The notes under the pieces: generated by a model | Told to the model about the DNA's origin: nothing | The model's database searches: none | The model's input: the letters and a program-made list of their open reading frames with translations, nothing else | In this document: in pieces, positions 1-64,000 of the stretch | How the letters are laid out: every line of letters starts with the position of its first letter | Numbering within the stretch: the first letter of the stretch is position 1 | Translations under genes and position numbers: made by a program | Source: Saccharomycodes ludwigii | Taxonomy: Eukaryota; Ascomycota; Saccharomycetes; Saccharomycodales; Saccharomycodaceae | Length of the DNA: 64,000 nucleotides | Direction: 5' to 3' | Assembly (NCBI RefSeq): GCF_020623625.1 | Contig: NC_060201.1 | Location: 434,001-498,000, forward strand

Positions 1-1
1 T

Positions 2-250
2 ACTAAAGAGATATATAGCATTCCAAATGTGGTTCCAGGACTATTGCCGATGTGGCAAATATTACAAATAATTGAGAGTGGTGAGATTGACCGGTTGAAC
101 AACAAATTAATGATTTATAACACTAGAAATGGACAGGTTAGATTGGTTAGAGATTTTTCAAAGGAAAGTAAAAGAACTAAAAGATGTATTTGCAATGTTA
201 TTAGATTACTGGGACTAAAGATAACCGCTAAATCCTTGATTATTATTTAG
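2..250 (+). CDS. ATE1: Arginyl-tRNA-protein transferase, C-terminal end (partial)
   Basis: This is the last 82 codons of a gene that begins before the window. The reading frame is open from base 2. It carries the ATE1-like stretch IPNVVPGLLPMW, then a basic segment ending in CNVIRLLG, which matches the end of yeast Ate1 as I recall it (IPNVVPGLLPLW ... CDVIRLFG). Ate1 transfers Arg from Arg-tRNA to N-terminal Asp or Glu and so makes N-degrons for the ubiquitin system. In S. cerevisiae ATE1 is the direct neighbour of KAP122, the next gene here, which supports the call. The catalytic N-terminal part is outside the window. Confidence 0.85.
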   Translation, partial: TKEIYSIPNVVPGLLPMWQILQIIESGEIDRLNNKLMIYNTRNGQVRLVRDFSKESKRTKRCICNVIRLLGLKITAKSLIII

Positions 251-615
251 TAGTTTTGACAAGAATGCTATGTGTGAATATATATATTGTTTTCATTTCG
301 CATATCAATAAAATTTACATATTACTAACTGAGATTTTTTATTTTTACCATAAAAAAAAAAAAAATTCACGGATTAGAAAATTTTTAACGGAGACCGTAG
401 ACAATACGATGCCTGGACAAATTTGAATTAGTTTCTCGGACACAATTTTTTTTTAGTTTTCGAAATATTGCGAAAAAAAATGTTTTTTTTTTTTTTTTTT
501 TTATATCTCTTGTCTTGACTTATCTTATACATTGAAACTTTTCATACCTAAACTTCACCCTCATTTAGTTACAAAAAAAAAAAAAAAAAAAAAAAAAAAA
601 CACATTATCACTATC
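251..615. other. ATE1-KAP122 intergenic region
   Basis: This 365-bp spacer holds the ATE1 3' end and the KAP122 promoter. It contains a T tract at about 481-503 and a run of 28 A at 573-600 that ends 15 bp before the KAP122 start. I see no RNA gene. An in-frame ATG at 532 would add a lysine run encoded by the A tract to Kap122; I treat it as untranslated. Confidence 0.6.
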
Positions 616-3600
616 ATGTCTGACATTAATGAGCTAGTAAATCTTATTGAATTGCTTTATTCACCTGAAAGGCCAGCCAATTTCAATGATATTCAAAAAC
701 ATTTACTTTCCATCCAAAAATCACCACAAGGTGCACACTTAGCAAATCAATTATTGTCATTTTCAAACAGTACCAATGGCCCTACCTTATCTTCAAATGT
801 TCAATATTTTGCTGCTTTGACATTGACTGTTCAAATTAATCATTATTTTGTCAATAACAGCAATAATACGGGTGAAGAAGAACAAGAGCGTGAAAAATTT
901 GGCTTGGTTATATTAAAAGATAATTTAAATCATTTAATTACTTATATTTTAAACTATTTAAACTCTCAACAGCAACAAACAACAAGTGATAATGGTTTAC
1001 TTGTCATTAAAAAATTAATGTCGAATTTGGCTTTAATCTTTATGTATATTAATGAAAAAAAACTTGTTTGGAAAAATCCAATTTTTACCTTAATCTATTT
1101 GTTACAACAAAATTATAACCCCAACAACGATAGTATTGATAATAACAATGTTTTATTTCAAAGTTTAAATGTCGATATTTCATATGAAGATTTAATTAAC
1201 TTTATCAAGGTGGGGAATGTAGCTGACAACAGCAACAACAAATTGTTATTATTTTTTACGAGCATTATTGTTGAAGAGTTAGTCAAGTGTCAATCTAGTA
1301 GAAGCTCATTCATAAAATTGGCAAATGTTTTTCAAGTTGTTCACGATAGTTTGTACACTTGTACTTTTTCCATATTTGCTGAAAATTTACGTTGTCTATT
1401 ATATAATAAGGGATCCAAAGATCTTAACGCATATTTGACAGATTTATTATTTCGTTGCATTTCTAGTTGGTGTGATTACGTTATTACCATCAGTGAGCAT
1501 GCTGGCAGCGATGCTAGAATTGATTTAAATAATTTTTTTGAGATTTTGATCCAACTATTGACAAACGATACTGTTGACTTCCAATACACCGCTGAAATAA
1601 TTAAAATTTTAAAGGATATTATCACTACAAGCCCATATATGCTTAATTACGAAATCCGTACCAAATTAGAGGTTCTATTATTGCCAACAAATAATGCCGA
1701 TTCCTGGATGTTGAAATATATGAACCATTGCGTTACTAATGAATTATACGAGGGTCCATTAAAAGACTTGTCTACCTTATTAGTCACATTATTATTGGTG
1801 TATGTTATTAGAACATGCAACAGGCTATTCACCAATATTCCGACGGACAATAACAGCCAGAATAAGAACGAACTAGAAGTTCAGGAATATATTAAAGTTT
1901 TGTTACAACTGACTAATTTCCCACTTATTCCGGTGTTGCAGGAGTCTTTCAGTGTTGAAATGGTTGATTTTTGGACTGATTTGGCAGAAAGTTATCAATC
2001 ATTACCAGTGGATGTTTACAAAGAGGAAAACATTGCTATTGCCAATGATTTATTTGGACAGGTTATTTCTATATATTTGCCCAAATTGAGTCTCTTGAAT
2101 AAACAGAAAATTTTGGATTATATTGATGGAGATGAAAGCGAAAAACACTTGTTGTATTCTTTCAACGACTTTAGAGATGCATCAAAAGATTTATGTGATT
2201 CATTGTGGAGCATTTTGGGAAATAAAAATTTGACTAACGTTTTAATTAAAACTGTTATTGATAGCGAAGATTTGTTTGAAATCGAAGTTTGTTGTAGTCT
2301 ATTAGTGAAATTACTGAAAAGCATGAATTTATCAATGTCTCCCGAAATTTGTAATGAATTAAACTCTTGCAATGGGAAATTCGTAACCAATGTTTTAAAT
2401 TTATTAACTACTGGTTTGACACATCCCTCATTACCTTTGGATTTTGTCAGAACTGGCTCTGATTTGTTACTGTCTATATACGGGTTTTTCAACACTGATA
2501 TCGGTGCTGACAAGTTAGATCATGTTGTCCAAAGTTTATTACAATCCATGAATTATGTTACCAATAACATCGAAAATGATACCACCAGCAACATAGAAAT
2601 ACTTATTACACGTACAATTACTACTTTGTGCGAAAACTGCAGATTCCGAATGCATTCATATATATCCACATTTGCCGAGATTTTACATTTGTTTTTAAAA
2701 CCCAATAGCAAACACAGTCCATTTATTTTGGAAAGTTTTTCTCGTGGGTACGGTGCATTAGTCAGTAGTGTCGATGTCAAGAAATCTGAAAGTTTGCAAG
2801 CCATTCAAGAAAGACAATATTTATTTGTGAATAAATTTTTGGATATGGTGTATGAATGCTGCACTAATGCATTTAATGACAACAGTAATGCTGCTATTAG
2901 TGGTAATAATGGTTCAGAAGCTTTTCGAGATTATTTGTTAACGTTATTGAAATGTATCAATGAATTCAGTACCGGATTTTTATTCAAAGAGGATGACAAC
3001 GCGTTTTATGGATATAATACCAATGGAACCAACACCAACACAACTGGGGGTGATGATTTTACATATGATGCTGCAAACAATTCTATTAGCTTCAATGACG
3101 AAGACGATGATAGAGAGACTAATGCTGTTTTGGATTTAACTGCCACATATGTGATTCCTTTGACCAAATTTTGGATTGAAAACAGCAAGCCAATTTCTGG
3201 AAAAGTCTTAGCTCTAATGAATTGTATATTTACCAATTACCCGAGATCTAATAAGGATAGCGAGTTTATTGAAGTATCGTGCTTAATTATGGGTAAGAAC
3301 TTTTCCGCCACCACCGCTGTTGGCGGTGATAAGGGAATTGAAGACCGCAACGTTTTCCCCTTCAAATTTGAGATTGATGAGGCAATGCAGTTTATCGAAA
3401 CACGTATTGCACAGTGTGAAATGTCTACATGTTTTGCTTACATTGAGTATTTGATTGAAGTGATAACAAGATTTTTAATTTACAATAAAAATTTAGATGT
3501 TCAGAAATTTGATTTTATTTTGGAAAATTTCTTTTACAGATATTATCAACAATATATCGTAAATGATCCTGACCTAATCCAGCATACGTGTGCATATATA

Positions 3601-4113
3601 AACAGTGTTTTAGAATTAATCCCAGATGTTGTTTTACACTCTAAAGTGATGCAAACTAGCTTTTTTCAAAATTTCATGGAATTATTGGGCCAATTAAGAG
3701 AAACATTTAGTATTAAATGCATCACGAAATTTTGGGTTAAAATTTTAAACAACAGGAAATATAATCAAGAGGATTCAAAGTATGTTCAGAATCTAATGAC
3801 CGATGGCGGCTTGGGTATTAATTTGACGCAGAAAACCTTATGTGGTATATTACTATGTAAAAGAAGCGATTTAAATTTATATTGTGATTTACTAAGAACC
3901 ATAATTGCTAAGTATCCTTTACAGAGTAAGAAATGGCTAATTCATGAATTGAGTAACGATGAACAAGTATTGCAACTGATACCCACAACAACTATTAGCG
4001 ATACCAAACATTCGACTTTCATTGAGAAATTAATGCTAAGCCACAATTCCAGAAATACTTTGAATGCAGTTACTGAATGGTGGGTAGCGTGTACTGGATT
4101 ACCAACGTATTAG
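616..4113 (+). CDS. KAP122: Importin-beta family karyopherin Kap122/Pdr6
   Basis: This 1165-aa protein is a nuclear transport receptor of the importin-beta family. In S. cerevisiae, Kap122/Pdr6 (about 1080 aa) imports TFIIA and the Wtm1 and ribonucleotide-reductase cargo. The N-terminus (MSDINELVNLIELLYSPE) and the segment IKKLMSNLALIFMYIN match yeast Kap122 closely. The rest is alpha-helical with the hydrophobic pattern of HEAT repeats. I chose the ATG at 616 because it lines up with the known start; the frame runs further up to 532, but only through a poly-lysine stretch coded by an A homopolymer. Asn-rich and acidic loops (about residues 790-870) explain the extra length. Its neighbour ATE1 is the same as in S. 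cerevisiae. Confidence 0.93.
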   Translation: MSDINELVNLIELLYSPERPANFNDIQKHLLSIQKSPQGAHLANQLLSFSNSTNGPTLSSNVQYFAALTLTVQINHYFVNNSNNTGEEEQEREKFGLVILKDNLNHLITYILNYLNSQQQQTTSDNGLLVIKKLMSNLALIFMYINEKKLVWKNPIFTLIYLLQQNYNPNNDSIDNNNVLFQSLNVDISYEDLINFIKVGNVADNSNNKLLLFFTSIIVEELVKCQSSRSSFIKLANVFQVVHDSLYTCTFSIFAENLRCLLYNKGSKDLNAYLTDLLFRCISSWCDYVITISEHAGSDARIDLNNFFEILIQLLTNDTVDFQYTAEIIKILKDIITTSPYMLNYEIRTKLEVLLLPTNNADSWMLKYMNHCVTNELYEGPLKDLSTLLVTLLLVYVIRTCNRLFTNIPTDNNSQNKNELEVQEYIKVLLQLTNFPLIPVLQESFSVEMVDFWTDLAESYQSLPVDVYKEENIAIANDLFGQVISIYLPKLSLLNKQKILDYIDGDESEKHLLYSFNDFRDASKDLCDSLWSILGNKNLTNVLIKTVIDSEDLFEIEVCCSLLVKLLKSMNLSMSPEICNELNSCNGKFVTNVLNLLTTGLTHPSLPLDFVRTGSDLLLSIYGFFNTDIGADKLDHVVQSLLQSMNYVTNNIENDTTSNIEILITRTITTLCENCRFRMHSYISTFAEILHLFLKPNSKHSPFILESFSRGYGALVSSVDVKKSESLQAIQERQYLFVNKFLDMVYECCTNAFNDNSNAAISGNNGSEAFRDYLLTLLKCINEFSTGFLFKEDDNAFYGYNTNGTNTNTTGGDDFTYDAANNSISFNDEDDDRETNAVLDLTATYVIPLTKFWIENSKPISGKVLALMNCIFTNYPRSNKDSEFIEVSCLIMGKNFSATTAVGGDKGIEDRNVFPFKFEIDEAMQFIETRIAQCEMSTCFAYIEYLIEVITRFLIYNKNLDVQKFDFILENFFYRYYQQYIVNDPDLIQHTCAYINSVLELIPDVVLHSKVMQTSFFQNFMELLGQLRETFSIKCITKFWVKILNNRKYNQEDSKYVQNLMTDGGLGINLTQKTLCGILLCKRSDLNLYCDLLRTIIAKYPLQSKKWLIHELSNDEQVLQLIPTTTISDTKHSTFIEKLMLSHNSRNTLNAVTEWWVACTGLPTY

Positions 4114-4706
4114 TTTTGGCATAGAGAAAGAATGGATTGTAAATAAAAGAAAAGAGAGAGAGAGAAGGATGCAAGAGGAAACGACGGGTTAATGAATTAG
4201 TAGAGATTTTGGAAAATGCATTGTAAATCGGTAATATCTCCAAAGGATGATAAGGCCAAAAGGACTGTGCGAGATTTCTAAATGAACTTGTCGGTGTTAT
4301 ATATAAGACCGTATTGATTTATACATAGACACATCCGTACATAACATATATATATATATATATATATTTCCCACTCTTTTTATCTTTTATCTTTTTATCT
4401 TTTTCCCCGAAAATGTCAGCACTCCAAATTTCGTTTTAATTACTTAATACGAAGAATGTGTCAGATTGAAAGAATCATAGCATTATTTCAACTAAGAAGC
4501 AACTATCAGATGAAAGCGGCATTTAATTTATAGGACCGTCTATCATATTACTTTCCTTCTTTTTAGTCATTTAGTAAACTGATTAATTTAATTTATTTCC
4601 AAGATCATATATATATAAATATACTTTTAATTCTACTTTTTATTTATCCACAACAAGGAAAGAGAGGAAGGGAAAAAAAGAAAAAGAAATAACAATAACA
4701 ACAACG
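4114..4706. other. KAP122-ARO8 intergenic region
   Basis: This 593-bp spacer contains an (AT)n run at about 4346-4369 followed by pyrimidine-rich sequence, and purine-rich sequence just before the ARO8 start. I looked for Gcn4 and Aro80 sites and saw no convincing match. Nothing else was recognised. Confidence 0.5.
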
Positions 4707-6221
4707 ATGACTACTTCTGATATCCTACCACAAGCTAAAGATTTTTCAAATTTATACAGTAGAGAAACCTTGAGAAGGTTTCCTTCTCCAATCAAAACAA
4801 CCATGGCATATTTTCAAGATCCTAATATTGTATTTTTAGGAGCCGGTATGCCACCTGCTGAATTGTTCCCATTAAAATCGTTAAAAGTTGAAACACATAA
4901 ACCACCCTTCCAAGATTTTAAAAATTTAAATCCAGAAAAATCATCAATCTTCTGTGACATCCAAAGAGATATTGAAAATTTGGAGATTCCAATGGATGTT
5001 CCCTTGTCTAGAGCTTTACAATATGGCAATTCTAGGGGACAAAAAGAATTATTAAGCTTTTTAAAATCCCATACCGAAATATTTCACACTTTGAATTATA
5101 AGAACTGGGATATTATTACTACTACTGGTTCTACTCAAGCTTGGGATGCTGCTTTAAGAATATTTTGCAATGAAGGCGACACAATTTTATTGGAAGAGTA
5201 TACTTATTCTAGCAGCTACGAGGCTGCAATGAGTCAAGGTATTAACTGCATCCCTTTGTCAATGGATTCCAAGGGTATTATCGTGGAGAGTCTAGAATTA
5301 CTGTTAGAAAATTGGGATGAGATGTACACTGGTATACCTAAACCCAAGCTTTTATACACCATTCCAACTGGTCAAAATCCAACTGGTATCACTTTATGTG
5401 ATGAAAGAAAACCACTAATTTATAAACTTGCACAAAAACATAATTTGATAATAATTGAGGATGAGCCATATTATTTTTTACAGATGCCAGCATATAATGA
5501 ATCTGGTAGCACTAACGAGATTGACAGGTTCAGTTCTCACGCTGAGTTTATTAATTCTTTGGCCAAAAGCTTCTTGTCTTTGGATACTGATGGGAGAGTA
5601 TTAAGGATGGACTCTGTCTCTAAAACTTTTGCACCAGGTTGCAGATTTGGCTGGCTAACCGGTTCCAAACCCATTCTAGATGTTTTTTGGGATTTACATG
5701 AAGTCTCTATCCAATCTACTTGTGGGTTTGCTCAAAGTATTATTAACGGTATCTTAAATAGATGGGGACAGGAAGGTTACATTAACTGGTTAATTAAAAT
5801 AAGACAAGAATATACTTTGAAAAGGAATTGGTGTTTGGACAATTTGTTCAAATATTTACCCATGAATATTATTAGATTTGCTTCTATCCCAACAGCTGGC
5901 ATGTTTTTCACCATCTATATTGATATTTCTAAGCACCCGTTGTCTAAAAAAATGGATACTCAACAAATTGAAAACTATTTTTATGACAAGTTTGTGCAAA
6001 ATGGTGTATTACTAACCATGGGGTCTTGGTTTAAAGTGAAAAATGTCGCTACTCTTACAACTGGCACTGTTTCTACTAAAGCTAACGTTGTAGATACTAC
6101 GAAGAATGAAAGCAATTTTGTAATGTTCAGAGGCACTTATGCTGCTGTTGATCCAGCAAAAATGGAACTAGGAATGAAAATTTTAGGGAGTGTATTAAAA
6201 CAAGAGTTTGGATTGGATTAG
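4707..6221 (+). CDS. ARO8: Aromatic aminotransferase I-type enzyme
   Basis: This is a 504-aa fold-type I PLP aminotransferase of the Aro8/alpha-aminoadipate aminotransferase family (yeast Aro8 is 500 aa). It would transfer amino groups between aromatic or aminoadipate substrates and 2-oxo acids, in Phe/Tyr synthesis and the first Ehrlich-pathway step. Visible landmarks are PSPIKT near the N-terminus, IPLSRALQYG-like PLSRALQYGNSRGQ, LLYTIPTGQNPTG, IIEDEPYYFLQMP, and RMDSVSKTFAPG with the PLP lysine at residue 306. The protein ends FRGTYAAVDPAKMELGMKILG, close to Aro8. ARO8 is not a neighbour of KAP122 in S. cerevisiae, so this gene interrupts the ancestral order. An Aro8-family paralogue is possible, but the length and motifs fit Aro8 best. 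Confidence 0.88.
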   Translation: MTTSDILPQAKDFSNLYSRETLRRFPSPIKTTMAYFQDPNIVFLGAGMPPAELFPLKSLKVETHKPPFQDFKNLNPEKSSIFCDIQRDIENLEIPMDVPLSRALQYGNSRGQKELLSFLKSHTEIFHTLNYKNWDIITTTGSTQAWDAALRIFCNEGDTILLEEYTYSSSYEAAMSQGINCIPLSMDSKGIIVESLELLLENWDEMYTGIPKPKLLYTIPTGQNPTGITLCDERKPLIYKLAQKHNLIIIEDEPYYFLQMPAYNESGSTNEIDRFSSHAEFINSLAKSFLSLDTDGRVLRMDSVSKTFAPGCRFGWLTGSKPILDVFWDLHEVSIQSTCGFAQSIINGILNRWGQEGYINWLIKIRQEYTLKRNWCLDNLFKYLPMNIIRFASIPTAGMFFTIYIDISKHPLSKKMDTQQIENYFYDKFVQNGVLLTMGSWFKVKNVATLTTGTVSTKANVVDTTKNESNFVMFRGTYAAVDPAKMELGMKILGSVLKQEFGLD

Positions 6222-6307
6222 TTTATATTTGTTTTTATAGTGCTTTAATCTTTGAGGGAATATTAATTATTAATTTTAAAATGAGAAAGTCTTATGTTAC
6301 CAATAAT

Positions 6308-6308
<1 letters not shown>

Positions 6309-6346
<38 letters not shown>

Positions 6347-6395
6347 CTGGCAATATCTTTGCTTTATATATAAGTTATCAATATTATCATAATTA

Positions 6396-6426
<31 letters not shown>

Positions 6427-6442
6427 CTTTTTTTTTTTTTTT
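6309..6442. repeat. Paired long T homopolymers between convergent 3' ends
   Basis: A run of 36 T (6309-6344) and a second T-rich run (about 6399-6441) fill the short gap between ARO8 and the convergent 454-aa gene. They may act as a shared bidirectional polyadenylation region. Exact lengths of such runs are likely to vary or be misread. Confidence 0.8.
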
Positions 6443-7806
6443 CAAAATAAAGATTGTTTAAGATCCATTCTTTTTTTCCTAGCGTTTAATCTTAGTTTCT
6501 GTAATGTACTCAAACTATTCCACCATTTTAAATATAGTTGCATATCTAAATTTTCATTCAAAGCTTTATAAAATATTGTTTTATCCTTATCACTTTGATT
6601 AAAAATATTATTAATAGTGGTTCTTAAGTGACAGCCATCATCGTATTTACTCAAAATTTTGCTCAAAGTTTGTACTTTTTCCAGCGTTTTGCTTATTTCT
6701 TTCAATAATATTTGATTTTTTCTATACAATAATTCATATTTTTGCAAGGTTGAATTAAGTGGCATAAGCGTTTTAAACCCAGCTTCATCATAACAAAATA
6801 ATTCATGTAAGGATAATTTATTTATGTCTACTAACAAACTTGTGTCGTTATAATTCTCCTTATTTGAGACCTTTGTCTGCTTATAAATATCTTCACAATC
6901 GACATTAAATTTTTTTTTTCTGACGGTACTTTTCGAACCGTTTTTATCATTTGTTAATGTTTTCAATTCAATATTTGGCGATTTAACAATATTCATATTA
7001 TATCGACTCTGGATTAAGTCGCCACTTAAAATAAGTTTTTCTAGATACATATATTTAATTAATTCCTCTGTTTTTTGAATTTTTTTATTATTTACTTGGT
7101 CTTTGATATTGAAATAATTCCTAGGTTTAGCAGAATTTTTTCTAATAATAATCTTATCGAATTGGGCAATATTGTTGATATTAGGCTTGATTGCTGGTTT
7201 AAAATCAGACTTGATGTTAACCAACATATTATCTCCATAAGCATTTCCCTTATCTGACAAAATCACGTACTTTTCGTATATTTTGCAACTTTTTAGAAAA
7301 TGGGGATGTATTTTGTATTCTAAATAATAGACTTTAATATTGTTATTGTTTACGAGAGGAAGTTTTATATTTGATTTTATTCTATAAATTTTTGATGGAC
7401 TTGAGATTATAACGGTGTTTACTTGAACTTCATATTTATTTCTGTTAGAATGATTCTTAGTGCTCTCATAATAAAGTATTTGCTGCTCAACATTTTTGTT
7501 AAAAGTAGTTTCATTTAAAAATCTTAGACTAATATGGTGTTTAAATTTATCAATATCGGTGTTATTATTTTCTAGTAAACTGTGGAGCAAAAGTCCAAAA
7601 ACATTAGTTAGCTTTGTTCTAGTAACTATTGGTATTCTCTGCTTGTCCTTTTTAGTATCCGCTATGCAGCCATAATGGAGCCGATTAAAAAAACTTTTAA
7701 AATTATTTTTTTTAATGGAAAAAAAATCAGCGGAGGTGTTTAAGTTTTTATCTTTGAGAGTTATTTTTTCTGTATTAATATGTACATCTTGAACTTCATC
7801 GTTCAT
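6442..7806 (-). CDS. Hypothetical protein, 454 aa, basic
   Basis: I do not recognise this protein. It is Lys- and Asn-rich. The N-terminal 60 residues lead into YGCIADTKKDKQRIPIVTRT, followed by a region with alternating hydrophobic residues (about 80-190) that could be a folded domain. A basic linker with KSTVRKKKF (about residue 290) could be a nuclear localisation signal. The C-terminal 100 residues are helical with heptad-like spacing (LLYRKNQILLKEISKTLEKV) and end in a Trp-Trp-containing basic stretch. No signal peptide or membrane segment is visible. It lies between ARO8 and HIR1 and is divergent from HIR1. A chromatin or kinetochore subunit is possible but unsupported. Codon use and length argue that it is a real gene. 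Confidence 0.75.
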   Translation of the reverse strand: MNDEVQDVHINTEKITLKDKNLNTSADFFSIKKNNFKSFFNRLHYGCIADTKKDKQRIPIVTRTKLTNVFGLLLHSLLENNNTDIDKFKHHISLRFLNETTFNKNVEQQILYYESTKNHSNRNKYEVQVNTVIISSPSKIYRIKSNIKLPLVNNNNIKVYYLEYKIHPHFLKSCKIYEKYVILSDKGNAYGDNMLVNIKSDFKPAIKPNINNIAQFDKIIIRKNSAKPRNYFNIKDQVNNKKIQKTEELIKYMYLEKLILSGDLIQSRYNMNIVKSPNIELKTLTNDKNGSKSTVRKKKFNVDCEDIYKQTKVSNKENYNDTSLLVDINKLSLHELFCYDEAGFKTLMPLNSTLQKYELLYRKNQILLKEISKTLEKVQTLSKILSKYDDGCHLRTTINNIFNQSDKDKTIFYKALNENLDMQLYLKWWNSLSTLQKLRLNARKKRMDLKQSLF

Positions 7807-8412
7807 TTTTAAAGTATTTGATATATATATCTTTTTCTCCTTTTTATTTTTTTCTGTTTATAATTAGTTTTAATTTTTTTTTTTTTTTTTTTTTTAATTT
7901 TTTAATTTTTTAATTTTTGTTTTTTTGTTGAAAATGTTATTCTATATATATATATATATTTAAAGAAATGGAACTTGGAATTACTGTCACATGGTATTAA
8001 ATTAGTTAGATTATTTTGTGGCCATCTGTTATATTGAATTAAGTATAAAATTAATTATTATTATTTGAACCTGAAAAAAAAAAAATAGCTGGCACAGACT
8101 TTTTTAATTTTATTTTACCTATTATGGAAACGCCTATATTTGTGAATCCGAAACACGAAAAAGGACAATTAAAAATATTACCGAGAAGCAAACTTTTATT
8201 TTTTTTTTTCGGACTTTCCCCCTCACTGTCTTATTTGTATTTGTTTTTTTTGTATATGTTTTTTCTTTTTGTCATCAACTAAGATTATACTTTCCTATTA
8301 ATTGATAGTATGGCTGGAAATTGAGATAGCTTATTTCTAAGTTTTCAAGTTCAATCTAATAAAGGATAAAGGATTTAAAAAATTGCATAGGAAATTTTAA
8401 TCTGTATAGTAA
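7807..8412. other. Divergent promoter region upstream of HIR1
   Basis: This 606-bp spacer separates the divergent 454-aa gene and HIR1. It contains T tracts near 7877-7895, an (AT)n run at about 7943-7959, a perfect CDEI/Cbf1-type octamer at 7986-7993, and a CCGAAA motif at 8148-8153 (see the separate entry). I see no RNA gene. Confidence 0.6.
7986..7993 (+). promoter_or_regulatory. CDEI/Cbf1-type octamer GTCACATG
   Basis: GTCACATG fits the RTCACRTG consensus bound by Cbf1 at yeast centromeres and at some promoters. A CCGAAA core follows 155 bp downstream (8148-8153) in a context (TTTGTGAATCCGAAA) that shares 12 of 15 positions with the Kluyveromyces lactis CDEIII core as I recall it. The DNA between them is only about 77% AT, below normal for CDEII. 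A promoter Cbf1 site for HIR1 or the divergent gene is the simpler reading. Confidence 0.35.
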
Positions 8413-11094
8413 ATGAAAATTTTAAAAGTGCCTTGGCTAGGCCATATAGACGAACATAGAAAATATGAAGTTTATACAGTAGACATATCTAAAGACAATG
8501 AGCATGTAGCAACAGGTGGTTTGGACGGATTAGTTAAAATATGGTCCTTATCTTCAATAATTAACGTACAGCATCAAGAAAAACAAACTCCAATTAACAA
8601 ACAAAAACCATTGGCTAGCATGAGTAGGCATACAGGAGCAGTTACAGTTGTAAAGTTTTCGCCTGACGGAAAATATCTAGCTACTGGGTCAGACGATAGA
8701 ATTATATTGATATGGGAGAAAGAGTCAACAATCTCCCCATCAGTGTCAACAGTAGAAGCAACAATTAATGTGAATAGTGCGTTTGGGTCAGATAGGAGTG
8801 ATGAACATTGGGTAGTAAGAAAAAGATTAGCCGCCCATGAAAATGATATACAAGACCTTTGCTGGTCTCCTGATTCTAGTTTGTTGGTTTCGGTTGGTCT
8901 AGACAGAAGCATCCTTGTATGGAACGGGATAACGTTTGAAAAAATTAAAAAATTTGATGTACATAATTCGCATGTAAAAGGTGTAATTTTTGATCCTGCA
9001 AATAAATATTTTGCTACGGCATCCGATGATAGAACAGTGAAAATTTTCAGGTATCACAAGAATGATGGAGATTTAAGCTTTTCAATTGAATCAGTTGTTA
9101 CAGAGCCCTTTAAGGGGTCTCCGTTGACCACATATTTTAGAAGATTATCTTGGTCTCCAGATGGGCAACATATAGCAGTGCCCAATGCAACAAATGGGCC
9201 CGTTTCGTCAGTAGCAATTATTGATAGAGGGAGCTGGGACTCTGATATTAGCTTGATTGGCCATGTGGAGCCAACTGAAGTAGCCAGGTTTAATCCCAGA
9301 TTATACAAAAAGGAAAAGAAAAGTACAGTTGGGAACAAAGAAATTGATACTACCAAGGGAAACAAAAACGATCAAGGAACAGCGGAAAAAGAAGAAGAAG
9401 TTGATTCTATCGTGTGTACTGCGGGTCGAGATAAGTCACTGGTGTTATGGACTACTAATAGGGAAAGACCAATATTTATATCATATGACATTGCACTTAA
9501 GTCTATAACTGATATGTGTTGGAATCCTACGGGTAACATTTTGTTAGTGGCATCATTAGATGGTTCCATAACCCCTGTAATATTCCATGAAAACGAATTG
9601 GGCACTCCAATACCTTTGGAGGAAAATATCAAATACTTGCACAGATATGGGGCAGGTAAAGAATCTAATTTATGTGCAGAAAGTGTTGATCAATTAAAGT
9701 TGGAGGAATTAGCATCGAAAGAACAGAAAAAACTGATTAAATCTTTTGCTGCAAGAAAAAAAAAAACAGAACCAATTAACATAAACAAGGATATACAGAG
9801 GACAACGGAAGAACCCAAAATAAACATTTTAATACCGAAAAGGAAAAAAGATTCGATGAAGAACATTCCATCGGCCGTTCCCACTGTGAAAATTACTAAG
9901 AGTGGTAAAAAAAGAGTGACCCCGATTTTAATATCTACTACCACCAATACGTCTGTTAGCGCATTCAAATCATCTAAAAGTGATAGCACTCGTGAAGGTA
10001 ATAAGAACAATGTTATAAAAACTAAGAAAAAAGCAAATCTCCTATTTGGCTCACAATTATCTAGATCATCATATCCGGTGCCAAGGCTGGGTGTACAAAC
10101 ATTGATTATGGGTATAAAAGACCGGTTATTTGATTCAAGCGTTAATAATATTGAAACCAAAGAGAACGTCAATGGATTGACTAGTAATAGGCATTCTTCA
10201 AATTGGAAAATTCCCAGCAGTGAAAATACAAAGAATGATATTGCATATTCGTCTCCGCTTCAAAAACCTCGCCAATTGGTACTTAAAAAGGCAAAGATAG
10301 ATAATATCAGTGGTAGTGGCGCTATTAACATACAATATAGTTCATATCATCGTATTTTGCCCGATGACGATATTGTAATAGTTCAATATGGTGAAAACAT
10401 AGAAGCATTGCATATCTTGGAGATCAAAAATGGGGTGGAAAGATCTATTCAATTTGATAAAGAGGCACTATTGGAAAACCCAACAAAATTATGTGGGTAT
10501 CATGAAGGTAAATTAACAATGACTGCTTATCTACCGGAAGTAGTAAACTGTGCCATTGGTTCTACCAAATGTCAATGCTGGATAATTGCCACCACCGAAG
10601 GCTCTATTTATATTTTTTCAGAAAATGGAAAATTAAAAATGCCAAAGTTATCTATCGGGTACAAGATTATCAAGTTAGAAATACATAATGAGTGTTATTT
10701 GGTAGCTCTTAGCGAAAATGGATTGTTTTTTTGTTGGGATCTGTTGAATTGCAGATCCATTTTTCAGAAAATATCTATAGCACCATTATTGGTGGATGAA
10801 GGTAGTTTACAATCTGGTGGCAAAGTTAGAGTTGATAGAAAGTTAGTCAAATTTCATTTAGATATTAAAGCCATGGAATTGGAAGTGATCATAAAAAGAA
10901 ATGACAATGAGGAAGAGTTCAAAAACAAAAAAAAAAAAAAGACTTTGATTATAACATTGAAATTCATAATGATAAAATGTTATGTTCGTATGTTTGGAAT
11001 AATGCTATGGGATGTTGGTTTAGGTCCAAAAACACGAAGGCGGCCGATGCCGGCGAGCGAACGGAGTCATCATAATATTTGCATATATAATTAA
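8413..11094 (+). CDS. HIR1: HIR histone chaperone subunit Hir1, with a probable late frameshift
   Basis: Hir1 is the WD40 subunit of the HIR complex, which deposits H3-H4 independently of replication and represses histone genes in the nucleus. The first ~400 residues carry about seven WD repeats, starting MKILKVPWLGHIDEHRKYEVY. The HIRA B-domain core, which binds Asf1, is visible near residue 496 (KSGKKRVTPILIS). A Hira/TLE-like C-terminal domain follows. The frame given encodes 893 aa, but after a run of 14 A (10927-10940) the tail looks foreign and basic. The phase-shifted frame from 10941 gives SYVWNNAMGCWFRS, which resembles the end of Hira domains, and stops at 11073-11075. A missing A in the assembly or a real polymorphism is likely. 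HIR1 faces SLA1 here as in S. cerevisiae, with LEU1 between them. Confidence 0.92.
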   Translation: MKILKVPWLGHIDEHRKYEVYTVDISKDNEHVATGGLDGLVKIWSLSSIINVQHQEKQTPINKQKPLASMSRHTGAVTVVKFSPDGKYLATGSDDRIILIWEKESTISPSVSTVEATINVNSAFGSDRSDEHWVVRKRLAAHENDIQDLCWSPDSSLLVSVGLDRSILVWNGITFEKIKKFDVHNSHVKGVIFDPANKYFATASDDRTVKIFRYHKNDGDLSFSIESVVTEPFKGSPLTTYFRRLSWSPDGQHIAVPNATNGPVSSVAIIDRGSWDSDISLIGHVEPTEVARFNPRLYKKEKKSTVGNKEIDTTKGNKNDQGTAEKEEEVDSIVCTAGRDKSLVLWTTNRERPIFISYDIALKSITDMCWNPTGNILLVASLDGSITPVIFHENELGTPIPLEENIKYLHRYGAGKESNLCAESVDQLKLEELASKEQKKLIKSFAARKKKTEPININKDIQRTTEEPKINILIPKRKKDSMKNIPSAVPTVKITKSGKKRVTPILISTTTNTSVSAFKSSKSDSTREGNKNNVIKTKKKANLLFGSQLSRSSYPVPRLGVQTLIMGIKDRLFDSSVNNIETKENVNGLTSNRHSSNWKIPSSENTKNDIAYSSPLQKPRQLVLKKAKIDNISGSGAINIQYSSYHRILPDDDIVIVQYGENIEALHILEIKNGVERSIQFDKEALLENPTKLCGYHEGKLTMTAYLPEVVNCAIGSTKCQCWIIATTEGSIYIFSENGKLKMPKLSIGYKIIKLEIHNECYLVALSENGLFFCWDLLNCRSIFQKISIAPLLVDEGSLQSGGKVRVDRKLVKFHLDIKAMELEVIIKRNDNEEEFKNKKKKKTLIITLKFIMIKCYVRMFGIMLWDVGLGPKTRRRPMPASERSHHNICIYN
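11064..11070 (-). promoter_or_regulatory. Possible Gcn4 site upstream of LEU1
   Basis: The heptamer reads ATGACTC on the minus strand, a half-perfect Gcn4 element, about 350 bp before the LEU1 start. It overlaps the end of HIR1, so it may be chance. Confidence 0.25.
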
Positions 11095-11127
11095 ATGCTT
11101 TTTTTTTTTTTTTGGTTGTTTAATTCG

Positions 11128-11137
11128 CCGGTACCGG
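11128..11137. promoter_or_regulatory. Leu3 binding site upstream of LEU1
   Basis: The palindrome CCGGTACCGG is a perfect match to the Leu3 consensus CCGGNNCCGG. It lies 280-290 bp before the LEU1 ATG. Leu3 is the zinc-cluster regulator that senses alpha-isopropylmalate, the substrate of Leu1, and LEU1 is one of its targets in S. cerevisiae. GC-rich palindromes are rare in this AT-rich window, which makes chance unlikely. Confidence 0.82.
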
Positions 11138-11417
11138 TGATTCCTTAACCAAATTTTTTGTTCACCATGCGTTATTGACTTGCGGGTTCCAAAATTATTT
11201 CGACGGGAAAAAAAAAAAAAAAATTAATGTCTAAGCATCAAAGATTTATTATAAATTTATATATAAGAAGAGTGATATTTATTTATTTATTTTTTTTTTT
11301 TTCTTCTTTTTTTTTCTGCTCACATCTCTTTATTGTATTTTGTAGAATGGAATATTGAAAGATATATATTATTACCAAAAAAAAAGAAAATCAGATAAAA
11401 AGACAGAAAAATAAAAC

Positions 11418-13751
11418 ATGTCAACCACTCAAAAGACATTATACGACAAGGTTTTCGAAGACCATGTTGTTCACAAGGATGAATCTAATTCATACTTGTT
11501 ATATATTGACAGACACTTAGTCCATGAAGTTACCTCCCCACAGGCTTTTGAGGGTTTAAAAAATGCCGACAGAAAAGTTAGAAGAACTGATTGTACTTTA
11601 GCCACTGTTGACCACAATATCCCAACTATTTCTAGAAAATCATTTAAAAACATTGATACCTTTATTAGTCAGCCAGATTCTCGTTTACAAGTTAAAACTT
11701 TAGAGCAAAATGTCAAGGATTTTGATGTCACCTTTTTCGGCATGACTGATTCCAGACAGGGGATTGTTCATGTTATTGGACCCGAACAAGGGTTTACTTT
11801 GCCAGGTACCACTGTTGTTTGTGGTGATTCCCATACTTCTACTCATGGTGCCTTTGGTGCTTTGGCATTTGGTATTGGTACTTCTGAAGTTGAGCATGTG
11901 TTGGCTACACAAACTATCATCCAATCTAAATCTAAAAACATGAGAATCTTCATTGAAGGTAAATTATCACCAGGTGTCACCTCAAAGGATTTAATCTTGC
12001 ACATCATCGGTGTTATTGGTACTGCTGGTGGTACTGGCTGTGTCATTGAATTTGCCGGAGAAGCCATTGAAGACTTAACTATGGAAGCTAGAATGTCCAT
12101 GTGTAACATGGCTATTGAAGCTGGTGCAAGAGCCGGTATGATCAAGCCTGATGAAACCACCTATAATTATGTCAAAGGGCGTCCATTAGCTCCAAAGGGT
12201 GAAGAATGGGAAAAGGCATTAAAATACTGGAAAACTTTGTACTCAGATGAAGGTGCCCATTTTGATTATGATATTACTATTAAAGCCGTTGATATTATTC
12301 CAACCATTACTTGGGGTACTTCTCCTCAAGACGCCTTGCCAATCACGGCCAGTGTTCCTGATCCAAGTAATGTCAAGGATGTGATTAAGAAATCAGGTAT
12401 GGAAAGAGCTTTGAAATATATGGGTTTGAAAGCTAATACTCCATTGAAAGAAATTACGATTGACAAAGTTTTTATTGGTTCCTGTACCAATTCTCGTATT
12501 GAAGATTTGAGAGCTGCTGCCAAAGTAGTTAAGGGGTATAAGAAAGCCCCAACTGTTAAACTGGCTATGGTTGTTCCAGGCTCCGGGTTAATTAAGCAGC
12601 GTGCTGAAGCTGAAGGTTTAGATAAAATCTTTGAAGATGCTGGTTTTGAATGGAGAGAAGCCGGTTGTTCCATGTGTTTGGGTATGAATCCTGATATTTT
12701 GGATCCAGAGGAACGTTGTGCCTCAACTTCCAACAGAAACTTTGAAGGTCGTCAAGGTGCTTTGTCCAGAACACATTTGATGTCACCTGCCATGGCTGCA
12801 GCTGCTGGTATTAATGGTCATTTTGTTGATATTAGAGAGCACGTTTACAAGGATGGCGATATTGCTAAAGTCCCAATTGTTGCTCAAGAAGAAGATGATA
12901 AGGAGTTACAAGAGAAGGTTTATGAACATGAAAAGGCTCCTTTACAACCTGGTGAAACTGTTGAAGAGGAAATACAAGATGAAATTAATGATATTCCACC
13001 AAATGATCATACCTTGGAAGAACATTCTCCAAAAAAGGAAGCTGTTCCTTCTAGTATGCAACCATTTTTAGTTTTGACTGGTATTGCTGCCCCATTAGAT
13101 AAGGCTAATGTTGACACTGATGCAATTATTCCTAAACAATTTTTGAAAACCATCAAGAGAACTGGTTTGAAAGCTGGTTTATTTTATGAATGGCGTTTTA
13201 GAAAAGATACTAATGGCAAAGACCAAGAGACCGATTTTGTTTTGAATGTTGAGCCATATAGAAACGCTGAGATTTTAGTTGTGACTGGGGACAATTTCGG
13301 ATGTGGTTCTTCTAGAGAACATGCTCCTTGGGCTTTAAAAGATTTTGGTATTAAATCCATAATTGCTCCATCTTTTGGTGATATTTTCTACAACAATTCC
13401 TTTAAAAATGGTTTGTTACCAATTAGATTGCCACAGGAGACTATTGCAAGTGTTTTGTACCCATTGGCCAAAAAGGGTATTAAGTTGACAATTGATTTGC
13501 CAAAACAACAAATCTTGGATCCAGAGGGTAACGTTTTAATTGAAAAGTTTGATGTTGAACCATTTAGAAAACACTGTCTGGTCAATGGCTTAGATGATAT
13601 TGGTATCACATTGCAAAAGGAAGAATTCATTAATAAATATGAAGCTATTAGAAGAGAAAAGTTTTCTTTCTTAGAAGGTGGTGCTAAATTAATTAAGCCA
13701 ATTAAAGGCACGAAAAAGAGCCCATACGGTAACACTGCCCAAGAGTGGTGA
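11418..13751 (+). CDS. LEU1: 3-isopropylmalate dehydratase (isopropylmalate isomerase)
   Basis: Leu1 isomerises 2-isopropylmalate to 3-isopropylmalate, the second dedicated step of leucine synthesis, in the cytosol. The protein has 777 aa, against 779 in S. cerevisiae. It fuses the two bacterial subunits: a LeuC-like [4Fe-4S] domain (about 1-480) with cluster ligands Cys356 (GSCTNS), Cys417 and Cys420 (CSMC), and a LeuD-like swivel domain (about 550-777) with [12 protein letters not shown]. An acidic linker joins them. The HIGVVGTAGGTG-type stretch ([18 protein letters not shown]) is intact. Codon use is biased toward high-expression codons compared with most neighbours. The Leu3 palindrome upstream points to control by isopropylmalate levels. 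In S. cerevisiae LEU1 and PMA1 are adjacent; here they are 21 kb apart. Confidence 0.97.
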
Positions 13752-14317
13752 TTGCAAGAAGTTTTTTTTTACTTGTAATCATTTATTTATTTATTAAACA
13801 ATTACTTAGGAATTGTTTATCTTTGGTTTTTGGTACAAAAAAAAAAAGACAGAAACCTATCTATTTATTATTTATTTATTAATTTATTTAACTATTTATT
13901 TATTTATTTACTTATTTATTTAATGTATCGACTAACATAATTCAGTTAACTTTAATTGTTCAATGTATTTGTTATAACTTGTATAATTCTCTTTTCTAAA
14001 ACAGGTTGTAAGAGATTACTCAATCCTGTTGATGCATACAAAAAAAAACGTATATGTATATATATATGTTGATAGTTTTTTATAAGCAAGGAAGAGTAGT
14101 TTAAAAAAAAAAAAAAATAAAATAAAATAAAATAAAATAAAATAAAATAAAATAAAATAAAATAAAATAAAATAAAATAAAATAAAATAAAATAAAACAA
14201 AATATTCTTACAAAAAAAAAAACTTAAATCTAATAATAACAATAAAAACTTATATATAACGTGGCTTAATTCCAAATTGGTCCCCTTTCTCAATTATATT
14301 ATGTGTAAAATAGATAG
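13752..14317. other. LEU1-SLA1 convergent intergenic region
   Basis: This 566-bp spacer between two 3' ends contains degenerate ATTT/TTTA repeats (about 13786-13922) and the AAAAT pentamer array at 14118-14196. No gene is visible. Confidence 0.6.
14118..14196. repeat. (TAAAA)n microsatellite, about 16 copies
   Basis: The pentamer TAAAA repeats almost perfectly for about 79 bp, preceded by an A tract. It lies downstream of the SLA1 stop codon, so it may be transcribed as part of the 3' UTR. Expect length variation between strains. Confidence 0.9.
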
Positions 14318-17300
14318 CTACTGAAATCCAAATGGATTATCTGGAGTAGCATTAAATAAATTGGCTTGCTGTTGTTGTTGCTGTTGCTGTTGTGGGCCAT
14401 TCCCAAAGCCGAACCCTGTTGGTTGAGACTGAATGGGTTGTTGATGATTATAAATGTTCATATTTGACAGTGATGCAGACAGGTCATTGTTAACACCGCC
14501 ACCAACTTGTGATGTACCAAAAGATGTTTGCGGCATTGGGGCAATACCCCCTGTTTTTTGTAATGTTATGCCAAAATTAGATTGAGGAACAAATCCGGTG
14601 TTTGTAGCTTGAGGAGCCATAATGCCGCCGGTTAAGGCTGGGTTCATGCCTCCAGTTAGGGCTGGATTCATATTACCAGTGAAAGCTGGATTCATACCAC
14701 CAGTAAAAGCTGGATTCATACCACCAGTAAAAGCTGGGTTCATGCCTCCAGTTAAAGCTGGATTCATATTACCATTTGTCGTAAGAGCACCAAAAGATGT
14801 TTGTGGCATAATATTTGCGCCGCCAGTTAGAAGCGGAACCCCAAAGGAAGTCTGTGGCATTATATTAGCACCGCCAGTCAAAGCTGAAGCACCCCCTGTT
14901 AAGACAGGGTTCATAGTATTGCCAAATGTCGTTTGAGGTAGTCCACCGGTTAGTACAGGAGCAACTGCACTTTGACCAAAAGAAGTTTGTGGCATCGCAC
15001 CACCCGTCCTCTGTTGAAATGCTAAGTTGTTATTAGTAAATGAAGTTTGTGGAATTGTACCATTGGCGCCACCAGTTAGCTGCGAAGAAACAGCAAAATT
15101 ATTGGCAAAAGATGGTTGAGGTAAACCACCGGTTACTTGAGGGGCACTAGCACCAAAGGTTGTTTGTGGCATCAAGCCACCGGTATTAATAGGAACCAAT
15201 CCACCGCCAGTTTTTTGAACGGGCAAAATAACAGCATTTCCACCGGTTGCTATGGGTTTCAATGCACCAAAAGTGGTTTGAGGCATACCGCCAGTTAACG
15301 CAGGGTTTAAGGCACCGCCAGTTAACGCAGGGTTTAAGGCACCGCCAGTTAACGCAGGGTTTAAGGCACCACCAGTTAATGCAGGGTTTAAAACACCACC
15401 GGTTAATGCAGGATTAAAGGCACCACCGGTTAATGCAGGGTTTAATGTACCAAACGTAGTTTGTGGCATCATGCCAACACCGCCGGTAACAATAGGCATG
15501 ACCATAATGGGCAAAATGTTGTTACCACCGGTTTTAAATGGATTCAAAGGAGCAATCCCGCCGGTTTTGACAGGAGATAAAGAAGTTTCTGGCGGATTGT
15601 TCACAGTAGCAGTAGGAGTATATTTTGGCTCTTGTGCTGACTGGGTTCCTGTTTTGATAGCTTCTAATTCTTTTAATGGAATTGGAGTTGGGGCCTTTGC
15701 AGGCTCTAGAGGTTTTAGGTCCAACAAATCTTGCATTGAATTTTGAAATTCCGACTTTAGCGCTGCAGGAGCAGTGGTAGCAGCAGTGGCGGCAGCAGGC
15801 TTAACAGTCCAAGCACGGTCGTCAATGGTTGCAGATACAGCATCCGACTTTTGCTCACTGGCATTGGCAGTAGGCAATAAAGAATCTCTAACTTTTTCTG
15901 TTGGTAAATTAGCACCACCAGTTTTGTTAATTTTCAAAGAGCCATCAGGAGCAGAGAACATGCCACCAGCAGCAGATGTTTGGCTAGGTTGTGGTTGTTG
16001 TTCTTGGATTCTACCAAATTTGTTGTCTAGGTACTTCATGACTCTAATAATATCACCTTCACGCAAACCCAACGTTCTTAGCATTCCTGCAGTAATCTCT
16101 GGTAGCATATCTTCGGTCAAACTTTCTCTATCAAAATTAATAGTATAACGTTGGCAGCTGTTTACATCCACACCACAGTTTAAAAAAAACTCAAACCAGT
16201 CATATTTGGGTTTTCCGTTGGAAGAAGATACAGAGGGTGTACTAGCAGCGGTGCTTGGTCTTGGTGGTTTAGCAGGAGGTAACTCTCTGGCTTCTGTAGA
16301 TTCCTGCATCCTTCTTTGGCGTTCTTGCTGTTCCTTTTCATACCTTAAATCTTCTCTCTGTTGATCCAATAACTGACTAGCTTTTCTTAGCTCAGTTAAT
16401 TCCTGTTCTCTCAATTGTTTATCCTTTTCACGCTCTTCGCGGTCTTTAGCCCTTCTTCTTCTTTCACGTTCTTTATCAATTGCAGACATACCGGCAGTAT
16501 TAACATTATTCCCACTATTATTACCACCATTAGAAACAGGTGCATTGTCAGAATCGTTACTTAAGGAAGATTTGTACCTATCTAAAGAGAACCCAGTGAC
16601 TTTTTCTACATAGCATAAATCGCTATCACTCAATTTTTCTGCAGGAACAGCAATTTTAACCCCATTAACTTTATGCAAATGGATCTTACCCTCAGCACAA
16701 CCAACAAATTCAGCTTCAACTTTAAAGGAACCGGTTCTATCCATCCACATACGTGTCTTAGCAGGATTAGGATATTGTTTGGATTTTTTAGAATCATTTT
16801 CATCTCTAGCAGCAGTATTGTTGTTGTTGTTGTTGTTGTTGTTATCGCTTCTTGAAAATGATCTGGCACGGGACCTTTTATTGGCATTAGAAGAAGAACG
16901 ATCCCTAGTATTGTTGATATTTGACCCTTCATAATCTTGACCAGCATCATCTTTCCAACTGCTGTCAGTAGGCTTCTTCTTGGAGAAAATTGATTTCCTT
17001 CTTGAGACTGAGGCAGAAGTAAACTTGTTTTTCAAACTACCCATCATAGAAGACAATTGGCTAACATTATGCAAAAAATCTGCTGGAACCAGACCTCTTT
17101 CACCAGTATCAACAATTTCAACCAACGTCCAATTTTTAGAAGAGGTATCGTCAATAACATTAACCACTTCTCCTGATGTGACGGATATTTCCTTTGGCGC
17201 TTCAGCAATAAAGTCTTCAAGCACTTTAGCTTGTTTTTTGCTCCCATTTCCAAAACCACCAGCTTTTTTACCTGAAGCAGTAGCGTTTTGGACTTCTTTT

Positions 17301-18370
17301 AAACCAGCAGAAGAATAGACACCCTTCAACTCGCCCAAAACAGCAACAATCTCATCAGCAACTTTACTATTGCCAGTATGGAATTCTAAACTAGCTGGTG
17401 GGTTAGTGAACTCCAAGAATAAATGTTTCTTTTCATTATCATAACTAACTAAATCGGCAACATTCCATTGTTCAGGGACTGAATCGGCATTAGATGAGGT
17501 GTAGAAAATAGTGTTATTGCCTATAGCTAATTTACACTTTACCTTTTTACGACCTAAAATTTCTTGAATAATCCAACTGTGAAATTGAGTGCTTGCCGCG
17601 TTAATATTTCTATTATAGGGATCCGCATTATTGACATCATCATTGCCATATATATTATCACTTGGTGCCATTGAAACAGGTCTAGCTGGTTTAGCAGGGA
17701 GAAAATCATCTTCTTGGTTGTTACCATTGGGTCTAGCCGGTTTTGGAGGTGGTAGAGCAAAGTCATCATCCTCATAAGCACCAGTGTTGTAACCTTGTTG
17801 TGCCTGATCATTTTCATGAATGACTACATCGGATGTAATGGGAGTAATACTAGAAGTGCTTGGTCTATCAATCCTCTGTGGTGGTGGGGGGAAAGAAATT
17901 GCATTTGCAGGTGTAGTCACAACAGGAAGTGGTTTGGTCATAGAAGCAGCAGCAGCAGGAGTTGGTGCGGCTCCGGGAATTCTCTTTTCGACATAATTAC
18001 CTGGTACAAATCCATATTCGTTGTTAGTTACATTCTTACATAGCAACCAATCGGGATCATTTTCATCATATAAGTCAAAGACATCGCCTTCTTTAAATTT
18101 TAGCTCTTCTTCGGGATTCTGAACTTGTAAATAGTCATATAGAGCAACAGTTTGGCCGATAGGTTGCATTGGTTCTACATAATTATTTGGAACCAACCCA
18201 ACAGGTTCTGTAACATCTGTGCCAATCACTCTTTTCTTTACTGTCCACCAATCATCAACTGTTGATTTTTCCAAAAGATATAATATATCACCTTCATTGA
18301 TTGCCAATTCATCAGGTGTTGTTGGTTGATAAGAGTATACAGCCTTATACACACCCAAAAATGAAGTCAT
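14318..18370 (-). CDS. SLA1: Endocytic actin regulator Sla1
   Basis: Sla1 is a clathrin adaptor and actin regulator at endocytic sites of the cell cortex. The protein has 1350 aa (1244 in S. cerevisiae). Order of domains: two SH3 domains (about 3-130; start MTSFLGVYKAVYSYQP), a Pro-rich/charged linker with PPKPARP motifs, a third SH3 (about 380-440), SHD1 (about 540-600), which binds NPFxD cargo signals, a charged coiled-coil segment, the SAM-like SHD2 (about 720-790, YDWFEFFLNCG), then a C-terminal tail of about 25 TGG-centred repeats, a poly-Q tract and DNPFGFQ at the end. The tail repeats are the class phosphorylated by Ark1/Prk1 in yeast, but most here lack the Gln at position -2. SLA1 is convergent with HIR1 and next to LDB7 in S. 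cerevisiae, which fits. Confidence 0.96.
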   Translation of the reverse strand: MTSFLGVYKAVYSYQPTTPDELAINEGDILYLLEKSTVDDWWTVKKRVIGTDVTEPVGLVPNNYVEPMQPIGQTVALYDYLQVQNPEEELKFKEGDVFDLYDENDPDWLLCKNVTNNEYGFVPGNYVEKRIPGAAPTPAAAASMTKPLPVVTTPANAISFPPPPQRIDRPSTSSITPITSDVVIHENDQAQQGYNTGAYEDDDFALPPPKPARPNGNNQEDDFLPAKPARPVSMAPSDNIYGNDDVNNADPYNRNINAASTQFHSWIIQEILGRKKVKCKLAIGNNTIFYTSSNADSVPEQWNVADLVSYDNEKKHLFLEFTNPPASLEFHTGNSKVADEIVAVLGELKGVYSSAGLKEVQNATASGKKAGGFGNGSKKQAKVLEDFIAEAPKEISVTSGEVVNVIDDTSSKNWTLVEIVDTGERGLVPADFLHNVSQLSSMMGSLKNKFTSASVSRRKSIFSKKKPTDSSWKDDAGQDYEGSNINNTRDRSSSNANKRSRARSFSRSDNNNNNNNNNTAARDENDSKKSKQYPNPAKTRMWMDRTGSFKVEAEFVGCAEGKIHLHKVNGVKIAVPAEKLSDSDLCYVEKVTGFSLDRYKSSLSNDSDNAPVSNGGNNSGNNVNTAGMSAIDKERERRRRAKDREEREKDKQLREQELTELRKASQLLDQQREDLRYEKEQQERQRRMQESTEARELPPAKPPRPSTAASTPSVSSSNGKPKYDWFEFFLNCGVDVNSCQRYTINFDRESLTEDMLPEITAGMLRTLGLREGDIIRVMKYLDNKFGRIQEQQPQPSQTSAAGGMFSAPDGSLKINKTGGANLPTEKVRDSLLPTANASEQKSDAVSATIDDRAWTVKPAAATAATTAPAALKSEFQNSMQDLLDLKPLEPAKAPTPIPLKELEAIKTGTQSAQEPKYTPTATVNNPPETSLSPVKTGGIAPLNPFKTGGNNILPIMVMPIVTGGVGMMPQTTFGTLNPALTGGAFNPALTGGVLNPALTGGALNPALTGGALNPALTGGALNPALTGGMPQTTFGALKPIATGGNAVILPVQKTGGGLVPINTGGLMPQTTFGASAPQVTGGLPQPSFANNFAVSSQLTGGANGTIPQTSFTNNNLAFQQRTGGAMPQTSFGQSAVAPVLTGGLPQTTFGNTMNPVLTGGASALTGGANIMPQTSFGVPLLTGGANIMPQTSFGALTTNGNMNPALTGGMNPAFTGGMNPAFTGGMNPAFTGNMNPALTGGMNPALTGGIMAPQATNTGFVPQSNFGITLQKTGGIAPMPQTSFGTSQVGGGVNNDLSASLSNMNIYNHQQPIQSQPTGFGFGNGPQQQQQQQQQANLFNATPDNPFGFQ

Positions 18371-18880
18371 TGTATGTGTGTTGTTGTTTTTTTTTTTTTC
18401 TTTATGTGATCTGATTATGCCTATTATTATCTTTAAAGATTAAAAACTTTACTGTGTTTATCTTTTTTATTTTTTCATTTTCTTTCTCCTTTTTTTTCAT
18501 CTTTTTTTTGTTTTTTTTCTCTTAGGAATAAAAATAATAGCCTCCGTCTCTCACTTTGCGTTAAAATTGGATGATTATTTGTATTTATGGCTGGGTAAGA
18601 TACAACTTATCCGAAGTATAGTAATTCCGTTTATTTTTTGGAACAGCAACCGGAAAACAGGTAAATTAGTCCTTGTTTTCTTTTCTCTTTTAATTTTTTT
18701 TTTAATTTTTTTTTTTTTTTTTTTTCAGTGGCAAAATAACAAGCTTATCTGGTCTTCTTTTTCCTTTTTTGCTTTTTGCTTTCACAAGCAACACTTAATT
18801 GTATTATTGAAAGTATACCAAATAAACTTAAAAATATAAGATAAGAATAAAATAGAGAAAAGAAAAAACTTTATTTACAA
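18371..18880. other. SLA1-SCL1 divergent promoter region
   Basis: This 510-bp spacer drives SLA1 (minus) and SCL1 (plus). It holds several pyrimidine tracts (18453-18520, 18676-18726) and a PACE-like element at 18727-18735. No RNA gene is visible. Confidence 0.6.
18727..18735 (+). promoter_or_regulatory. PACE-like (Rpn4) element upstream of SCL1
   Basis: AGTGGCAAA matches 8 of 9 positions of the proteasome-associated control element GGTGGCAAA. It lies about 150 bp before the start of a 20S proteasome gene, where Rpn4 sites are normally found. Confidence 0.5.
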
Positions 18881-19744
18881 ATGTCAGCTGCGGGTTACGA
18901 TAGACACATCACAATCTTTTCGCCAGAAGGTAGATTGTATCAAGTTGAATATGCTTTTAAGGCCACTAATCAGACAAATATTAATTCCATGGCTATAAAA
19001 GGTGTTAACTGTTCTGTAATTATTAACCAAAAGAAAGTCACAGACAAATTAATGGAGTCAGATAGTGTATCTTACCTTTTCAAAATTTCCCCAACAATAG
19101 GCATGGTTTCTAATGGTCCAATTCCTGATTCCAGAAATGCCGCACTAAGAGCCAAATCTGAAGCAGCTGAATTCCGTTATAAATATGGATATGCTATGCC
19201 TTGCGATGTTTTATGTAAAAGAATGGCCAATTTATCACAAATCTATACCCAAAGAGCCTATATGAGACCATTGGGTGTGATCTTAACTTTTATCTCTTTT
19301 GATGAAGAAAAGGGACCTAGTATATATAGATGTGATCCAGCTGGCTTTTATGCAGGCTATAAGTCAGTTGCCACAGGTCCTAAGCAACAAGAATTAAGTA
19401 CCGCTTTAGAAAAATACTTCAACAAGAAGAACCTCAAGAATAAGGTTAGTGGTGCCGAAGAAAAAGAAGAGGTAAAATACGGGAACGAAGAAGTAGAAGT
19501 GGAAGTAGATCTACCAGTGGGAGAAAGTTATACTAATAAATCTAGTTTGGACTACATTTGTGGAGCTAAAGACAATTGGGAAAAAATTGTAGAATTTGGT
19601 ATAACACAAATGATTGACATTTTGGGAACAGAATTTACATTTAAAGATCTAGAGGTTGGTGTAGCTACAAAGGAAGATGGGTTTTTTACCTTAACACCTG
19701 AACAAATCGAAGAAAGGTTAGTCACTATCGCAGAACAAGATTAA
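18881..19744 (+). CDS. SCL1: 20S proteasome alpha-1 subunit
   Basis: This is the alpha-1 (alpha type-6) subunit of the outer ring of the 20S proteasome. The family signature [20 protein letters not shown] is at the N-terminus, and the C-terminus RLVTIAEQD matches yeast Scl1. Alpha subunits are non-catalytic and gate substrate entry. The protein has 287 aa against 252 in yeast. The extra residues form one acidic, Glu/Val-rich insertion (about residues 188-222) just before the conserved [18 protein letters not shown] segment, that is, on the outer surface loop near the C-terminal helices. A PACE-like element upstream suggests Rpn4 control. ERG4 is its near neighbour in S. cerevisiae too. Confidence 0.96.
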
Positions 19745-20006
19745 AAGATAAAAAAAAAAATAGATGTATATGTACTGAAATTTTACGATTATATTTTTTT
19801 TTTTTCTTTCATTGTTCTTTTTATATATATAAGAAATAGCTATTTTCTTTTTTATTCTTTCTTTCCCTCACTCAATAGAATATTATATGCATGTATTTGC
19901 TTGCCTTTTCTTGTTATTACAGAAATTGAAAAAAATAAAAAAAAAGAAAATAAAAAATAAAAAAAAAAAAGCTTTACCGACTTATATAAGACTTCATGTT
20001 CTATGA

Positions 20007-20591
20007 TCATTGCATCGATTTTTCTTGATGCTGTTGAGATTGCTGTGGTTTCCTTTGGTTATACTTTAAAAAAATCTCTAGTGAATCCTTATTTCTTCTA
20101 TTATTGAAATATTCAGTAAGTTCTGAGCTATCCATTTGTTCAAATTGTTCAGTGGAGACTCTAGGTGCCCTTAATAATAAATGAGTAAATGTTTCTGGGC
20201 TTACATCAATGCTGGGCCTTAATGAATAATTATTAATATTGGTGTTAGCATCGGTACCGTTACTGTGCTTAGTGTTAAGCTTGTTTTGACTATATTTCCT
20301 TTTATTGGAAAATGTTTCTAAAAAAGTATGGTACTGTTTATTAGTGGTTTTTTTTCTTTTCTGTCTAATTTTTTGAGCAAAGGAACTTAATTCTGAGTCT
20401 AATTTCCTCTTGCGTGCTTCCTTATCAATAGAAGTTAGGTTTTTCAATTCCTCGTCTGTTAATTTTATTGGTAAATTGAATCTATTTAAATATTTTATGG
20501 TATCATAATAGCCTAGTTTTCTAACTTTTGCCAATTCTTCCTTATCTATTATATCGTATACTTTGTCTGTATTGGTATTAGCTCTAGACAT
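20007..20591 (-). CDS. LDB7: Probable RSC chromatin-remodelling subunit Rsc14/Ldb7
   Basis: This 194-aa basic protein has no membrane segment. The N-terminal part (KVRKLGYYDTIKYLNRFNLPIKLTDEELKNL) is followed by Lys/Arg-rich sequence and a C-terminal part with PETFTHLLLRAPRVS. The call rests mainly on position: in S. cerevisiae LDB7 follows SLA1 on the same strand, and this gene has the same orientation and rank, with SCL1 interposed. Size also fits (yeast Ldb7 is about 180 aa). I cannot confirm identity by sequence from memory. The start is the ATG at 20591; the frame extends 9 bp upstream only via a TTG. Confidence 0.5.
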   Translation of the reverse strand: MSRANTNTDKVYDIIDKEELAKVRKLGYYDTIKYLNRFNLPIKLTDEELKNLTSIDKEARKRKLDSELSSFAQKIRQKRKKTTNKQYHTFLETFSNKRKYSQNKLNTKHSNGTDANTNINNYSLRPSIDVSPETFTHLLLRAPRVSTEQFEQMDSSELTEYFNNRRNKDSLEIFLKYNQRKPQQSQQHQEKSMQ

Positions 20592-20924
20592 TATAGGCAA
20601 CTGTGAGTATTAGTACGTTTAAGTGTTTTTAATTGAAAGAGGAATAAAAAAGAGAAAAAGTATGATATAAATATTTAAAAGGAATAGTAATCATGAGCGT
20701 CATATACAATCTGACATATAAAATAAAACATATTTAATTAAAAAAAAAAAAAACAAACAAATTTTTGTATATTCGTATAATTAGCACTTGTAACGTATGC
20801 AAAATATGGAAAAATAAAAAAAATAAAAAAAAAAAAAAGCGTGATATTTATACAATTAAATTCAAACAAATAAATTCTTTTATTTCTTTTTCTTTTTCTC
20901 TTTTTTTTAGAACAAAAACATTTT
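20592..20924. other. Spacer between the LDB7-like gene and ERG4
   Basis: This 333-bp region is the promoter of the LDB7-like gene and the 3' end of ERG4, both on the minus strand. It has A tracts at about 20741-20753 and 20815-20838. Nothing else is visible. Confidence 0.5.
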
Positions 20925-22376
20925 CTAAAACACATATGGAATAAACAAATATGGACAATGCTGACAATAAATCTTCCAATCTTCACCATATTTCTTTTCA
21001 CATTTACGTTGATCTCTTAACGCCCTATGAACCAAAACAATGAAAAAGAAAACCGGGAAAAACCATGGGAAAGGAGATGCAAACCCACAACTGGAGGCCC
21101 AAACTAAGGACTGTGTCCAATCAGCAGTGTAATGGATCTTTCTAGCCAATTTGTACCAACCATCAATTAATAAATAAGACCCATTTTTAGTGACCATATA
21201 TTTAGGATTAACCAAAACTTGTCTTGGTAAAAATGGGAATGTCTTTCTAATATGTTTATCACCTGCCATTTGTTTTCTAAAAGAATTCTTTTGGCCATTA
21301 GTGGTATCAAAAAAGTAGTAAGCAAACAGCAAAACAGAATACAACAAAACGTTATATGGGGTAGACCATTGGTATTCAATCGGATTGTGGTAGTATAAAA
21401 ATAAAGTGCAATGACAATAAGTGTATGGAACACCAGCAATATTCCAAAAAATTAACATGAATCCAAATTTTTCATAGGCCATGTCCCAAGTTGGAACAAT
21501 TAATTCTTCACCTTTAGCGCACGCATTAACGTACAAATAATGAGCCAATAAAACGACGCCTAATTGAGGAGAGACATAACCATACATATCATATTGTTTC
21601 AATGAGGCACCTAAACTTAGGAAAAATAACGTGAACCAAGGTAATCTCACTTCAAAGAACATCTTCAGATCAATGATGCCAATACGTGGATTCAAAGGAG
21701 CTCCCATGAAAAAATCGTACAAATGGTTACCAGTCATTCTATGGTAATCACCCGAGACAAATAAAGTGAATAAATATAATATCAATGAAAAGGCATATCC
21801 GGTTATGATAGCACAAGTCATAATTTCACCAAATCTTTCTAAAATAGTGTATAATCTGAAAATACCGCTGAAATGCAAGGACAAAACTAGCACTAGGGTG
21901 GTATAAAAAGACCACATGGCGTTACAGTAGTAGGGTAACTGTTTTCCCTTCAAGTGAGTTAGAGGTTGGCCCTTGGTCCAAACCCCTGGTAACGTAACGT
22001 AAAAGACAGATTGAAGAGACAAAAAAATTCCAAATATAGACCACGAATACAAACTTGGAACACCATGTTGCAAGAATAAATGGTATAAGTCTGAAAGTAG
22101 CTGCCTCCATGACTCTAAAGTGTTTTCCTTAGGTAATGCTGGTTTGCCATTATAAAACTCAGCAGATAACCACATGTAATACATTAACAGTGGGAACCCG
22201 ATTAACATACCAAGAACACCGACCGGGCCACCAAATTCATATTCGATCTCTTCTGGCTTTAGATATCTTCCCTGTGGTAATATAGAGCCGCTTGCTATTT
22301 GAGAAGGATGTTCTCGCTTGCCATGCACAGTTGTGGTCTTTATTTGTTTTCTGGATGTTTTAGTTATGGATGTCAT
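20925..22376 (-). CDS. ERG4: Sterol C-24(28) reductase
   Basis: Erg4 carries out the last step of ergosterol synthesis in the ER membrane, reducing the C24(28) double bond with NADPH. The protein has 483 aa (473 in S. cerevisiae). Family landmarks are [33 protein letters not shown], the stretch [20 protein letters not shown], and the C-terminal [10 protein letters not shown]. Eight or nine hydrophobic segments are visible. I chose the ATG at 22376 because it is the first ATG in frame; the open frame continues upstream without an ATG through an 8-bp tandem repeat. The PDR1 gene that lies next to ERG4 in S. cerevisiae is missing here. Confidence 0.96.
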
Positions 22377-23316
22377 TGGCGTGTATGTGAACCCCAAAGA
22401 TGCTTTAGCTCTATCTTTCGTGATTTCGTGATTTCGTAATTTCGTGATTTCGTGATTTCGTGATTTCGTGATTTCGTGATTTCGCAAAATAAGCAAACAG
22501 AGTAAGGAAATCGTTGAATTTGAAATTTGGTTTGAGTTCGTGTTGATTAATAACAAAGAAGAATGAGGGAACTAAAGAGAAGGGATGGGAGAGAAAAAAG
22601 AGAGTATAGATAATAATTTGATTTTAATGTCTATTAATATACTTTATTTAAAAAAAAAAGAAAAGAAATGTAGAAAAGAGACAAAAAGGGTATAAAATAT
22701 ATATATAATAAAAAAAGAAAAAAGAAAAAAGAAAAGAAAAAGAATCTTTAAAAGAAACAAAGTTTGGGAAAACCCAAACGTGAATTTGTTTGCTCACATT
22801 GTTTTAAAAATTGCTGAGAAAACTTGAAGCCACTTTTTCTTTTTTTATTATTTTTTTCGGTTCTTAAACGAAAGATCCCGTTTTATAAACACACGAATAA
22901 CAAATTGCTATTACCTTTTTTAATAAACGACGCACACAAAAATAATAATAAAGATAGGCTGGATTGATTGTCGGAAAAGCGAAAGGAAACGAGAACCAAA
23001 GAAAATTGACAAAAATCTCTAAACGAAACACAATTTCATAATAACTGTTTGAGCCTTTCTCGTATAATTATTTTATTAAGGCTCGTCTAAGAAAAACTTT
23101 GTATCTTATTATAATCTACACTATTCGAGCATAGCAACTAACCAACGCCAAATATATGTTCTTATAAGGAACAATGTATCATTTTATTATTATTTCTTTA
23201 ATTTACAAACGATCCTGTAGCCGTTCATCCTTTATACTTGAAATAAAATCAACGCAACCAATCTAAATCAATATAGAACTGATACCTTCTTAAGCGGTAT
23301 TCAATAGGATTTTGAG

Positions 23317-23353
<37 letters not shown>

Positions 23354-23508
23354 AAAACACATAACTTATGTACAAAATATACAATGTAATAAAAAAATAA
23401 AATCGATCAAATTCGTATATAGCAAATAACACACACAGGAGGGGAGGGGAAAAAGAAAACTCGATAGCAATCTCTAAAATAAATTCATAAGAAAATAAAG
23501 GATAAAGT

Positions 23509-23543
<35 letters not shown>

Positions 23544-23548
23544 TCACT
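22377..23548. other. ERG4 promoter and PUF4 3' region; no PDR1
   Basis: This 1172-bp spacer holds the ERG4 promoter (with the 8-bp repeat at 22417-22488) and the long PUF4 3' region, with A tracts at 23320-23350 and 23512-23539. S. cerevisiae has PDR1 in this interval. No frame here encodes a zinc-cluster or transcription-factor domain. Confidence 0.65.
22417..22488. repeat. 8-bp tandem repeat TTTCGTGA, about nine units
   Basis: Near-perfect copies of TTTCGTGA lie 40-110 bp upstream of the ERG4 start, probably in the 5' leader or core promoter. On the coding strand the unit reads TCACGAAA. The array is open in the ERG4 frame (NHEITK-like repeats), but there is no upstream ATG, so it is probably untranslated. 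Confidence 0.88.
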
Positions 23549-26455
23549 TCATTCAAGCTGTAGCATTGTGACCATTCTTCTACCATGAGGAGTGTTTCTT
23601 ATTGGGCCCACCAATAATGGTTTGACTATATTTGATAGACAGTCGAATAAATATTTATTTTTATTTTGAACCACGTCTAAAGACGTCTGCAAAACATAAT
23701 TACCATAAGAATCATGTAACAATCTAGAAATCCCCTCCTCGCCACAGTTGTTGACTAAATCAGACACTATTCTTGCAGAAACCAAAGGAGTTCGCAATAA
23801 TTTTTCAATGACGTTTGATCCAAACTTATGTAACGATAAATTAATAATATCTGGTTTCAACACTTCCACGATCTTATTGGTATACTCATTTTCATGGTAT
23901 TCGCTTTCCTTGGTTAATACATATTGCACAACATAATTACCAAATGGATCCAAACTTAACATCTCCACATTTTTCAAAATTTGCTCGCATAATTTGGCAC
24001 GCTGTGGCAACTCTCCATTATCTAAACAACGTTGCAAAACACAACAACCGTGTCTATGTGTGGCAACATCAACGCATTGAGCACAGACTGCGTCGAAAAT
24101 AAATTGAAAATCCATTGGCTTTAATTTTGTTAAACATTTTTGTATTACATGATTACCATTTAAATCCTTGCTTAAATCAACAACTAAGCCATCTAAAGAA
24201 TTAACAAGCAACTGCGCCTCTTCATCACTTCCAATGCAATCAACCAATTTTTGCAGAGCTCTTGTACCATGAGAATCCAAAGCAATGTCAAAAAAATGAG
24301 GTGCGGCTATTTGGACTAATTCCAAACGCTGCTCGTTACTAACACACTCTAACAACTTTTGAACCAAGTAATTTCCAAAGGAATCGGTCATCAATTCTAC
24401 AACGTGACTTTTGGTTTCAACAAAAATTTCAGTAGCAGCCCTTTCTCCGCCTAAATCCAATTGCTTTTGTAAAAAACGACAACCGTGCTGATCTTTGCAT
24501 AATGAGTAAATGTTGCCAATATACTCTTCCAAAGTAGCATCTGTGTATTTGGCTGCTGCCGCTGCTGCTGTAACAGAGTTAAAATGTTCACCGGCACCGG
24601 CATTTTGGTTATGATAATTATGATTCCTGTTGTTACCACCAAGTGTTCTGCGATTGTTATTGTAGTTGTGATTGAATCCACCGCTGCCACTATTGCTGTT
24701 GTTGTTTCGATGGAAATTCCTCTTACCATTCCCCATGTTTTTGTGTTTGGTATTATTCGGCATCCCCATGTTGTTATTGTTGGGAATACCAGAAACGTTT
24801 TGATTCATCATTCTCATGTTTGTATTGTGTGTGTTGTTTCCATCCAGCATATGAGACTGTGGTGGTCCCAATGGGGGCACACCCATCAAAGGGGGTGGAA
24901 ATGGTGAAGGTGAGCCATAAAGCCACGGCATACCGTTAGCAGGAGATACTGAGTGTGGGGGAATATCATTTGATTGCAGTAATGGAGGCAATCCGGGATA
25001 ATTAGACACTGTGTTATTATTGTTTTGGCCATTAGATTCCTCTAAAAATCCACTGGATTTCTTATCGTCATTCTTGGTAGCATTAATACCGGTGCCATTC
25101 ATATCAGTTGGTGGGCCTAGAGAATTTCCATCCCCCATAATATATTGTTGTTGGTGCATTGGACCTGTTGGCAGCGGTGAATAAGATTGAAATGGTGAAT
25201 GAAAACCATAATGAGCAGCAGCAGCAGCAGCAGCAGCATGATGATGATGAAATGGAGATATTCCCATTGGAGGGCCAGAGTACATTGGATTCCCTTGCAT
25301 TAGCGGGCCACCATACGGATAAGCAGCAGAAGGTGTGAAAGATGGAACATTTGCCAAAGAGCTTAAACTAGTAGGCCCTTGGGGTATTGGATTTTCAACA
25401 ATACCGACAGAAGTTTCAATCTGTTTCTCGTTAGAATTCTTATTGATGCTGGTGTTGTCATTGTTGTTCTTGTTGCTGTTGTTGTTGTTGTTGTCGTTGT
25501 TGTTGTTGTTATTACTAGTTGTGACATTGGAATTGCTGAAAACATGACCACTTGGTCCCTCCAATGACGTACTTTGGGTTCTGGAAACCGACGAAATAAC
25601 ACCTCCATTGTTGGAACTTTCAGTATTCATAAAACCAACAGCATTGCTACCAGACAAAGCAACACCGTTTTGCGGCGCCTCTAACATATCAGTTCTTGAG
25701 ACAGCGTGAAATGTTTGTCTTCTAGTAGATGGTCCACTCCTAGGCATAGAGGCAGCTAAAGCAGCAGAGGCCTCCTCAAAGGAAACTTCTTCAATAGCAA
25801 TGGACGAGTCCTCCAAGGTGGAAGAAGAGGGACCAGCAAAAGATGTGCCCCTAACAAATTTAGCATCTTCTGTTTGGATAAGGGGGGGAATTGTATCGTT
25901 AGTAGCAGACCAGAAATTATCAGTTGCCTTTGCTGCTGTGTCATGTTGATTAAGGCTATTTTTGGCAGCTGAATTAATATTGGTACCAGTACTCGCAACA
26001 TTATTGTTTTCATTTCCGATCAAAAAGTTTGGATTTAAACCAGGAATATAGTTTTGTGGTACCAGCTGAGGATTCGAAGAAGCGTTTGTGTTGTTAGGAC
26101 CTTCAACGTTACCTTCTCTGTCAATAATTTTATTACTGGTTGATAATGGATCTTCATATTGATTTAGCATCATATATTGAGAAGAAGGCATAAATCCCAT
26201 GAAGTTTGGAGGGACACCAGAATTCATGTTCAGAGGATGCGGCATTTGTGGCAGTGGAATAGTGAACTGTGGCGGTGGTACGCCTTGTGGTTGTTGGTAA
26301 TTAAATTGCTGTTGTTGTTGTTGTTGTTGTTGTTCCACGCTAGAAAGTGAAACTAGTGTATCCGAATTTGGCTCCCCAGTTTTTGTAAAGTCGTCATCAT
26401 CAATATGCAAATTATCTAAAGCAGAAGTAATGTTCTCTTGTGTTGGTGGATTCAT
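23549..26455 (-). CDS. PUF4: Pumilio-family mRNA-binding protein Puf4
   Basis: Puf4 binds UGUA-containing 3' UTR elements and promotes deadenylation and decay of target mRNAs in the cytoplasm, notably those for ribosome biogenesis. The protein has 968 aa (888 in yeast). The N-terminal ~630 residues are low-complexity: poly-Q (about 43-51), Asn tracts, a His-run followed by poly-Ala, and Pro/Met-rich segments. The C-terminal ~330 residues form eight Pumilio repeats, with typical repeat cores such as DQHGCRFLQK, DSFGNYLVQKLLE, DSHGTRALQKL, NGNHVIQKCL, HRHGCCVLQRC and DPFGNYVVQYVL. These tripartite RNA-contact residues look intact. The long 3' region (see spacer) is typical of a regulator with its own post-transcriptional control, but I infer that only from length. 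Confidence 0.95.
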   Translation of the reverse strand: MNPPTQENITSALDNLHIDDDDFTKTGEPNSDTLVSLSSVEQQQQQQQQQFNYQQPQGVPPPQFTIPLPQMPHPLNMNSGVPPNFMGFMPSSQYMMLNQYEDPLSTSNKIIDREGNVEGPNNTNASSNPQLVPQNYIPGLNPNFLIGNENNNVASTGTNINSAAKNSLNQHDTAAKATDNFWSATNDTIPPLIQTEDAKFVRGTSFAGPSSSTLEDSSIAIEEVSFEEASAALAASMPRSGPSTRRQTFHAVSRTDMLEAPQNGVALSGSNAVGFMNTESSNNGGVISSVSRTQSTSLEGPSGHVFSNSNVTTSNNNNNNDNNNNNSNKNNNDNTSINKNSNEKQIETSVGIVENPIPQGPTSLSSLANVPSFTPSAAYPYGGPLMQGNPMYSGPPMGISPFHHHHAAAAAAAAHYGFHSPFQSYSPLPTGPMHQQQYIMGDGNSLGPPTDMNGTGINATKNDDKKSSGFLEESNGQNNNNTVSNYPGLPPLLQSNDIPPHSVSPANGMPWLYGSPSPFPPPLMGVPPLGPPQSHMLDGNNTHNTNMRMMNQNVSGIPNNNNMGMPNNTKHKNMGNGKRNFHRNNNSNSGSGGFNHNYNNNRRTLGGNNRNHNYHNQNAGAGEHFNSVTAAAAAAKYTDATLEEYIGNIYSLCKDQHGCRFLQKQLDLGGERAATEIFVETKSHVVELMTDSFGNYLVQKLLECVSNEQRLELVQIAAPHFFDIALDSHGTRALQKLVDCIGSDEEAQLLVNSLDGLVVDLSKDLNGNHVIQKCLTKLKPMDFQFIFDAVCAQCVDVATHRHGCCVLQRCLDNGELPQRAKLCEQILKNVEMLSLDPFGNYVVQYVLTKESEYHENEYTNKIVEVLKPDIINLSLHKFGSNVIEKLLRTPLVSARIVSDLVNNCGEEGISRLLHDSYGNYVLQTSLDVVQNKNKYLFDCLSNIVKPLLVGPIRNTPHGRRMVTMLQLE

Positions 26456-27525
26456 TTTCTTGTACGAATCGTATTACTGTAATTTTTTTTTTTTTTTTTT
26501 TTTTGCTATATATATATATGTATATATATATATAGTTGTATTTCCTTTATTTCAGAAAAGATATTAACAAAATAACAATATAATATGAGGATGATAAACC
26601 TAAATAATAATAATAATAATAATAATAGTAGTAGTGGTGGTAGTAATAGGCTAAAGTTAAATCACAAAATGCCTGACAATAGAATACAGGGATGAGTTTG
26701 CAGTCTCAATTAAAAAGAGGTTCGTTATTGTATGTATGTGTGTGTGTTTATGAATCAAAAAGGGATAATTTGATAGTATACAATGTACCGGGAAACAAAA
26801 TTAAAATAACAAACAAAAAAAAAAAAAAAAAAAAATATATATATATAAAAATATAAGATGTTAAAATATTCAAATTATTTCGAAATAATAATGTACAGAA
26901 TCTCTCTTTTTTTTTTTTTTTTTTTTTAGTTGGTGTTATTCTTATTATTGCCTGGATTGTTAAAACTCAAAGTTTATATTTTTATTTTTTAGTTGATATT
27001 ACCATATAAAATATATGAAAGAGATGGTTATAATAAACACATTGTAAGAGTGTGTGTGGTGATGGATAATAATAAAAAATATGTATATAATTTATTTTAT
27101 TTTTAATTACAACAAAAAAAAAAAACAAAAACAACAAAAATAACAAAAACAACAACAACACCCACACCACCACAGCTCAGTTTCCATTCCTTTGATTTGG
27201 CCGCAGAGCATTCAAAATTAAAAACAACTACAAAAAAAAGGACAAATAAACATATCTTCGGGTAATCTCCCATCTACATATTATTCACTATATATTTACC
27301 AACTATTCCATCACTTTACCCGTTAATACTTTTCCCACTTTGTATAAACGATAATTTCTTCAAGCATGTTATTACCTAAAAGACTATCTTTACTTGTTCC
27401 TCTTCTTACAATTCAACATTTTTAATATACAGATAAATAATCACAAAAAAAAATAAAATATATCATTATTCATTCCCTTCACTCATATATTTATTTACCT
27501 CTATAAGATTCAGACTAATTACAAG
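26456..27525. other. PUF4-MDM10 divergent promoter region
   Basis: This 1070-bp spacer has T/A tracts (26482-26503, 26815-26835, 26909-26927), (TA)n runs near 26508-26534, an (AAT)n run followed by AGT/GGT triplets (26604-26646), and (CAA)n-like sequence at 27112-27165. I see no conserved RNA gene. Confidence 0.55.
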
Positions 27526-28770
27526 ATGGTATCTTTTATGAATAAAATTATTAATGATTTTAACCAGGAAATAGGATGGGATGAAGAAACGACATATCCA
27601 TACATTGTTAACATAAGAAAAGCACTCATAGATTTTAAAATACCTTCTAGTTTTAACATACAACTATCGTCACAAACATCTCCCTCTACATATTCTTCTA
27701 TGAAACTATCGAATCATTCTCAATTACTTTCTGGGTCCATATCCTATATATACCAAAATGTACACGGCAATGAGTTGTATTATTCTTTATCATCTATAGC
27801 AAATTTAAATGGGGAAAAAAATGAAAACCATCGCGTAAATGTGGAGAAATCAGATATTCCAAGTAATATAAGCAGCGGCAAAGTACGTAATATCTATTCT
27901 GTAAGCGAAGACGAACTCGCTAATGTAACTAAAGCTGATTTCCCATGTCAAACTGACGAAAACAATAACAATTATAATCACAAGGAACCTTTCCAATCGA
28001 GTTGCCTTTATTATGGCCAGATGTATTTCCCGTATTCCATTTTAGAGGGTATCCATATTAAAACATTATCTAACAATTCCAGAATACAAACAAAAATATG
28101 GAGCACAAAAACCAATTTTTTGTTCACCACTTATTACCAATATAAAAACAAACATAGAACCTATGAATTATGTTATAGCAGTCCTGAATCTCTAATAGGC
28201 TATAGAACGTTGTACACTTTCCCCCTTATGCCTTCTCCAGATATGCCATCTATTTTACATTACGATGAAATCTCTCTTGGCGGTGAGTTATGGCTGGGTT
28301 TCAAAAATTTAATTCCAAATTGTTCATTAAGTCTACGGTACAAGACCAGAACGGGCAAGCGGAATAGACCCTTGAATTTTACAATTAGTTTTAACCCACT
28401 ATTGGGCCATTTAAGTTCCACATTTGGCCTTATAAACCTGGTCAACAAGGATCCTATCAAAACGTTGGGTGTATTTTCAAAATATGATTTTAATGTCTAT
28501 AGTTTAGAATCTAATATATCACTTGGTCTGAGTTGTAAAGGATTGAAGTTGAGCGCAGATCTGCAGAATCAGCGTTTAAAATTATTGTTGAATAAGAAAC
28601 TAACTGATGACTTATTAGTCAAAGGCGGATTTGAAATATCTTCTTCGCCCTCAATTCATATTAAGAAAGATGCAGTATCAAACAATGGCAGTGTTGTCTA
28701 TAACACCAACTCCGGTTTAGAGCTCGCTCCCTTGACGTTTGGTATTGAACTGCAATACGTCGCTTCTTAA
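27526..28770 (+). CDS. MDM10: Mitochondrial outer-membrane beta-barrel Mdm10
   Basis: Mdm10 is a beta-barrel of the mitochondrial outer membrane, shared by the ERMES ER-mitochondria tether and the SAM assembly complex. The protein has 414 aa, shorter than S. cerevisiae Mdm10 (493 aa), mainly through shorter loops. Matches include SCLYYGQMYFPYSILEGIHIKTLS, GYRTLYTFPLMP, LGGELWLGFKNLIPNCSLSLRY and FNPLLGHLSSTFG. The end PLTFGIELQYVAS fits the C-terminal beta-signal used by SAM. No cleavable presequence is seen, as expected. It is convergent with SWC3, exactly as in S. cerevisiae (YAL010C/YAL011W), with only 44 bp between the stop codons. Confidence 0.93.
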   Translation: MVSFMNKIINDFNQEIGWDEETTYPYIVNIRKALIDFKIPSSFNIQLSSQTSPSTYSSMKLSNHSQLLSGSISYIYQNVHGNELYYSLSSIANLNGEKNENHRVNVEKSDIPSNISSGKVRNIYSVSEDELANVTKADFPCQTDENNNNYNHKEPFQSSCLYYGQMYFPYSILEGIHIKTLSNNSRIQTKIWSTKTNFLFTTYYQYKNKHRTYELCYSSPESLIGYRTLYTFPLMPSPDMPSILHYDEISLGGELWLGFKNLIPNCSLSLRYKTRTGKRNRPLNFTISFNPLLGHLSSTFGLINLVNKDPIKTLGVFSKYDFNVYSLESNISLGLSCKGLKLSADLQNQRLKLLLNKKLTDDLLVKGGFEISSSPSIHIKKDAVSNNGSVVYNTNSGLELAPLTFGIELQYVAS

Positions 28771-28814
28771 AGGATATTTGATCTATATGTTAATGTATTT
28801 TAACCTTATTTGAC

Positions 28815-31721
28815 TTATTTTTTCATTTTTTTGGTTGTTTTCTTCATCTTAAAAGTTTTTTCATATTCGTGTAAATTTTGTCTTAAAGTTTCACTCAAAT
28901 CTCTGTCGTCGTATGCATCTAATTGGTACCATAATTGGAACCCGCTTAGCCTCATGCCTCTTTGTATTATAATTGCCATTTTTTGTTTAATTAGGTCGCT
29001 GTCCGACTTTTTACTATTCATCAAAATAGGCTTGAATTTATGTGGGAGATCTTTGATTTCAACAGTTATGGGGGAATATAATGGAACGGGACCATGCTCC
29101 AAAACCTCCAAGGGGAACATCATATCTCCACTGTTTCTATAATTGAAGTTTAGTTTTTGTTTCCCTGTATATTTTGATAGATCTGCATGATTATGTATTA
29201 ATATCCACGACAATACATAGCTTTCTTCTTCTTCTTCTTCTTCTTCTTCTTCTTCTTCTTCTTTTTCTTTTTCCCCTCTTTCTTCCTTCTTTTTTTTTCT
29301 GTACTCAATAATGAGATCTTTGGGCAATAAAAACCTCATGGTGGAATGATCCAAAAACTCTATCAAAACGTCCGCATCATTTGTATATTTTTGTTGGAAA
29401 AGAGTCAATGTATCTTCTAGCTCAATCTTGGGCACCTCACGCCTTTTGTGTTTTTTAACATTAGTTTTCGTGTTTGTGGTGGCTTGAGTCTCATGAATTG
29501 ATTGTTTTTCCTTTTTTATTTCTTTGGTGTGGTGTTCATCTTTTATTTCAAGGTGAACCGGTTTCTGTATGGTGAGTCCTTTAAATTTAAAGTCATCGTG
29601 CTCGCTAAACTCTTTATCCTTTTTAGCTGTCGTATAAACGTCGATATTGTTGGAATGTTTTGAAAGATCTACCAATTGTTTTTGTTTTTCATGCGCTTCG
29701 ACTTCTTTCTCCATTGGCTCTTCTTGTTTTTCAGCACGTTTATCTTGTTCCTTTGTGTTATTTCCTGTTTCTTTTGCCATATCATCATCATCATCATCAT
29801 TGTTTGTTTTTTTAGTATCATTAGTATCGCTGTTGTCTTTGGTTGCCCTTATCATAGCCGTTTTCTCGGGTTCTTTTTCTTGCTCTTTATTAAAAGTTTC
29901 TTTAACTGATTTTATTGGTACTAAAATTTGTTTTTCTTTACCTTCATCTTCCTTTTTATTTATATGTTTCTCCTCTTTGATTTTCTGGGGCTTCTCTCCC
30001 TCGTTACTACTACTTCCTATGTCTGTTTTATCATTAATATGACTTTCAGCTTCAGAGATATTTTTGTCCATCGGTTTGTTTTCAGCTAAAACATTGCTGG
30101 TCTCTCGTTTATTCTTCTTTTCCAAGTCCCCATCATCAACATCATCATTTTTCCCTTTCTGTTCTATTTCTTTTTTGTCATTTTCATCCCCCTCATAAAG
30201 TATCGGTTTCCAATTTGGAGGTGGTGGCAAGTTTTTCGCTATTTCAATGTGCCTTTTAAATTCAATAATCTGCTCTGGACTGGCATTTTTCTTGGCCACC
30301 AAAAACATTAGAGTATTCAATTTTTCATCTTTTTTAGCCATAAAATTTAAATTGGCAATCATTTTTTGTTCCTGGACAGATCTATAGCTTTTACTCCTTT
30401 TAACGTTCCTGTTATTACTATTGCTATCTCCAATATGAGAACCAGTACCTAAATCGGTATTTTTTTTAGTCTTATCACTACTATTAGCAGAAACAGCAGC
30501 GTAATTCTGTTTCAACTTTTTTTCTTTTGCCCTGGATTTAGCAGCATTTTCTTCAAGTTCACGCTTTCTAGCTAACTTTTCTTTTCTTTTTTGTCTTTGT
30601 TTTTCTTCTCTTAACCTCTGTTTTTCCAGTGCTCTCAACTGTTTTTCCTTTTCTTTTTCCTCCAGTTTTCTTTTTTTTTCCTCTTCTTTTCTTTGTTTTT
30701 TCAATTCGGCCATTTGACTCTTCAATTTCATCTCACGTTCTTTCTTCAACTGTTGTTCCCTTAGCTGCTCTTCTTTTTGTTTTTGACGCAAAATTTTTAA
30801 CTGCTCCTTTTCTTTTTCTTTTCTTTTCTTTTCTTCTACTTTTTCTTTCTCTTTCTGAATCCTTTCCACTTCTTTCTGCTGTTTTAGTTTCTCCTTTAGT
30901 TCTTTGTTTTTTTGCATTTCTAGTTTTCTTTCTTGTAATTTTTTTTGTTTTTCTAATTTTTCTCTTAATCTCATTTCTTCTTTTTCTTTTCTTTTCATAT
31001 CTTGGTCTTTTTTCCATTTATGTTCCAACACATCGTTTTTTATTATGTATAGTCTGATATTAAAGTGATGGGGTCCAGCAACTAATGTTGCATCACACAA
31101 TTTGTGCATGCTCCCGTTAGAACTGCTAGAAGTTTCTCCTTCCTCATCGTCTTCTCCTTCTTCTTTTTCTTTTTCTTTTTCTTCTTCTTCTTCTTCTTCT
31201 TCTTCCTTTTGTATGGTTTTATTATTTTCCAGAAGTTCTTCTGATTCAGTTATATTGTAAGATGGCATATGGTAGGTGCTTCCATCTCTATTTCTGGACC
31301 AGTACAATTTGAACATTTCACCCAACATCCACGTTCTTCTTGATTGTTGTAAAGCATTGTACAAAACTCCAGAGTCCATAATACTCAAAGGATGCGTATA
31401 ATATTGTGAAAAATCTTGTGGTGGCTTATCTATAGAACAAGGTAAACCCGCTACCAATTCGTAGGAACCTATGGTACGATGAGAATTGTTGTTTTGTATT
31501 TTCTCTTGAGCATACACTTCTTCATCGCTTAGGTTAATTGAATCATCATCGTCTCTGTTTTTATTTCTTCTTTTCCTTTTTTTTGATTTTCTAACCTTAG
31601 ATGTAATGTCAGATTCCTGTTTTATTTCTTTTGTACTAAAGTCAGATGTGGTGGAAGCAGGCAAAGTTGTATTTGACAATCTAGATGAACGTCTAGTAGC
31701 TTTTCCTTGAATAAAAGACAT
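28815..31721 (-). CDS. SWC3: SWR1-complex subunit Swc3, expanded
   Basis: Swc3 is a subunit of the SWR1 remodeller, which exchanges H2A for H2A.Z. The N-terminal part is conserved (GSYELVAGLPCSIDKPPQDF, LSIMDSGVLYNALQQSRRTWM), as is the C-terminal part (QKYTNDADVLIEFLDHSTMRFLLP; ...GMRLSGFQLWYQLDAYDDRDLSETLRQNLHEY). At 968 aa it is about 340 aa longer than yeast Swc3 (625 aa). The extra length is a Lys/Glu/Arg-rich segment (about 230-430) with the pattern of a long single alpha-helix or coiled coil, plus acidic and Ser-poor linkers and poly-Glu runs coded by TTC repeats (29221-29262). Several SWC3 neighbours, MDM10 included, are the ancestral ones, so the call is firm. Confidence 0.88.
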   Translation of the reverse strand: MSFIQGKATRRSSRLSNTTLPASTTSDFSTKEIKQESDITSKVRKSKKRKRRNKNRDDDDSINLSDEEVYAQEKIQNNNSHRTIGSYELVAGLPCSIDKPPQDFSQYYTHPLSIMDSGVLYNALQQSRRTWMLGEMFKLYWSRNRDGSTYHMPSYNITESEELLENNKTIQKEEEEEEEEEKEKEKEEGEDDEEGETSSSSNGSMHKLCDATLVAGPHHFNIRLYIIKNDVLEHKWKKDQDMKRKEKEEMRLREKLEKQKKLQERKLEMQKNKELKEKLKQQKEVERIQKEKEKVEEKKRKEKEKEQLKILRQKQKEEQLREQQLKKEREMKLKSQMAELKKQRKEEEKKRKLEEKEKEKQLRALEKQRLREEKQRQKRKEKLARKRELEENAAKSRAKEKKLKQNYAAVSANSSDKTKKNTDLGTGSHIGDSNSNNRNVKRSKSYRSVQEQKMIANLNFMAKKDEKLNTLMFLVAKKNASPEQIIEFKRHIEIAKNLPPPPNWKPILYEGDENDKKEIEQKGKNDDVDDGDLEKKNKRETSNVLAENKPMDKNISEAESHINDKTDIGSSSNEGEKPQKIKEEKHINKKEDEGKEKQILVPIKSVKETFNKEQEKEPEKTAMIRATKDNSDTNDTKKTNNDDDDDDMAKETGNNTKEQDKRAEKQEEPMEKEVEAHEKQKQLVDLSKHSNNIDVYTTAKKDKEFSEHDDFKFKGLTIQKPVHLEIKDEHHTKEIKKEKQSIHETQATTNTKTNVKKHKRREVPKIELEDTLTLFQQKYTNDADVLIEFLDHSTMRFLLPKDLIIEYRKKKKEERGEKEKEEEEEEEEEEEEESYVLSWILIHNHADLSKYTGKQKLNFNYRNSGDMMFPLEVLEHGPVPLYSPITVEIKDLPHKFKPILMNSKKSDSDLIKQKMAIIIQRGMRLSGFQLWYQLDAYDDRDLSETLRQNLHEYEKTFKMKKTTKKMKK

Positions 31722-32208
31722 GTATTTATTGTCTGTAGAGTAGTGAGAGATCCTTCGGTTATTTTAATTAGCGCATTGGAACTATATCTATAATAATAGA
31801 AATAATCATTATGTATGCATATATATATATATAGGAAACAGAGATAAAATGAAAAGGAACATTAATTGTTTTATTAAAGCTTTTCTATCTGATGCGGGAG
31901 AAGTCGACAATATTTTCTTTAGCTCCCGAAACACATTTGTCCGAGCATGTATGGGTCAGCCTTTTTTTTTCCCCCGATACTTAAAAAGAATTTTAGCCGC
32001 CAATAAGAAAAATATTTTGTTAAAATGAGGAAAAAAAAAAAAAAAAAAGGAAATGACACAAAAATTAAAATAATTGGAATTTACCAAGCAATGGTTGCTT
32101 GCTTTTTAAAGGTATACCCAGTGAATTTAACTATTCCCCTTTTGTAAAGTTTGTGTAATTGACCCATTAGTGTATTAAGAAGTATAAAAAAATACCAAAA
32201 AAAATAGC
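31722..32208. other. SWC3 / 497-aa gene divergent promoter region
   Basis: This 487-bp spacer has a TA run (about 31819-31833) and an A tract at 32032-32048. No motif was recognised with confidence. Confidence 0.5.
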
Positions 32209-33702
32209 ATGCAGCTTGAAAATAATCCACATTCAGACCTTTTGTCAACTCTCACAATTGATTTCGATTCACCCCTAACTTGTTTTAATAATATTAAGCT
32301 TATGAAACCGGAACATTTTCCCACTTTTGCAAAGTACGGTTTGCCAAGATGTGTCAGTGATTATGAAAACCATTTCAGTTTTCAAGATATTACCGAATCG
32401 CAATTTTTGGCAATTGATTCACCACGCAAATATATCTGCTATATCGGATTTAATGTTAAAAATCATTTAAATAATAATGCTGATCTTTTGGAAATGTTAT
32501 TACTTGATTCAGATACCAGTAACACTCATGGAAGATCGGTAATTGGGGTCTACTATGTGACACAGACATCGCCTCGGTACAGACACATTTATTTTGTCAA
32601 AAAACTTATAATCAATTGGGTCCGTTTCGACTCAACATACGCGGATGAAGTCATGTCTAAAAAGTTATACAATCAGAATAGCCACTACTGTCACAATTTT
32701 ACGTCTGTGTCTGAAATTTTGTGCCGTGAAAATAGCCACTCACACCTGTACAATGACAAATTCGCTGACTACTTAAATTGGTTGGAATTCCAACATATTA
32801 AGGAACAGTTATTCACACCAGCAAATGGTATCTATGATAATTGCTTTCTGGATACAAAAATAAATAAGATACCCTTGATAAAAAAATACTTGGCAAGAAA
32901 AAAAAAGAAAAAAAGAGCAAAAAGCGACAGACAGGGACTGGTGCCCTATGAAGTTATATGTTTGGACTGTCATAAAATTGAAAAGTTAATAAACAGCGCT
33001 TCCTTAGATGACTGTAAGATAAATGTGCCAAGTAAAAACGATGAAAATGAGCTTCCTGAGATGTCAAAAGAAGTTTTTCATGACAATAAAAGTTTTAGTG
33101 AAAAGTTACATAGCAAGATGGGTATCGGAAGAACCACCATGCCATTGATTCCTATAGCAAATAAAAATAGTGGCTCCAGGAAAGAGAGTAACAATAGCGA
33201 TAGTAAATTAAAAAAACTTTTAACTATTGGATCATGGAAATCAAATAAAGAAAACACGTTTGATGAAGAAGTAAACTCAACGCGAGACAAAGAATCTTTA
33301 GTCGATAGATTTAAAAAAAAGGGCACTGCTTCACACGATTCATACTCAATATTAAAAGCAAAAAATGATGGTGGTATATTAGCAGAGTCATCGACATTAA
33401 CAGTAAACGGCAATGAAGATTTTGCTCAATCACCAAAAAAACAGCCAGGTAACTGCTTTCATGGGGAGAAAAAGACTAATGACGATGACGCTCAATGGCC
33501 TGTAATACCAAATCCCAAAAAAAAACGTTTATTGTTCAACAAGAGAAGTGATCTAGATGTTTACATGGAATACGATAATATCAAACAAGGCGAGAATGGT
33601 GATTACAAGTTCGTGTTTGGTGATGATAGAACAAAAGACGATTTTCAATTGGATGTGTCCGGAATTTTAGGAGGTGCGTATAATAACACGGACTACTTGT
33701 GA
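32209..33702 (+). CDS. Hypothetical protein, 497 aa
   Basis: I do not recognise this protein. Residues 1-220 look folded, with aromatic-rich stretches such as HFPTFAKYGLPRC, SPRKYICYIGF and GVYYVTQTSPRYRHIYFVKKLIINWV. A strongly basic patch (ARKKKKKRAKSDR, about 228-240) could be a nuclear localisation signal, followed by VPYEVICLDCHKIEKL. Residues 260-440 are Ser/Lys/Asn-rich and probably disordered. The C-terminal 60 residues regain order (LDVYMEYDNIKQ, YKFVFGDD). No signal peptide or membrane segment is visible. It sits between SWC3 and PMA1, a position with no counterpart I know in S. cerevisiae, so it may be fast-evolving or lineage-restricted. Confidence 0.75.
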   Translation: MQLENNPHSDLLSTLTIDFDSPLTCFNNIKLMKPEHFPTFAKYGLPRCVSDYENHFSFQDITESQFLAIDSPRKYICYIGFNVKNHLNNNADLLEMLLLDSDTSNTHGRSVIGVYYVTQTSPRYRHIYFVKKLIINWVRFDSTYADEVMSKKLYNQNSHYCHNFTSVSEILCRENSHSHLYNDKFADYLNWLEFQHIKEQLFTPANGIYDNCFLDTKINKIPLIKKYLARKKKKKRAKSDRQGLVPYEVICLDCHKIEKLINSASLDDCKINVPSKNDENELPEMSKEVFHDNKSFSEKLHSKMGIGRTTMPLIPIANKNSGSRKESNNSDSKLKKLLTIGSWKSNKENTFDEEVNSTRDKESLVDRFKKKGTASHDSYSILKAKNDGGILAESSTLTVNGNEDFAQSPKKQPGNCFHGEKKTNDDDAQWPVIPNPKKKRLLFNKRSDLDVYMEYDNIKQGENGDYKFVFGDDRTKDDFQLDVSGILGGAYNNTDYL

Positions 33703-34495
33703 GGTTATGGCTGAGAAACAGCGCCACTCCACCCACTGCTCCACCCACTGCTCCACCCTATAAATAATAAAGCAAAAAAAAAAGAGAAAAAAAATTACTA
33801 CGCTCAAATTAAAAAAGGTATCAAAAAATTAATAATTAAAAGTGTGTTGCTTTATAATGTCTACAAAAAAAATTATATAATTAAACTATCGTGTAAATAT
33901 TAAGTAAATAAATAAAAATTAAATTAAATTAAAAAAAAAAATTAAATCCCAAATTGAATAAAAATAAAAATATTAGTAATTAAAAATTAAAAATTAAGTG
34001 CTTGAATGAATGAAAAAAAAAAAAAATAAAAATATTAAAAATTAAAAATTAAGTTGAGTTTGCTAATAAAACAAATATATTATCCCCCAATTACAAATAA
34101 TATACCTTGATTAAAAATTAAAAGTTGAAAAATAAAAATTAAAAATTAGGAAAAAATAACAAAAAATTGTGCTTGTGTGTGCTCTTTGCGTGTGTGCGAA
34201 CAAAATTGTGCAAAAAAAAAAAAAAATAGCAAAATCAATTTTCAAATCCAAAAACATCCAGCCCATTCCAAAAAGCATCAAACTCAAAAGTGTGTGTGTG
34301 TGTAGAGTTCAAAACATTTCAAAACAAACCAAAACATCTTTGAAAAATAAAAAAAACATTCGCTGTGTGAAAAAAAATATCAAAATTTATCAAAACCAGT
34401 CTTCAAAATAAAGAGAATACAATCAAATTAAAAATAAACTAGATGAAAATTAAGCAGTAAAACATAAAAAGTAAAAAACTAAAAGTTCAAACCTC
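33703..34495. other. Spacer between the 497-aa gene and PMA1 (two 3' ends)
   Basis: This 793-bp region begins with a GC-rich 12-bp repeat (33727-33758), then becomes about 85-90% AT with recurrent AAAAATTAA words (near 33925, 33985, 34040, 34125-34148). GTGTGTG-type runs lie at 34163-34200 and 34288-34303. Purine-rich sequence precedes the PMA1 stop. I see no gene. Confidence 0.55.
33727..33758. repeat. GC-rich 12-bp tandem repeat CTCCACCCACTG, 2.7 copies
   Basis: Two perfect copies and a partial third lie 24 bp after the stop codon of the 497-aa gene. The array is about two-thirds GC in a region otherwise near 15% GC. Confidence 0.9.
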
Positions 34496-37249
34496 TTATT
34501 TTTGTTTTTCATGTTGAGTGGAAACTCTGTTCATAGCAGCCAAGAAATCTTCAATAGATCTGTGGCCCTTGTCATGCTTAGGCTTACCGTTCATCAATCT
34601 GTCAAAGGATTCGGATTGAGACATAATGTAGTAAGCACCACCCATAACACAGAAAATACCAAAAGACCAGATATAGATTCTGACAACAGTAACCATATCG
34701 GTCCAGTTTTGACTCCACCAGCCAAATAAGGTAAACATAGTAGCAATGATATCAACGGCCAAAACAGCACCAGATAATTGCCAAGATGGAATAGAGGACC
34801 AGAATGGACCAACAGCTCTGGTAATGAAAATCAACCAGTTTTCAGTCAAGGAAATTTCCAAAAACAAAACACCATCAATAGAACCGAAATTCTGGATAAT
34901 ACCACCCTTGGAGACAAACATGGTAGTCAAAGTAATCCAAGAACCGACAGCCAAAATAATACCCAAAATAATAGACATACCCCATAATCTTGGTAAGTTC
35001 CATTTAACTGGCTTTTGGGAGTATGGAGCGTTATCGTAGGCAATGGCCAAGGTAGCAACATCAGCGAAAATGGCAATGAAAACAATCAAATCAATATCCA
35101 AGGAGTGGTTCAAAATACAGATCCACATACCCAAAAAGATTTCCAAATGCAAAGACAAGGCAATACGGTAAACAACATAAGAGTACATTCTGTGGAAAAT
35201 TTGTCTGGAGGTCTTCAAAGCGTCGATAATAGCAGATAAACCTGGAGCCAAAAAGACAATATCAGCAGCAGATCTAGCAGCATCAGAAGCACCTTCGACA
35301 GCAATACCAGTATCAGCCTTCTTCAAAGATGGAGCATCGTTAACACCATCACCAGTCATAGCAACCAAGTAACCTCTGTTTTGTAAAATTTCAACGACAT
35401 TATATTTATGTTGTGGGAAAACTTCAGCAAAACCATCAGCATTTTCAACAAAATCACCCAATTCAGAACCGGTCATGTCACCACCACCGCCACCTAGACC
35501 TAATCTTTCAGCGTTGTAAATATTAGTACCCAAACCCAATTGACGACAAGTTTCCTTAGCAATACCAACAGCATCACCAGTTAACATCTTAACTCTCAAA
35601 CCCAAACGTCTAGCTTCGGCAACAGTTTGAGCAGTATCGTCTCTAGGTGGATCCAAACATGGCATAACACCCATAATTTCCCAGTGGTTGTCACCTCTCT
35701 TTCTGGCAACACCCAAGGCACGGAAACCTCTGGAAGCCAATTCAGCAACCTTGTTTTCGTAGTTTTCACGGACATCTTCTGGCAATGGGTGGTCTTCTTC
35801 GACAGTCTTCAAGACAAACAATGGAGCACCTTTAACACAGATAATTCTTTCACCTTCTGGCGATTCAACAATAGCAGTAACCTTCTTGGAAACAGGGTCA
35901 AATGGGTAAAATTCCAAAACCTTGTACTTGGTCAAAGCAGCCTTGGCTCTTGGATAGTTGATCAAGGACTTCAAAAAGGCCCTATCAATAGCATCCAAAC
36001 CCTTCTTCTTTCTGGAAGCAGCCAAACAAGCAGTCAACATCAAGTCATCTGGGTCAACACCTTCAACAGTGTATGGTTCGTACAAAGACAACTTGTTCTT
36101 GGTCAAGGTACCGGTCTTGTCAGAACACAAGATTTCAACACCAGCCAAAGATTCAATGGCAGACAACTTTTGAACAATAGCCTTCTTCTTAGCCAAGTAA
36201 GCAGCACCAACAGCCATAGTGGTGGTAACGACAGCTGGCAAACCAACTGGAACACCAATAATGGTAATACCCAAAGTGTAACGCAAAACCATAACAATCA
36301 TGTTGGTTCTGTAGAATGAGGACACCCAAACAATCAACAAAGTGATGATAACCAAAACCAACAAAATAGTACCAATACCGTTCAAAACTTCAGTGAAATG
36401 ACCTCGACCACCAGAGGCTTGGTTGACCAAAGCAGCAGCTCTACCAACAAAGGTGTTGTCACCAGTGGATGTAACAATCATGAAACCTTCACCACGCTTA
36501 ACAGTAGAAGAGGAAAAGGTTGGGTCACCGTAGTGCTTATCAGTAGCCAAAGATTCACCAGTAATGGCAGATTGATCAATTTGCAAGAAACAACCTTCAG
36601 TAACCAAACGACCATCAGCTGGAATAACAGTACCATCTTCAACTCTCAAAATATCACCTGGAACAACTTCGTTGGCTGGAATTTCAACCAATTCACCGTT
36701 TCTGATAACAAATGCAGAGTTAGCCAAAGTCTTTTTCAATTCATCGACAATAGAACCAGCTTGGTATTCTTGGATGAAACCAACACCGGCATTCAACATT
36801 AACAAACCACAGATAACACCAAAATCGACCCAATCTTCCAAACCGGCAGCTAAAATAGCGGCAGCTTCCATAACAAATTGAATTGGACCGACAAAAAACA
36901 TAATAAACTTGACAACCAAACTTTCGTTGTCTTCAGCCATTTGATTCAAACCGTACTTCTTTCTTCTCTTAGAAACTTCCTCGTCGTCTAAACCGTAGTT
37001 AGGATCTGTTTGCAATAATTCTTCTGGAACCTCTCTGGAAGCACCGGCAGCGTGTTCTTCTTCGTCGTCGTCATCATCGTCATCCAAACCGTGGTGTGAT
37101 TGCAAATCTTCAATCAATTGATCGATATCATCATCGGATTCAGATGATACATCAGAAGAGGCAGCAGAAGTAACTTGGGAAGCTTCTTCTTCAGAGGAGG
37201 TATCTTCGATAGATTCACGTGGCTTTTCGTGAGCGTCTTCAACAGCCAT
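34496..37249 (-). CDS. PMA1: Plasma-membrane H+-ATPase
   Basis: Pma1 is the P3A-type proton pump that sets plasma-membrane potential and cytosolic pH. The protein has 917 aa (918 in S. cerevisiae) and is highly conserved from about residue 75 onward. The phosphorylated Asp is residue 377 ([13 protein letters not shown]); the [17 protein letters not shown] and [14 protein letters not shown] motifs are all present, and ten membrane segments can be placed. The N-terminus is Ser/Asp-rich, and the C-terminal regulatory tail ([20 protein letters not shown]) keeps the Ser-Thr region used in glucose activation. Codon use is the most biased in the window, with few codon types, as expected for a very highly expressed gene. 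A 4.4-kb gene-free region lies upstream. Confidence 0.98.
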
Positions 37250-38439
37250 CTTGTATGTGTATATTTATTTGTTTATTAATTCAAAAAAAAAACTCGTATT
37301 TCAATTAAAAAAAAAAAAAGTAAATTTCCTTTACAAAGTTGTTAAACCTTTTTTTTCTTAGTTGTTTGTGAAGGATTAAAAATTACTATTAAAAATGTTA
37401 AATAAACAAAATTAGTCGCTGAAAGCCTTGGTTTTATATTTTTTTATTATAATAATGAAGATGTATATGAATATATGAATTAGTAGTAAATACTTATATA
37501 TAATATAAAGAGGAAGATGAATATAAAAAATATCTTACAAGAAGAGAAAAGCTTTGAGTTTATATAGGCTGGAAAAAGAACCAAAATAAAAAAAAAATTT
37601 TTTCTTCTTGAATTGAAATTAGTTAGAGCATATTCTTTTTGGTCCTTTTTTTTTTTTTTTTTTGTTGTTGTTGTCGTTGATAAAGAAAAAGATTCTTTTT
37701 TTTGGTATTTTTGCTTATTTGTTTGTTACGGTTGCTATTGTTTAGCCAATATTTTCTATTGAGTTTTTTTTTTTTTTTTTTTTTTTTTTCTATATTTTTA
37801 TTTCGTTTGTTTGTTTGTTTGTTTTTTTTTTTATTTCTGGTTTAGTTTTAATTTTAATTTGCTTTACGTTAGACCAATAAACAGCTACTTTTCTCATTCC
37901 GCTTTGTCTGCGATGGTTTCTTTTTGTTGTTATTTTTTTTATTCCATTTTTTTTTTTTTTTTTTACTTCTAAATAAAATGTTCCCAATTATTGCGAAGAG
38001 CAAAATCAAATGAGGGAAATTTGTATTTTTTTTTTTTTGTTTATATTTTTGCTCTATACCTTCTTGTATTTGCTTAGATAAGCAGGCAGCAAGACAAAAT
38101 GTAGATATAAGTGTTTGTTTTTGTTTTCTTTTGTTTAACACGGGAAATATTCCCAATTTAAACATTTTATGAAAAATTAAAAAAAAAAAGCGCAGCTCCC
38201 GTAATATTTTTGATCCCATAGAAACATATGCAGAAAATACCAATTTTATACGATAAATGAAGTATTAACCACTTTAAATTTGCAAAATTACGTTAATAAA
38301 CAGAGATTGAGTGATACGAATAAGAGTAAATAATATAAACTCATCCGCAAATGGAAATATTTTTAAACGTTTTCTTTTGGTAATTTGACTTTTAGGTACT
38401 GGTAGTTATGACGAATTAGAAATATATTATACTGAAATC

Positions 38440-38442
38440 AAA

Positions 38443-38473
<31 letters not shown>

Positions 38474-38503
38474 ATACTAAATTAATTAATTAATTAATTA
38501 AAT
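38440..38503. repeat. (AAAT)n followed by (TTAA)n microsatellites
   Basis: About nine AAAT units run into about six TTAA units. They lie in the region upstream of PMA1. Confidence 0.85.
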
Positions 38504-38583
38504 TTCCCGCACGCATATCATCCCATCGTTAATTTGAGCTAAAAAGTAATAAAAAGAAATTAAAAGAAATTAAAATAAACTCG

Positions 38584-38610
38584 TCTCTTCTCTTCTCTTC
38601 TCTTCTCTTC
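38584..38610. repeat. (CTCTT)n microsatellite
   Basis: Just over five perfect CTCTT units form a pyrimidine-only tract on the plus strand, in the long region upstream of PMA1. Confidence 0.85.
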
Positions 38611-40421
38611 AGCACAAGCTGTGCTTTGTCCAAAATAGCTTCCCTTCCCGTTCTAATTCTTACTTTATACAAACAAATGAAATTACAAAATAAAAATTAA
38701 AAAAAAAAAGGGGCCAAGTGGCATATTATAACTTTTAAAAATAGTAAAATAAAATGTTTTTATTTTCATTTATTTACATTATAAACGGGAAGCAAGGGGT
38801 AAGAAAATACACGTCTCCTCTCCCTTAACAACACATTCATCTGTTGGTTTGTATTGAATCCAATATAACTATCAACATAGTATCTTTCTACAAATTGTCT
38901 AAGTAAATCATTTTCAATCACACATTATCTCTCTTTTTTTTTTCTCTTTTTTTTCTTTTTTTCCTTTTTTCCAAGTTTACAAGTACTAGCAATAGTAAGA
39001 AAACCGTACATAACAATGGTTATGCTGTTTTTACAAACTAAATATGCGAATAAATTCTTGTTTTTGTAGACTTTTCTCTCTATCCCGTCTGGTCATTGAA
39101 CTTTCTAACCACTATACTAGCAAAACAAACAGGGAAATTTATCCATAACCATGATTTAGTGATTATTGCTTAAAAAGTGCGAATGTCTGTAACAGCAGCA
39201 GCAGTAATATTAGCAGGTCATGGCGTATACAGGCAGTCCTCTAGTTGTGTTTTTTGCATATTTGTTTCGTACGAAGTGATAATAGTTATGTTATCATTTT
39301 TATTCACAAATGTACGGATCTTTTTTTCGCTCTTAAAAATGATGTATGCCATATATTTTGTATGCGGAAAAGCTCAACATGTATATTTTTCTGTTGCTTT
39401 TGTTTATACAAGTTTCATATGCTTAAATCATTCTTTTTGAGGGATTTTATTTTGCTTTTTTTGCTTTTTTTTTTTTAAATTAACAATTATTCGGTGTATC
39501 ATATTATTCGTATAAAGTGATCAATATTTAGATTCAATAGAAACACATATCTGCGATATATACATGAGGGCGTGATCCATCTTTTAAGAATTAATTATAT
39601 CAAGACTGGTGGGCAAAAAAAAAAAAAAAAAAAAAACAACAACGAAAATATTTTGTCTTGTGAAAGTTAACTACTTGCTTCTGCACGCACTGAGTCTCGT
39701 AACAGCGTGCTGGTAAGTTAAAAAAGTATTAACGAGATCGGATATTGCTTTATATGCTAAAAAGGGAAAAAATATGTTTGCTGTGTTGTTAGTTTCCTTT
39801 CTATGTTTACTATATGTACGGCTATAGCATGTTGATTTTAAAGAGCGTAGCAAAAAAAAAAAAAAAAAACTTGATTCTTCATTGCTCAGATTATTAGGTT
39901 GATTGACTATATTTTTCGTTCATTTGTTTTGTTTTATTTCGTCTTGTTATGTTAGGGATAAGTTAAGAAAAGCAGAAAAAATCATTTCCCGTTTATATGT
40001 AAAGCTGGGATTGCTTAGTGTGCGTATAAGCTCCATTCAGTTATTTCTCCTTTTTTCTTTTTATATACAAGATGTACCAGCTTTGAAGAAATAGGGGGAG
40101 AAAGGAAATCGTTCCCTAACTAATTACGGGTAAATAAAAATAAATCACAAAAAAGCAAGCATCAAAATATAAAATATTTCATAACTAATTACCAAGAACT
40201 TTTTTTTTTTTTTAATTTTTTAATAAAGCAATGGCAGCTCTTTTTATCGTACAAAAGGATACCTTTAGACTTGTACCAGTAAGTAGTTTAAATTTTTCTT
40301 TTCGTTAACTTTTTATTTGTTTTTAGATATCTAAATTCACGTTTTAGATCTTTTGAAATTTACTAAAGGAATAGTAATATCAAATCCCTTTAAGTAAACA
40401 CAGTGGGAATAAAGAGAAATA

Positions 40422-40453
<32 letters not shown>

Positions 40454-40792
40454 ATTGGTAAAGAGGATTTACTTTTGAATCTCAGCCTTCGATTTAATCT
40501 GCCCATGGGTCCTTTTGTTTCTTTAATTTGTAGAATATGCAGCAACAAGATTATCAAATTTTCAGTTTTTTTCTACTTTCTTCTGTATAGTTTTTACTGT
40601 GATTCCCCAATTCGTATAAATTTATCTAATTCTTTTATATCTTGCGACAGTCATTTTCCGTAACGTAACGCGTCATAGAAGTTCCCATAGTCTTTAATTT
40701 AATAAAATATAACTTACAATGCGACGCATATTTATTACTAATTTGTGATGTTACAAAAAAAAATATATATATATATATATGGATATAAAGTG

Positions 40793-40828
40793 CACACCGC
40801 TAATATAATTTTGTTTATTCGCGGTGTG
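40793..40828. promoter_or_regulatory. Inverted repeat CACACCGC ... GCGGTGTG
   Basis: Two perfect 8-bp arms are separated by 20 bp of AT-rich sequence. GC-rich arms are unusual here. It could be a paired binding site for a zinc-cluster factor or the stem of a transcribed hairpin. A second, 6-bp inverted repeat (TCGCCA at 40871-40876, TGGCGA at 40899-40904) follows. Confidence 0.4.
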
Positions 40829-41620
40829 TATCTAATGATATGGCAAGTTATTTAGTTACTCTCTGATATGTCGCCAGGTAAAGGCTGCACATTCTAATTG
40901 GCGATAAAGCACCCGAGTATGCAATGCAAAAAGACAAATTATTTTTCATTATAAGGTTATCTATAAATAATATTTCTTTTCGATTTTACATTCGTTCACA
41001 GTGTGCCTCCTTCTACTCTAGCTATGCAATATAAAAATCAAATCAATTCTGTTTCGAGGTATCAGATCCCAACTCCCCATCGGAGAACAAAAAGCTCTAC
41101 CTATATGACGGATATATAGGACCACACTATGTAAGCCACGTCCTTCTCATTGCTATTGGATCTAAGCTTTGGTCAGTAATTAAAAAAATAATTTCTTTGA
41201 ACAGATAACCTGAAACCAATAAAGATTAACCTTGGACTATCTATTGGACAAAGTTACTCGATAATTCATTAATTAAATACGCTATTGATCTTTCTCTTTC
41301 CTTTCCTTTCCTCTTTCACCCCACTTCCCCCTCTTAAAAACTAGTAGTTTATATTTTATTTTTCAATTTATGCTTACTCTTATTGGCGCGCATGTTATGG
41401 AACTTCTAACTTCGGTATAAAAAGTTATGAAAAAAAAAAAAAAAAAAAAAAGTTGATAAACTTGCTTAGTAATACCTATCAATTATTTTCACACACACAA
41501 ATATATATATATATATATAAAGTGAAATAATGTAATAAAATCGGAAAAAAAAAAATAGAACAAAATAAAACAAAAAAAACAAAAAAAAAAAAAAAAAAAA
41601 AACAGGAAAACAAAAAAAAT

Positions 41621-42772
41621 ATGTCCGCACCATCAAGCACCACAGTCAATTATCCAGAAGAGTTCAAAGGGTTTGCCATTACAGACCCAAAAGATTGGGC
41701 TAATCCTAAACTAACTTCATACCAGCCAAAAAAATTAGATGATTACGATATTGATATAGAAATCGAATGCTGTGGTATTTGTGCCAGTGAATTGTTTAGT
41801 TTGAAAAATGAATGGGCTGATGGTCCATTAACATGTTTGTCTTCTACTTATGGACCAAAATCACAGGTTGTTGGCCATGAAATTGTAGGTAAAGTTGTTA
41901 AGGTGGGCGCTAGAGCTGATTTATATAAAATCGGTGATAGAGTTGGTCTAGGTGCTCAGGCCTTTAGTTGTTTGGACTGTCCTCGTTGTAAAAGTGATAA
42001 TGAACAATATTGTCCTAAAGCCGTGGGTACTTATTGTAAAAAATATGCTGACGGCTATGTTTCCCAAGGTGGGTATGCTTCTCATGTTAGAGCTCACCAG
42101 CACTTTTGCTTTCCAATTCCAGATGGCCTACCAAGTGAATATGTTTCCCCACTACTATGCGGTGGGCTAACTGTTTACTCCCCAATTAAAAGAAACATTG
42201 AACATTTAGAAGAACCTACAGTTGCTATTATTGGTATTGGTGGGTTGGGCCACATGGCCATCATGATCGCCAAAGCTTTAGGTGCCAAAGTTGTTGCCTT
42301 TTCTAGAAGTTACAGTAAAAAGGAAGATGCCATTAAAATGGGTGCTGATGAATTTGTTGCCACAGGTGATAATTCTATTGATTGGAGTGCCAAGTATTTT
42401 GATGCATTTGATTTAATCTTAAACTGTGCATCTTCTACCACTGGTTTGGAATTGAACAAATTATTGCCTTGTTTGAAAGTTAATAAAAATTTTATTTCTG
42501 TTGGATTGCCACATAAAGGAGAGGTTTTAGACTTGAAACCTATTTCTTTTTTCACTAATGGTTGTTGTTTAGGTTCTTCTAAATTGGGTAATAGAAGGGA
42601 AGCAATTGAATTATTGGAATTGGCCAAGGAGAAGGGGTTTAGACCATGGGTTGAAAGAATCCCTATTTCCGAGCAGGGTATTCACGAAGGACTAACCAGA
42701 TTGGATAAAGGTGATGTTAGATATAGATTCACTTTGGTTGATTTCCACAAGTTTTTTGGCACAGGAAAATAG
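41621..42772 (+). CDS. NADP-dependent cinnamyl-type alcohol dehydrogenase (Adh6/Adh7 family)
   Basis: This 383-aa protein is a zinc-dependent medium-chain dehydrogenase of the Adh6/Adh7 family, which reduces aromatic and branched aldehydes to fusel alcohols with NADPH. Structural-zinc cysteines are intact (CLDCPRCKSDNEQYC). Catalytic-zinc ligands are Cys51 (CCGIC), His86-Glu87 (GHEIVG) and the Cys of PLLCGGLTVYSP. The cofactor loop reads GIGGLGHMAI then SRSYSKKEDAIKMGAD, close to the NADP-binding Ser-Arg-Ser of Adh6. Two oddities: the family's GSDIH reads ASELF, so the His after the first zinc Cys is Phe59, and there is a 9-residue insertion before GHE. S. cerevisiae has no such gene near PMA1. 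It cannot be assigned to ADH6 or ADH7 separately, because those are one family. Confidence 0.9.
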   Translation: MSAPSSTTVNYPEEFKGFAITDPKDWANPKLTSYQPKKLDDYDIDIEIECCGICASELFSLKNEWADGPLTCLSSTYGPKSQVVGHEIVGKVVKVGARADLYKIGDRVGLGAQAFSCLDCPRCKSDNEQYCPKAVGTYCKKYADGYVSQGGYASHVRAHQHFCFPIPDGLPSEYVSPLLCGGLTVYSPIKRNIEHLEEPTVAIIGIGGLGHMAIMIAKALGAKVVAFSRSYSKKEDAIKMGADEFVATGDNSIDWSAKYFDAFDLILNCASSTTGLELNKLLPCLKVNKNFISVGLPHKGEVLDLKPISFFTNGCCLGSSKLGNRREAIELLELAKEKGFRPWVERIPISEQGIHEGLTRLDKGDVRYRFTLVDFHKFFGTGK

Positions 42773-43155
42773 TTTTATGCTGATTTTAAGTGTTAAAGAA
42801 AAAAAGGAAAAATGAGAAGAACACACAACGGACAAATATAATGTAATGTTAAAGAGAAAAAAAACAAACTTTAACATCAATTAAAACTTCAAAATCCATA
42901 GCTAATATTTTCTCTGATTTATTCATTTATATATATATATATAATATGTGTTGTTATTATTATTATTATTATTATTTTTTTTTTCTTTTTCCCTTTTAAT
43001 TAAACTTGATTTATATACCGTTGATAACCTTCAAGGTATGTTTTTGAAAATAAAAGAAAAAAAATTTTAAGTTTGTCGATTTGCATTTTGTCCGACATAT
43101 CCCAAATCTTAATTTGTTCGGTATTAAGAATTAAAAAAAATCGAACAACTAAATT

Positions 43156-43197
<42 letters not shown>

Positions 43198-43266
43198 GGA
43201 ATACTCCTTATGTATGACACACAAGCAAAGCCATATATCAAAAACAACACTAATACTTGATACCTA
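42773..43266. other. Spacer between the ADH6-like gene and SEN34
   Basis: This 494-bp region contains a (TTA)n run at about 42953-42977, a run of 35 A at 43160-43194, and little else. Confidence 0.55.
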
Positions 43267-44316
43267 ATGTCGAAGAACAATGATACTTCTCAAAGTATTC
43301 CAATTTATATAGCTGATAATTTGCCATCATTACCCGTCACTAATGATGATAACGTTACCCACAGTGATATCCCATTGCTTTTTGATATACAAGCTATTAA
43401 GAAGCTAAGATATGAAATGGACATTTTGGGTGTTTTAATAGGTACACTACCATCGGCATCACAACAGAATTTATTCCTTAGCATACCTTTAAGATTGATG
43501 GTAGAAGAAGCCATATGGCTAGTTAACTCTGGGAAATGTTACTTTAAGAAATTAAATTATATTACCAATACTGGTGCAAACTGTGATGATGAATTACCTA
43601 AGAAATACATGCATTCCATCAAAAATTTGCAAGAAATCGAGCTGAAAAAATATATGAAAAGGCAATTTGAATACAAATATAAATTGAAACTGGAGAAGGA
43701 AGCCCAATTTTGTAACACCAAGGTGAAAAGTGATGCGATGATTACCCGCACAGATTTTGAAAAGCATTACAAGAAGATGGAGCCTAGCTTATTTATTCCA
43801 ATATCGAATACTTCATCATTAATAGCACATGATGAACATAGCTACAGGAAGTACCAAGCTGATAAAGAATTCAGTGACAGGATGGTACGTTATTTATATA
43901 AAAGGTATAAATATGATTATGTTGTGTATAAACACTTACGCGAATATAAACGTGAGCAGAGATGTGTAGAAGATATGGAAGAGGGCAAGGATAGTGACAG
44001 TGAAAGATTTTATATATCACCTGGTTCCAAATTTGGTGGTAGATTTATAGTTTATCCTGGAGATCCGTTGAGATACCATTCTCATATGATTATTCAAAGT
44101 CCAAAACTAATAACAACTGATAACAATAGTTCAGACACTACTGATGGAATTGACTTATTAGAGTTGGTTTGTTCTGGCCGATTAGGTACCGGTGTAAAGA
44201 AAACGTGTGTTTATCCATTTATAAATGTTACCAAAGTTGCTAAAGATATAACAACAGACCAATCTAGCATTGATAATTGTAGTTTTTATTCAATTGAGTG
44301 GTCTGGATTTGGTTAG
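43267..44316 (+). CDS. SEN34: tRNA-splicing endonuclease catalytic subunit Sen34
   Basis: Sen34 cuts the 3' splice site of intron-containing pre-tRNAs, in the heterotetramer with Sen2, Sen15 and Sen54 on the mitochondrial surface. The N-terminal part matches the family (PLLFDIQAIKKLRYEMDILGVLIGTLPSASQQN split over the first ~75 residues). The nuclease core is present: SPGSKFGGRFIVYPGDPLRYHSH, with catalytic-type Tyr263 and His271/His273, then GRLGTGVKKT with the expected Lys, and the end SIEWSGFG identical in type to yeast. The protein has 349 aa against 275, with an N-terminal extension of about 35 residues and a longer charged middle. In S. cerevisiae SEN34 adjoins RFA1; here PMC1, COG7 and RPN14 lie between them. 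Confidence 0.95.
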   Translation: MSKNNDTSQSIPIYIADNLPSLPVTNDDNVTHSDIPLLFDIQAIKKLRYEMDILGVLIGTLPSASQQNLFLSIPLRLMVEEAIWLVNSGKCYFKKLNYITNTGANCDDELPKKYMHSIKNLQEIELKKYMKRQFEYKYKLKLEKEAQFCNTKVKSDAMITRTDFEKHYKKMEPSLFIPISNTSSLIAHDEHSYRKYQADKEFSDRMVRYLYKRYKYDYVVYKHLREYKREQRCVEDMEEGKDSDSERFYISPGSKFGGRFIVYPGDPLRYHSHMIIQSPKLITTDNNSSDTTDGIDLLELVCSGRLGTGVKKTCVYPFINVTKVAKDITTDQSSIDNCSFYSIEWSGFG

Positions 44317-45747
44317 CAATTATGTTTAATGAAAAATATGTAAGAATTTTTTATTTTTTTTCTTTTATTTTTAATATTTTTTCCTAGGATAACGCAAAAA
44401 AAAAAAAAAAAAAAAAAAAAACCCTCCACTCCTTCCTTTTACTCGATACATTACTCAGCTCAATGATTTAATCATTTTGCCTCTTGCAATTAAATTACTT
44501 GATGTAAATACAAATACCACAGCCTTGATTTATGTATTAATAATTATTTAGTGCATTTAATGGCAATATTAATGACAATAAGCCTTGTAAATTTAGGCGC
44601 ATTTTGAGAATTGAATTAGGATTTGTCAATTAATCAATTTATTTCTGTCACGCGCCAGAAAAAAAAAAAAGCTTATTTACGTAGATGAGAATATAACCAT
44701 TTTACTCCGAGGATTCTCCCGCGCTTTTGTCACTGTGCATTTTATTGCTATAAACCTTAAATTCAATTTATTTAACGAGCACGCGCTATGCAAAACTTAC
44801 CAAGCCACAGCGATCGGAAAATATGTGAAAAAAAACAAAACAAAAACGTGGCTTAGCTCTTTTTTCTTTCTTTCCTTCAAATGCAACAAAAAAGATCCAA
44901 GAAGGGGAAGTTGGCAAAGGGTAAAAGATAACTCACTGGATGCTACTGATGTCAAAGGAAGTAGCTGGGAAATAATAGTAAAAAGCTACTTTTATCTTTT
45001 TATCTCTAAAAGATATAAGAAAAGGAAAGGAAAGAAAAAAATATAATATAGTTTTAACCGTGACATCAAACCTCCTATATCATTCGCCTCTATTCATTTC
45101 TCCCCACACATATTTATCTTTCCACTAATCATAATAAAAAAAAGAATAGAAGTAAAAAGGACCCCTTTGAATACAACAGGGAAAAAAAAAAAATTTTTTT
45201 TTTAAAAGTGTTAAATGTATTAAAATAAAAGATTTGATATTTTTTTTTTTGAAACTTCCAATTAACAAATTAAATTGTACATAAAGCTTATAACCGGTAG
45301 TCAATTGGCCCTTTTTTTTTTCCTTCTTTTCTTTTTCTATTTTTTTTTTTTTTTTTTTTACTGTTTTTATTTAATGTTATTCTTGTTATGATATTATGAT
45401 ATTATTCTATTACTTTTTTTTTTTTTTTTCTTTTTCTTTGCTTAATCAATTAATTAACCGAAAAAAGAAAAAGAAAAAAAAAAAAAAAAAAAAAAGTATA
45501 AATATAAAGAATAAATATTATTTTATTTACATAGCCTCATAATTACCTTTTTTTCAAATTCAAAATATTATCATTGAGCATAATATATTCTAAAATATCT
45601 CAAATTATTCTGGGTAATAAACTATTATAATTTTATTACGTGAAAAAACATAATTTTTTTTTTTTTTTCCTTCTTTTTTTGGATTATAAGCAAGTATATC
45701 GTTGACACATTAAAGCAGGAATACATTAAACAGAAGAAAATACACTA
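44317..45747. other. SEN34-PMC1 intergenic region
   Basis: This 1431-bp region is the PMC1 promoter. It contains an A tract (about 44396-44420), TAGGCGCA at 44594-44601 (7 of 8 positions of the Crz1 element GNGGCKCA), a GC-richer patch TCACGCGCC (44647-44655), T tracts at 45341-45359 and 45414-45430, and an A tract at 45476-45495. PMC1 is a calcineurin/Crz1 target in S. cerevisiae, so the Crz1-like site is plausible but weak. No gene is visible. Confidence 0.5.
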
Positions 45748-48700
45748 ATGGTCGGAAAATCTTCTTCGTTTCCCAGTACTATCGATGGAACTAAAAAAAA
45801 ATCACCCAAAACAAAGAACGGGGAAATAAAAAAAAAAGGAAACGAAATACCAAGTATTGAATTGACAACTACCTTGGATACTAGCCGTTTATCATATGAC
45901 CATACTATTAATGATACAAAACAAAAAAACAGCGGTGTACTGGTACATGAACAAACAGGAACAAAGACAGAACAGTATCACGATGAATTTCCCCTTTCCA
46001 CAAACCAATTGTCAGAATTACATGACCCTAAATCATTAAGAAGTTATTGTAAGTTATTTAAAAACAAAGAGGATAATTTATACAAGTATTTGAAAACGGA
46101 CAAAAAAAGAGGCATTGATTTTGATAACGTTTCCCTAGGATCCTCATCAGATGAAGTGGAGGAAACACCGGACGAACAGGAATTTCTTAAAAAAGTAGAA
46201 AAAACACCACGGTTCCAAAAATACGGGATCAACACATTACCCGAAAGACCAACAAAATCTTTTTTCAGTTTGGTTTGGGAAGCGCTGCAGGATAAAACAA
46301 TGATCGTTTTGTCCATAGCAGCTGTTGTTTCATTTGCCTTGGGGCTATACGAAACGTTTGGGCAACCCCCTGAATTTGATGATGAGGGGAATCCTATTCC
46401 TAAAGTTGATTGGGTCGAAGGTGTCGCCATTATGATTGCTGTGGTTGTTGTTGTTTTGGTTGGTGCTGCTAACGACTATCAAAAGGAATCGCAATTTGCT
46501 AAATTGAACAGGAAAAAAGAGGATAGGTCGGTAACGGTTATTAGAAATGGGGACGAACATTTAGTTTCTATCCATGAATTAATGGTAGGTGACTTGATAA
46601 CTTTACAAACCGGAGATGTTGTACCTGCTGATTCCGTTTTGGTTGATGGGTCTTGTGACTGTGATGAGAGCGCCTTGACTGGTGAATCTGATTCGATGAA
46701 AAAAATACCACTGGGTGAAAGTTTAGCAAAGTTACAGAATGAAAACGATAGTGACGCGGATATTACCACAAAGAAAAAATTTCCAGATCCAATGTTAATT
46801 TCTGGGTCTAAATTGTTATCCGGTTTATGTAAAGCTGTTGTTACTGCAGTTGGTACCAACTCTGTTCATGGGAGAACTATGCTTTCGTTACAGGTTGAAG
46901 ACGAAGTTACTCCTTTACAAGCAAGACTAAGTGAATTGGCCGATAACATTTCTATATATGGGTCTGTTGCCGCTTTGATTTTGTTTTTAATTTTATTTAT
47001 CAGGTTTTTGGTATATCTAGCTCCCGGTCGCGAATTTAATGATTTGACACCTGCTCAAAGGGCTAGCAAATTTATGGACATTTTTATTACTGCAATCACT
47101 GTTATAGTTGTTGCTGTTCCGGAGGGCTTGCCCTTGGCGGTCACTTTAGCCTTGGCATTTGCCACAACAAGGATGACAAAAGATGGGAATTTGGTTAGAG
47201 TTTTAAGAAGTTGCGAAACTATGGGATCGGCTACTGCTGTTTGTTCAGACAAAACAGGTACACTAACCAAAAATAGGATGACTGTTGTTAAGGGCTTCAT
47301 CAACGGTACTGTTTTTGACGATAGTGACTATGCAGAGAACAGAGATCAACTCGATTCTAAAGTTGTTTTCCAAAAACTTCCTTCGGATCTTGTCAGTGAT
47401 TTGCTGATCAATATTTCTTTAAACTCTACAGCTTTTGAAAATAAAGATTTCTTGCACAAGAGCTCCAATAAGTTGAATGATAACCCCTTCAAAAGAAAAA
47501 AGAAGTTTTCCTTATTTAATAAAAACAACAGTGATGATGAATTGTTTAAAAACATGGGCGAAGCTAACCAAGACCCCTTTATTGGATCCAAAACGGAAAC
47601 CGCTCTACTCTCATTGGCGACTAAATCTTTAGACATGAGCAATTTACAAAAGTGCCGTGATGACCCTAAATCACAAGGCTTAGATGTTGCAAGAATTGTT
47701 CAAGTGATCCCCTTTGAAAGTTCGAGAAAATGGAGCGGGATTGTTGTCCAGAAAGCTGATGGTAAGTTTAGATTTTTTGCCAAGGGTGCCTCTGAGATTT
47801 TGCTTTCGCGATGTGACTTGACAAGAGTTGCCAACGACAAGTTGGTGCCTATTGATCAAGACGAGTATACTTTAATTATTTCTAGAATCAAGGATTTGGC
47901 GGGTGAAGCTTTGCGTACTATTGCTTTGGTGCATAGAGATTATGACGATTTAAAGTCTTGGCCACCAAGAGACTGTCAGGACCAATTCGAAAACGACAAG
48001 GCGGATCCTGACATGTTGTTGGGTGCAGAGTTGAAGGACAGGGCTGCTGGTTCTACTAGCAATAATAGTACTGTTTTGGATACCATTGTTGGGTTGCAAG
48101 ATCCATTGCGTGATGGTGTTAAAGAATCAGTCGAACAGTGCCAAAGTGCTGGTGTGACTGTGCGCATGGTTACCGGTGACAATTTAATAACCGCAAAGGC
48201 CATTGCAAAAAATTGTGGCATTTTACATCCAGATGAATATGAAAACCCAACATGCGCTATGGAAGGACCTGCTTTTAGGAAGTTGACGGAAAGGGAAAGA
48301 ATGGAAATTTTACCCAAGTTAAGAGTTTTGGCAAGGTCATCTCCCAACGATAAAAGAGTTCTAGTCGGTACTTTAAAAAAGATGGGGGATGTGGTTGCTG
48401 TTACTGGTGATGGTACCAACGATGCTCCTGCTTTGAAGTTGGCCGATGTTGGGTTTTCTATGGGTATATCTGGTACTGAGGTTGCCAGGGAGGCTTCCGA
48501 TATCATCTTAATGACCGACGATTTTTCTGCTATTGTGAATGCTATCAAATGGGGAAGGTGTGTTGGGTCTTCTATTAAAAAATTTATTCAGTTCCAATTG
48601 ACTGTTAATATCACTGCAGTTGTGTTAACATTTGTTTCTGCCGTTGCATCTAAAGAAGAGAAATCGGTTTTAACAGCGGTCCAGTTGTTATGGGTGAATT

Positions 48701-49665
48701 TAATTATGGATACGTTGGCTGCCTTGGCTCTTGCTACCGATAAGCCTGATAAGTATATTTTGGATAGAAAGCCAAAGGGAAGAAACGCTCCCTTGATCGC
48801 CGTATGTATGTGGAAAATGATTCTAGGACAAGCCACTTTGCAATTAGCAGTCACTTTTACTTTGCATTTTGCAGGCGAACAGATCTTTTTCGGCAAAGGT
48901 GCCAAAGTGACGGATCACCAAAAGGAGCAAATAAGTGCGCTAACTTTTAACACCTTTGTGTGGCTACAATTTTTCAAGTTAATTGTCACCAGAAAATTGG
49001 ACGAAGGAGATGGTATTAAAAAAGTTAAAGACAGAATTACCAAGGAAAATTTAGATTTTTTTGAAAATTTGTTTAGAAATTATTATTTTATTGTGATTAT
49101 ATCCATTATTGGGGGCTTCCAAGTCTTGATTATGTTTGTTGGCGGTGCTGCGTTTTCTATTGCAAAACAAACGGGTGCTATGTGGGCGACTGCTATTATC
49201 TGTGGTATGCTTTCTTTACCCGTAGGTGTCATCATTAGGATTATACCAGATGAATGGGCTGTTAAAGCTTATCCATCAAGAATTATGGACCCATTATTCT
49301 ATATTATTGGATTCGAGTTTATGAGAAAGGGCAATAAGACCAAGATACGGACCGACGATCATAGAGCTGTTGAAGAAGAACATTCACTATTGAAGAATGA
49401 AAGCACTGACAATATTATAAGAACTCAGGTGTTTGAGCGAGCCAAGGATGATTTCAGAAGAAATAATTTAAAGAATGAAAATACCTTGAATCCGGTAAAG
49501 ATGTATCAGAAGTGGAGGAGAAAATCTGATGCATCAGTGAATTCTCATAGCGAAGCAAGTGAAGACCTGTCCTCAATTATCGCACCCCTAACCATGGTAC
49601 CGACATTGGTTGGTGGTGCTGTGGGCGGATTTTCTGCTATAGGTCAAGAAACATCACATACATAG
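45748..49665 (+). CDS. PMC1: Vacuolar Ca2+-ATPase Pmc1
   Basis: Pmc1 is a P2B-type Ca2+ pump that loads calcium into the vacuole. The protein has 1305 aa (1173 in yeast). Landmarks are TGESD, PEGLPLAVTLALAF in the M4 calcium-binding region, the phosphorylated Asp501 ([13 protein letters not shown]), VRMVTGDNLITAKAIAK, and TGDGTNDAPALKLADVGFSMG. Ten membrane segments can be placed. The N-terminus is about 100 residues longer than in yeast and Lys/Ser-rich; the C-terminal tail is also extended and basic, and no calmodulin-binding helix is obvious. It is convergent with COG7 and followed by RPN14, exactly the S. cerevisiae YGL006W-YGL005C-YGL004C order. Confidence 0.97.
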   Translation: MVGKSSSFPSTIDGTKKKSPKTKNGEIKKKGNEIPSIELTTTLDTSRLSYDHTINDTKQKNSGVLVHEQTGTKTEQYHDEFPLSTNQLSELHDPKSLRSYCKLFKNKEDNLYKYLKTDKKRGIDFDNVSLGSSSDEVEETPDEQEFLKKVEKTPRFQKYGINTLPERPTKSFFSLVWEALQDKTMIVLSIAAVVSFALGLYETFGQPPEFDDEGNPIPKVDWVEGVAIMIAVVVVVLVGAANDYQKESQFAKLNRKKEDRSVTVIRNGDEHLVSIHELMVGDLITLQTGDVVPADSVLVDGSCDCDESALTGESDSMKKIPLGESLAKLQNENDSDADITTKKKFPDPMLISGSKLLSGLCKAVVTAVGTNSVHGRTMLSLQVEDEVTPLQARLSELADNISIYGSVAALILFLILFIRFLVYLAPGREFNDLTPAQRASKFMDIFITAITVIVVAVPEGLPLAVTLALAFATTRMTKDGNLVRVLRSCETMGSATAVCSDKTGTLTKNRMTVVKGFINGTVFDDSDYAENRDQLDSKVVFQKLPSDLVSDLLINISLNSTAFENKDFLHKSSNKLNDNPFKRKKKFSLFNKNNSDDELFKNMGEANQDPFIGSKTETALLSLATKSLDMSNLQKCRDDPKSQGLDVARIVQVIPFESSRKWSGIVVQKADGKFRFFAKGASEILLSRCDLTRVANDKLVPIDQDEYTLIISRIKDLAGEALRTIALVHRDYDDLKSWPPRDCQDQFENDKADPDMLLGAELKDRAAGSTSNNSTVLDTIVGLQDPLRDGVKESVEQCQSAGVTVRMVTGDNLITAKAIAKNCGILHPDEYENPTCAMEGPAFRKLTERERMEILPKLRVLARSSPNDKRVLVGTLKKMGDVVAVTGDGTNDAPALKLADVGFSMGISGTEVAREASDIILMTDDFSAIVNAIKWGRCVGSSIKKFIQFQLTVNITAVVLTFVSAVASKEEKSVLTAVQLLWVNLIMDTLAALALATDKPDKYILDRKPKGRNAPLIAVCMWKMILGQATLQLAVTFTLHFAGEQIFFGKGAKVTDHQKEQISALTFNTFVWLQFFKLIVTRKLDEGDGIKKVKDRITKENLDFFENLFRNYYFIVIISIIGGFQVLIMFVGGAAFSIAKQTGAMWATAIICGMLSLPVGVIIRIIPDEWAVKAYPSRIMDPLFYIIGFEFMRKGNKTKIRTDDHRAVEEEHSLLKNESTDNIIRTQVFERAKDDFRRNNLKNENTLNPVKMYQKWRRKSDASVNSHSEASEDLSSIIAPLTMVPTLVGGAVGGFSAIGQETSHT

Positions 49666-49815
49666 AATTTTTTTTTTTTTTTTTTCATCTTTTTATAGTT
49701 ATTATTAATTATTGCTAAGGCTCCCTTTTTTTTTTATTACTAAATAGATACAGCAGATTCATATCCTGGCTTTTAAAATTTATTCATCATATGCATTATT
49801 ATTTGAAACCCTGTT

Positions 49816-50619
49816 CTAATTTTCGTTTAATACACTTTTGCTATTATTTAACTCATTTTTTAAAGTTTTTGCAAAATCACTATAGATAGGGTAAAACTTA
49901 TCAACATTTTTGAAAACTGTCTTTAAATCAATTAAAAATTTAATTTCTTCTATGAATTCTTTGTTTTCATCAACAGCAACACTTCCACTCACAGTAGTCT
50001 TATCTCTTAAAGAGGTAACTAAATTATCTTGTAGCTCTAATAAACTGCTCTTAAATTCACTTATACTTACACTTTGTTTGTTTTCTGCTTGTATAATATC
50101 ATTTAATTTTTGGAAACATTTGTGAACTGTGGTAACTCTTTTTTTAATTGTATTCAATTTTATTATCTTCAATCTTATTTGCTCGTGGATAGCATCATCG
50201 TTTGAATTATTTGTTCCATACGCCTTATTTAGTATAGCTATTTGATTGCCCATTTTATTAAGGTCATTTTCTAATGAACTGAGCGAATTGGATAAAGTAT
50301 CAATATAGAACTCCAATTTAGTCTTCTTCGAACCCGATACATATATTTCTTCAATAGGTTCTTCTAACTGTTTAACGCAAGTTCCCAATTCAGAAGTCAA
50401 GGTCTCTGCATAATAATCAAACTTGGAAAGCAAATTATTTGCCAAAGGTTGTAATTCTTTTAATTTTTCTACAGAAGGTGTATTTTTGGTGCTGTTTTGT
50501 GATTGAGCTGGTGAAAGCAAGATATCTAGATATACATGGGGAACGAAATCTGGATCAAAAAACATTTGCAGTAATGCATCTTCATTATTTTTGTTGTTCC
50601 CTTGCATAGAGTTATTCAT
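49816..50619 (-). CDS. COG7: Conserved oligomeric Golgi complex subunit 7
   Basis: Cog7 belongs to lobe B of the COG tethering complex, which captures retrograde vesicles at the Golgi. The protein has 267 aa (279 in yeast). The N-terminal block MFFDPDFVPHVYLDILLS is close to yeast Cog7 (MFFDEEFVPHAFVDILLS), followed by a run of heptad-like helices (SKFDYYAETLTSEL; KTKLEFYIDTLSNSLSSLENDL). The end KNVDKFYPIYSDFAKTLKNEL also matches. The adjoining genes PMC1 and RPN14 are the same as in S. cerevisiae. Confidence 0.92.
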   Translation of the reverse strand: MNNSMQGNNKNNEDALLQMFFDPDFVPHVYLDILLSPAQSQNSTKNTPSVEKLKELQPLANNLLSKFDYYAETLTSELGTCVKQLEEPIEEIYVSGSKKTKLEFYIDTLSNSLSSLENDLNKMGNQIAILNKAYGTNNSNDDAIHEQIRLKIIKLNTIKKRVTTVHKCFQKLNDIIQAENKQSVSISEFKSSLLELQDNLVTSLRDKTTVSGSVAVDENKEFIEEIKFLIDLKTVFKNVDKFYPIYSDFAKTLKNELNNSKSVLNEN

Positions 50620-50728
50620 TTTGTTGCTCTCCTTGTTTATTTTTTTTTCTTCCTTTTAATGCAATATTTAATTTTTATGAGTTTCTGTTGGCTTGAATAT
50701 GTTGGATGGAATGCATTAGGAAGAAAAA

Positions 50729-50768
<40 letters not shown>

Positions 50769-50924
50769 AAATAAAATAAAAATAAAAAATAAATTTTTTT
50801 TTTTTTTCGCTTTCATTTTCTTTTTTCGTTTTGGAGATAAATGAAAACATATCAATTCCCTTGAAAAAGATACATCCAGATATCTACTAATACATACATA
50901 TATATATATATATAATCGTTATAT
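50620..50924. other. COG7-RPN14 spacer
   Basis: This 305-bp region holds a run of 36 A at 50731-50766 and AAAAT repeats just after it. It is the COG7 promoter and the RPN14 3' end. No gene is visible. Confidence 0.6.
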
Positions 50925-52166
50925 TCAAATACTATAGACAGAACATAAACCTTGAGAACCAGCCACGTATAAATCCCCGGATATTTGATTTATCTCAAAA
51001 CTTTTAATAGTTTTATCCTCACAAACTAGATACTCAACGTGATAATCACCATCTTTTCCAGTTATATCAAATACAATGTTAGCATCAATCCCAGAAGATA
51101 CAAAAACTGTTTTTGAATTATAAGTGACCAATTTATTAATAGGTGTACCCTTTTGGAACGAAAATACTTTGACAGGTCTTTCCAAGCTGTTCAAATTCCA
51201 AAGGGCTATGGTGCCATTTTCATAACCACTAACTATGAAGTTTTGCGAAAAATTTGTAATTGCCGTACATGGTGATGTAAATAAAGATGGTATTTGGAAG
51301 ATTTGTCTTTTTGTATAGAGATCATGACAAGTTATAACACCAGAACAGTGGCCCGCTACTACCTTTTTGCCCTCAGTACCAAATTCTAATTCATTTGCTG
51401 TTTGTGTAGTCTCTTCATTTTGTCCAGATAAAAGTGCCATGCATTGTATACCATCGTATTTATTTTCTTTTCTACTAAAAGTATGTAAGCATTTCCCACT
51501 ACCACATTCCCATAACTTAATGGTTCCATCTTTTGAACAGCTAATAAAATTACGGCCCCGTTCAATTAAACTTAACTCTGTAATAGTTTGTCTATGGCCA
51601 GTAAACGTTCTTGGGTTACCACCATCATCCAAAGACCAAATTTTTATTTTCATATCCATGGAGCCGGAAAGTAAAACCTTATTGCTGGGGAAAACTTTTA
51701 AACAGGTTATTTCTTCTTCGTGTGCACCATCAAACGTTTTAATTTTTTCAGAAATTCCATTGTTCAAAACTGAAATATTACCCAATGAGTCACCTAATAC
51801 AACAAATGAATTTCTTTCGTGTGAAATAGCCAGTGAGGTGTAATCTTTTTCCAATCCTTGAGTATCTTTGTTAGATTTTTTAGAAGTTATAAATTGAACT
51901 CGCCACTCGTCATTATTCACAGATGGGTTGTTAGCAAGAGCGAAAGAGTAATGGTTCTCTGAAAGTTTTTGGAAGTTTTTTGAAAAGGTCAATTCATCGG
52001 CTTTATTTTTAAAAATTTGAATATTTTGTTCATCTTGTAGAGTATATGGATCTGATTGTACGTTGATATAAAAGTGCTCTTTGCTCAACTTACCTGCTGC
52101 TACATCTTCTATACAATCTTTAAAATCAGGTTGAATTTGTAGGTATAACAAGTTTGTTTCATGCAT
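50925..52166 (-). CDS. RPN14: Proteasome assembly chaperone Rpn14
   Basis: Rpn14 is a WD40 chaperone that binds Rpt6 during assembly of the 19S regulatory particle. The protein has 413 aa (417 in yeast). WD repeats occupy about residues 110-400, with strong matches at KIWSLDDGGNPRTFTGHRQTITELSLIERGRN, DGTIKLWECGSGKCLHTFSRKENKYDGI, LEFGTEGKKVVAGHCSGVITCHDL (each matching a yeast segment), and a conserved N-terminal QPDFKD. The gene order COG7-RPN14 is ancestral. I saw no PACE element in the 603 bp upstream. Confidence 0.94.
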   Translation of the reverse strand: MHETNLLYLQIQPDFKDCIEDVAAGKLSKEHFYINVQSDPYTLQDEQNIQIFKNKADELTFSKNFQKLSENHYSFALANNPSVNNDEWRVQFITSKKSNKDTQGLEKDYTSLAISHERNSFVVLGDSLGNISVLNNGISEKIKTFDGAHEEEITCLKVFPSNKVLLSGSMDMKIKIWSLDDGGNPRTFTGHRQTITELSLIERGRNFISCSKDGTIKLWECGSGKCLHTFSRKENKYDGIQCMALLSGQNEETTQTANELEFGTEGKKVVAGHCSGVITCHDLYTKRQIFQIPSLFTSPCTAITNFSQNFIVSGYENGTIALWNLNSLERPVKVFSFQKGTPINKLVTYNSKTVFVSSGIDANIVFDITGKDGDYHVEYLVCEDKTIKSFEINQISGDLYVAGSQGLCSVYSI

Positions 52167-52769
52167 GATTATTCCTTAATTTTAAGTAACAATATAAGGA
52201 TACTTACTAGGATTTTTCATCTCGTAGAAAAGTTTAAGATTTAAGGACTTTAATGCTATTCCATTGCAGATTTTAGAATTTTATGAATGTTATCTTTCAA
52301 CAAGTTTTTGCACATACGTAAAAAGAAAGAGGAAAAAAAAAGGAAAAGGTAAAAGTCCGTAAAATCGGTCTCGGACAAAATAGATATTGTCAATCATAAT
52401 TAATAATAACCTGCTACAAAGTGATATGTTTTTGAACAGGTGTCTGTTATGCAAGTGTTTCTAAGCCTATTTCCGTTTTAGGACATAAATTATACATTTG
52501 GATTATTGAAAGTTTTTTCCTTTTATTTTCTCCCCCCTCAAGCAAAAAAAAAACGCGTAAAAACGCGTTAAAATAACTTGCTACACGTAAAATAAATTGA
52601 GCTTTCTAGCGAGAATTAGAAAATAGTAAAAAATAAAAAAAACTTTCCTGTTTCATTAATATACTTCTTTTAACACTTGCCAGATTATTAAACACTCATA
52701 TAATTACTTAAACAAGCTGTACAACGAAAGTATCAACAACAAGCTAATAAAAAACATTCTAATTACAAG
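52167..52769. other. RPN14-RFA1 divergent promoter region
   Basis: This 603-bp spacer serves RPN14 (minus) and RFA1 (plus). Its clearest feature is a pair of MCB hexamers (52553-52568). No RNA gene is visible. Confidence 0.6.
52553..52568. promoter_or_regulatory. Two MluI cell-cycle boxes (ACGCGT) upstream of RFA1
   Basis: ACGCGT occurs at 52553-52558 and again at 52563-52568, with a 10-bp period, about one helical turn. They lie 202-217 bp before the RFA1 start. MBF binds this motif and drives G1/S expression of replication genes, including RFA1 in S. cerevisiae. Confidence 0.82.
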
Positions 52770-54647
52770 ATGAGTCATTCAATCTCTAAAGGTGAATTAT
52801 TTTCTATTTTTACAAAAGAAGAGAAGTTTAAAAATCCAACTGGTGGCGTTTTCAAAATTCTTAGTGTCAAGAAAAACGATAGAGAGAGGAAGAGTTGTTT
52901 ATTTGTAATATATGATGGCGAGTATAATACAAAATGTTTATTTAAAGATGCTGCTTTTGAAAAAGCCTTTGAGAGCAATTTGGAACCAGGAAATGTTTTC
53001 CGTGTTCTTGTTGCCAGTACCGCTGTTTTACCACAAAAGAAAAAGTGTGTTTTAGTTGTAGAAGATGTAGAAATTTTAGAAAAAAACCGTCTACCTCCAA
53101 ACCAACAAACTGGTATATTTTTAGATTCATATTTGTTTGAACATCCCGAGTTGAGTGCGGTTCCTGAATTCAGAGGCGCTGGTTTTAATGCTCAACCAAA
53201 TAAAGGGGCTCCTCAACCACCCCAAATAAACCCTACAAAACCATTACAACAACACTCTGTTGTTTCGAATAATTACCAACAACAACAACATAATAATAAT
53301 ATTAATAACCATAACCATAATAACGGATCTACTTCAGATTCTCAAAAAAGACCTATCTTTGCCATTGAACAATTAAGTCCATACCAAAATTTATGGACTA
53401 TTAAGGCTAGAGTATCGTATAAATCCGATATTAGAACCTGGAGAAACCAAAGAGGCGAAGGTAAATTATTTAATGTCAACTTCTTGGACGAAACTGGCGA
53501 AATTAGGGCCACTGCATTCAATGATAACGCTGAAAAATACTTTGAGATACTACAAGAGGGCAAAGTCTATTATGTTTCTAAAGCCAGAGTGCAACCATCC
53601 AAACCACAGTTTTCTCATTTAAAACACCCCTACGAATTACAATTAGACAGAGATAGTGTTGTTGAGGAATGCATGGATGATCAAGGTAATGTTCCTCAGC
53701 TACATTTCGATTTTGTAAAGCTAAGTTCTGTTGAAAACACGGAACCAAACTCTGTTGTGGATGTTATGGGCATCATTCAAGAGATCACCCCTGTTTTTCA
53801 AATCAACTCAAAAGCCGGTAAAACCTATGATCGCCGTGATATTACCATTGTGGATGACTCTGGTTACTCAATTTCTCTTGGTTTATGGAATAATTTAGCT
53901 GTTGATTTTAATTTGCCAGAAGGATCGGTTATCGTTGCAAAGGGGGTTAGGGTTAGTGACTTCAACGGCAAAAGCTTGTCAATGACCCCAAACGGCAACA
54001 TCTATTCAAACCCAGAAACCCCTGAAGCGTTTGCTCTAAAAGGTTGGTACGATTCTCAAGGTAAGAGTTCTACATTCCATTCTTTGAAACAAGAGTTTAG
54101 CAGAAGGGATAACATTGCTGAGCGTAAAACAATTAGGGCTGCCGAAGAGGAAAACCTGGGTGCAAGTGAGCGTGGCGATTACTTTAACATTAAAGCAGCT
54201 ATTACATATGTAAGAACCGATAATTTCTGTTACCCAGGGTGTTCCAGTCCTAATTGCGCCAAAAAAGTTATTGAGACGTCTGATGGTTCTTGGAGATGTG
54301 AAAAATGTGATGCTACTTACCCAACTCCAAACTATAGATACACCTTAAGCATATCTGTCCTAGATGAAACTGGTCAAATGTGGTTGACTCTATTTAATGA
54401 ACAAGCTGAAACTTTATTAGGCGTTAGTGCTAATAAATTGATGGAAATTAAAGAAAATTCAGATACCGAATTTAACGATATAATTCAAAAAGTTCAAATG
54501 TGTGAGTTTGATTTCAGAATAAGAGCTCGTCAAGATACATACAATGACGTTCAAAAGATTAGATACAGTGCCGCAACCATTAGTAGATTGAATTTCAAAG
54601 CAGAAGCTGATTATTTGGCTAAAGAACTTTCCAAAGTGAATATTTGA
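52770..54647 (+). CDS. RFA1: Replication protein A large subunit (RPA70)
   Basis: Rfa1 is the large subunit of RPA, the single-strand DNA binding complex needed for replication, repair and recombination. The protein has 625 aa (621 in yeast). It carries an N-terminal OB fold (about 1-125) for protein contacts, a Gln/Asn/His-rich linker, DNA-binding OB folds A and B (about 190-420; start PIFAIEQLSPYQNLWTIKARV), and DBD-C (about 460-625) with a four-Cys zinc ribbon at about 487-514 (CYPGCSSPNC ... CEKCD). Two MCB boxes upstream indicate G1/S control. It is convergent with NUP60. SEN34, its neighbour in S. cerevisiae, lies 9 kb upstream. Confidence 0.97.
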   Translation: MSHSISKGELFSIFTKEEKFKNPTGGVFKILSVKKNDRERKSCLFVIYDGEYNTKCLFKDAAFEKAFESNLEPGNVFRVLVASTAVLPQKKKCVLVVEDVEILEKNRLPPNQQTGIFLDSYLFEHPELSAVPEFRGAGFNAQPNKGAPQPPQINPTKPLQQHSVVSNNYQQQQHNNNINNHNHNNGSTSDSQKRPIFAIEQLSPYQNLWTIKARVSYKSDIRTWRNQRGEGKLFNVNFLDETGEIRATAFNDNAEKYFEILQEGKVYYVSKARVQPSKPQFSHLKHPYELQLDRDSVVEECMDDQGNVPQLHFDFVKLSSVENTEPNSVVDVMGIIQEITPVFQINSKAGKTYDRRDITIVDDSGYSISLGLWNNLAVDFNLPEGSVIVAKGVRVSDFNGKSLSMTPNGNIYSNPETPEAFALKGWYDSQGKSSTFHSLKQEFSRRDNIAERKTIRAAEEENLGASERGDYFNIKAAITYVRTDNFCYPGCSSPNCAKKVIETSDGSWRCEKCDATYPTPNYRYTLSISVLDETGQMWLTLFNEQAETLLGVSANKLMEIKENSDTEFNDIIQKVQMCEFDFRIRARQDTYNDVQKIRYSAATISRLNFKAEADYLAKELSKVNI

Positions 54648-54773
54648 ATCATTTTTCTTCTACTCCTCTTCCTTCAATCCCTTACATTTTTTCTAGTTTA
54701 TACCTTCTTAATTTTTTTCATTTTTTTTTTTTTTTTTTTTTTTTTTCCATTCTTTTAAACATTAAATGTTAAC

Positions 54774-54828
<55 letters not shown>

Positions 54829-54829
54829 T
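54774..54829. repeat. (ATT)n microsatellite, about 18 copies
   Basis: Perfect ATT triplets run for about 56 bp between the convergent RFA1 and NUP60 3' ends, preceded by a T tract (about 54719-54746). Confidence 0.92.
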
Positions 54830-54887
54830 ATTTATTTTTCCTTTTCTTTTTATATTATATCACTTATAAAATATTGTAACTCATTAT

Positions 54888-56171
54888 TTAGAATACAAAT
54901 GACCGTTTAAACAATTCTACTTTTGCTTCATCAACACTAGAATCAAGTGCACAACCAGGGAACAGTGATGGCGTTGGAAAATCGTAATTGTAACAAGTTT
55001 CAGTCTCTTCCTTCTTTTCTTTTGTAATGATGGCAGATCCATTCTGTACCTTTGAATTTCCATCGAGTGTACCGGCTTTAATATTCTCATTTGGGCCCTT
55101 TAACACATTGTTTGCTACAGTGTTCTTCGGAAGAGATTGCGTAGTACTATTAAATGAAAAACTAAATTTGGATTTGTTTGGAGCCAACGCAGTCTCGGTT
55201 TTGTCTTTAATAAAAGATTGCTCATCTTTTTCAAGTTTTGAGTTCTCTTCAAGTCTTGAAGCTTTTTCGCCCGGAGAAGAAGACCTCATATGTTTGTTCT
55301 TATACAACAGATTCTTATTTTTCTGTTCCTCGATACAGCCGCTTGCATCTTTAGTGGCAACCACCTTAGGTAGAAAAGATTTGTAGGGATTAGACATGGA
55401 ATCATCTCTTTGAAGCTTTAAAGACGGTTCTTCGCTTTCAGAAAGCAGGTTGATTAACGCTGTCGCTGTGTTACTTAGTTTTTTCCCTTTAACCTCAGTT
55501 TTTTCCTGTTCCTCACTTGTGTTCTCTGTTATTTTTGGTTGATAAATACCATTTAATTTATATGGAGAAGCAACTACCGAAAAATCAAATATTCTCTTCT
55601 TGTATGGTAAAGACTGCACATGCTTGAGATTAGGATCGTAATTCGGGGTAAACTCTGGCACTTCAGAGGATCTGCGGGTTGATGATAGTACTGCACTTTT
55701 ATTATCACAAAGCATTGCTGAATGGTTGTTAATTGCCTCTTCCCCTTTTTTGACCAAAACTTTTCTGGATTTGTTGATCAGTGATAAAACACCTTCAAGC
55801 TCAATCTCAGATAGAGGTTCCTTCCCCTTTTCTTGGAAAAATTTGGCTAATTTTGCATTAGAAGTGTCTGGATCTTCATGTATAGAAGCATAACTATCAT
55901 TTTCGTGACCATGGTCCATATTATTAACAACAGTATCATTCTTGATCGAATTAACTACTTCGATAGGTTGTAAAGGTGTAGCATAATCTCCAGTGTAAAA
56001 ACCGCCAGGAACCAACAGATTATTATTATTATAGTCCAGTTTTTTCACTTTTTCCTTTTTATTATCCGCTACTACTTTGTTCCGTTGAATTTCAAAAAGA
56101 GACTTCAGACTTGCAAAAATAGATTTCTTTTTTGTTTGTGGTTTCACTACCTTCCCGATGAAACCAGGCAT
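54888..56171 (-). CDS. NUP60: Nuclear-basket nucleoporin Nup60
   Basis: Nup60 anchors the nuclear basket proteins Mlp1/2 and Nup2 to the pore. The protein has 427 aa (539 in yeast). The N-terminal part has the basic amphipathic helix KKKSIFASLKSLFEIQ that bends and binds the inner nuclear membrane. The central block SNAKLAKFFQEKGKEPLSEIE, then LEGVLSLINKSRK, is nearly identical to yeast. An FxF motif (KFSFSFN) for Nup2 binding lies near residue 350, and the C-terminus ends KVELFKRSFVF, like yeast KVEAFKSLYTF. NUP60 borders CEN1 in S. cerevisiae. Confidence 0.93.
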   Translation of the reverse strand: MPGFIGKVVKPQTKKKSIFASLKSLFEIQRNKVVADNKKEKVKKLDYNNNNLLVPGGFYTGDYATPLQPIEVVNSIKNDTVVNNMDHGHENDSYASIHEDPDTSNAKLAKFFQEKGKEPLSEIELEGVLSLINKSRKVLVKKGEEAINNHSAMLCDNKSAVLSSTRRSSEVPEFTPNYDPNLKHVQSLPYKKRIFDFSVVASPYKLNGIYQPKITENTSEEQEKTEVKGKKLSNTATALINLLSESEEPSLKLQRDDSMSNPYKSFLPKVVATKDASGCIEEQKNKNLLYKNKHMRSSSPGEKASRLEENSKLEKDEQSFIKDKTETALAPNKSKFSFSFNSTTQSLPKNTVANNVLKGPNENIKAGTLDGNSKVQNGSAIITKEKKEETETCYNYDFPTPSLFPGCALDSSVDEAKVELFKRSFVF

Positions 56172-56441
56172 TATGTACTTTCTTAATTTTCTTTTCCCCT
56201 CTAACTTTTAACGATGATGTATTATAAAAGTAGCAACTGTATCTGTTATAGTTACATAATTATTTCTTTAATTGTAAAAAAAAAAAATAATAAAAAAAAT
56301 TAATAAAAAAAAAAAAAAAAAAAAAAAAATAAAAAAAATTTTTTCCTCTTGTCCGTTTCGTGCCACATGTTTTTCTCCCCCTCCAAAAAAAAGAAAAAAA
56401 AAAAGAAAAAAAAATATTTTTTTCTTAAAAGCTTACATAAA

Positions 56442-59400
56442 TTAGACAAACATTTGAAGTTCTGCAAAGCCGGGGTTCATCATAATAGCATCTAAATTTC
56501 CAACAGCTATAACTTCATTCGATTCAAGCCATTCTACAATATTCTCTATTTCTTTTCTAGATAGCACCTTCGAACACCTTTCAGATAAACCTCCTACATC
56601 AATGCCTGGATAAAACAATACATTCCAGAGAACTATACCCAACATATTTTTCCAAATATTATCCCTTATATTGCCTTTTTTATCAATCCAAAGTTTTGAA
56701 AACGGAGGCCCAGAAGGTATAGGAACTTTCCAAGTTTGGTTACCAAAATGTTTTAAATGCTTTTTTTGAAAAAGTAATAACGGCGAAATTAGTGAACCGG
56801 TTTCAAATCTTCTGGAAGCATAGTAAAATTTCTCTTCTTTTTGGTTTACAGGTATATTGATAACATTAAGATCCAAAGCTTCTAACATTCCCAAATAAAT
56901 ATACATTGCAAAACCACTTGGTTCTTCAGAGAGTATCCACCCCTTGTTGTTAGACAGAATTTCATTCAACTTCCTGGCAAACGATGCTGATCCTTCAAAA
57001 AAATCCAATCTTCCCTTGCTAACCATAAAATCAAAGAATACATCCGTTAGCTGTAATTTAGATGCTCCAATAAATGACAATTGCTTCTCTTTGGCCATAC
57101 TAATCATTGCCTTATCAATGTCATCCTTTTGATATGCCTTCAACAAAGCAACAGTATTCGTGTCTATTTCATCATCAGAAATTAATACAGACTTGATTAT
57201 GGATTTTATCTCATCAGTGCCTGGTGTGTCTTCTTGTTTCAGCCTGGAAGCTACCGTATACGTTTTCCTCAATATGTGCTTTTGTCGTTGTACCATCGAA
57301 GATTTCGTTATTGCATTATCATTAAATTCAAAAGTATATTTATCTACTAGGGTATATGTTTCAAAATTCTTCTCGTAAACCTTGAACAATTTCAATGGTT
57401 TATTTTTTTGGGTGCTTTCATGAGTTTTCCATATATAGAGTAACTTGGCCAAATTAAACTTTTCTGCGTCTTCTAAAGTACCTAAACCCTGCTGAACTGC
57501 ATTAACCATGATCCTTTTCCACTTGGCGATTTCTGACTTTATATAGTCATGTCCAAGCTTTGTCCTTTTTTTAATATATTGCTTTTTCAAAATTGCAAGT
57601 GAATTTTTGGGAAATATTTTCTGTATTTCAGTCCATAAAACCTGTCCTTTCAAACTCTTGGAAATCATAGTACATTTCATCAAACAGTCAATACCGTCTT
57701 TAGAGTTCAGGTTCCGAACAGATGACGCGGTGTATGGCTCTTTTTTGGTCTTCCTTGACACTTTGTTCGAAATTATTTGTTCCGCAGTCGATTCGTCTTC
57801 TTTTTCTCCATGTATATCTGCAATAGATTTAGTTGGTTTGCCAGCAACAACTTTCCTAGATCTTGATCTGGACTTTTTATTGCCCATTCTCTTTAATTTT
57901 GCTTCATTATGTCTAACTTGATATTCTTCAACTCTCTTGACTGATTTCGGAACCCTGTTGAACTTATCCTTTTCTCGCTTGTCATAAAAATATAGCTCCG
58001 AGCTTTTAATAACTTCTAAGACCTTTGTTTTCTTTTTAGATTCTTTGTAAGAGCCTAAATAATTGTCGATATCCGCATCACTAATTTCAGCTCCAAAATA
58101 TACACTTTTACCATTAAAACCATTTTCCCGAACACGCAACTTCCCACATTTCCGGAGATCTTCAATGTCTCTATAAAATGTTTTCCTGTCCAAAACTGTT
58201 TTCAAGCCAACGGTCCTAGCAACATCCTCCAAAATACTATCCCTGTAAACTAAAACACCTTTGTTTTTCATCAACAATTGCATAATTGCTCTTTGACGCT
58301 GTAAAGATTTCAAAGTTGTCCCTGAAAATCCATTAACCTCAATTGCTCCTGGAGTTCTAGGATGAACTGTGGAAGGTAATGGCCTTTCCGGTTTAATTTT
58401 CGCTCTTTTCTCTTTTAGACGAGATGCTTTTGGACCTTCAACCATAATATGTGTTCTTTTCTTCACTTCCTTTTTCACATTCGTATTTAAATCGTTATAC
58501 CAAATATAATGTTCTTCCCCACTAGGTAACGTAGTGGCACCTAGAATGTCGGGGAAAACAGATAAGTTTTTCTCTTCCAAATCCTTTAATGTTAGTTGCT
58601 GTTCAATTATGGGCTCAAATAAAGGCCCTCGTTTCTTTTTTTTCTGAGAGGTCAATGCCAAATAACTATCCTCCGTAAAAAAACGGTGGTGTTTTCTTTT
58701 CCCCTCAAAATCATAAACTTTTATCAACCTGAATCCATTATATGGTGTGTTGTCCAAAACACTGGGTGCATCAGCGAAAAATTCAATCGATCTAGTGAAA
58801 GGTCTTTTGTAATCATTCCCACAAATATTATCTATAGTCTGCATAGAAGTAGCACCTTCTTTACCAAACTGTGAAATATAAGAATTTGTTATTGTTTGTA
58901 ACGGATGAAATCTATTTACCAAAAATTGTTTTTTTTTACCATTTATTTCTTGTGCATCTTCTATAATCAAAGAAGGTGCTTGTAAAATGTTTTGATTAGC
59001 TGCTAGATTTGCAGCACGTTCCTCTTCGTCTTCACCCGCCCCGTTAGTATCTTCATCTTCATCACGCATTTTGTCCTCATCATCATCATCATCATCATCA
59101 TTTTCTTCTTCCTCATTCTCGCTTTCATCAAAATTGGTTAGGGCCTGCTCTTCTGATTTTAAATCCCTTATATATTGAACACAAACAATTTTCACAGTAT
59201 TGTTTATTGGCGATAAAACAAACACCTTTTTTAAGTATCCATTATCCACTAACCAAGTAATACCTGATTGGAACCTCCTCTTAACTTTTCTTTCCTTGTC
59301 AAATTTCAATTCTCTTCTCAAATCTAGAACTTGTCTTAGTTGATTTTTGGAGTTTTTAACGGTTTCTACAATAATTGGTAAGAATCGCTTCCAGTCAATA

Positions 59401-59972
59401 TAGTCCCCACTTCCAACAATTTTTGTCTTTTTCTCACGAACAGTGTTATTAAACTTGTAATATACCAAATGTTTAGTGACATGACCTTTAAAAATGCAAG
59501 GTTCAGAAATAATCAAGGATCCTAACTTATTTAATCTGCCCGTAAAACTTCTAGAATCCTGCTTAGTGTTACGTTGAAGGGTTAAAGTGTTAATGCCTTT
59601 TTCCTTATTCTTAGCAATTTCTAAAAGTAACTCAAAAGCCATTCCACCAATGTTTGAATCTTTGGATGTATAATTGGTCAACAATAACCATAATTTATCA
59701 TCGCTTAGTTTAATTTCGTAGTTATGCAATTCCTCTTGGTTTAAATTAAAATAAGTAAGTTCATCTTTGTGATCTAGTTGACTGCCATTAAATAGGAATT
59801 GGATGTCATCATCCGCCAATAGGTTTCTCAACACAAAATCCTTAATACTAATATCACTAATGTCAATGAATTGTTTTGTTATATTCCAAAAAGTTTCCAA
59901 ATTTACTTTCCCCTTATGATAAGCGATCTCTTGACTAATCTGAGACAGCAACTCATCCGGCGCTAAACACAT
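56442..59972 (-). CDS. TFC3: TFIIIC 138-kDa subunit (tau138)
   Basis: Tfc3 is the largest subunit of TFIIIC and binds the B box of tRNA genes to recruit TFIIIB and RNA polymerase III. The protein has 1176 aa (1160 in yeast). Matches: LSDDKLWLLLTNYTSKDSNIGGMAFELLL, KGINTLTLQ, RRELKFDKERKVKRRFQS, GFSGTTLKSLQRQRAIMQLL (the high-mobility-group-like and winged-helix regions), and QKHILRKTYTV. An acidic Asp/Glu run (about 290-320) and a basic stretch with KSRSRSRK are present. TFC3 borders CEN1 in S. cerevisiae, with its 5' end facing the centromere. Confidence 0.94.
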   Translation of the reverse strand: MCLAPDELLSQISQEIAYHKGKVNLETFWNITKQFIDISDISIKDFVLRNLLADDDIQFLFNGSQLDHKDELTYFNLNQEELHNYEIKLSDDKLWLLLTNYTSKDSNIGGMAFELLLEIAKNKEKGINTLTLQRNTKQDSRSFTGRLNKLGSLIISEPCIFKGHVTKHLVYYKFNNTVREKKTKIVGSGDYIDWKRFLPIIVETVKNSKNQLRQVLDLRRELKFDKERKVKRRFQSGITWLVDNGYLKKVFVLSPINNTVKIVCVQYIRDLKSEEQALTNFDESENEEEENDDDDDDDEDKMRDEDEDTNGAGEDEEERAANLAANQNILQAPSLIIEDAQEINGKKKQFLVNRFHPLQTITNSYISQFGKEGATSMQTIDNICGNDYKRPFTRSIEFFADAPSVLDNTPYNGFRLIKVYDFEGKRKHHRFFTEDSYLALTSQKKKKRGPLFEPIIEQQLTLKDLEEKNLSVFPDILGATTLPSGEEHYIWYNDLNTNVKKEVKKRTHIMVEGPKASRLKEKRAKIKPERPLPSTVHPRTPGAIEVNGFSGTTLKSLQRQRAIMQLLMKNKGVLVYRDSILEDVARTVGLKTVLDRKTFYRDIEDLRKCGKLRVRENGFNGKSVYFGAEISDADIDNYLGSYKESKKKTKVLEVIKSSELYFYDKREKDKFNRVPKSVKRVEEYQVRHNEAKLKRMGNKKSRSRSRKVVAGKPTKSIADIHGEKEDESTAEQIISNKVSRKTKKEPYTASSVRNLNSKDGIDCLMKCTMISKSLKGQVLWTEIQKIFPKNSLAILKKQYIKKRTKLGHDYIKSEIAKWKRIMVNAVQQGLGTLEDAEKFNLAKLLYIWKTHESTQKNKPLKLFKVYEKNFETYTLVDKYTFEFNDNAITKSSMVQRQKHILRKTYTVASRLKQEDTPGTDEIKSIIKSVLISDDEIDTNTVALLKAYQKDDIDKAMISMAKEKQLSFIGASKLQLTDVFFDFMVSKGRLDFFEGSASFARKLNEILSNNKGWILSEEPSGFAMYIYLGMLEALDLNVINIPVNQKEEKFYYASRRFETGSLISPLLLFQKKHLKHFGNQTWKVPIPSGPPFSKLWIDKKGNIRDNIWKNMLGIVLWNVLFYPGIDVGGLSERCSKVLSRKEIENIVEWLESNEVIAVGNLDAIMMNPGFAELQMFV

Positions 59973-60513
59973 CTTTTTAAATATGTATGTATTGGTATTG
60001 CAAATCTTTAATTAGTTCCATGGATTGGCTAACTACAGATGTATGAAAGCAAAAGCAAAAGCAAAAGCAAAAACAAAAAAAGGAAAAGAAAAAAGAAAAA
60101 TATATATATATATATATATAGTTATAGCTAATTGCATTATCATTTTAGTTATAGATACATATTTTTCTAATAAAAAAAAAGACAAGCGGCCTTTTTTTTT
60201 TTTTTTTTTTTTTTTCCTTATTCAGATTCCCTGTTTAATATTGCAGGCCGTTGTTTATCGGTCTCTTTTTTTAATTAAATTGTTCGAGGCTTACCGAAAA
60301 GTTCGGCTTTAGAGATTTTTAAAAAATAACAAATATGTATCACGGGAAATTCAAATACTTTTCGTCTTCTTTTCTTTTTTTTTTTTTCCTTTGGTGAATT
60401 TTATTCGATCAGAGTTTATGGTCTCTAAAATTCGCATTTGGTATAAAACAAACGTAGTGTTATAATATCTTTCAACAGTTCAAGCATAAGACATCAATTT
60501 GGCAACTTTGAAT
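59973..60513. other. TFC3-EFM5 divergent promoter region
   Basis: This 541-bp spacer contains a GCAAAA repeat (about 60046-60072), an (AT)n run (60101-60119), a T tract at 60193-60215 and ACCGAAAAGTTCGGC (60293-60307), a short inverted repeat with CCGAA/TTCGG arms. No RNA gene is visible. Confidence 0.55.
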
Positions 60514-61392
60514 ATGGTTGATACAGACTCAGATACAGAATTGTATGTTACAAATGTAGTCAACACAGTTACTAGGGTCGATTGCTTTATATTTGTTTTA
60601 TAGTTACTAACATCTAACATCCTATTATTGGTTTATTACTATATATCTTGTTTGTATTATTTTCAATTTTATTATTATAGAACACTTTCAGCACATGCAT
60701 TAGCGGCTTTACAAGAATTCAAGCAAGAAGAAAAGCAGCGTCAAGAAGAGTTCCAAAGTTTATATACAGCTGCTGATGAAAAATTCGAAAAACAAAACTT
60801 GAAAGGAATGGAGTTGTTTAAAGAAGATTGGCAGTTGTCCCAATTTTGGTACAGCGATGAAACTGCCGACTTATTGGCAGATGCGTTACTAGAAGGTGCA
60901 GACGAAGAAACTGTGGTTGCGATTGTTAGTGCACCATCTGTTTTCGCTTCAATTAAAAAGAAAGATCCAGCTACTTTGCCCACAAAGAAGATATATCTTT
61001 TCGAATACGATAAGCGGTTTGAAGTATTGGCAGGAAAAGACTACTTCTTTTACTATGACTATTTTAAACCACTAGATTTTAATGATAAGCTGAAAGGAAA
61101 AGTGCATAGATTGTTGATTGATCCTCCATTTTTAACGGATGATTGTCAAACAAAATCATCCATCACTGCCAAGGCATTATTGGTCTCGGATAAGGCACAA
61201 AAAACGAAAACAGGTGCTTTGAAATATCGCTTGGTGTCTTGTACGGGAGAAAGGATGAAAAATGTAATATCCAGGGCTTATCCTGATACACATATCACCA
61301 CATTCCATCCAGAGCATGCCAATGGATTATCCAATGAGTTTAGATGCTATGCTTCGTTTGAATGGGCCAAATGGAAATTCGAATGCGATTAA
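60514..61392 (+). CDS. EFM5: Protein lysine methyltransferase Efm5 (spliced)
   Basis: Efm5 (formerly Aml1) methylates Lys79 of translation factor eEF1A. The gene has two exons: 60514-60542 and 60681-61392, giving 246 aa (yeast about 248). The spliced N-terminus reads MVDTDSDTELTLSAHALAAL. The family's Asn/Asp-Pro-Pro-Phe motif is present as LIDPPFLTDD, and aromatic-rich YDKRFEVLAGKDYFFYYDY forms the cofactor-binding core. The intron carries GTATGT, TACTAAC and TATAG signals, and EFM5 also has an intron in S. cerevisiae. There it borders CEN7, with its 3' end facing the centromere; here its 3' end faces the gene-free, LTR-rich right end. Confidence 0.92.
60543..60680 (+). other. Spliceosomal intron of EFM5 (138 nt)
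   Basis: The 5' site GTATGT is at 60543, the branch point TACTAAC at 60605-60611, and the 3' AG at 60679-60680. Removing it joins GAA TT|A ACA in frame with exon 2. The branch-point-to-acceptor distance of about 70 nt is long for yeast but acceptable. Confidence 0.93.
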
Positions 61393-61420
61393 AACATTAC
61401 TTTTATTCGCTTTGTTTATC

Positions 61421-61451
<31 letters not shown>

Positions 61452-61861
61452 GTAGCGGTGCCTTTTTTTCAGTCTATAACTTTGCTATGCTTCTAATATC
61501 CTCCTTTTTATAATTACATATTATATAATAACAGAAGTATGTAAAATTGCTATAAAAGATATATTTTACTGACTGAATGGTTGATCTAGTCACTCAACAG
61601 GCATGGTGATATTATGAAATATAACTTACTTTCTTAAATATGTTATATCAACAATTACGTAATATACACGTCCATAAAAAATATTATATATATATATATA
61701 TATATATATGTACATATATAAACGAAAAAACAAAATATTCAGCGACATATTCTCTCCCATAAAATCGTAGCACATAATTCGATGATATTTCTTTCTAATC
61801 TTTTCAGTTTTTTTATATGATGCCGCCTATTAATTAAAGAAATACTGAAGGGATTTTTTTT

Positions 61862-61961
61862 AAAAAGTTTATGAAACTTAGATTGGACAAACCTGTTATT
61901 CGATATATTACATTATGCAAATAGTTCAATTGCTCGCATAGATCGGCTTATCTCTTCAACA
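61862..61961 (-). mobile_element. Decayed solo-LTR fragment (minus)
   Basis: On the minus strand this begins with a TGTTGA-type end at 61961 and follows the 5' part of the LTR family seen at 63789. It is broken and old. Confidence 0.45.
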
Positions 61962-61974
61962 AATATAGATATGA

Positions 61975-62140
61975 AGCAAAAAACTTATCTACTCGATGAA
62001 TTGAATTATTCGTTATTATGTCATATACCTGTTACTATAAACCTACATCCTGGTGCCTGTAGCTTACAAACAAGTAGTATTATATACGGTAAAGATAAGA
62101 TTGAAAATAAGCAAGCTTATAACGTATACTAATTCAATAG
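61975..62140 (+). mobile_element. Decayed solo-LTR fragment (plus)
   Basis: The stretch with ATTATTCGTTATTATG, then CTGTAGC, follows the same order as the LTR copy at 63789, in forward orientation. It is old and partial. Confidence 0.4.
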
Positions 62141-62190
62141 GAAAAAAAAAAAAAAAACACAAAACACCTGTACCTTTATTTTTTCCAACT

Positions 62191-62430
62191 ATCAAATATT
62201 AATTTTTTAAAAAAAATTAAAAATAAATATAATTATTAAAAACACAAATTTATTGTTCGCATAATATTAGTATTTAATAATTATAAAAGTACAATATCAC
62301 AATTAAGATTTATAATAATAATACAAATTTAAATTATATATTTAAATTAAAAACCGTAAATTATACTTATTTACTATTATTTTAATAATAAGTTAATAAA
62401 ATATTATATTTTATTAAATATAAATAAAAA
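62191..62430. other. 240-bp block of about 92% AT
   Basis: Counting by eye gives about 20 G or C in 240 bases. The block is not a simple repeat. It lies within the LTR cluster, between two relics. CDEII-like composition is noted, but no canonical CDEI or CDEIII flanks it. Confidence 0.6.
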
Positions 62431-62539
62431 ATACTTTGCGAACCCAAAAATTAGTTTTATAATAGATATTTCTATATATAGAAAGTACGAATCTTTAAAA
62501 AGGTACGGGTGCATAAAATGTTTTTTTTTGGGTAATGTA

Positions 62540-62679
62540 TGTTGAGCGTATAGCTGATCTAACCGATCAATAGAATGATTCATATTATATAAGGAAAGAT
62601 AATATCTAGAAGCAGCCACGTATATGATGTACGAACAGATAAAAAATAAAGACACACCCGTACATTTATTTTCTCAACA
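62540..62679 (+). mobile_element. Solo LTR relic, TGTTGAG...CTCAACA ends
   Basis: Both inverted ends are present (7 bp each). The flanking 5-mers agree at four of five positions, as expected for an aged 5-bp target-site duplication. The first 49 bp match 42 of 49 positions of the copy at 63789. The element is shorter than that copy, so it is reduced. LTR-retrotransposon family (Ty5- or Ty3-like ends; not resolved). Confidence 0.72.
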
Positions 62680-62699
62680 TTGTATACCGGTATGATTAT

Positions 62700-62859
62700 A
62701 AATCCTATATTGACATATATATAACATGACACTGTTTTCGTTATATTAATGGTTTTTACATTTAAGCTGAAGTGACAAAGGCAATATATTCATATTAACA
62801 GATACATTACATAATATGAACAATTCTATGTAATAGTAAGACCAGCTTTTTGCTCAACA
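62700..62859 (-). mobile_element. Decayed solo-LTR fragment (minus)
   Basis: The minus-strand 5' end TGTTGAGC is at 62859. The sequence reading left follows the family through the CATAATATGA region and beyond, losing similarity near 62700. Broken and old. Confidence 0.6.
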
Positions 62860-62884
62860 AATATATATACAATTTTTTTATTTT

Positions 62885-63077
62885 TTTGCACATCATGCAC
62901 TTAATTATTTTAGTTTTTACATTCACTTATATGATCTCAATGAACTTAAACTAAGTATAAATCATAAAGATAAGCTCTGTGGAGAAGGTATAAGGACTAG
63001 GGTGTAGATTCATAGCAATAGGTATATTAAGTAATATGAATAATTCAATGAAAGGATAAAATCAGATTTTTGTTGAA
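62885..63077 (-). mobile_element. Decayed solo-LTR fragment (minus)
   Basis: It shares with the family the order TAAGCTC, then ATTCATA, GGTATATTA and AATATGAATAATT when read on the plus strand, that is, the element is in minus orientation. Ends are degraded. Old. Confidence 0.52.
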
Positions 63078-63788
63078 CTATTTGTTTACGCATGATATAC
63101 TGAAGCAAGTGATATATTAATATCGAAAAGTTTATTAAAAAATAAGCATAACTTTATTGATTGAATAATTTTGATATTCGTTAAAAAGAAAGATTAAAAA
63201 AAAAAAAAAAAAATAAAATAAAATAAAAAAAAAAAGTTTTTTAAATATCTCTCTAGAACAATCAAATAATGTATAATTCTGACATAAGTGAAAAAATAAT
63301 GACATAATTATAGCATAAAAGATAAATTTTTTTTATATGAAAGGATAATTGAATCCTGGGGAAGCAGATGAATCAGATCTACTTGACAGGTTCTATATGA
63401 CTTTGATCATTATTAATAAGAATTTTTAAATAAATGTTTCATTCGATTTATTGTGACACAGCTTAAATATTTGCTGTAGTTCCGGAAACTATAACCTTAT
63501 TAAGAAATTGCTTAATATAGAAAATGAAAAGAATTACGTACAATATGGAAAATACAAAAAATTTCACCTCCTCCTCCCTCCCTATAAAAGGTGATAATAT
63601 AAGCTTTATATGACCGAACTAAAAAGCAACTTTATATATACATGTAAAAGAAACATACCAAGTATGTTTGAATAATAAATTTACATGCTTATTTTCTCTT
63701 ATTTTCTCTTATTTAGCGGTAACATATTGTGTAGTTGCAATTTTTTACAGCTCTTTTATTTCCTTACATAATAAAAAATAATGATTTA

Positions 63789-64000
63789 TGTTGAGCTAAT
63801 AGCTGATCTAACTGTTCTATAAAATTATTCATATTATGCAATATACCCATTAATATGAATACACACTTTAATATCTGTAGCGTAAGCAAAGAGACTTTTT
63901 ATAGAGCTTACGTATAATTTAAGTAATGTTGTGTTATACAAAGAAAGATACTGTCTATAAGAAAACAAGCACATGATATACACAGGTAAATAAACAATAA
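63789..64000 (+). mobile_element. Solo LTR or LTR of a larger element, running off the window
   Basis: It starts TGTTGAGC and extends at least 212 bp to the window edge. It is the longest copy of the family here and seems the best preserved. Whether an internal retrotransposon region follows cannot be seen. Confidence 0.68.

Follow-up and report, generated by a model that had tools for sequence, protein, structure and literature searches.

The origin of the tiny genetic centromeres of baker's yeast is an open question, and captured retrotransposon LTRs are one published idea. In S. cerevisiae the CDEII spacer of the point centromere is about 80 bp. CBF3 and Scm3 bind CDEIII and bring Cse4 to CDEII at point centromeres (PMC12711049); depending on the species, the spacer is from about 50 bp to almost 200 bp long (PMC12925627). 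In Naumovozyma, the motifs and positions of the unconventional point centromeres are said to differ from the conventional ones (PMC12925627).

The centromeres of Hanseniaspora uvarum are sequence-defined and described as 'proto-point', and their 21-bp motif bears the name CAM in Haase et al., according to papers that cite that work. The motif has two AACGCA copies in inverted repeat, 5 nt apart; the published search for it permitted no more than one motif in each sequence, and the H. menglaensis centromeres are said to share no motif (PMC12711049). Closest in logic to the arrangement reported below is Wickerhamomyces anomalus, with Ty5 elements beside a 21-bp motif (PMC12711049). Haase et al. 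are cited as proposing LTR co-option in a common ancestor, and the citing paper views Ty5 elements as centromere-associated rather than centromere-making (PMC12711049).

Saccharomycodes ludwigii NBRC 1722 is a 12.5-Mb, seven-chromosome yeast (PMC8567612). Its putative point centromeres were reported in 2021, and the centromere motif of PMC8567612 is given in a supplementary figure. We found no description of mirrored arms in the literature searched, but Haase et al. and that supplement could contain one. The genome analysed here has 12,500,424 bp in eight contigs (C1 to C8), of which C1 to C7 are the chromosomes; the eighth contig, about 26 kb by subtraction, gave no match in any search. The window is the 64-kb stretch C2:434001-498000.

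Four adjacent genes lie toward the right end of the window. They are an RFA1-like gene from the ORF list (52770-54647, + strand), a NUP60 candidate named by position only and with no Pfam match (54888-56171, - strand), TFC3 (56442-59972, - strand; best solved match the tau 138 kDa subunit, E 8e-199) and an EFM5-type N6-methyltransferase gene that borders the centromere candidate (60514-61392, + strand; PF10237 on 60808-61392). The last likely has exon 1 at 60514-60542, an intron at 60543-60680 (GTATGT...TAG) and exon 2 at 60681-61392, exon 1 and the intron being read by eye. A first-pass annotation had given the order and orientation of TFC3, NUP60 and EFM5, and both hold. It also had the genes end after EFM5, and no listed ORF of at least 150 aa lies right of 61392.

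The first gene found past the cluster of LTRs is a 3-beta-HSD (ERG26-like) gene beyond the window (C2:504782-505837), and no host gene was found in the 9.4 kb of the interval. In S. cerevisiae, CEN7 sits between ERG26 and EFM5. Hence, the C2 interval with its EFM5-type and ERG26-like neighbours is the ancestral CEN7 interval. The guess of an ancestral centromere region thus gains support from outside the window by the other CEN7 neighbour.

In this interval a candidate core occupies 62,241-62,457 (C2:496,241-496,457). Its left arm is a 21-bp half-site (62241-62261, - strand) that ends on the + strand in TTCGCA (62256-62261) and reads TGCGAA... outward. Its right arm (62437-62457, + strand) is TGCGAACCCAAAAATTAGTTT and begins with TGCGAA (62437-62442), so that two inverted hexamers bracket the AT block. 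The CDEII-like spacer between the arms (62262-62436) is 175 bp long and 92.0% AT, and its longest A or T run is 6.

The first-pass annotation had pointed to a block of about 92% AT, and the block is real, 62186-62471 being at least 90% AT. Among the six stretches of at least 90% AT in the 64-kb window (160-bp windows), it alone lacks a long homopolymer run, with a longest run of 8 vs 14-36 in the other five. The inverted hexamer pair around the block had been overlooked. The annotation had also seen no canonical CDEI, CDEII or CDEIII, which stands as to CDEI and the exact TTTCCGAA, the heart of CDEIII; a CDEII-like spacer and inverted hexamers are present. The one RTCACRTG match in the 64 kb is at 7986, and TTTGCGAA at 62435 is one base off TTTCCGAA. 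The centromere was further allowed to lie just beyond the window; it is most likely inside, at the AT block. The window very probably holds the centromere of one budding-yeast chromosome. Judged from the sequence, there is a high likelihood that the core above is the C2 centromere, of point type and mirrored design. The C2 centromere looks like a compact core defined by its sequence and not like the cluster of LTRs as such.

One arm-spacer-arm core is present in a centromere-like gene interval on each of the seven chromosomes. From hexamer to hexamer, the cores span C1:2194420-2194618, C2:496256-496442, C3:640455-640647, C4:820944-821135, C5:703655-703849, C6:601273-601470 and C7:404608-404799. 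Their spacers are 175-187 bp long and 90.0-93.4% AT, and only 1 of the 21 spacer-to-spacer alignments across chromosomes scores above all 60 shuffles. As whole inverted repeats, the C4 core's score is reached by 6/200 shuffles and those of the other six by 80 to 193/200. On this test the mirror symmetry does not extend beyond the arms.

The 14 arms, aligned outward and taken as 21 bp (0 to +20), have a consensus of roughly TGCGAAcacAAAnnnnGTGTT. All of them carry TGCGA, and 13/14 have A at +5, the exception being the C1 right arm with TGCGAC. A is found at +9, +10 and +11 in 11, 12 and 13 of the 14 arms, G at +18 in 10/14, TT at +19/+20 in 14/14 and, past the arm, A at +31 in 14/14. The best match to TTTCCGAA near the cores has one mismatch on C1-C4 and two on C5-C7. 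Exact CDEI (RTCACRTG) is found within 150 bp of none of the seven cores, where the best matches have 1-2 mismatches, and the best match to CAM near the cores has 2-4 mismatches of 12 fixed positions (one polarity; motif as read from text).

The arms were first spotted by eye in AT-rich windows, ahead of an unbiased five-mer test. In the test, TCGCA alone of the 512 five-mers with at least three G/C forms inverted pairs with a gap of 150-215 bp in 7/7 intervals, once each. The runners-up are TTCGC, overlapping TCGCA, in six intervals and the next in four. With 300 shuffles per interval, a pair of any AT content arises in 0, 1, 1, 5, 2, 1 and 3 shuffles (C1 to C7), and a pair with at least 88% AT never arises. 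Of the 14 stretches of at least 90% AT in the 263.6 kb scanned, seven are the cores, where no run exceeds 8, and in each of the other seven the longest run reaches 14 or more.

The pattern TTCGCA-N168..198-TGCGA was set from the seven cores, so its recovery of those seven is by construction. Genome-wide, where the search counts are lower bounds, it gives at least 20 rows at no fewer than 14 distinct places, which are the seven cores and at least seven others. Its raw count is not enriched over the reversed-pattern control (20 vs 22 rows, both lower bounds). Seven of these places fall in the seven centromere intervals, 39.5 kb in total, one per chromosome; a shorter spacing gives at least 10 distinct places and a longer one at least 9, none of them in the centromere intervals. 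AT content over the first 74 spacer bases, the part displayed for comparison, is 0.865-0.946 at the cores vs 0.541-0.743 at seven other places. Since the pattern was set from the cores and its count is unenriched, the case rests on location, occurrence once per chromosome and AT content.

The S. ludwigii core shares with the conventional Saccharomycetaceae point centromere its occurrence once per chromosome, ancestral position, shortness, AT-rich middle, CGAA-type edge element and the presence of CBF3 genes. It differs in having no CDEI, in its edge element, TGCGAA at both ends and mirrored vs TCCGAA, and in its 175-187 bp spacer, set against the S. cerevisiae length and the range over species given above. 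It looks like a point-type centromere of a mirrored variety, in which two defining conventional sequence tests, CDEI and the exact CDEIII heart, failed. H. uvarum is alike in order (Saccharomycodales), in an about 21-bp CGCA-containing motif and probably in ancestral locations, whereas S. ludwigii has single TTCGCA/TGCGAA hexamers that face away from each other, 175-187 bp apart. The Naumovozyma centromeres, likened by description only, are also sequence-defined with changed elements.

The genome encodes the CBF3 subunits of the Ndc10 family (1.6e-48) and Cep3 (4.9e-92) as well as a Scm3 family gene. A CBF3-type complex may bind one or both of the TGCGAA-type arms, each being CDEIII-like, and with Scm3 it would load a single Cse4 nucleosome on the spacer, which would be long enough for one. 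A functionally symmetric form of this, somewhat less likely than not, would place the same CBF3-type complex on both of the like CDEIII-type arms, left and right of a single Cse4 nucleosome. Such a mirror-image point centromere could be ancestral to CDEI-CDEII-CDEIII via replacement of one arm, and Ty5 would read the edge of its footprint as an insertion mark. Should the kinetochore bind both arms, a point centromere can also be built on a plan other than the classic one-sided one.

Another possibility, somewhat doubtful, is an asymmetric function, with one arm only as a CBF3 (CDEIII-type) site and some other protein on the opposite arm in the role of CDEI/Cbf1. Known point centromeres are asymmetric, the near-match TTTGCGAA is on a single arm of each of C1-C4, and the C1 right arm deviates as TGCGAC. 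Against an asymmetric function, one pattern is common to the arms of both sides in 14/14, with no steady side difference by eye.

The LTR cluster right of EFM5, claimed in the first pass, is confirmed; of the 32 segments that reach E<=1e-5 across the seven centromere intervals, 8 start inside the window. Given with strand as element sense, Ty5-type LTR relics lie left of the core at 61858-61961 (+, 67% identity, E 1e-6) and 61975-62066 (-, 75%; a weaker match goes on to 62206). Right of the core, an LTR at 62540-62679 (-; two segments, 96% and 86%) has both ends, TGTTGAG...CTCAACA, with an internal deletion, and begins 97 bp past the TGCGAA hexamer. It is followed by relics at 62693-62859 (+, 71%), 62916-63078 (+, 67%), 63113-63185 (+, 68%) and 63789-64000 (-, 78%), the last crossing the window end by 22 bases, to C2:498022. 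A full-length Ty5-type element then occupies C2:498022-503299.

Full-length copies on C1, C2 and C6 keep an open frame of 1598 aa with matches to PF17241 Ty5 Gag (1e-9), rve at 516-620 and RVT_2 at 1128-1352. With a Ty5 Gag and a Pol in copia order, integrase before reverse transcriptase, the retrotransposon is classified by its predicted domains as Ty5-type. Ty5 makes a 5-bp target duplication and has an LTR of about 250 bp. The three full-length copies all have LTRs of 243-244 bp and 5-bp target duplications (GAAAA, TTATT and CAATA), and the two LTRs of each are identical (244/244, 243/243 and 244/244), so these copies are young. In the C1 copy the LTR is immediately followed by GGTTATGAGCCCTG, a candidate primer site for tRNA-iMet. 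A primer site complementary to the anticodon stem of that tRNA is a mark of Ty5 (PMC12711049).

A protein search with the Ty5 frame gives at least 29 rows, 10 at 42-100% identity and 19 at 25-36%. All of the former lie no more than 50 kb from a core, on C1, C2, C4, C6 and C7. The latter are other copia-type elements at 11 or more loci, one of which (C5:725 kb) is less than 50 kb away from a core. On C3 and C5 there are LTRs, with no coding copy among the protein matches listed.

The LTRs concentrate at the cores. In the seven centromere intervals, the 32 segments at E<=1e-5 compare with 0 in each of 30 shuffles, and at E<=1e-3 there are 40 against a shuffle mean of 0.13. Genome-wide, 26 of the 27 matches found, a count that is a minimum and may take fragments of one LTR apart, are within 50 kb of a core and 22 within 10 kb; the lone distant one is at C3:1,808 kb. 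This search missed two weak C1 segments seen closer up, so it is incomplete and weak arm relics could be missed too. A shared LTR-bearing locus on every chromosome, which the first-pass annotation had proposed as a check, is found on 7/7, and the equal LTR density on arms that it had named as counterevidence is not seen for this LTR family in the matches found.

None of the 32 segments extends into a hexamer-to-hexamer span. The nearest one is 103, 97, 44, 49, 89, 43 and 47 bp from a hexamer (C1 to C7); measured from the outer edge of the 21-bp arm, each distance is 15 bp shorter. Random placement of 32 segments brings all seven nearest distances to 103 bp or less in 0/20,000 trials, with the threshold taken from the data, LTR fragments counted apart and overlaps allowed. 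A weak C3 segment from a slightly different run (640351-640449, 67%) reaches the outer half of the left arm.

The core could instead be a captured LTR of an older Ty5-type element, by the co-option that is already in print as a hypothesis (cited in PMC12711049), and LTRs are indeed close to the core on 7/7 chromosomes. This is unlikely, because 0/7 cores align to the present LTR above shuffles (33 to 80 of 100 shuffles are equal or better, with one LTR copy) and the inter-hexamer spans hold no LTR segment; an old capture could have decayed past detection. The lack of any resemblance between core and current LTR agrees with the view of Ty5 as centromere-associated (PMC12711049). The candidate core is sharp, the Ty5 family beside it is young, and the two lack sequence likeness, so that whether LTRs made the centromere or were drawn to it becomes testable in one organism, an outgroup yeast.

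We propose that the Ty5-family element may home to the centromere and insert where the DNA is first free, some 40-100 bp out from the arm hexamers, the edge of the centromere assembly steering its integration. Each centromere would gather LTRs in this way as passengers, which would not be the centromere itself. The LTR closeness on 7/7 chromosomes favours steered integration but is no proof, since a core kept empty by selection against insertions into it would look the same with unsteered integration.

The flanking genes of the other cores were taken from ORFs of at least 120 aa, so small genes may be missed. The C1 core is between RRP6 and PHO80, both adjacent, in an interval of only 2.8 kb. 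The C3 core adjoins neutral trehalase, and on its other side a 125-aa ORF and then a histone gene. The C5 core adjoins a VPS1-type dynamin, with a presumed MET14-like gene about 10 kb away on the opposite side. On C6, a second dynamin, which we take to be DNM1, is 9 kb right of the core, and the adjacent genes gave no identification in the search. The C7 core adjoins an RRM gene, presumably SGN1; on the other side are one gene and then a BTB/ankyrin gene, presumably YIL001W. The C4 core adjoins DOM34, and its other side has one gene and then MRPL32; DOM34-MRPL32 is the ancestral CEN1 interval (PMC12711049).

Hence, the seven cores lie in centromere-like gene intervals, one each on C1-C7. The C4 assignment follows PMC12711049, and the other six go by gene families and S. 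cerevisiae neighbour relations. The fit to centromere intervals is looser for the C5, C6 and C7 neighbours than for those of C1-C4.

These intervals also bear on a regional epigenetic centromere, which would spread across the gene-free LTR cluster with the AT core as just one feature. In Cyberlindnera, among other yeasts, centromeres and Ty5/LTR clusters fall together (PMC12711049), and the C2 interval is long and devoid of found host genes. Nevertheless, there is one core per chromosome with a spacer held at 175-187 bp, CBF3 subunits are encoded and the C1 interval is short, so we regard a regional centromere as improbable. S. ludwigii resembles the Ty5-like clusters of Cyberlindnera sargentensis and Wickerhamomyces in having one per chromosome with Ty5-type elements and LTRs, and differs in the separate core, without detectable LTR, within the cluster. 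Its three copies have open frames and identical LTRs, whereas the C. sargentensis copies are all apparent pseudogenes (PMC12711049). It is very improbable that a replication origin or a hot spot for insertion makes up the core and that the centromere is elsewhere in the interval or chromosome. AT-rich DNA is typical of origins, but origins are numerous, and each chromosome has a single core, located in a centromere-like gene interval.

Two other loci were considered and set aside. The full-length Ty5 copy at C1:2,234-2,239 kb has no arm pair and its flanks are not known centromere neighbours, while the RRP6-PHO80 interval 40 kb off has a core and older LTR segments. At HAT1 (C1:1,313 kb), a CEN16 neighbour in S. 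cerevisiae, there is no arm pair and no LTR match within 4 kb to the right. Of the ancestral centromeres, the eighth does not serve as one in Saccharomycodales (PMC12711049), and HAT1 may mark that eighth one.

The arms are half-sites of about 21 bp that read TGCGAA (TGCGAC in one of the 14) outward from both ends of the AT-rich spacer in each core, the candidate point-type centromere. Position +31, counted from the T of TGCGAA and lying eleven bases past the last T of the arm, is A in 14/14 arms, so the predicted bound site may be longer than the arm itself.

The C3 core is adjoined by a small ORF (C3:642100-642477), which we take to be ECM15-like. In Hanseniaspora, PMC12711049 places ECM15 close to CEN2, a different centromere from that of the C3 core. 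S. ludwigii may thus retain the Saccharomycetales arrangement around this gene.

Among the three open Ty5-type copies found, only one lies outside the centromere intervals. It is a full-length retrotransposon (C1:2234307-2239586) with identical LTRs and a GAAAA duplication, and lies between two genes, with the C1 core 40 kb off. The search for the Ty5-type LTR gave a sole centromere-distant match (C3:1808497-1808714, 69%), about 40 kb from the C3 end.

Within the window, ARAGORN under bacterial settings, which intron-bearing tRNAs could escape, found no tRNA genes at 1-64000. The HIR1-like frame (8413-11094) ends in an odd lysine-rich tail that looks like a frameshift or an assembly slip at a poly-A run. 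The EFM5-type gene, bordering the C2 core, apparently has a short exon 1 and an intron (GTATGT...TAG) at 60514-60680, as read by eye from the sequence.
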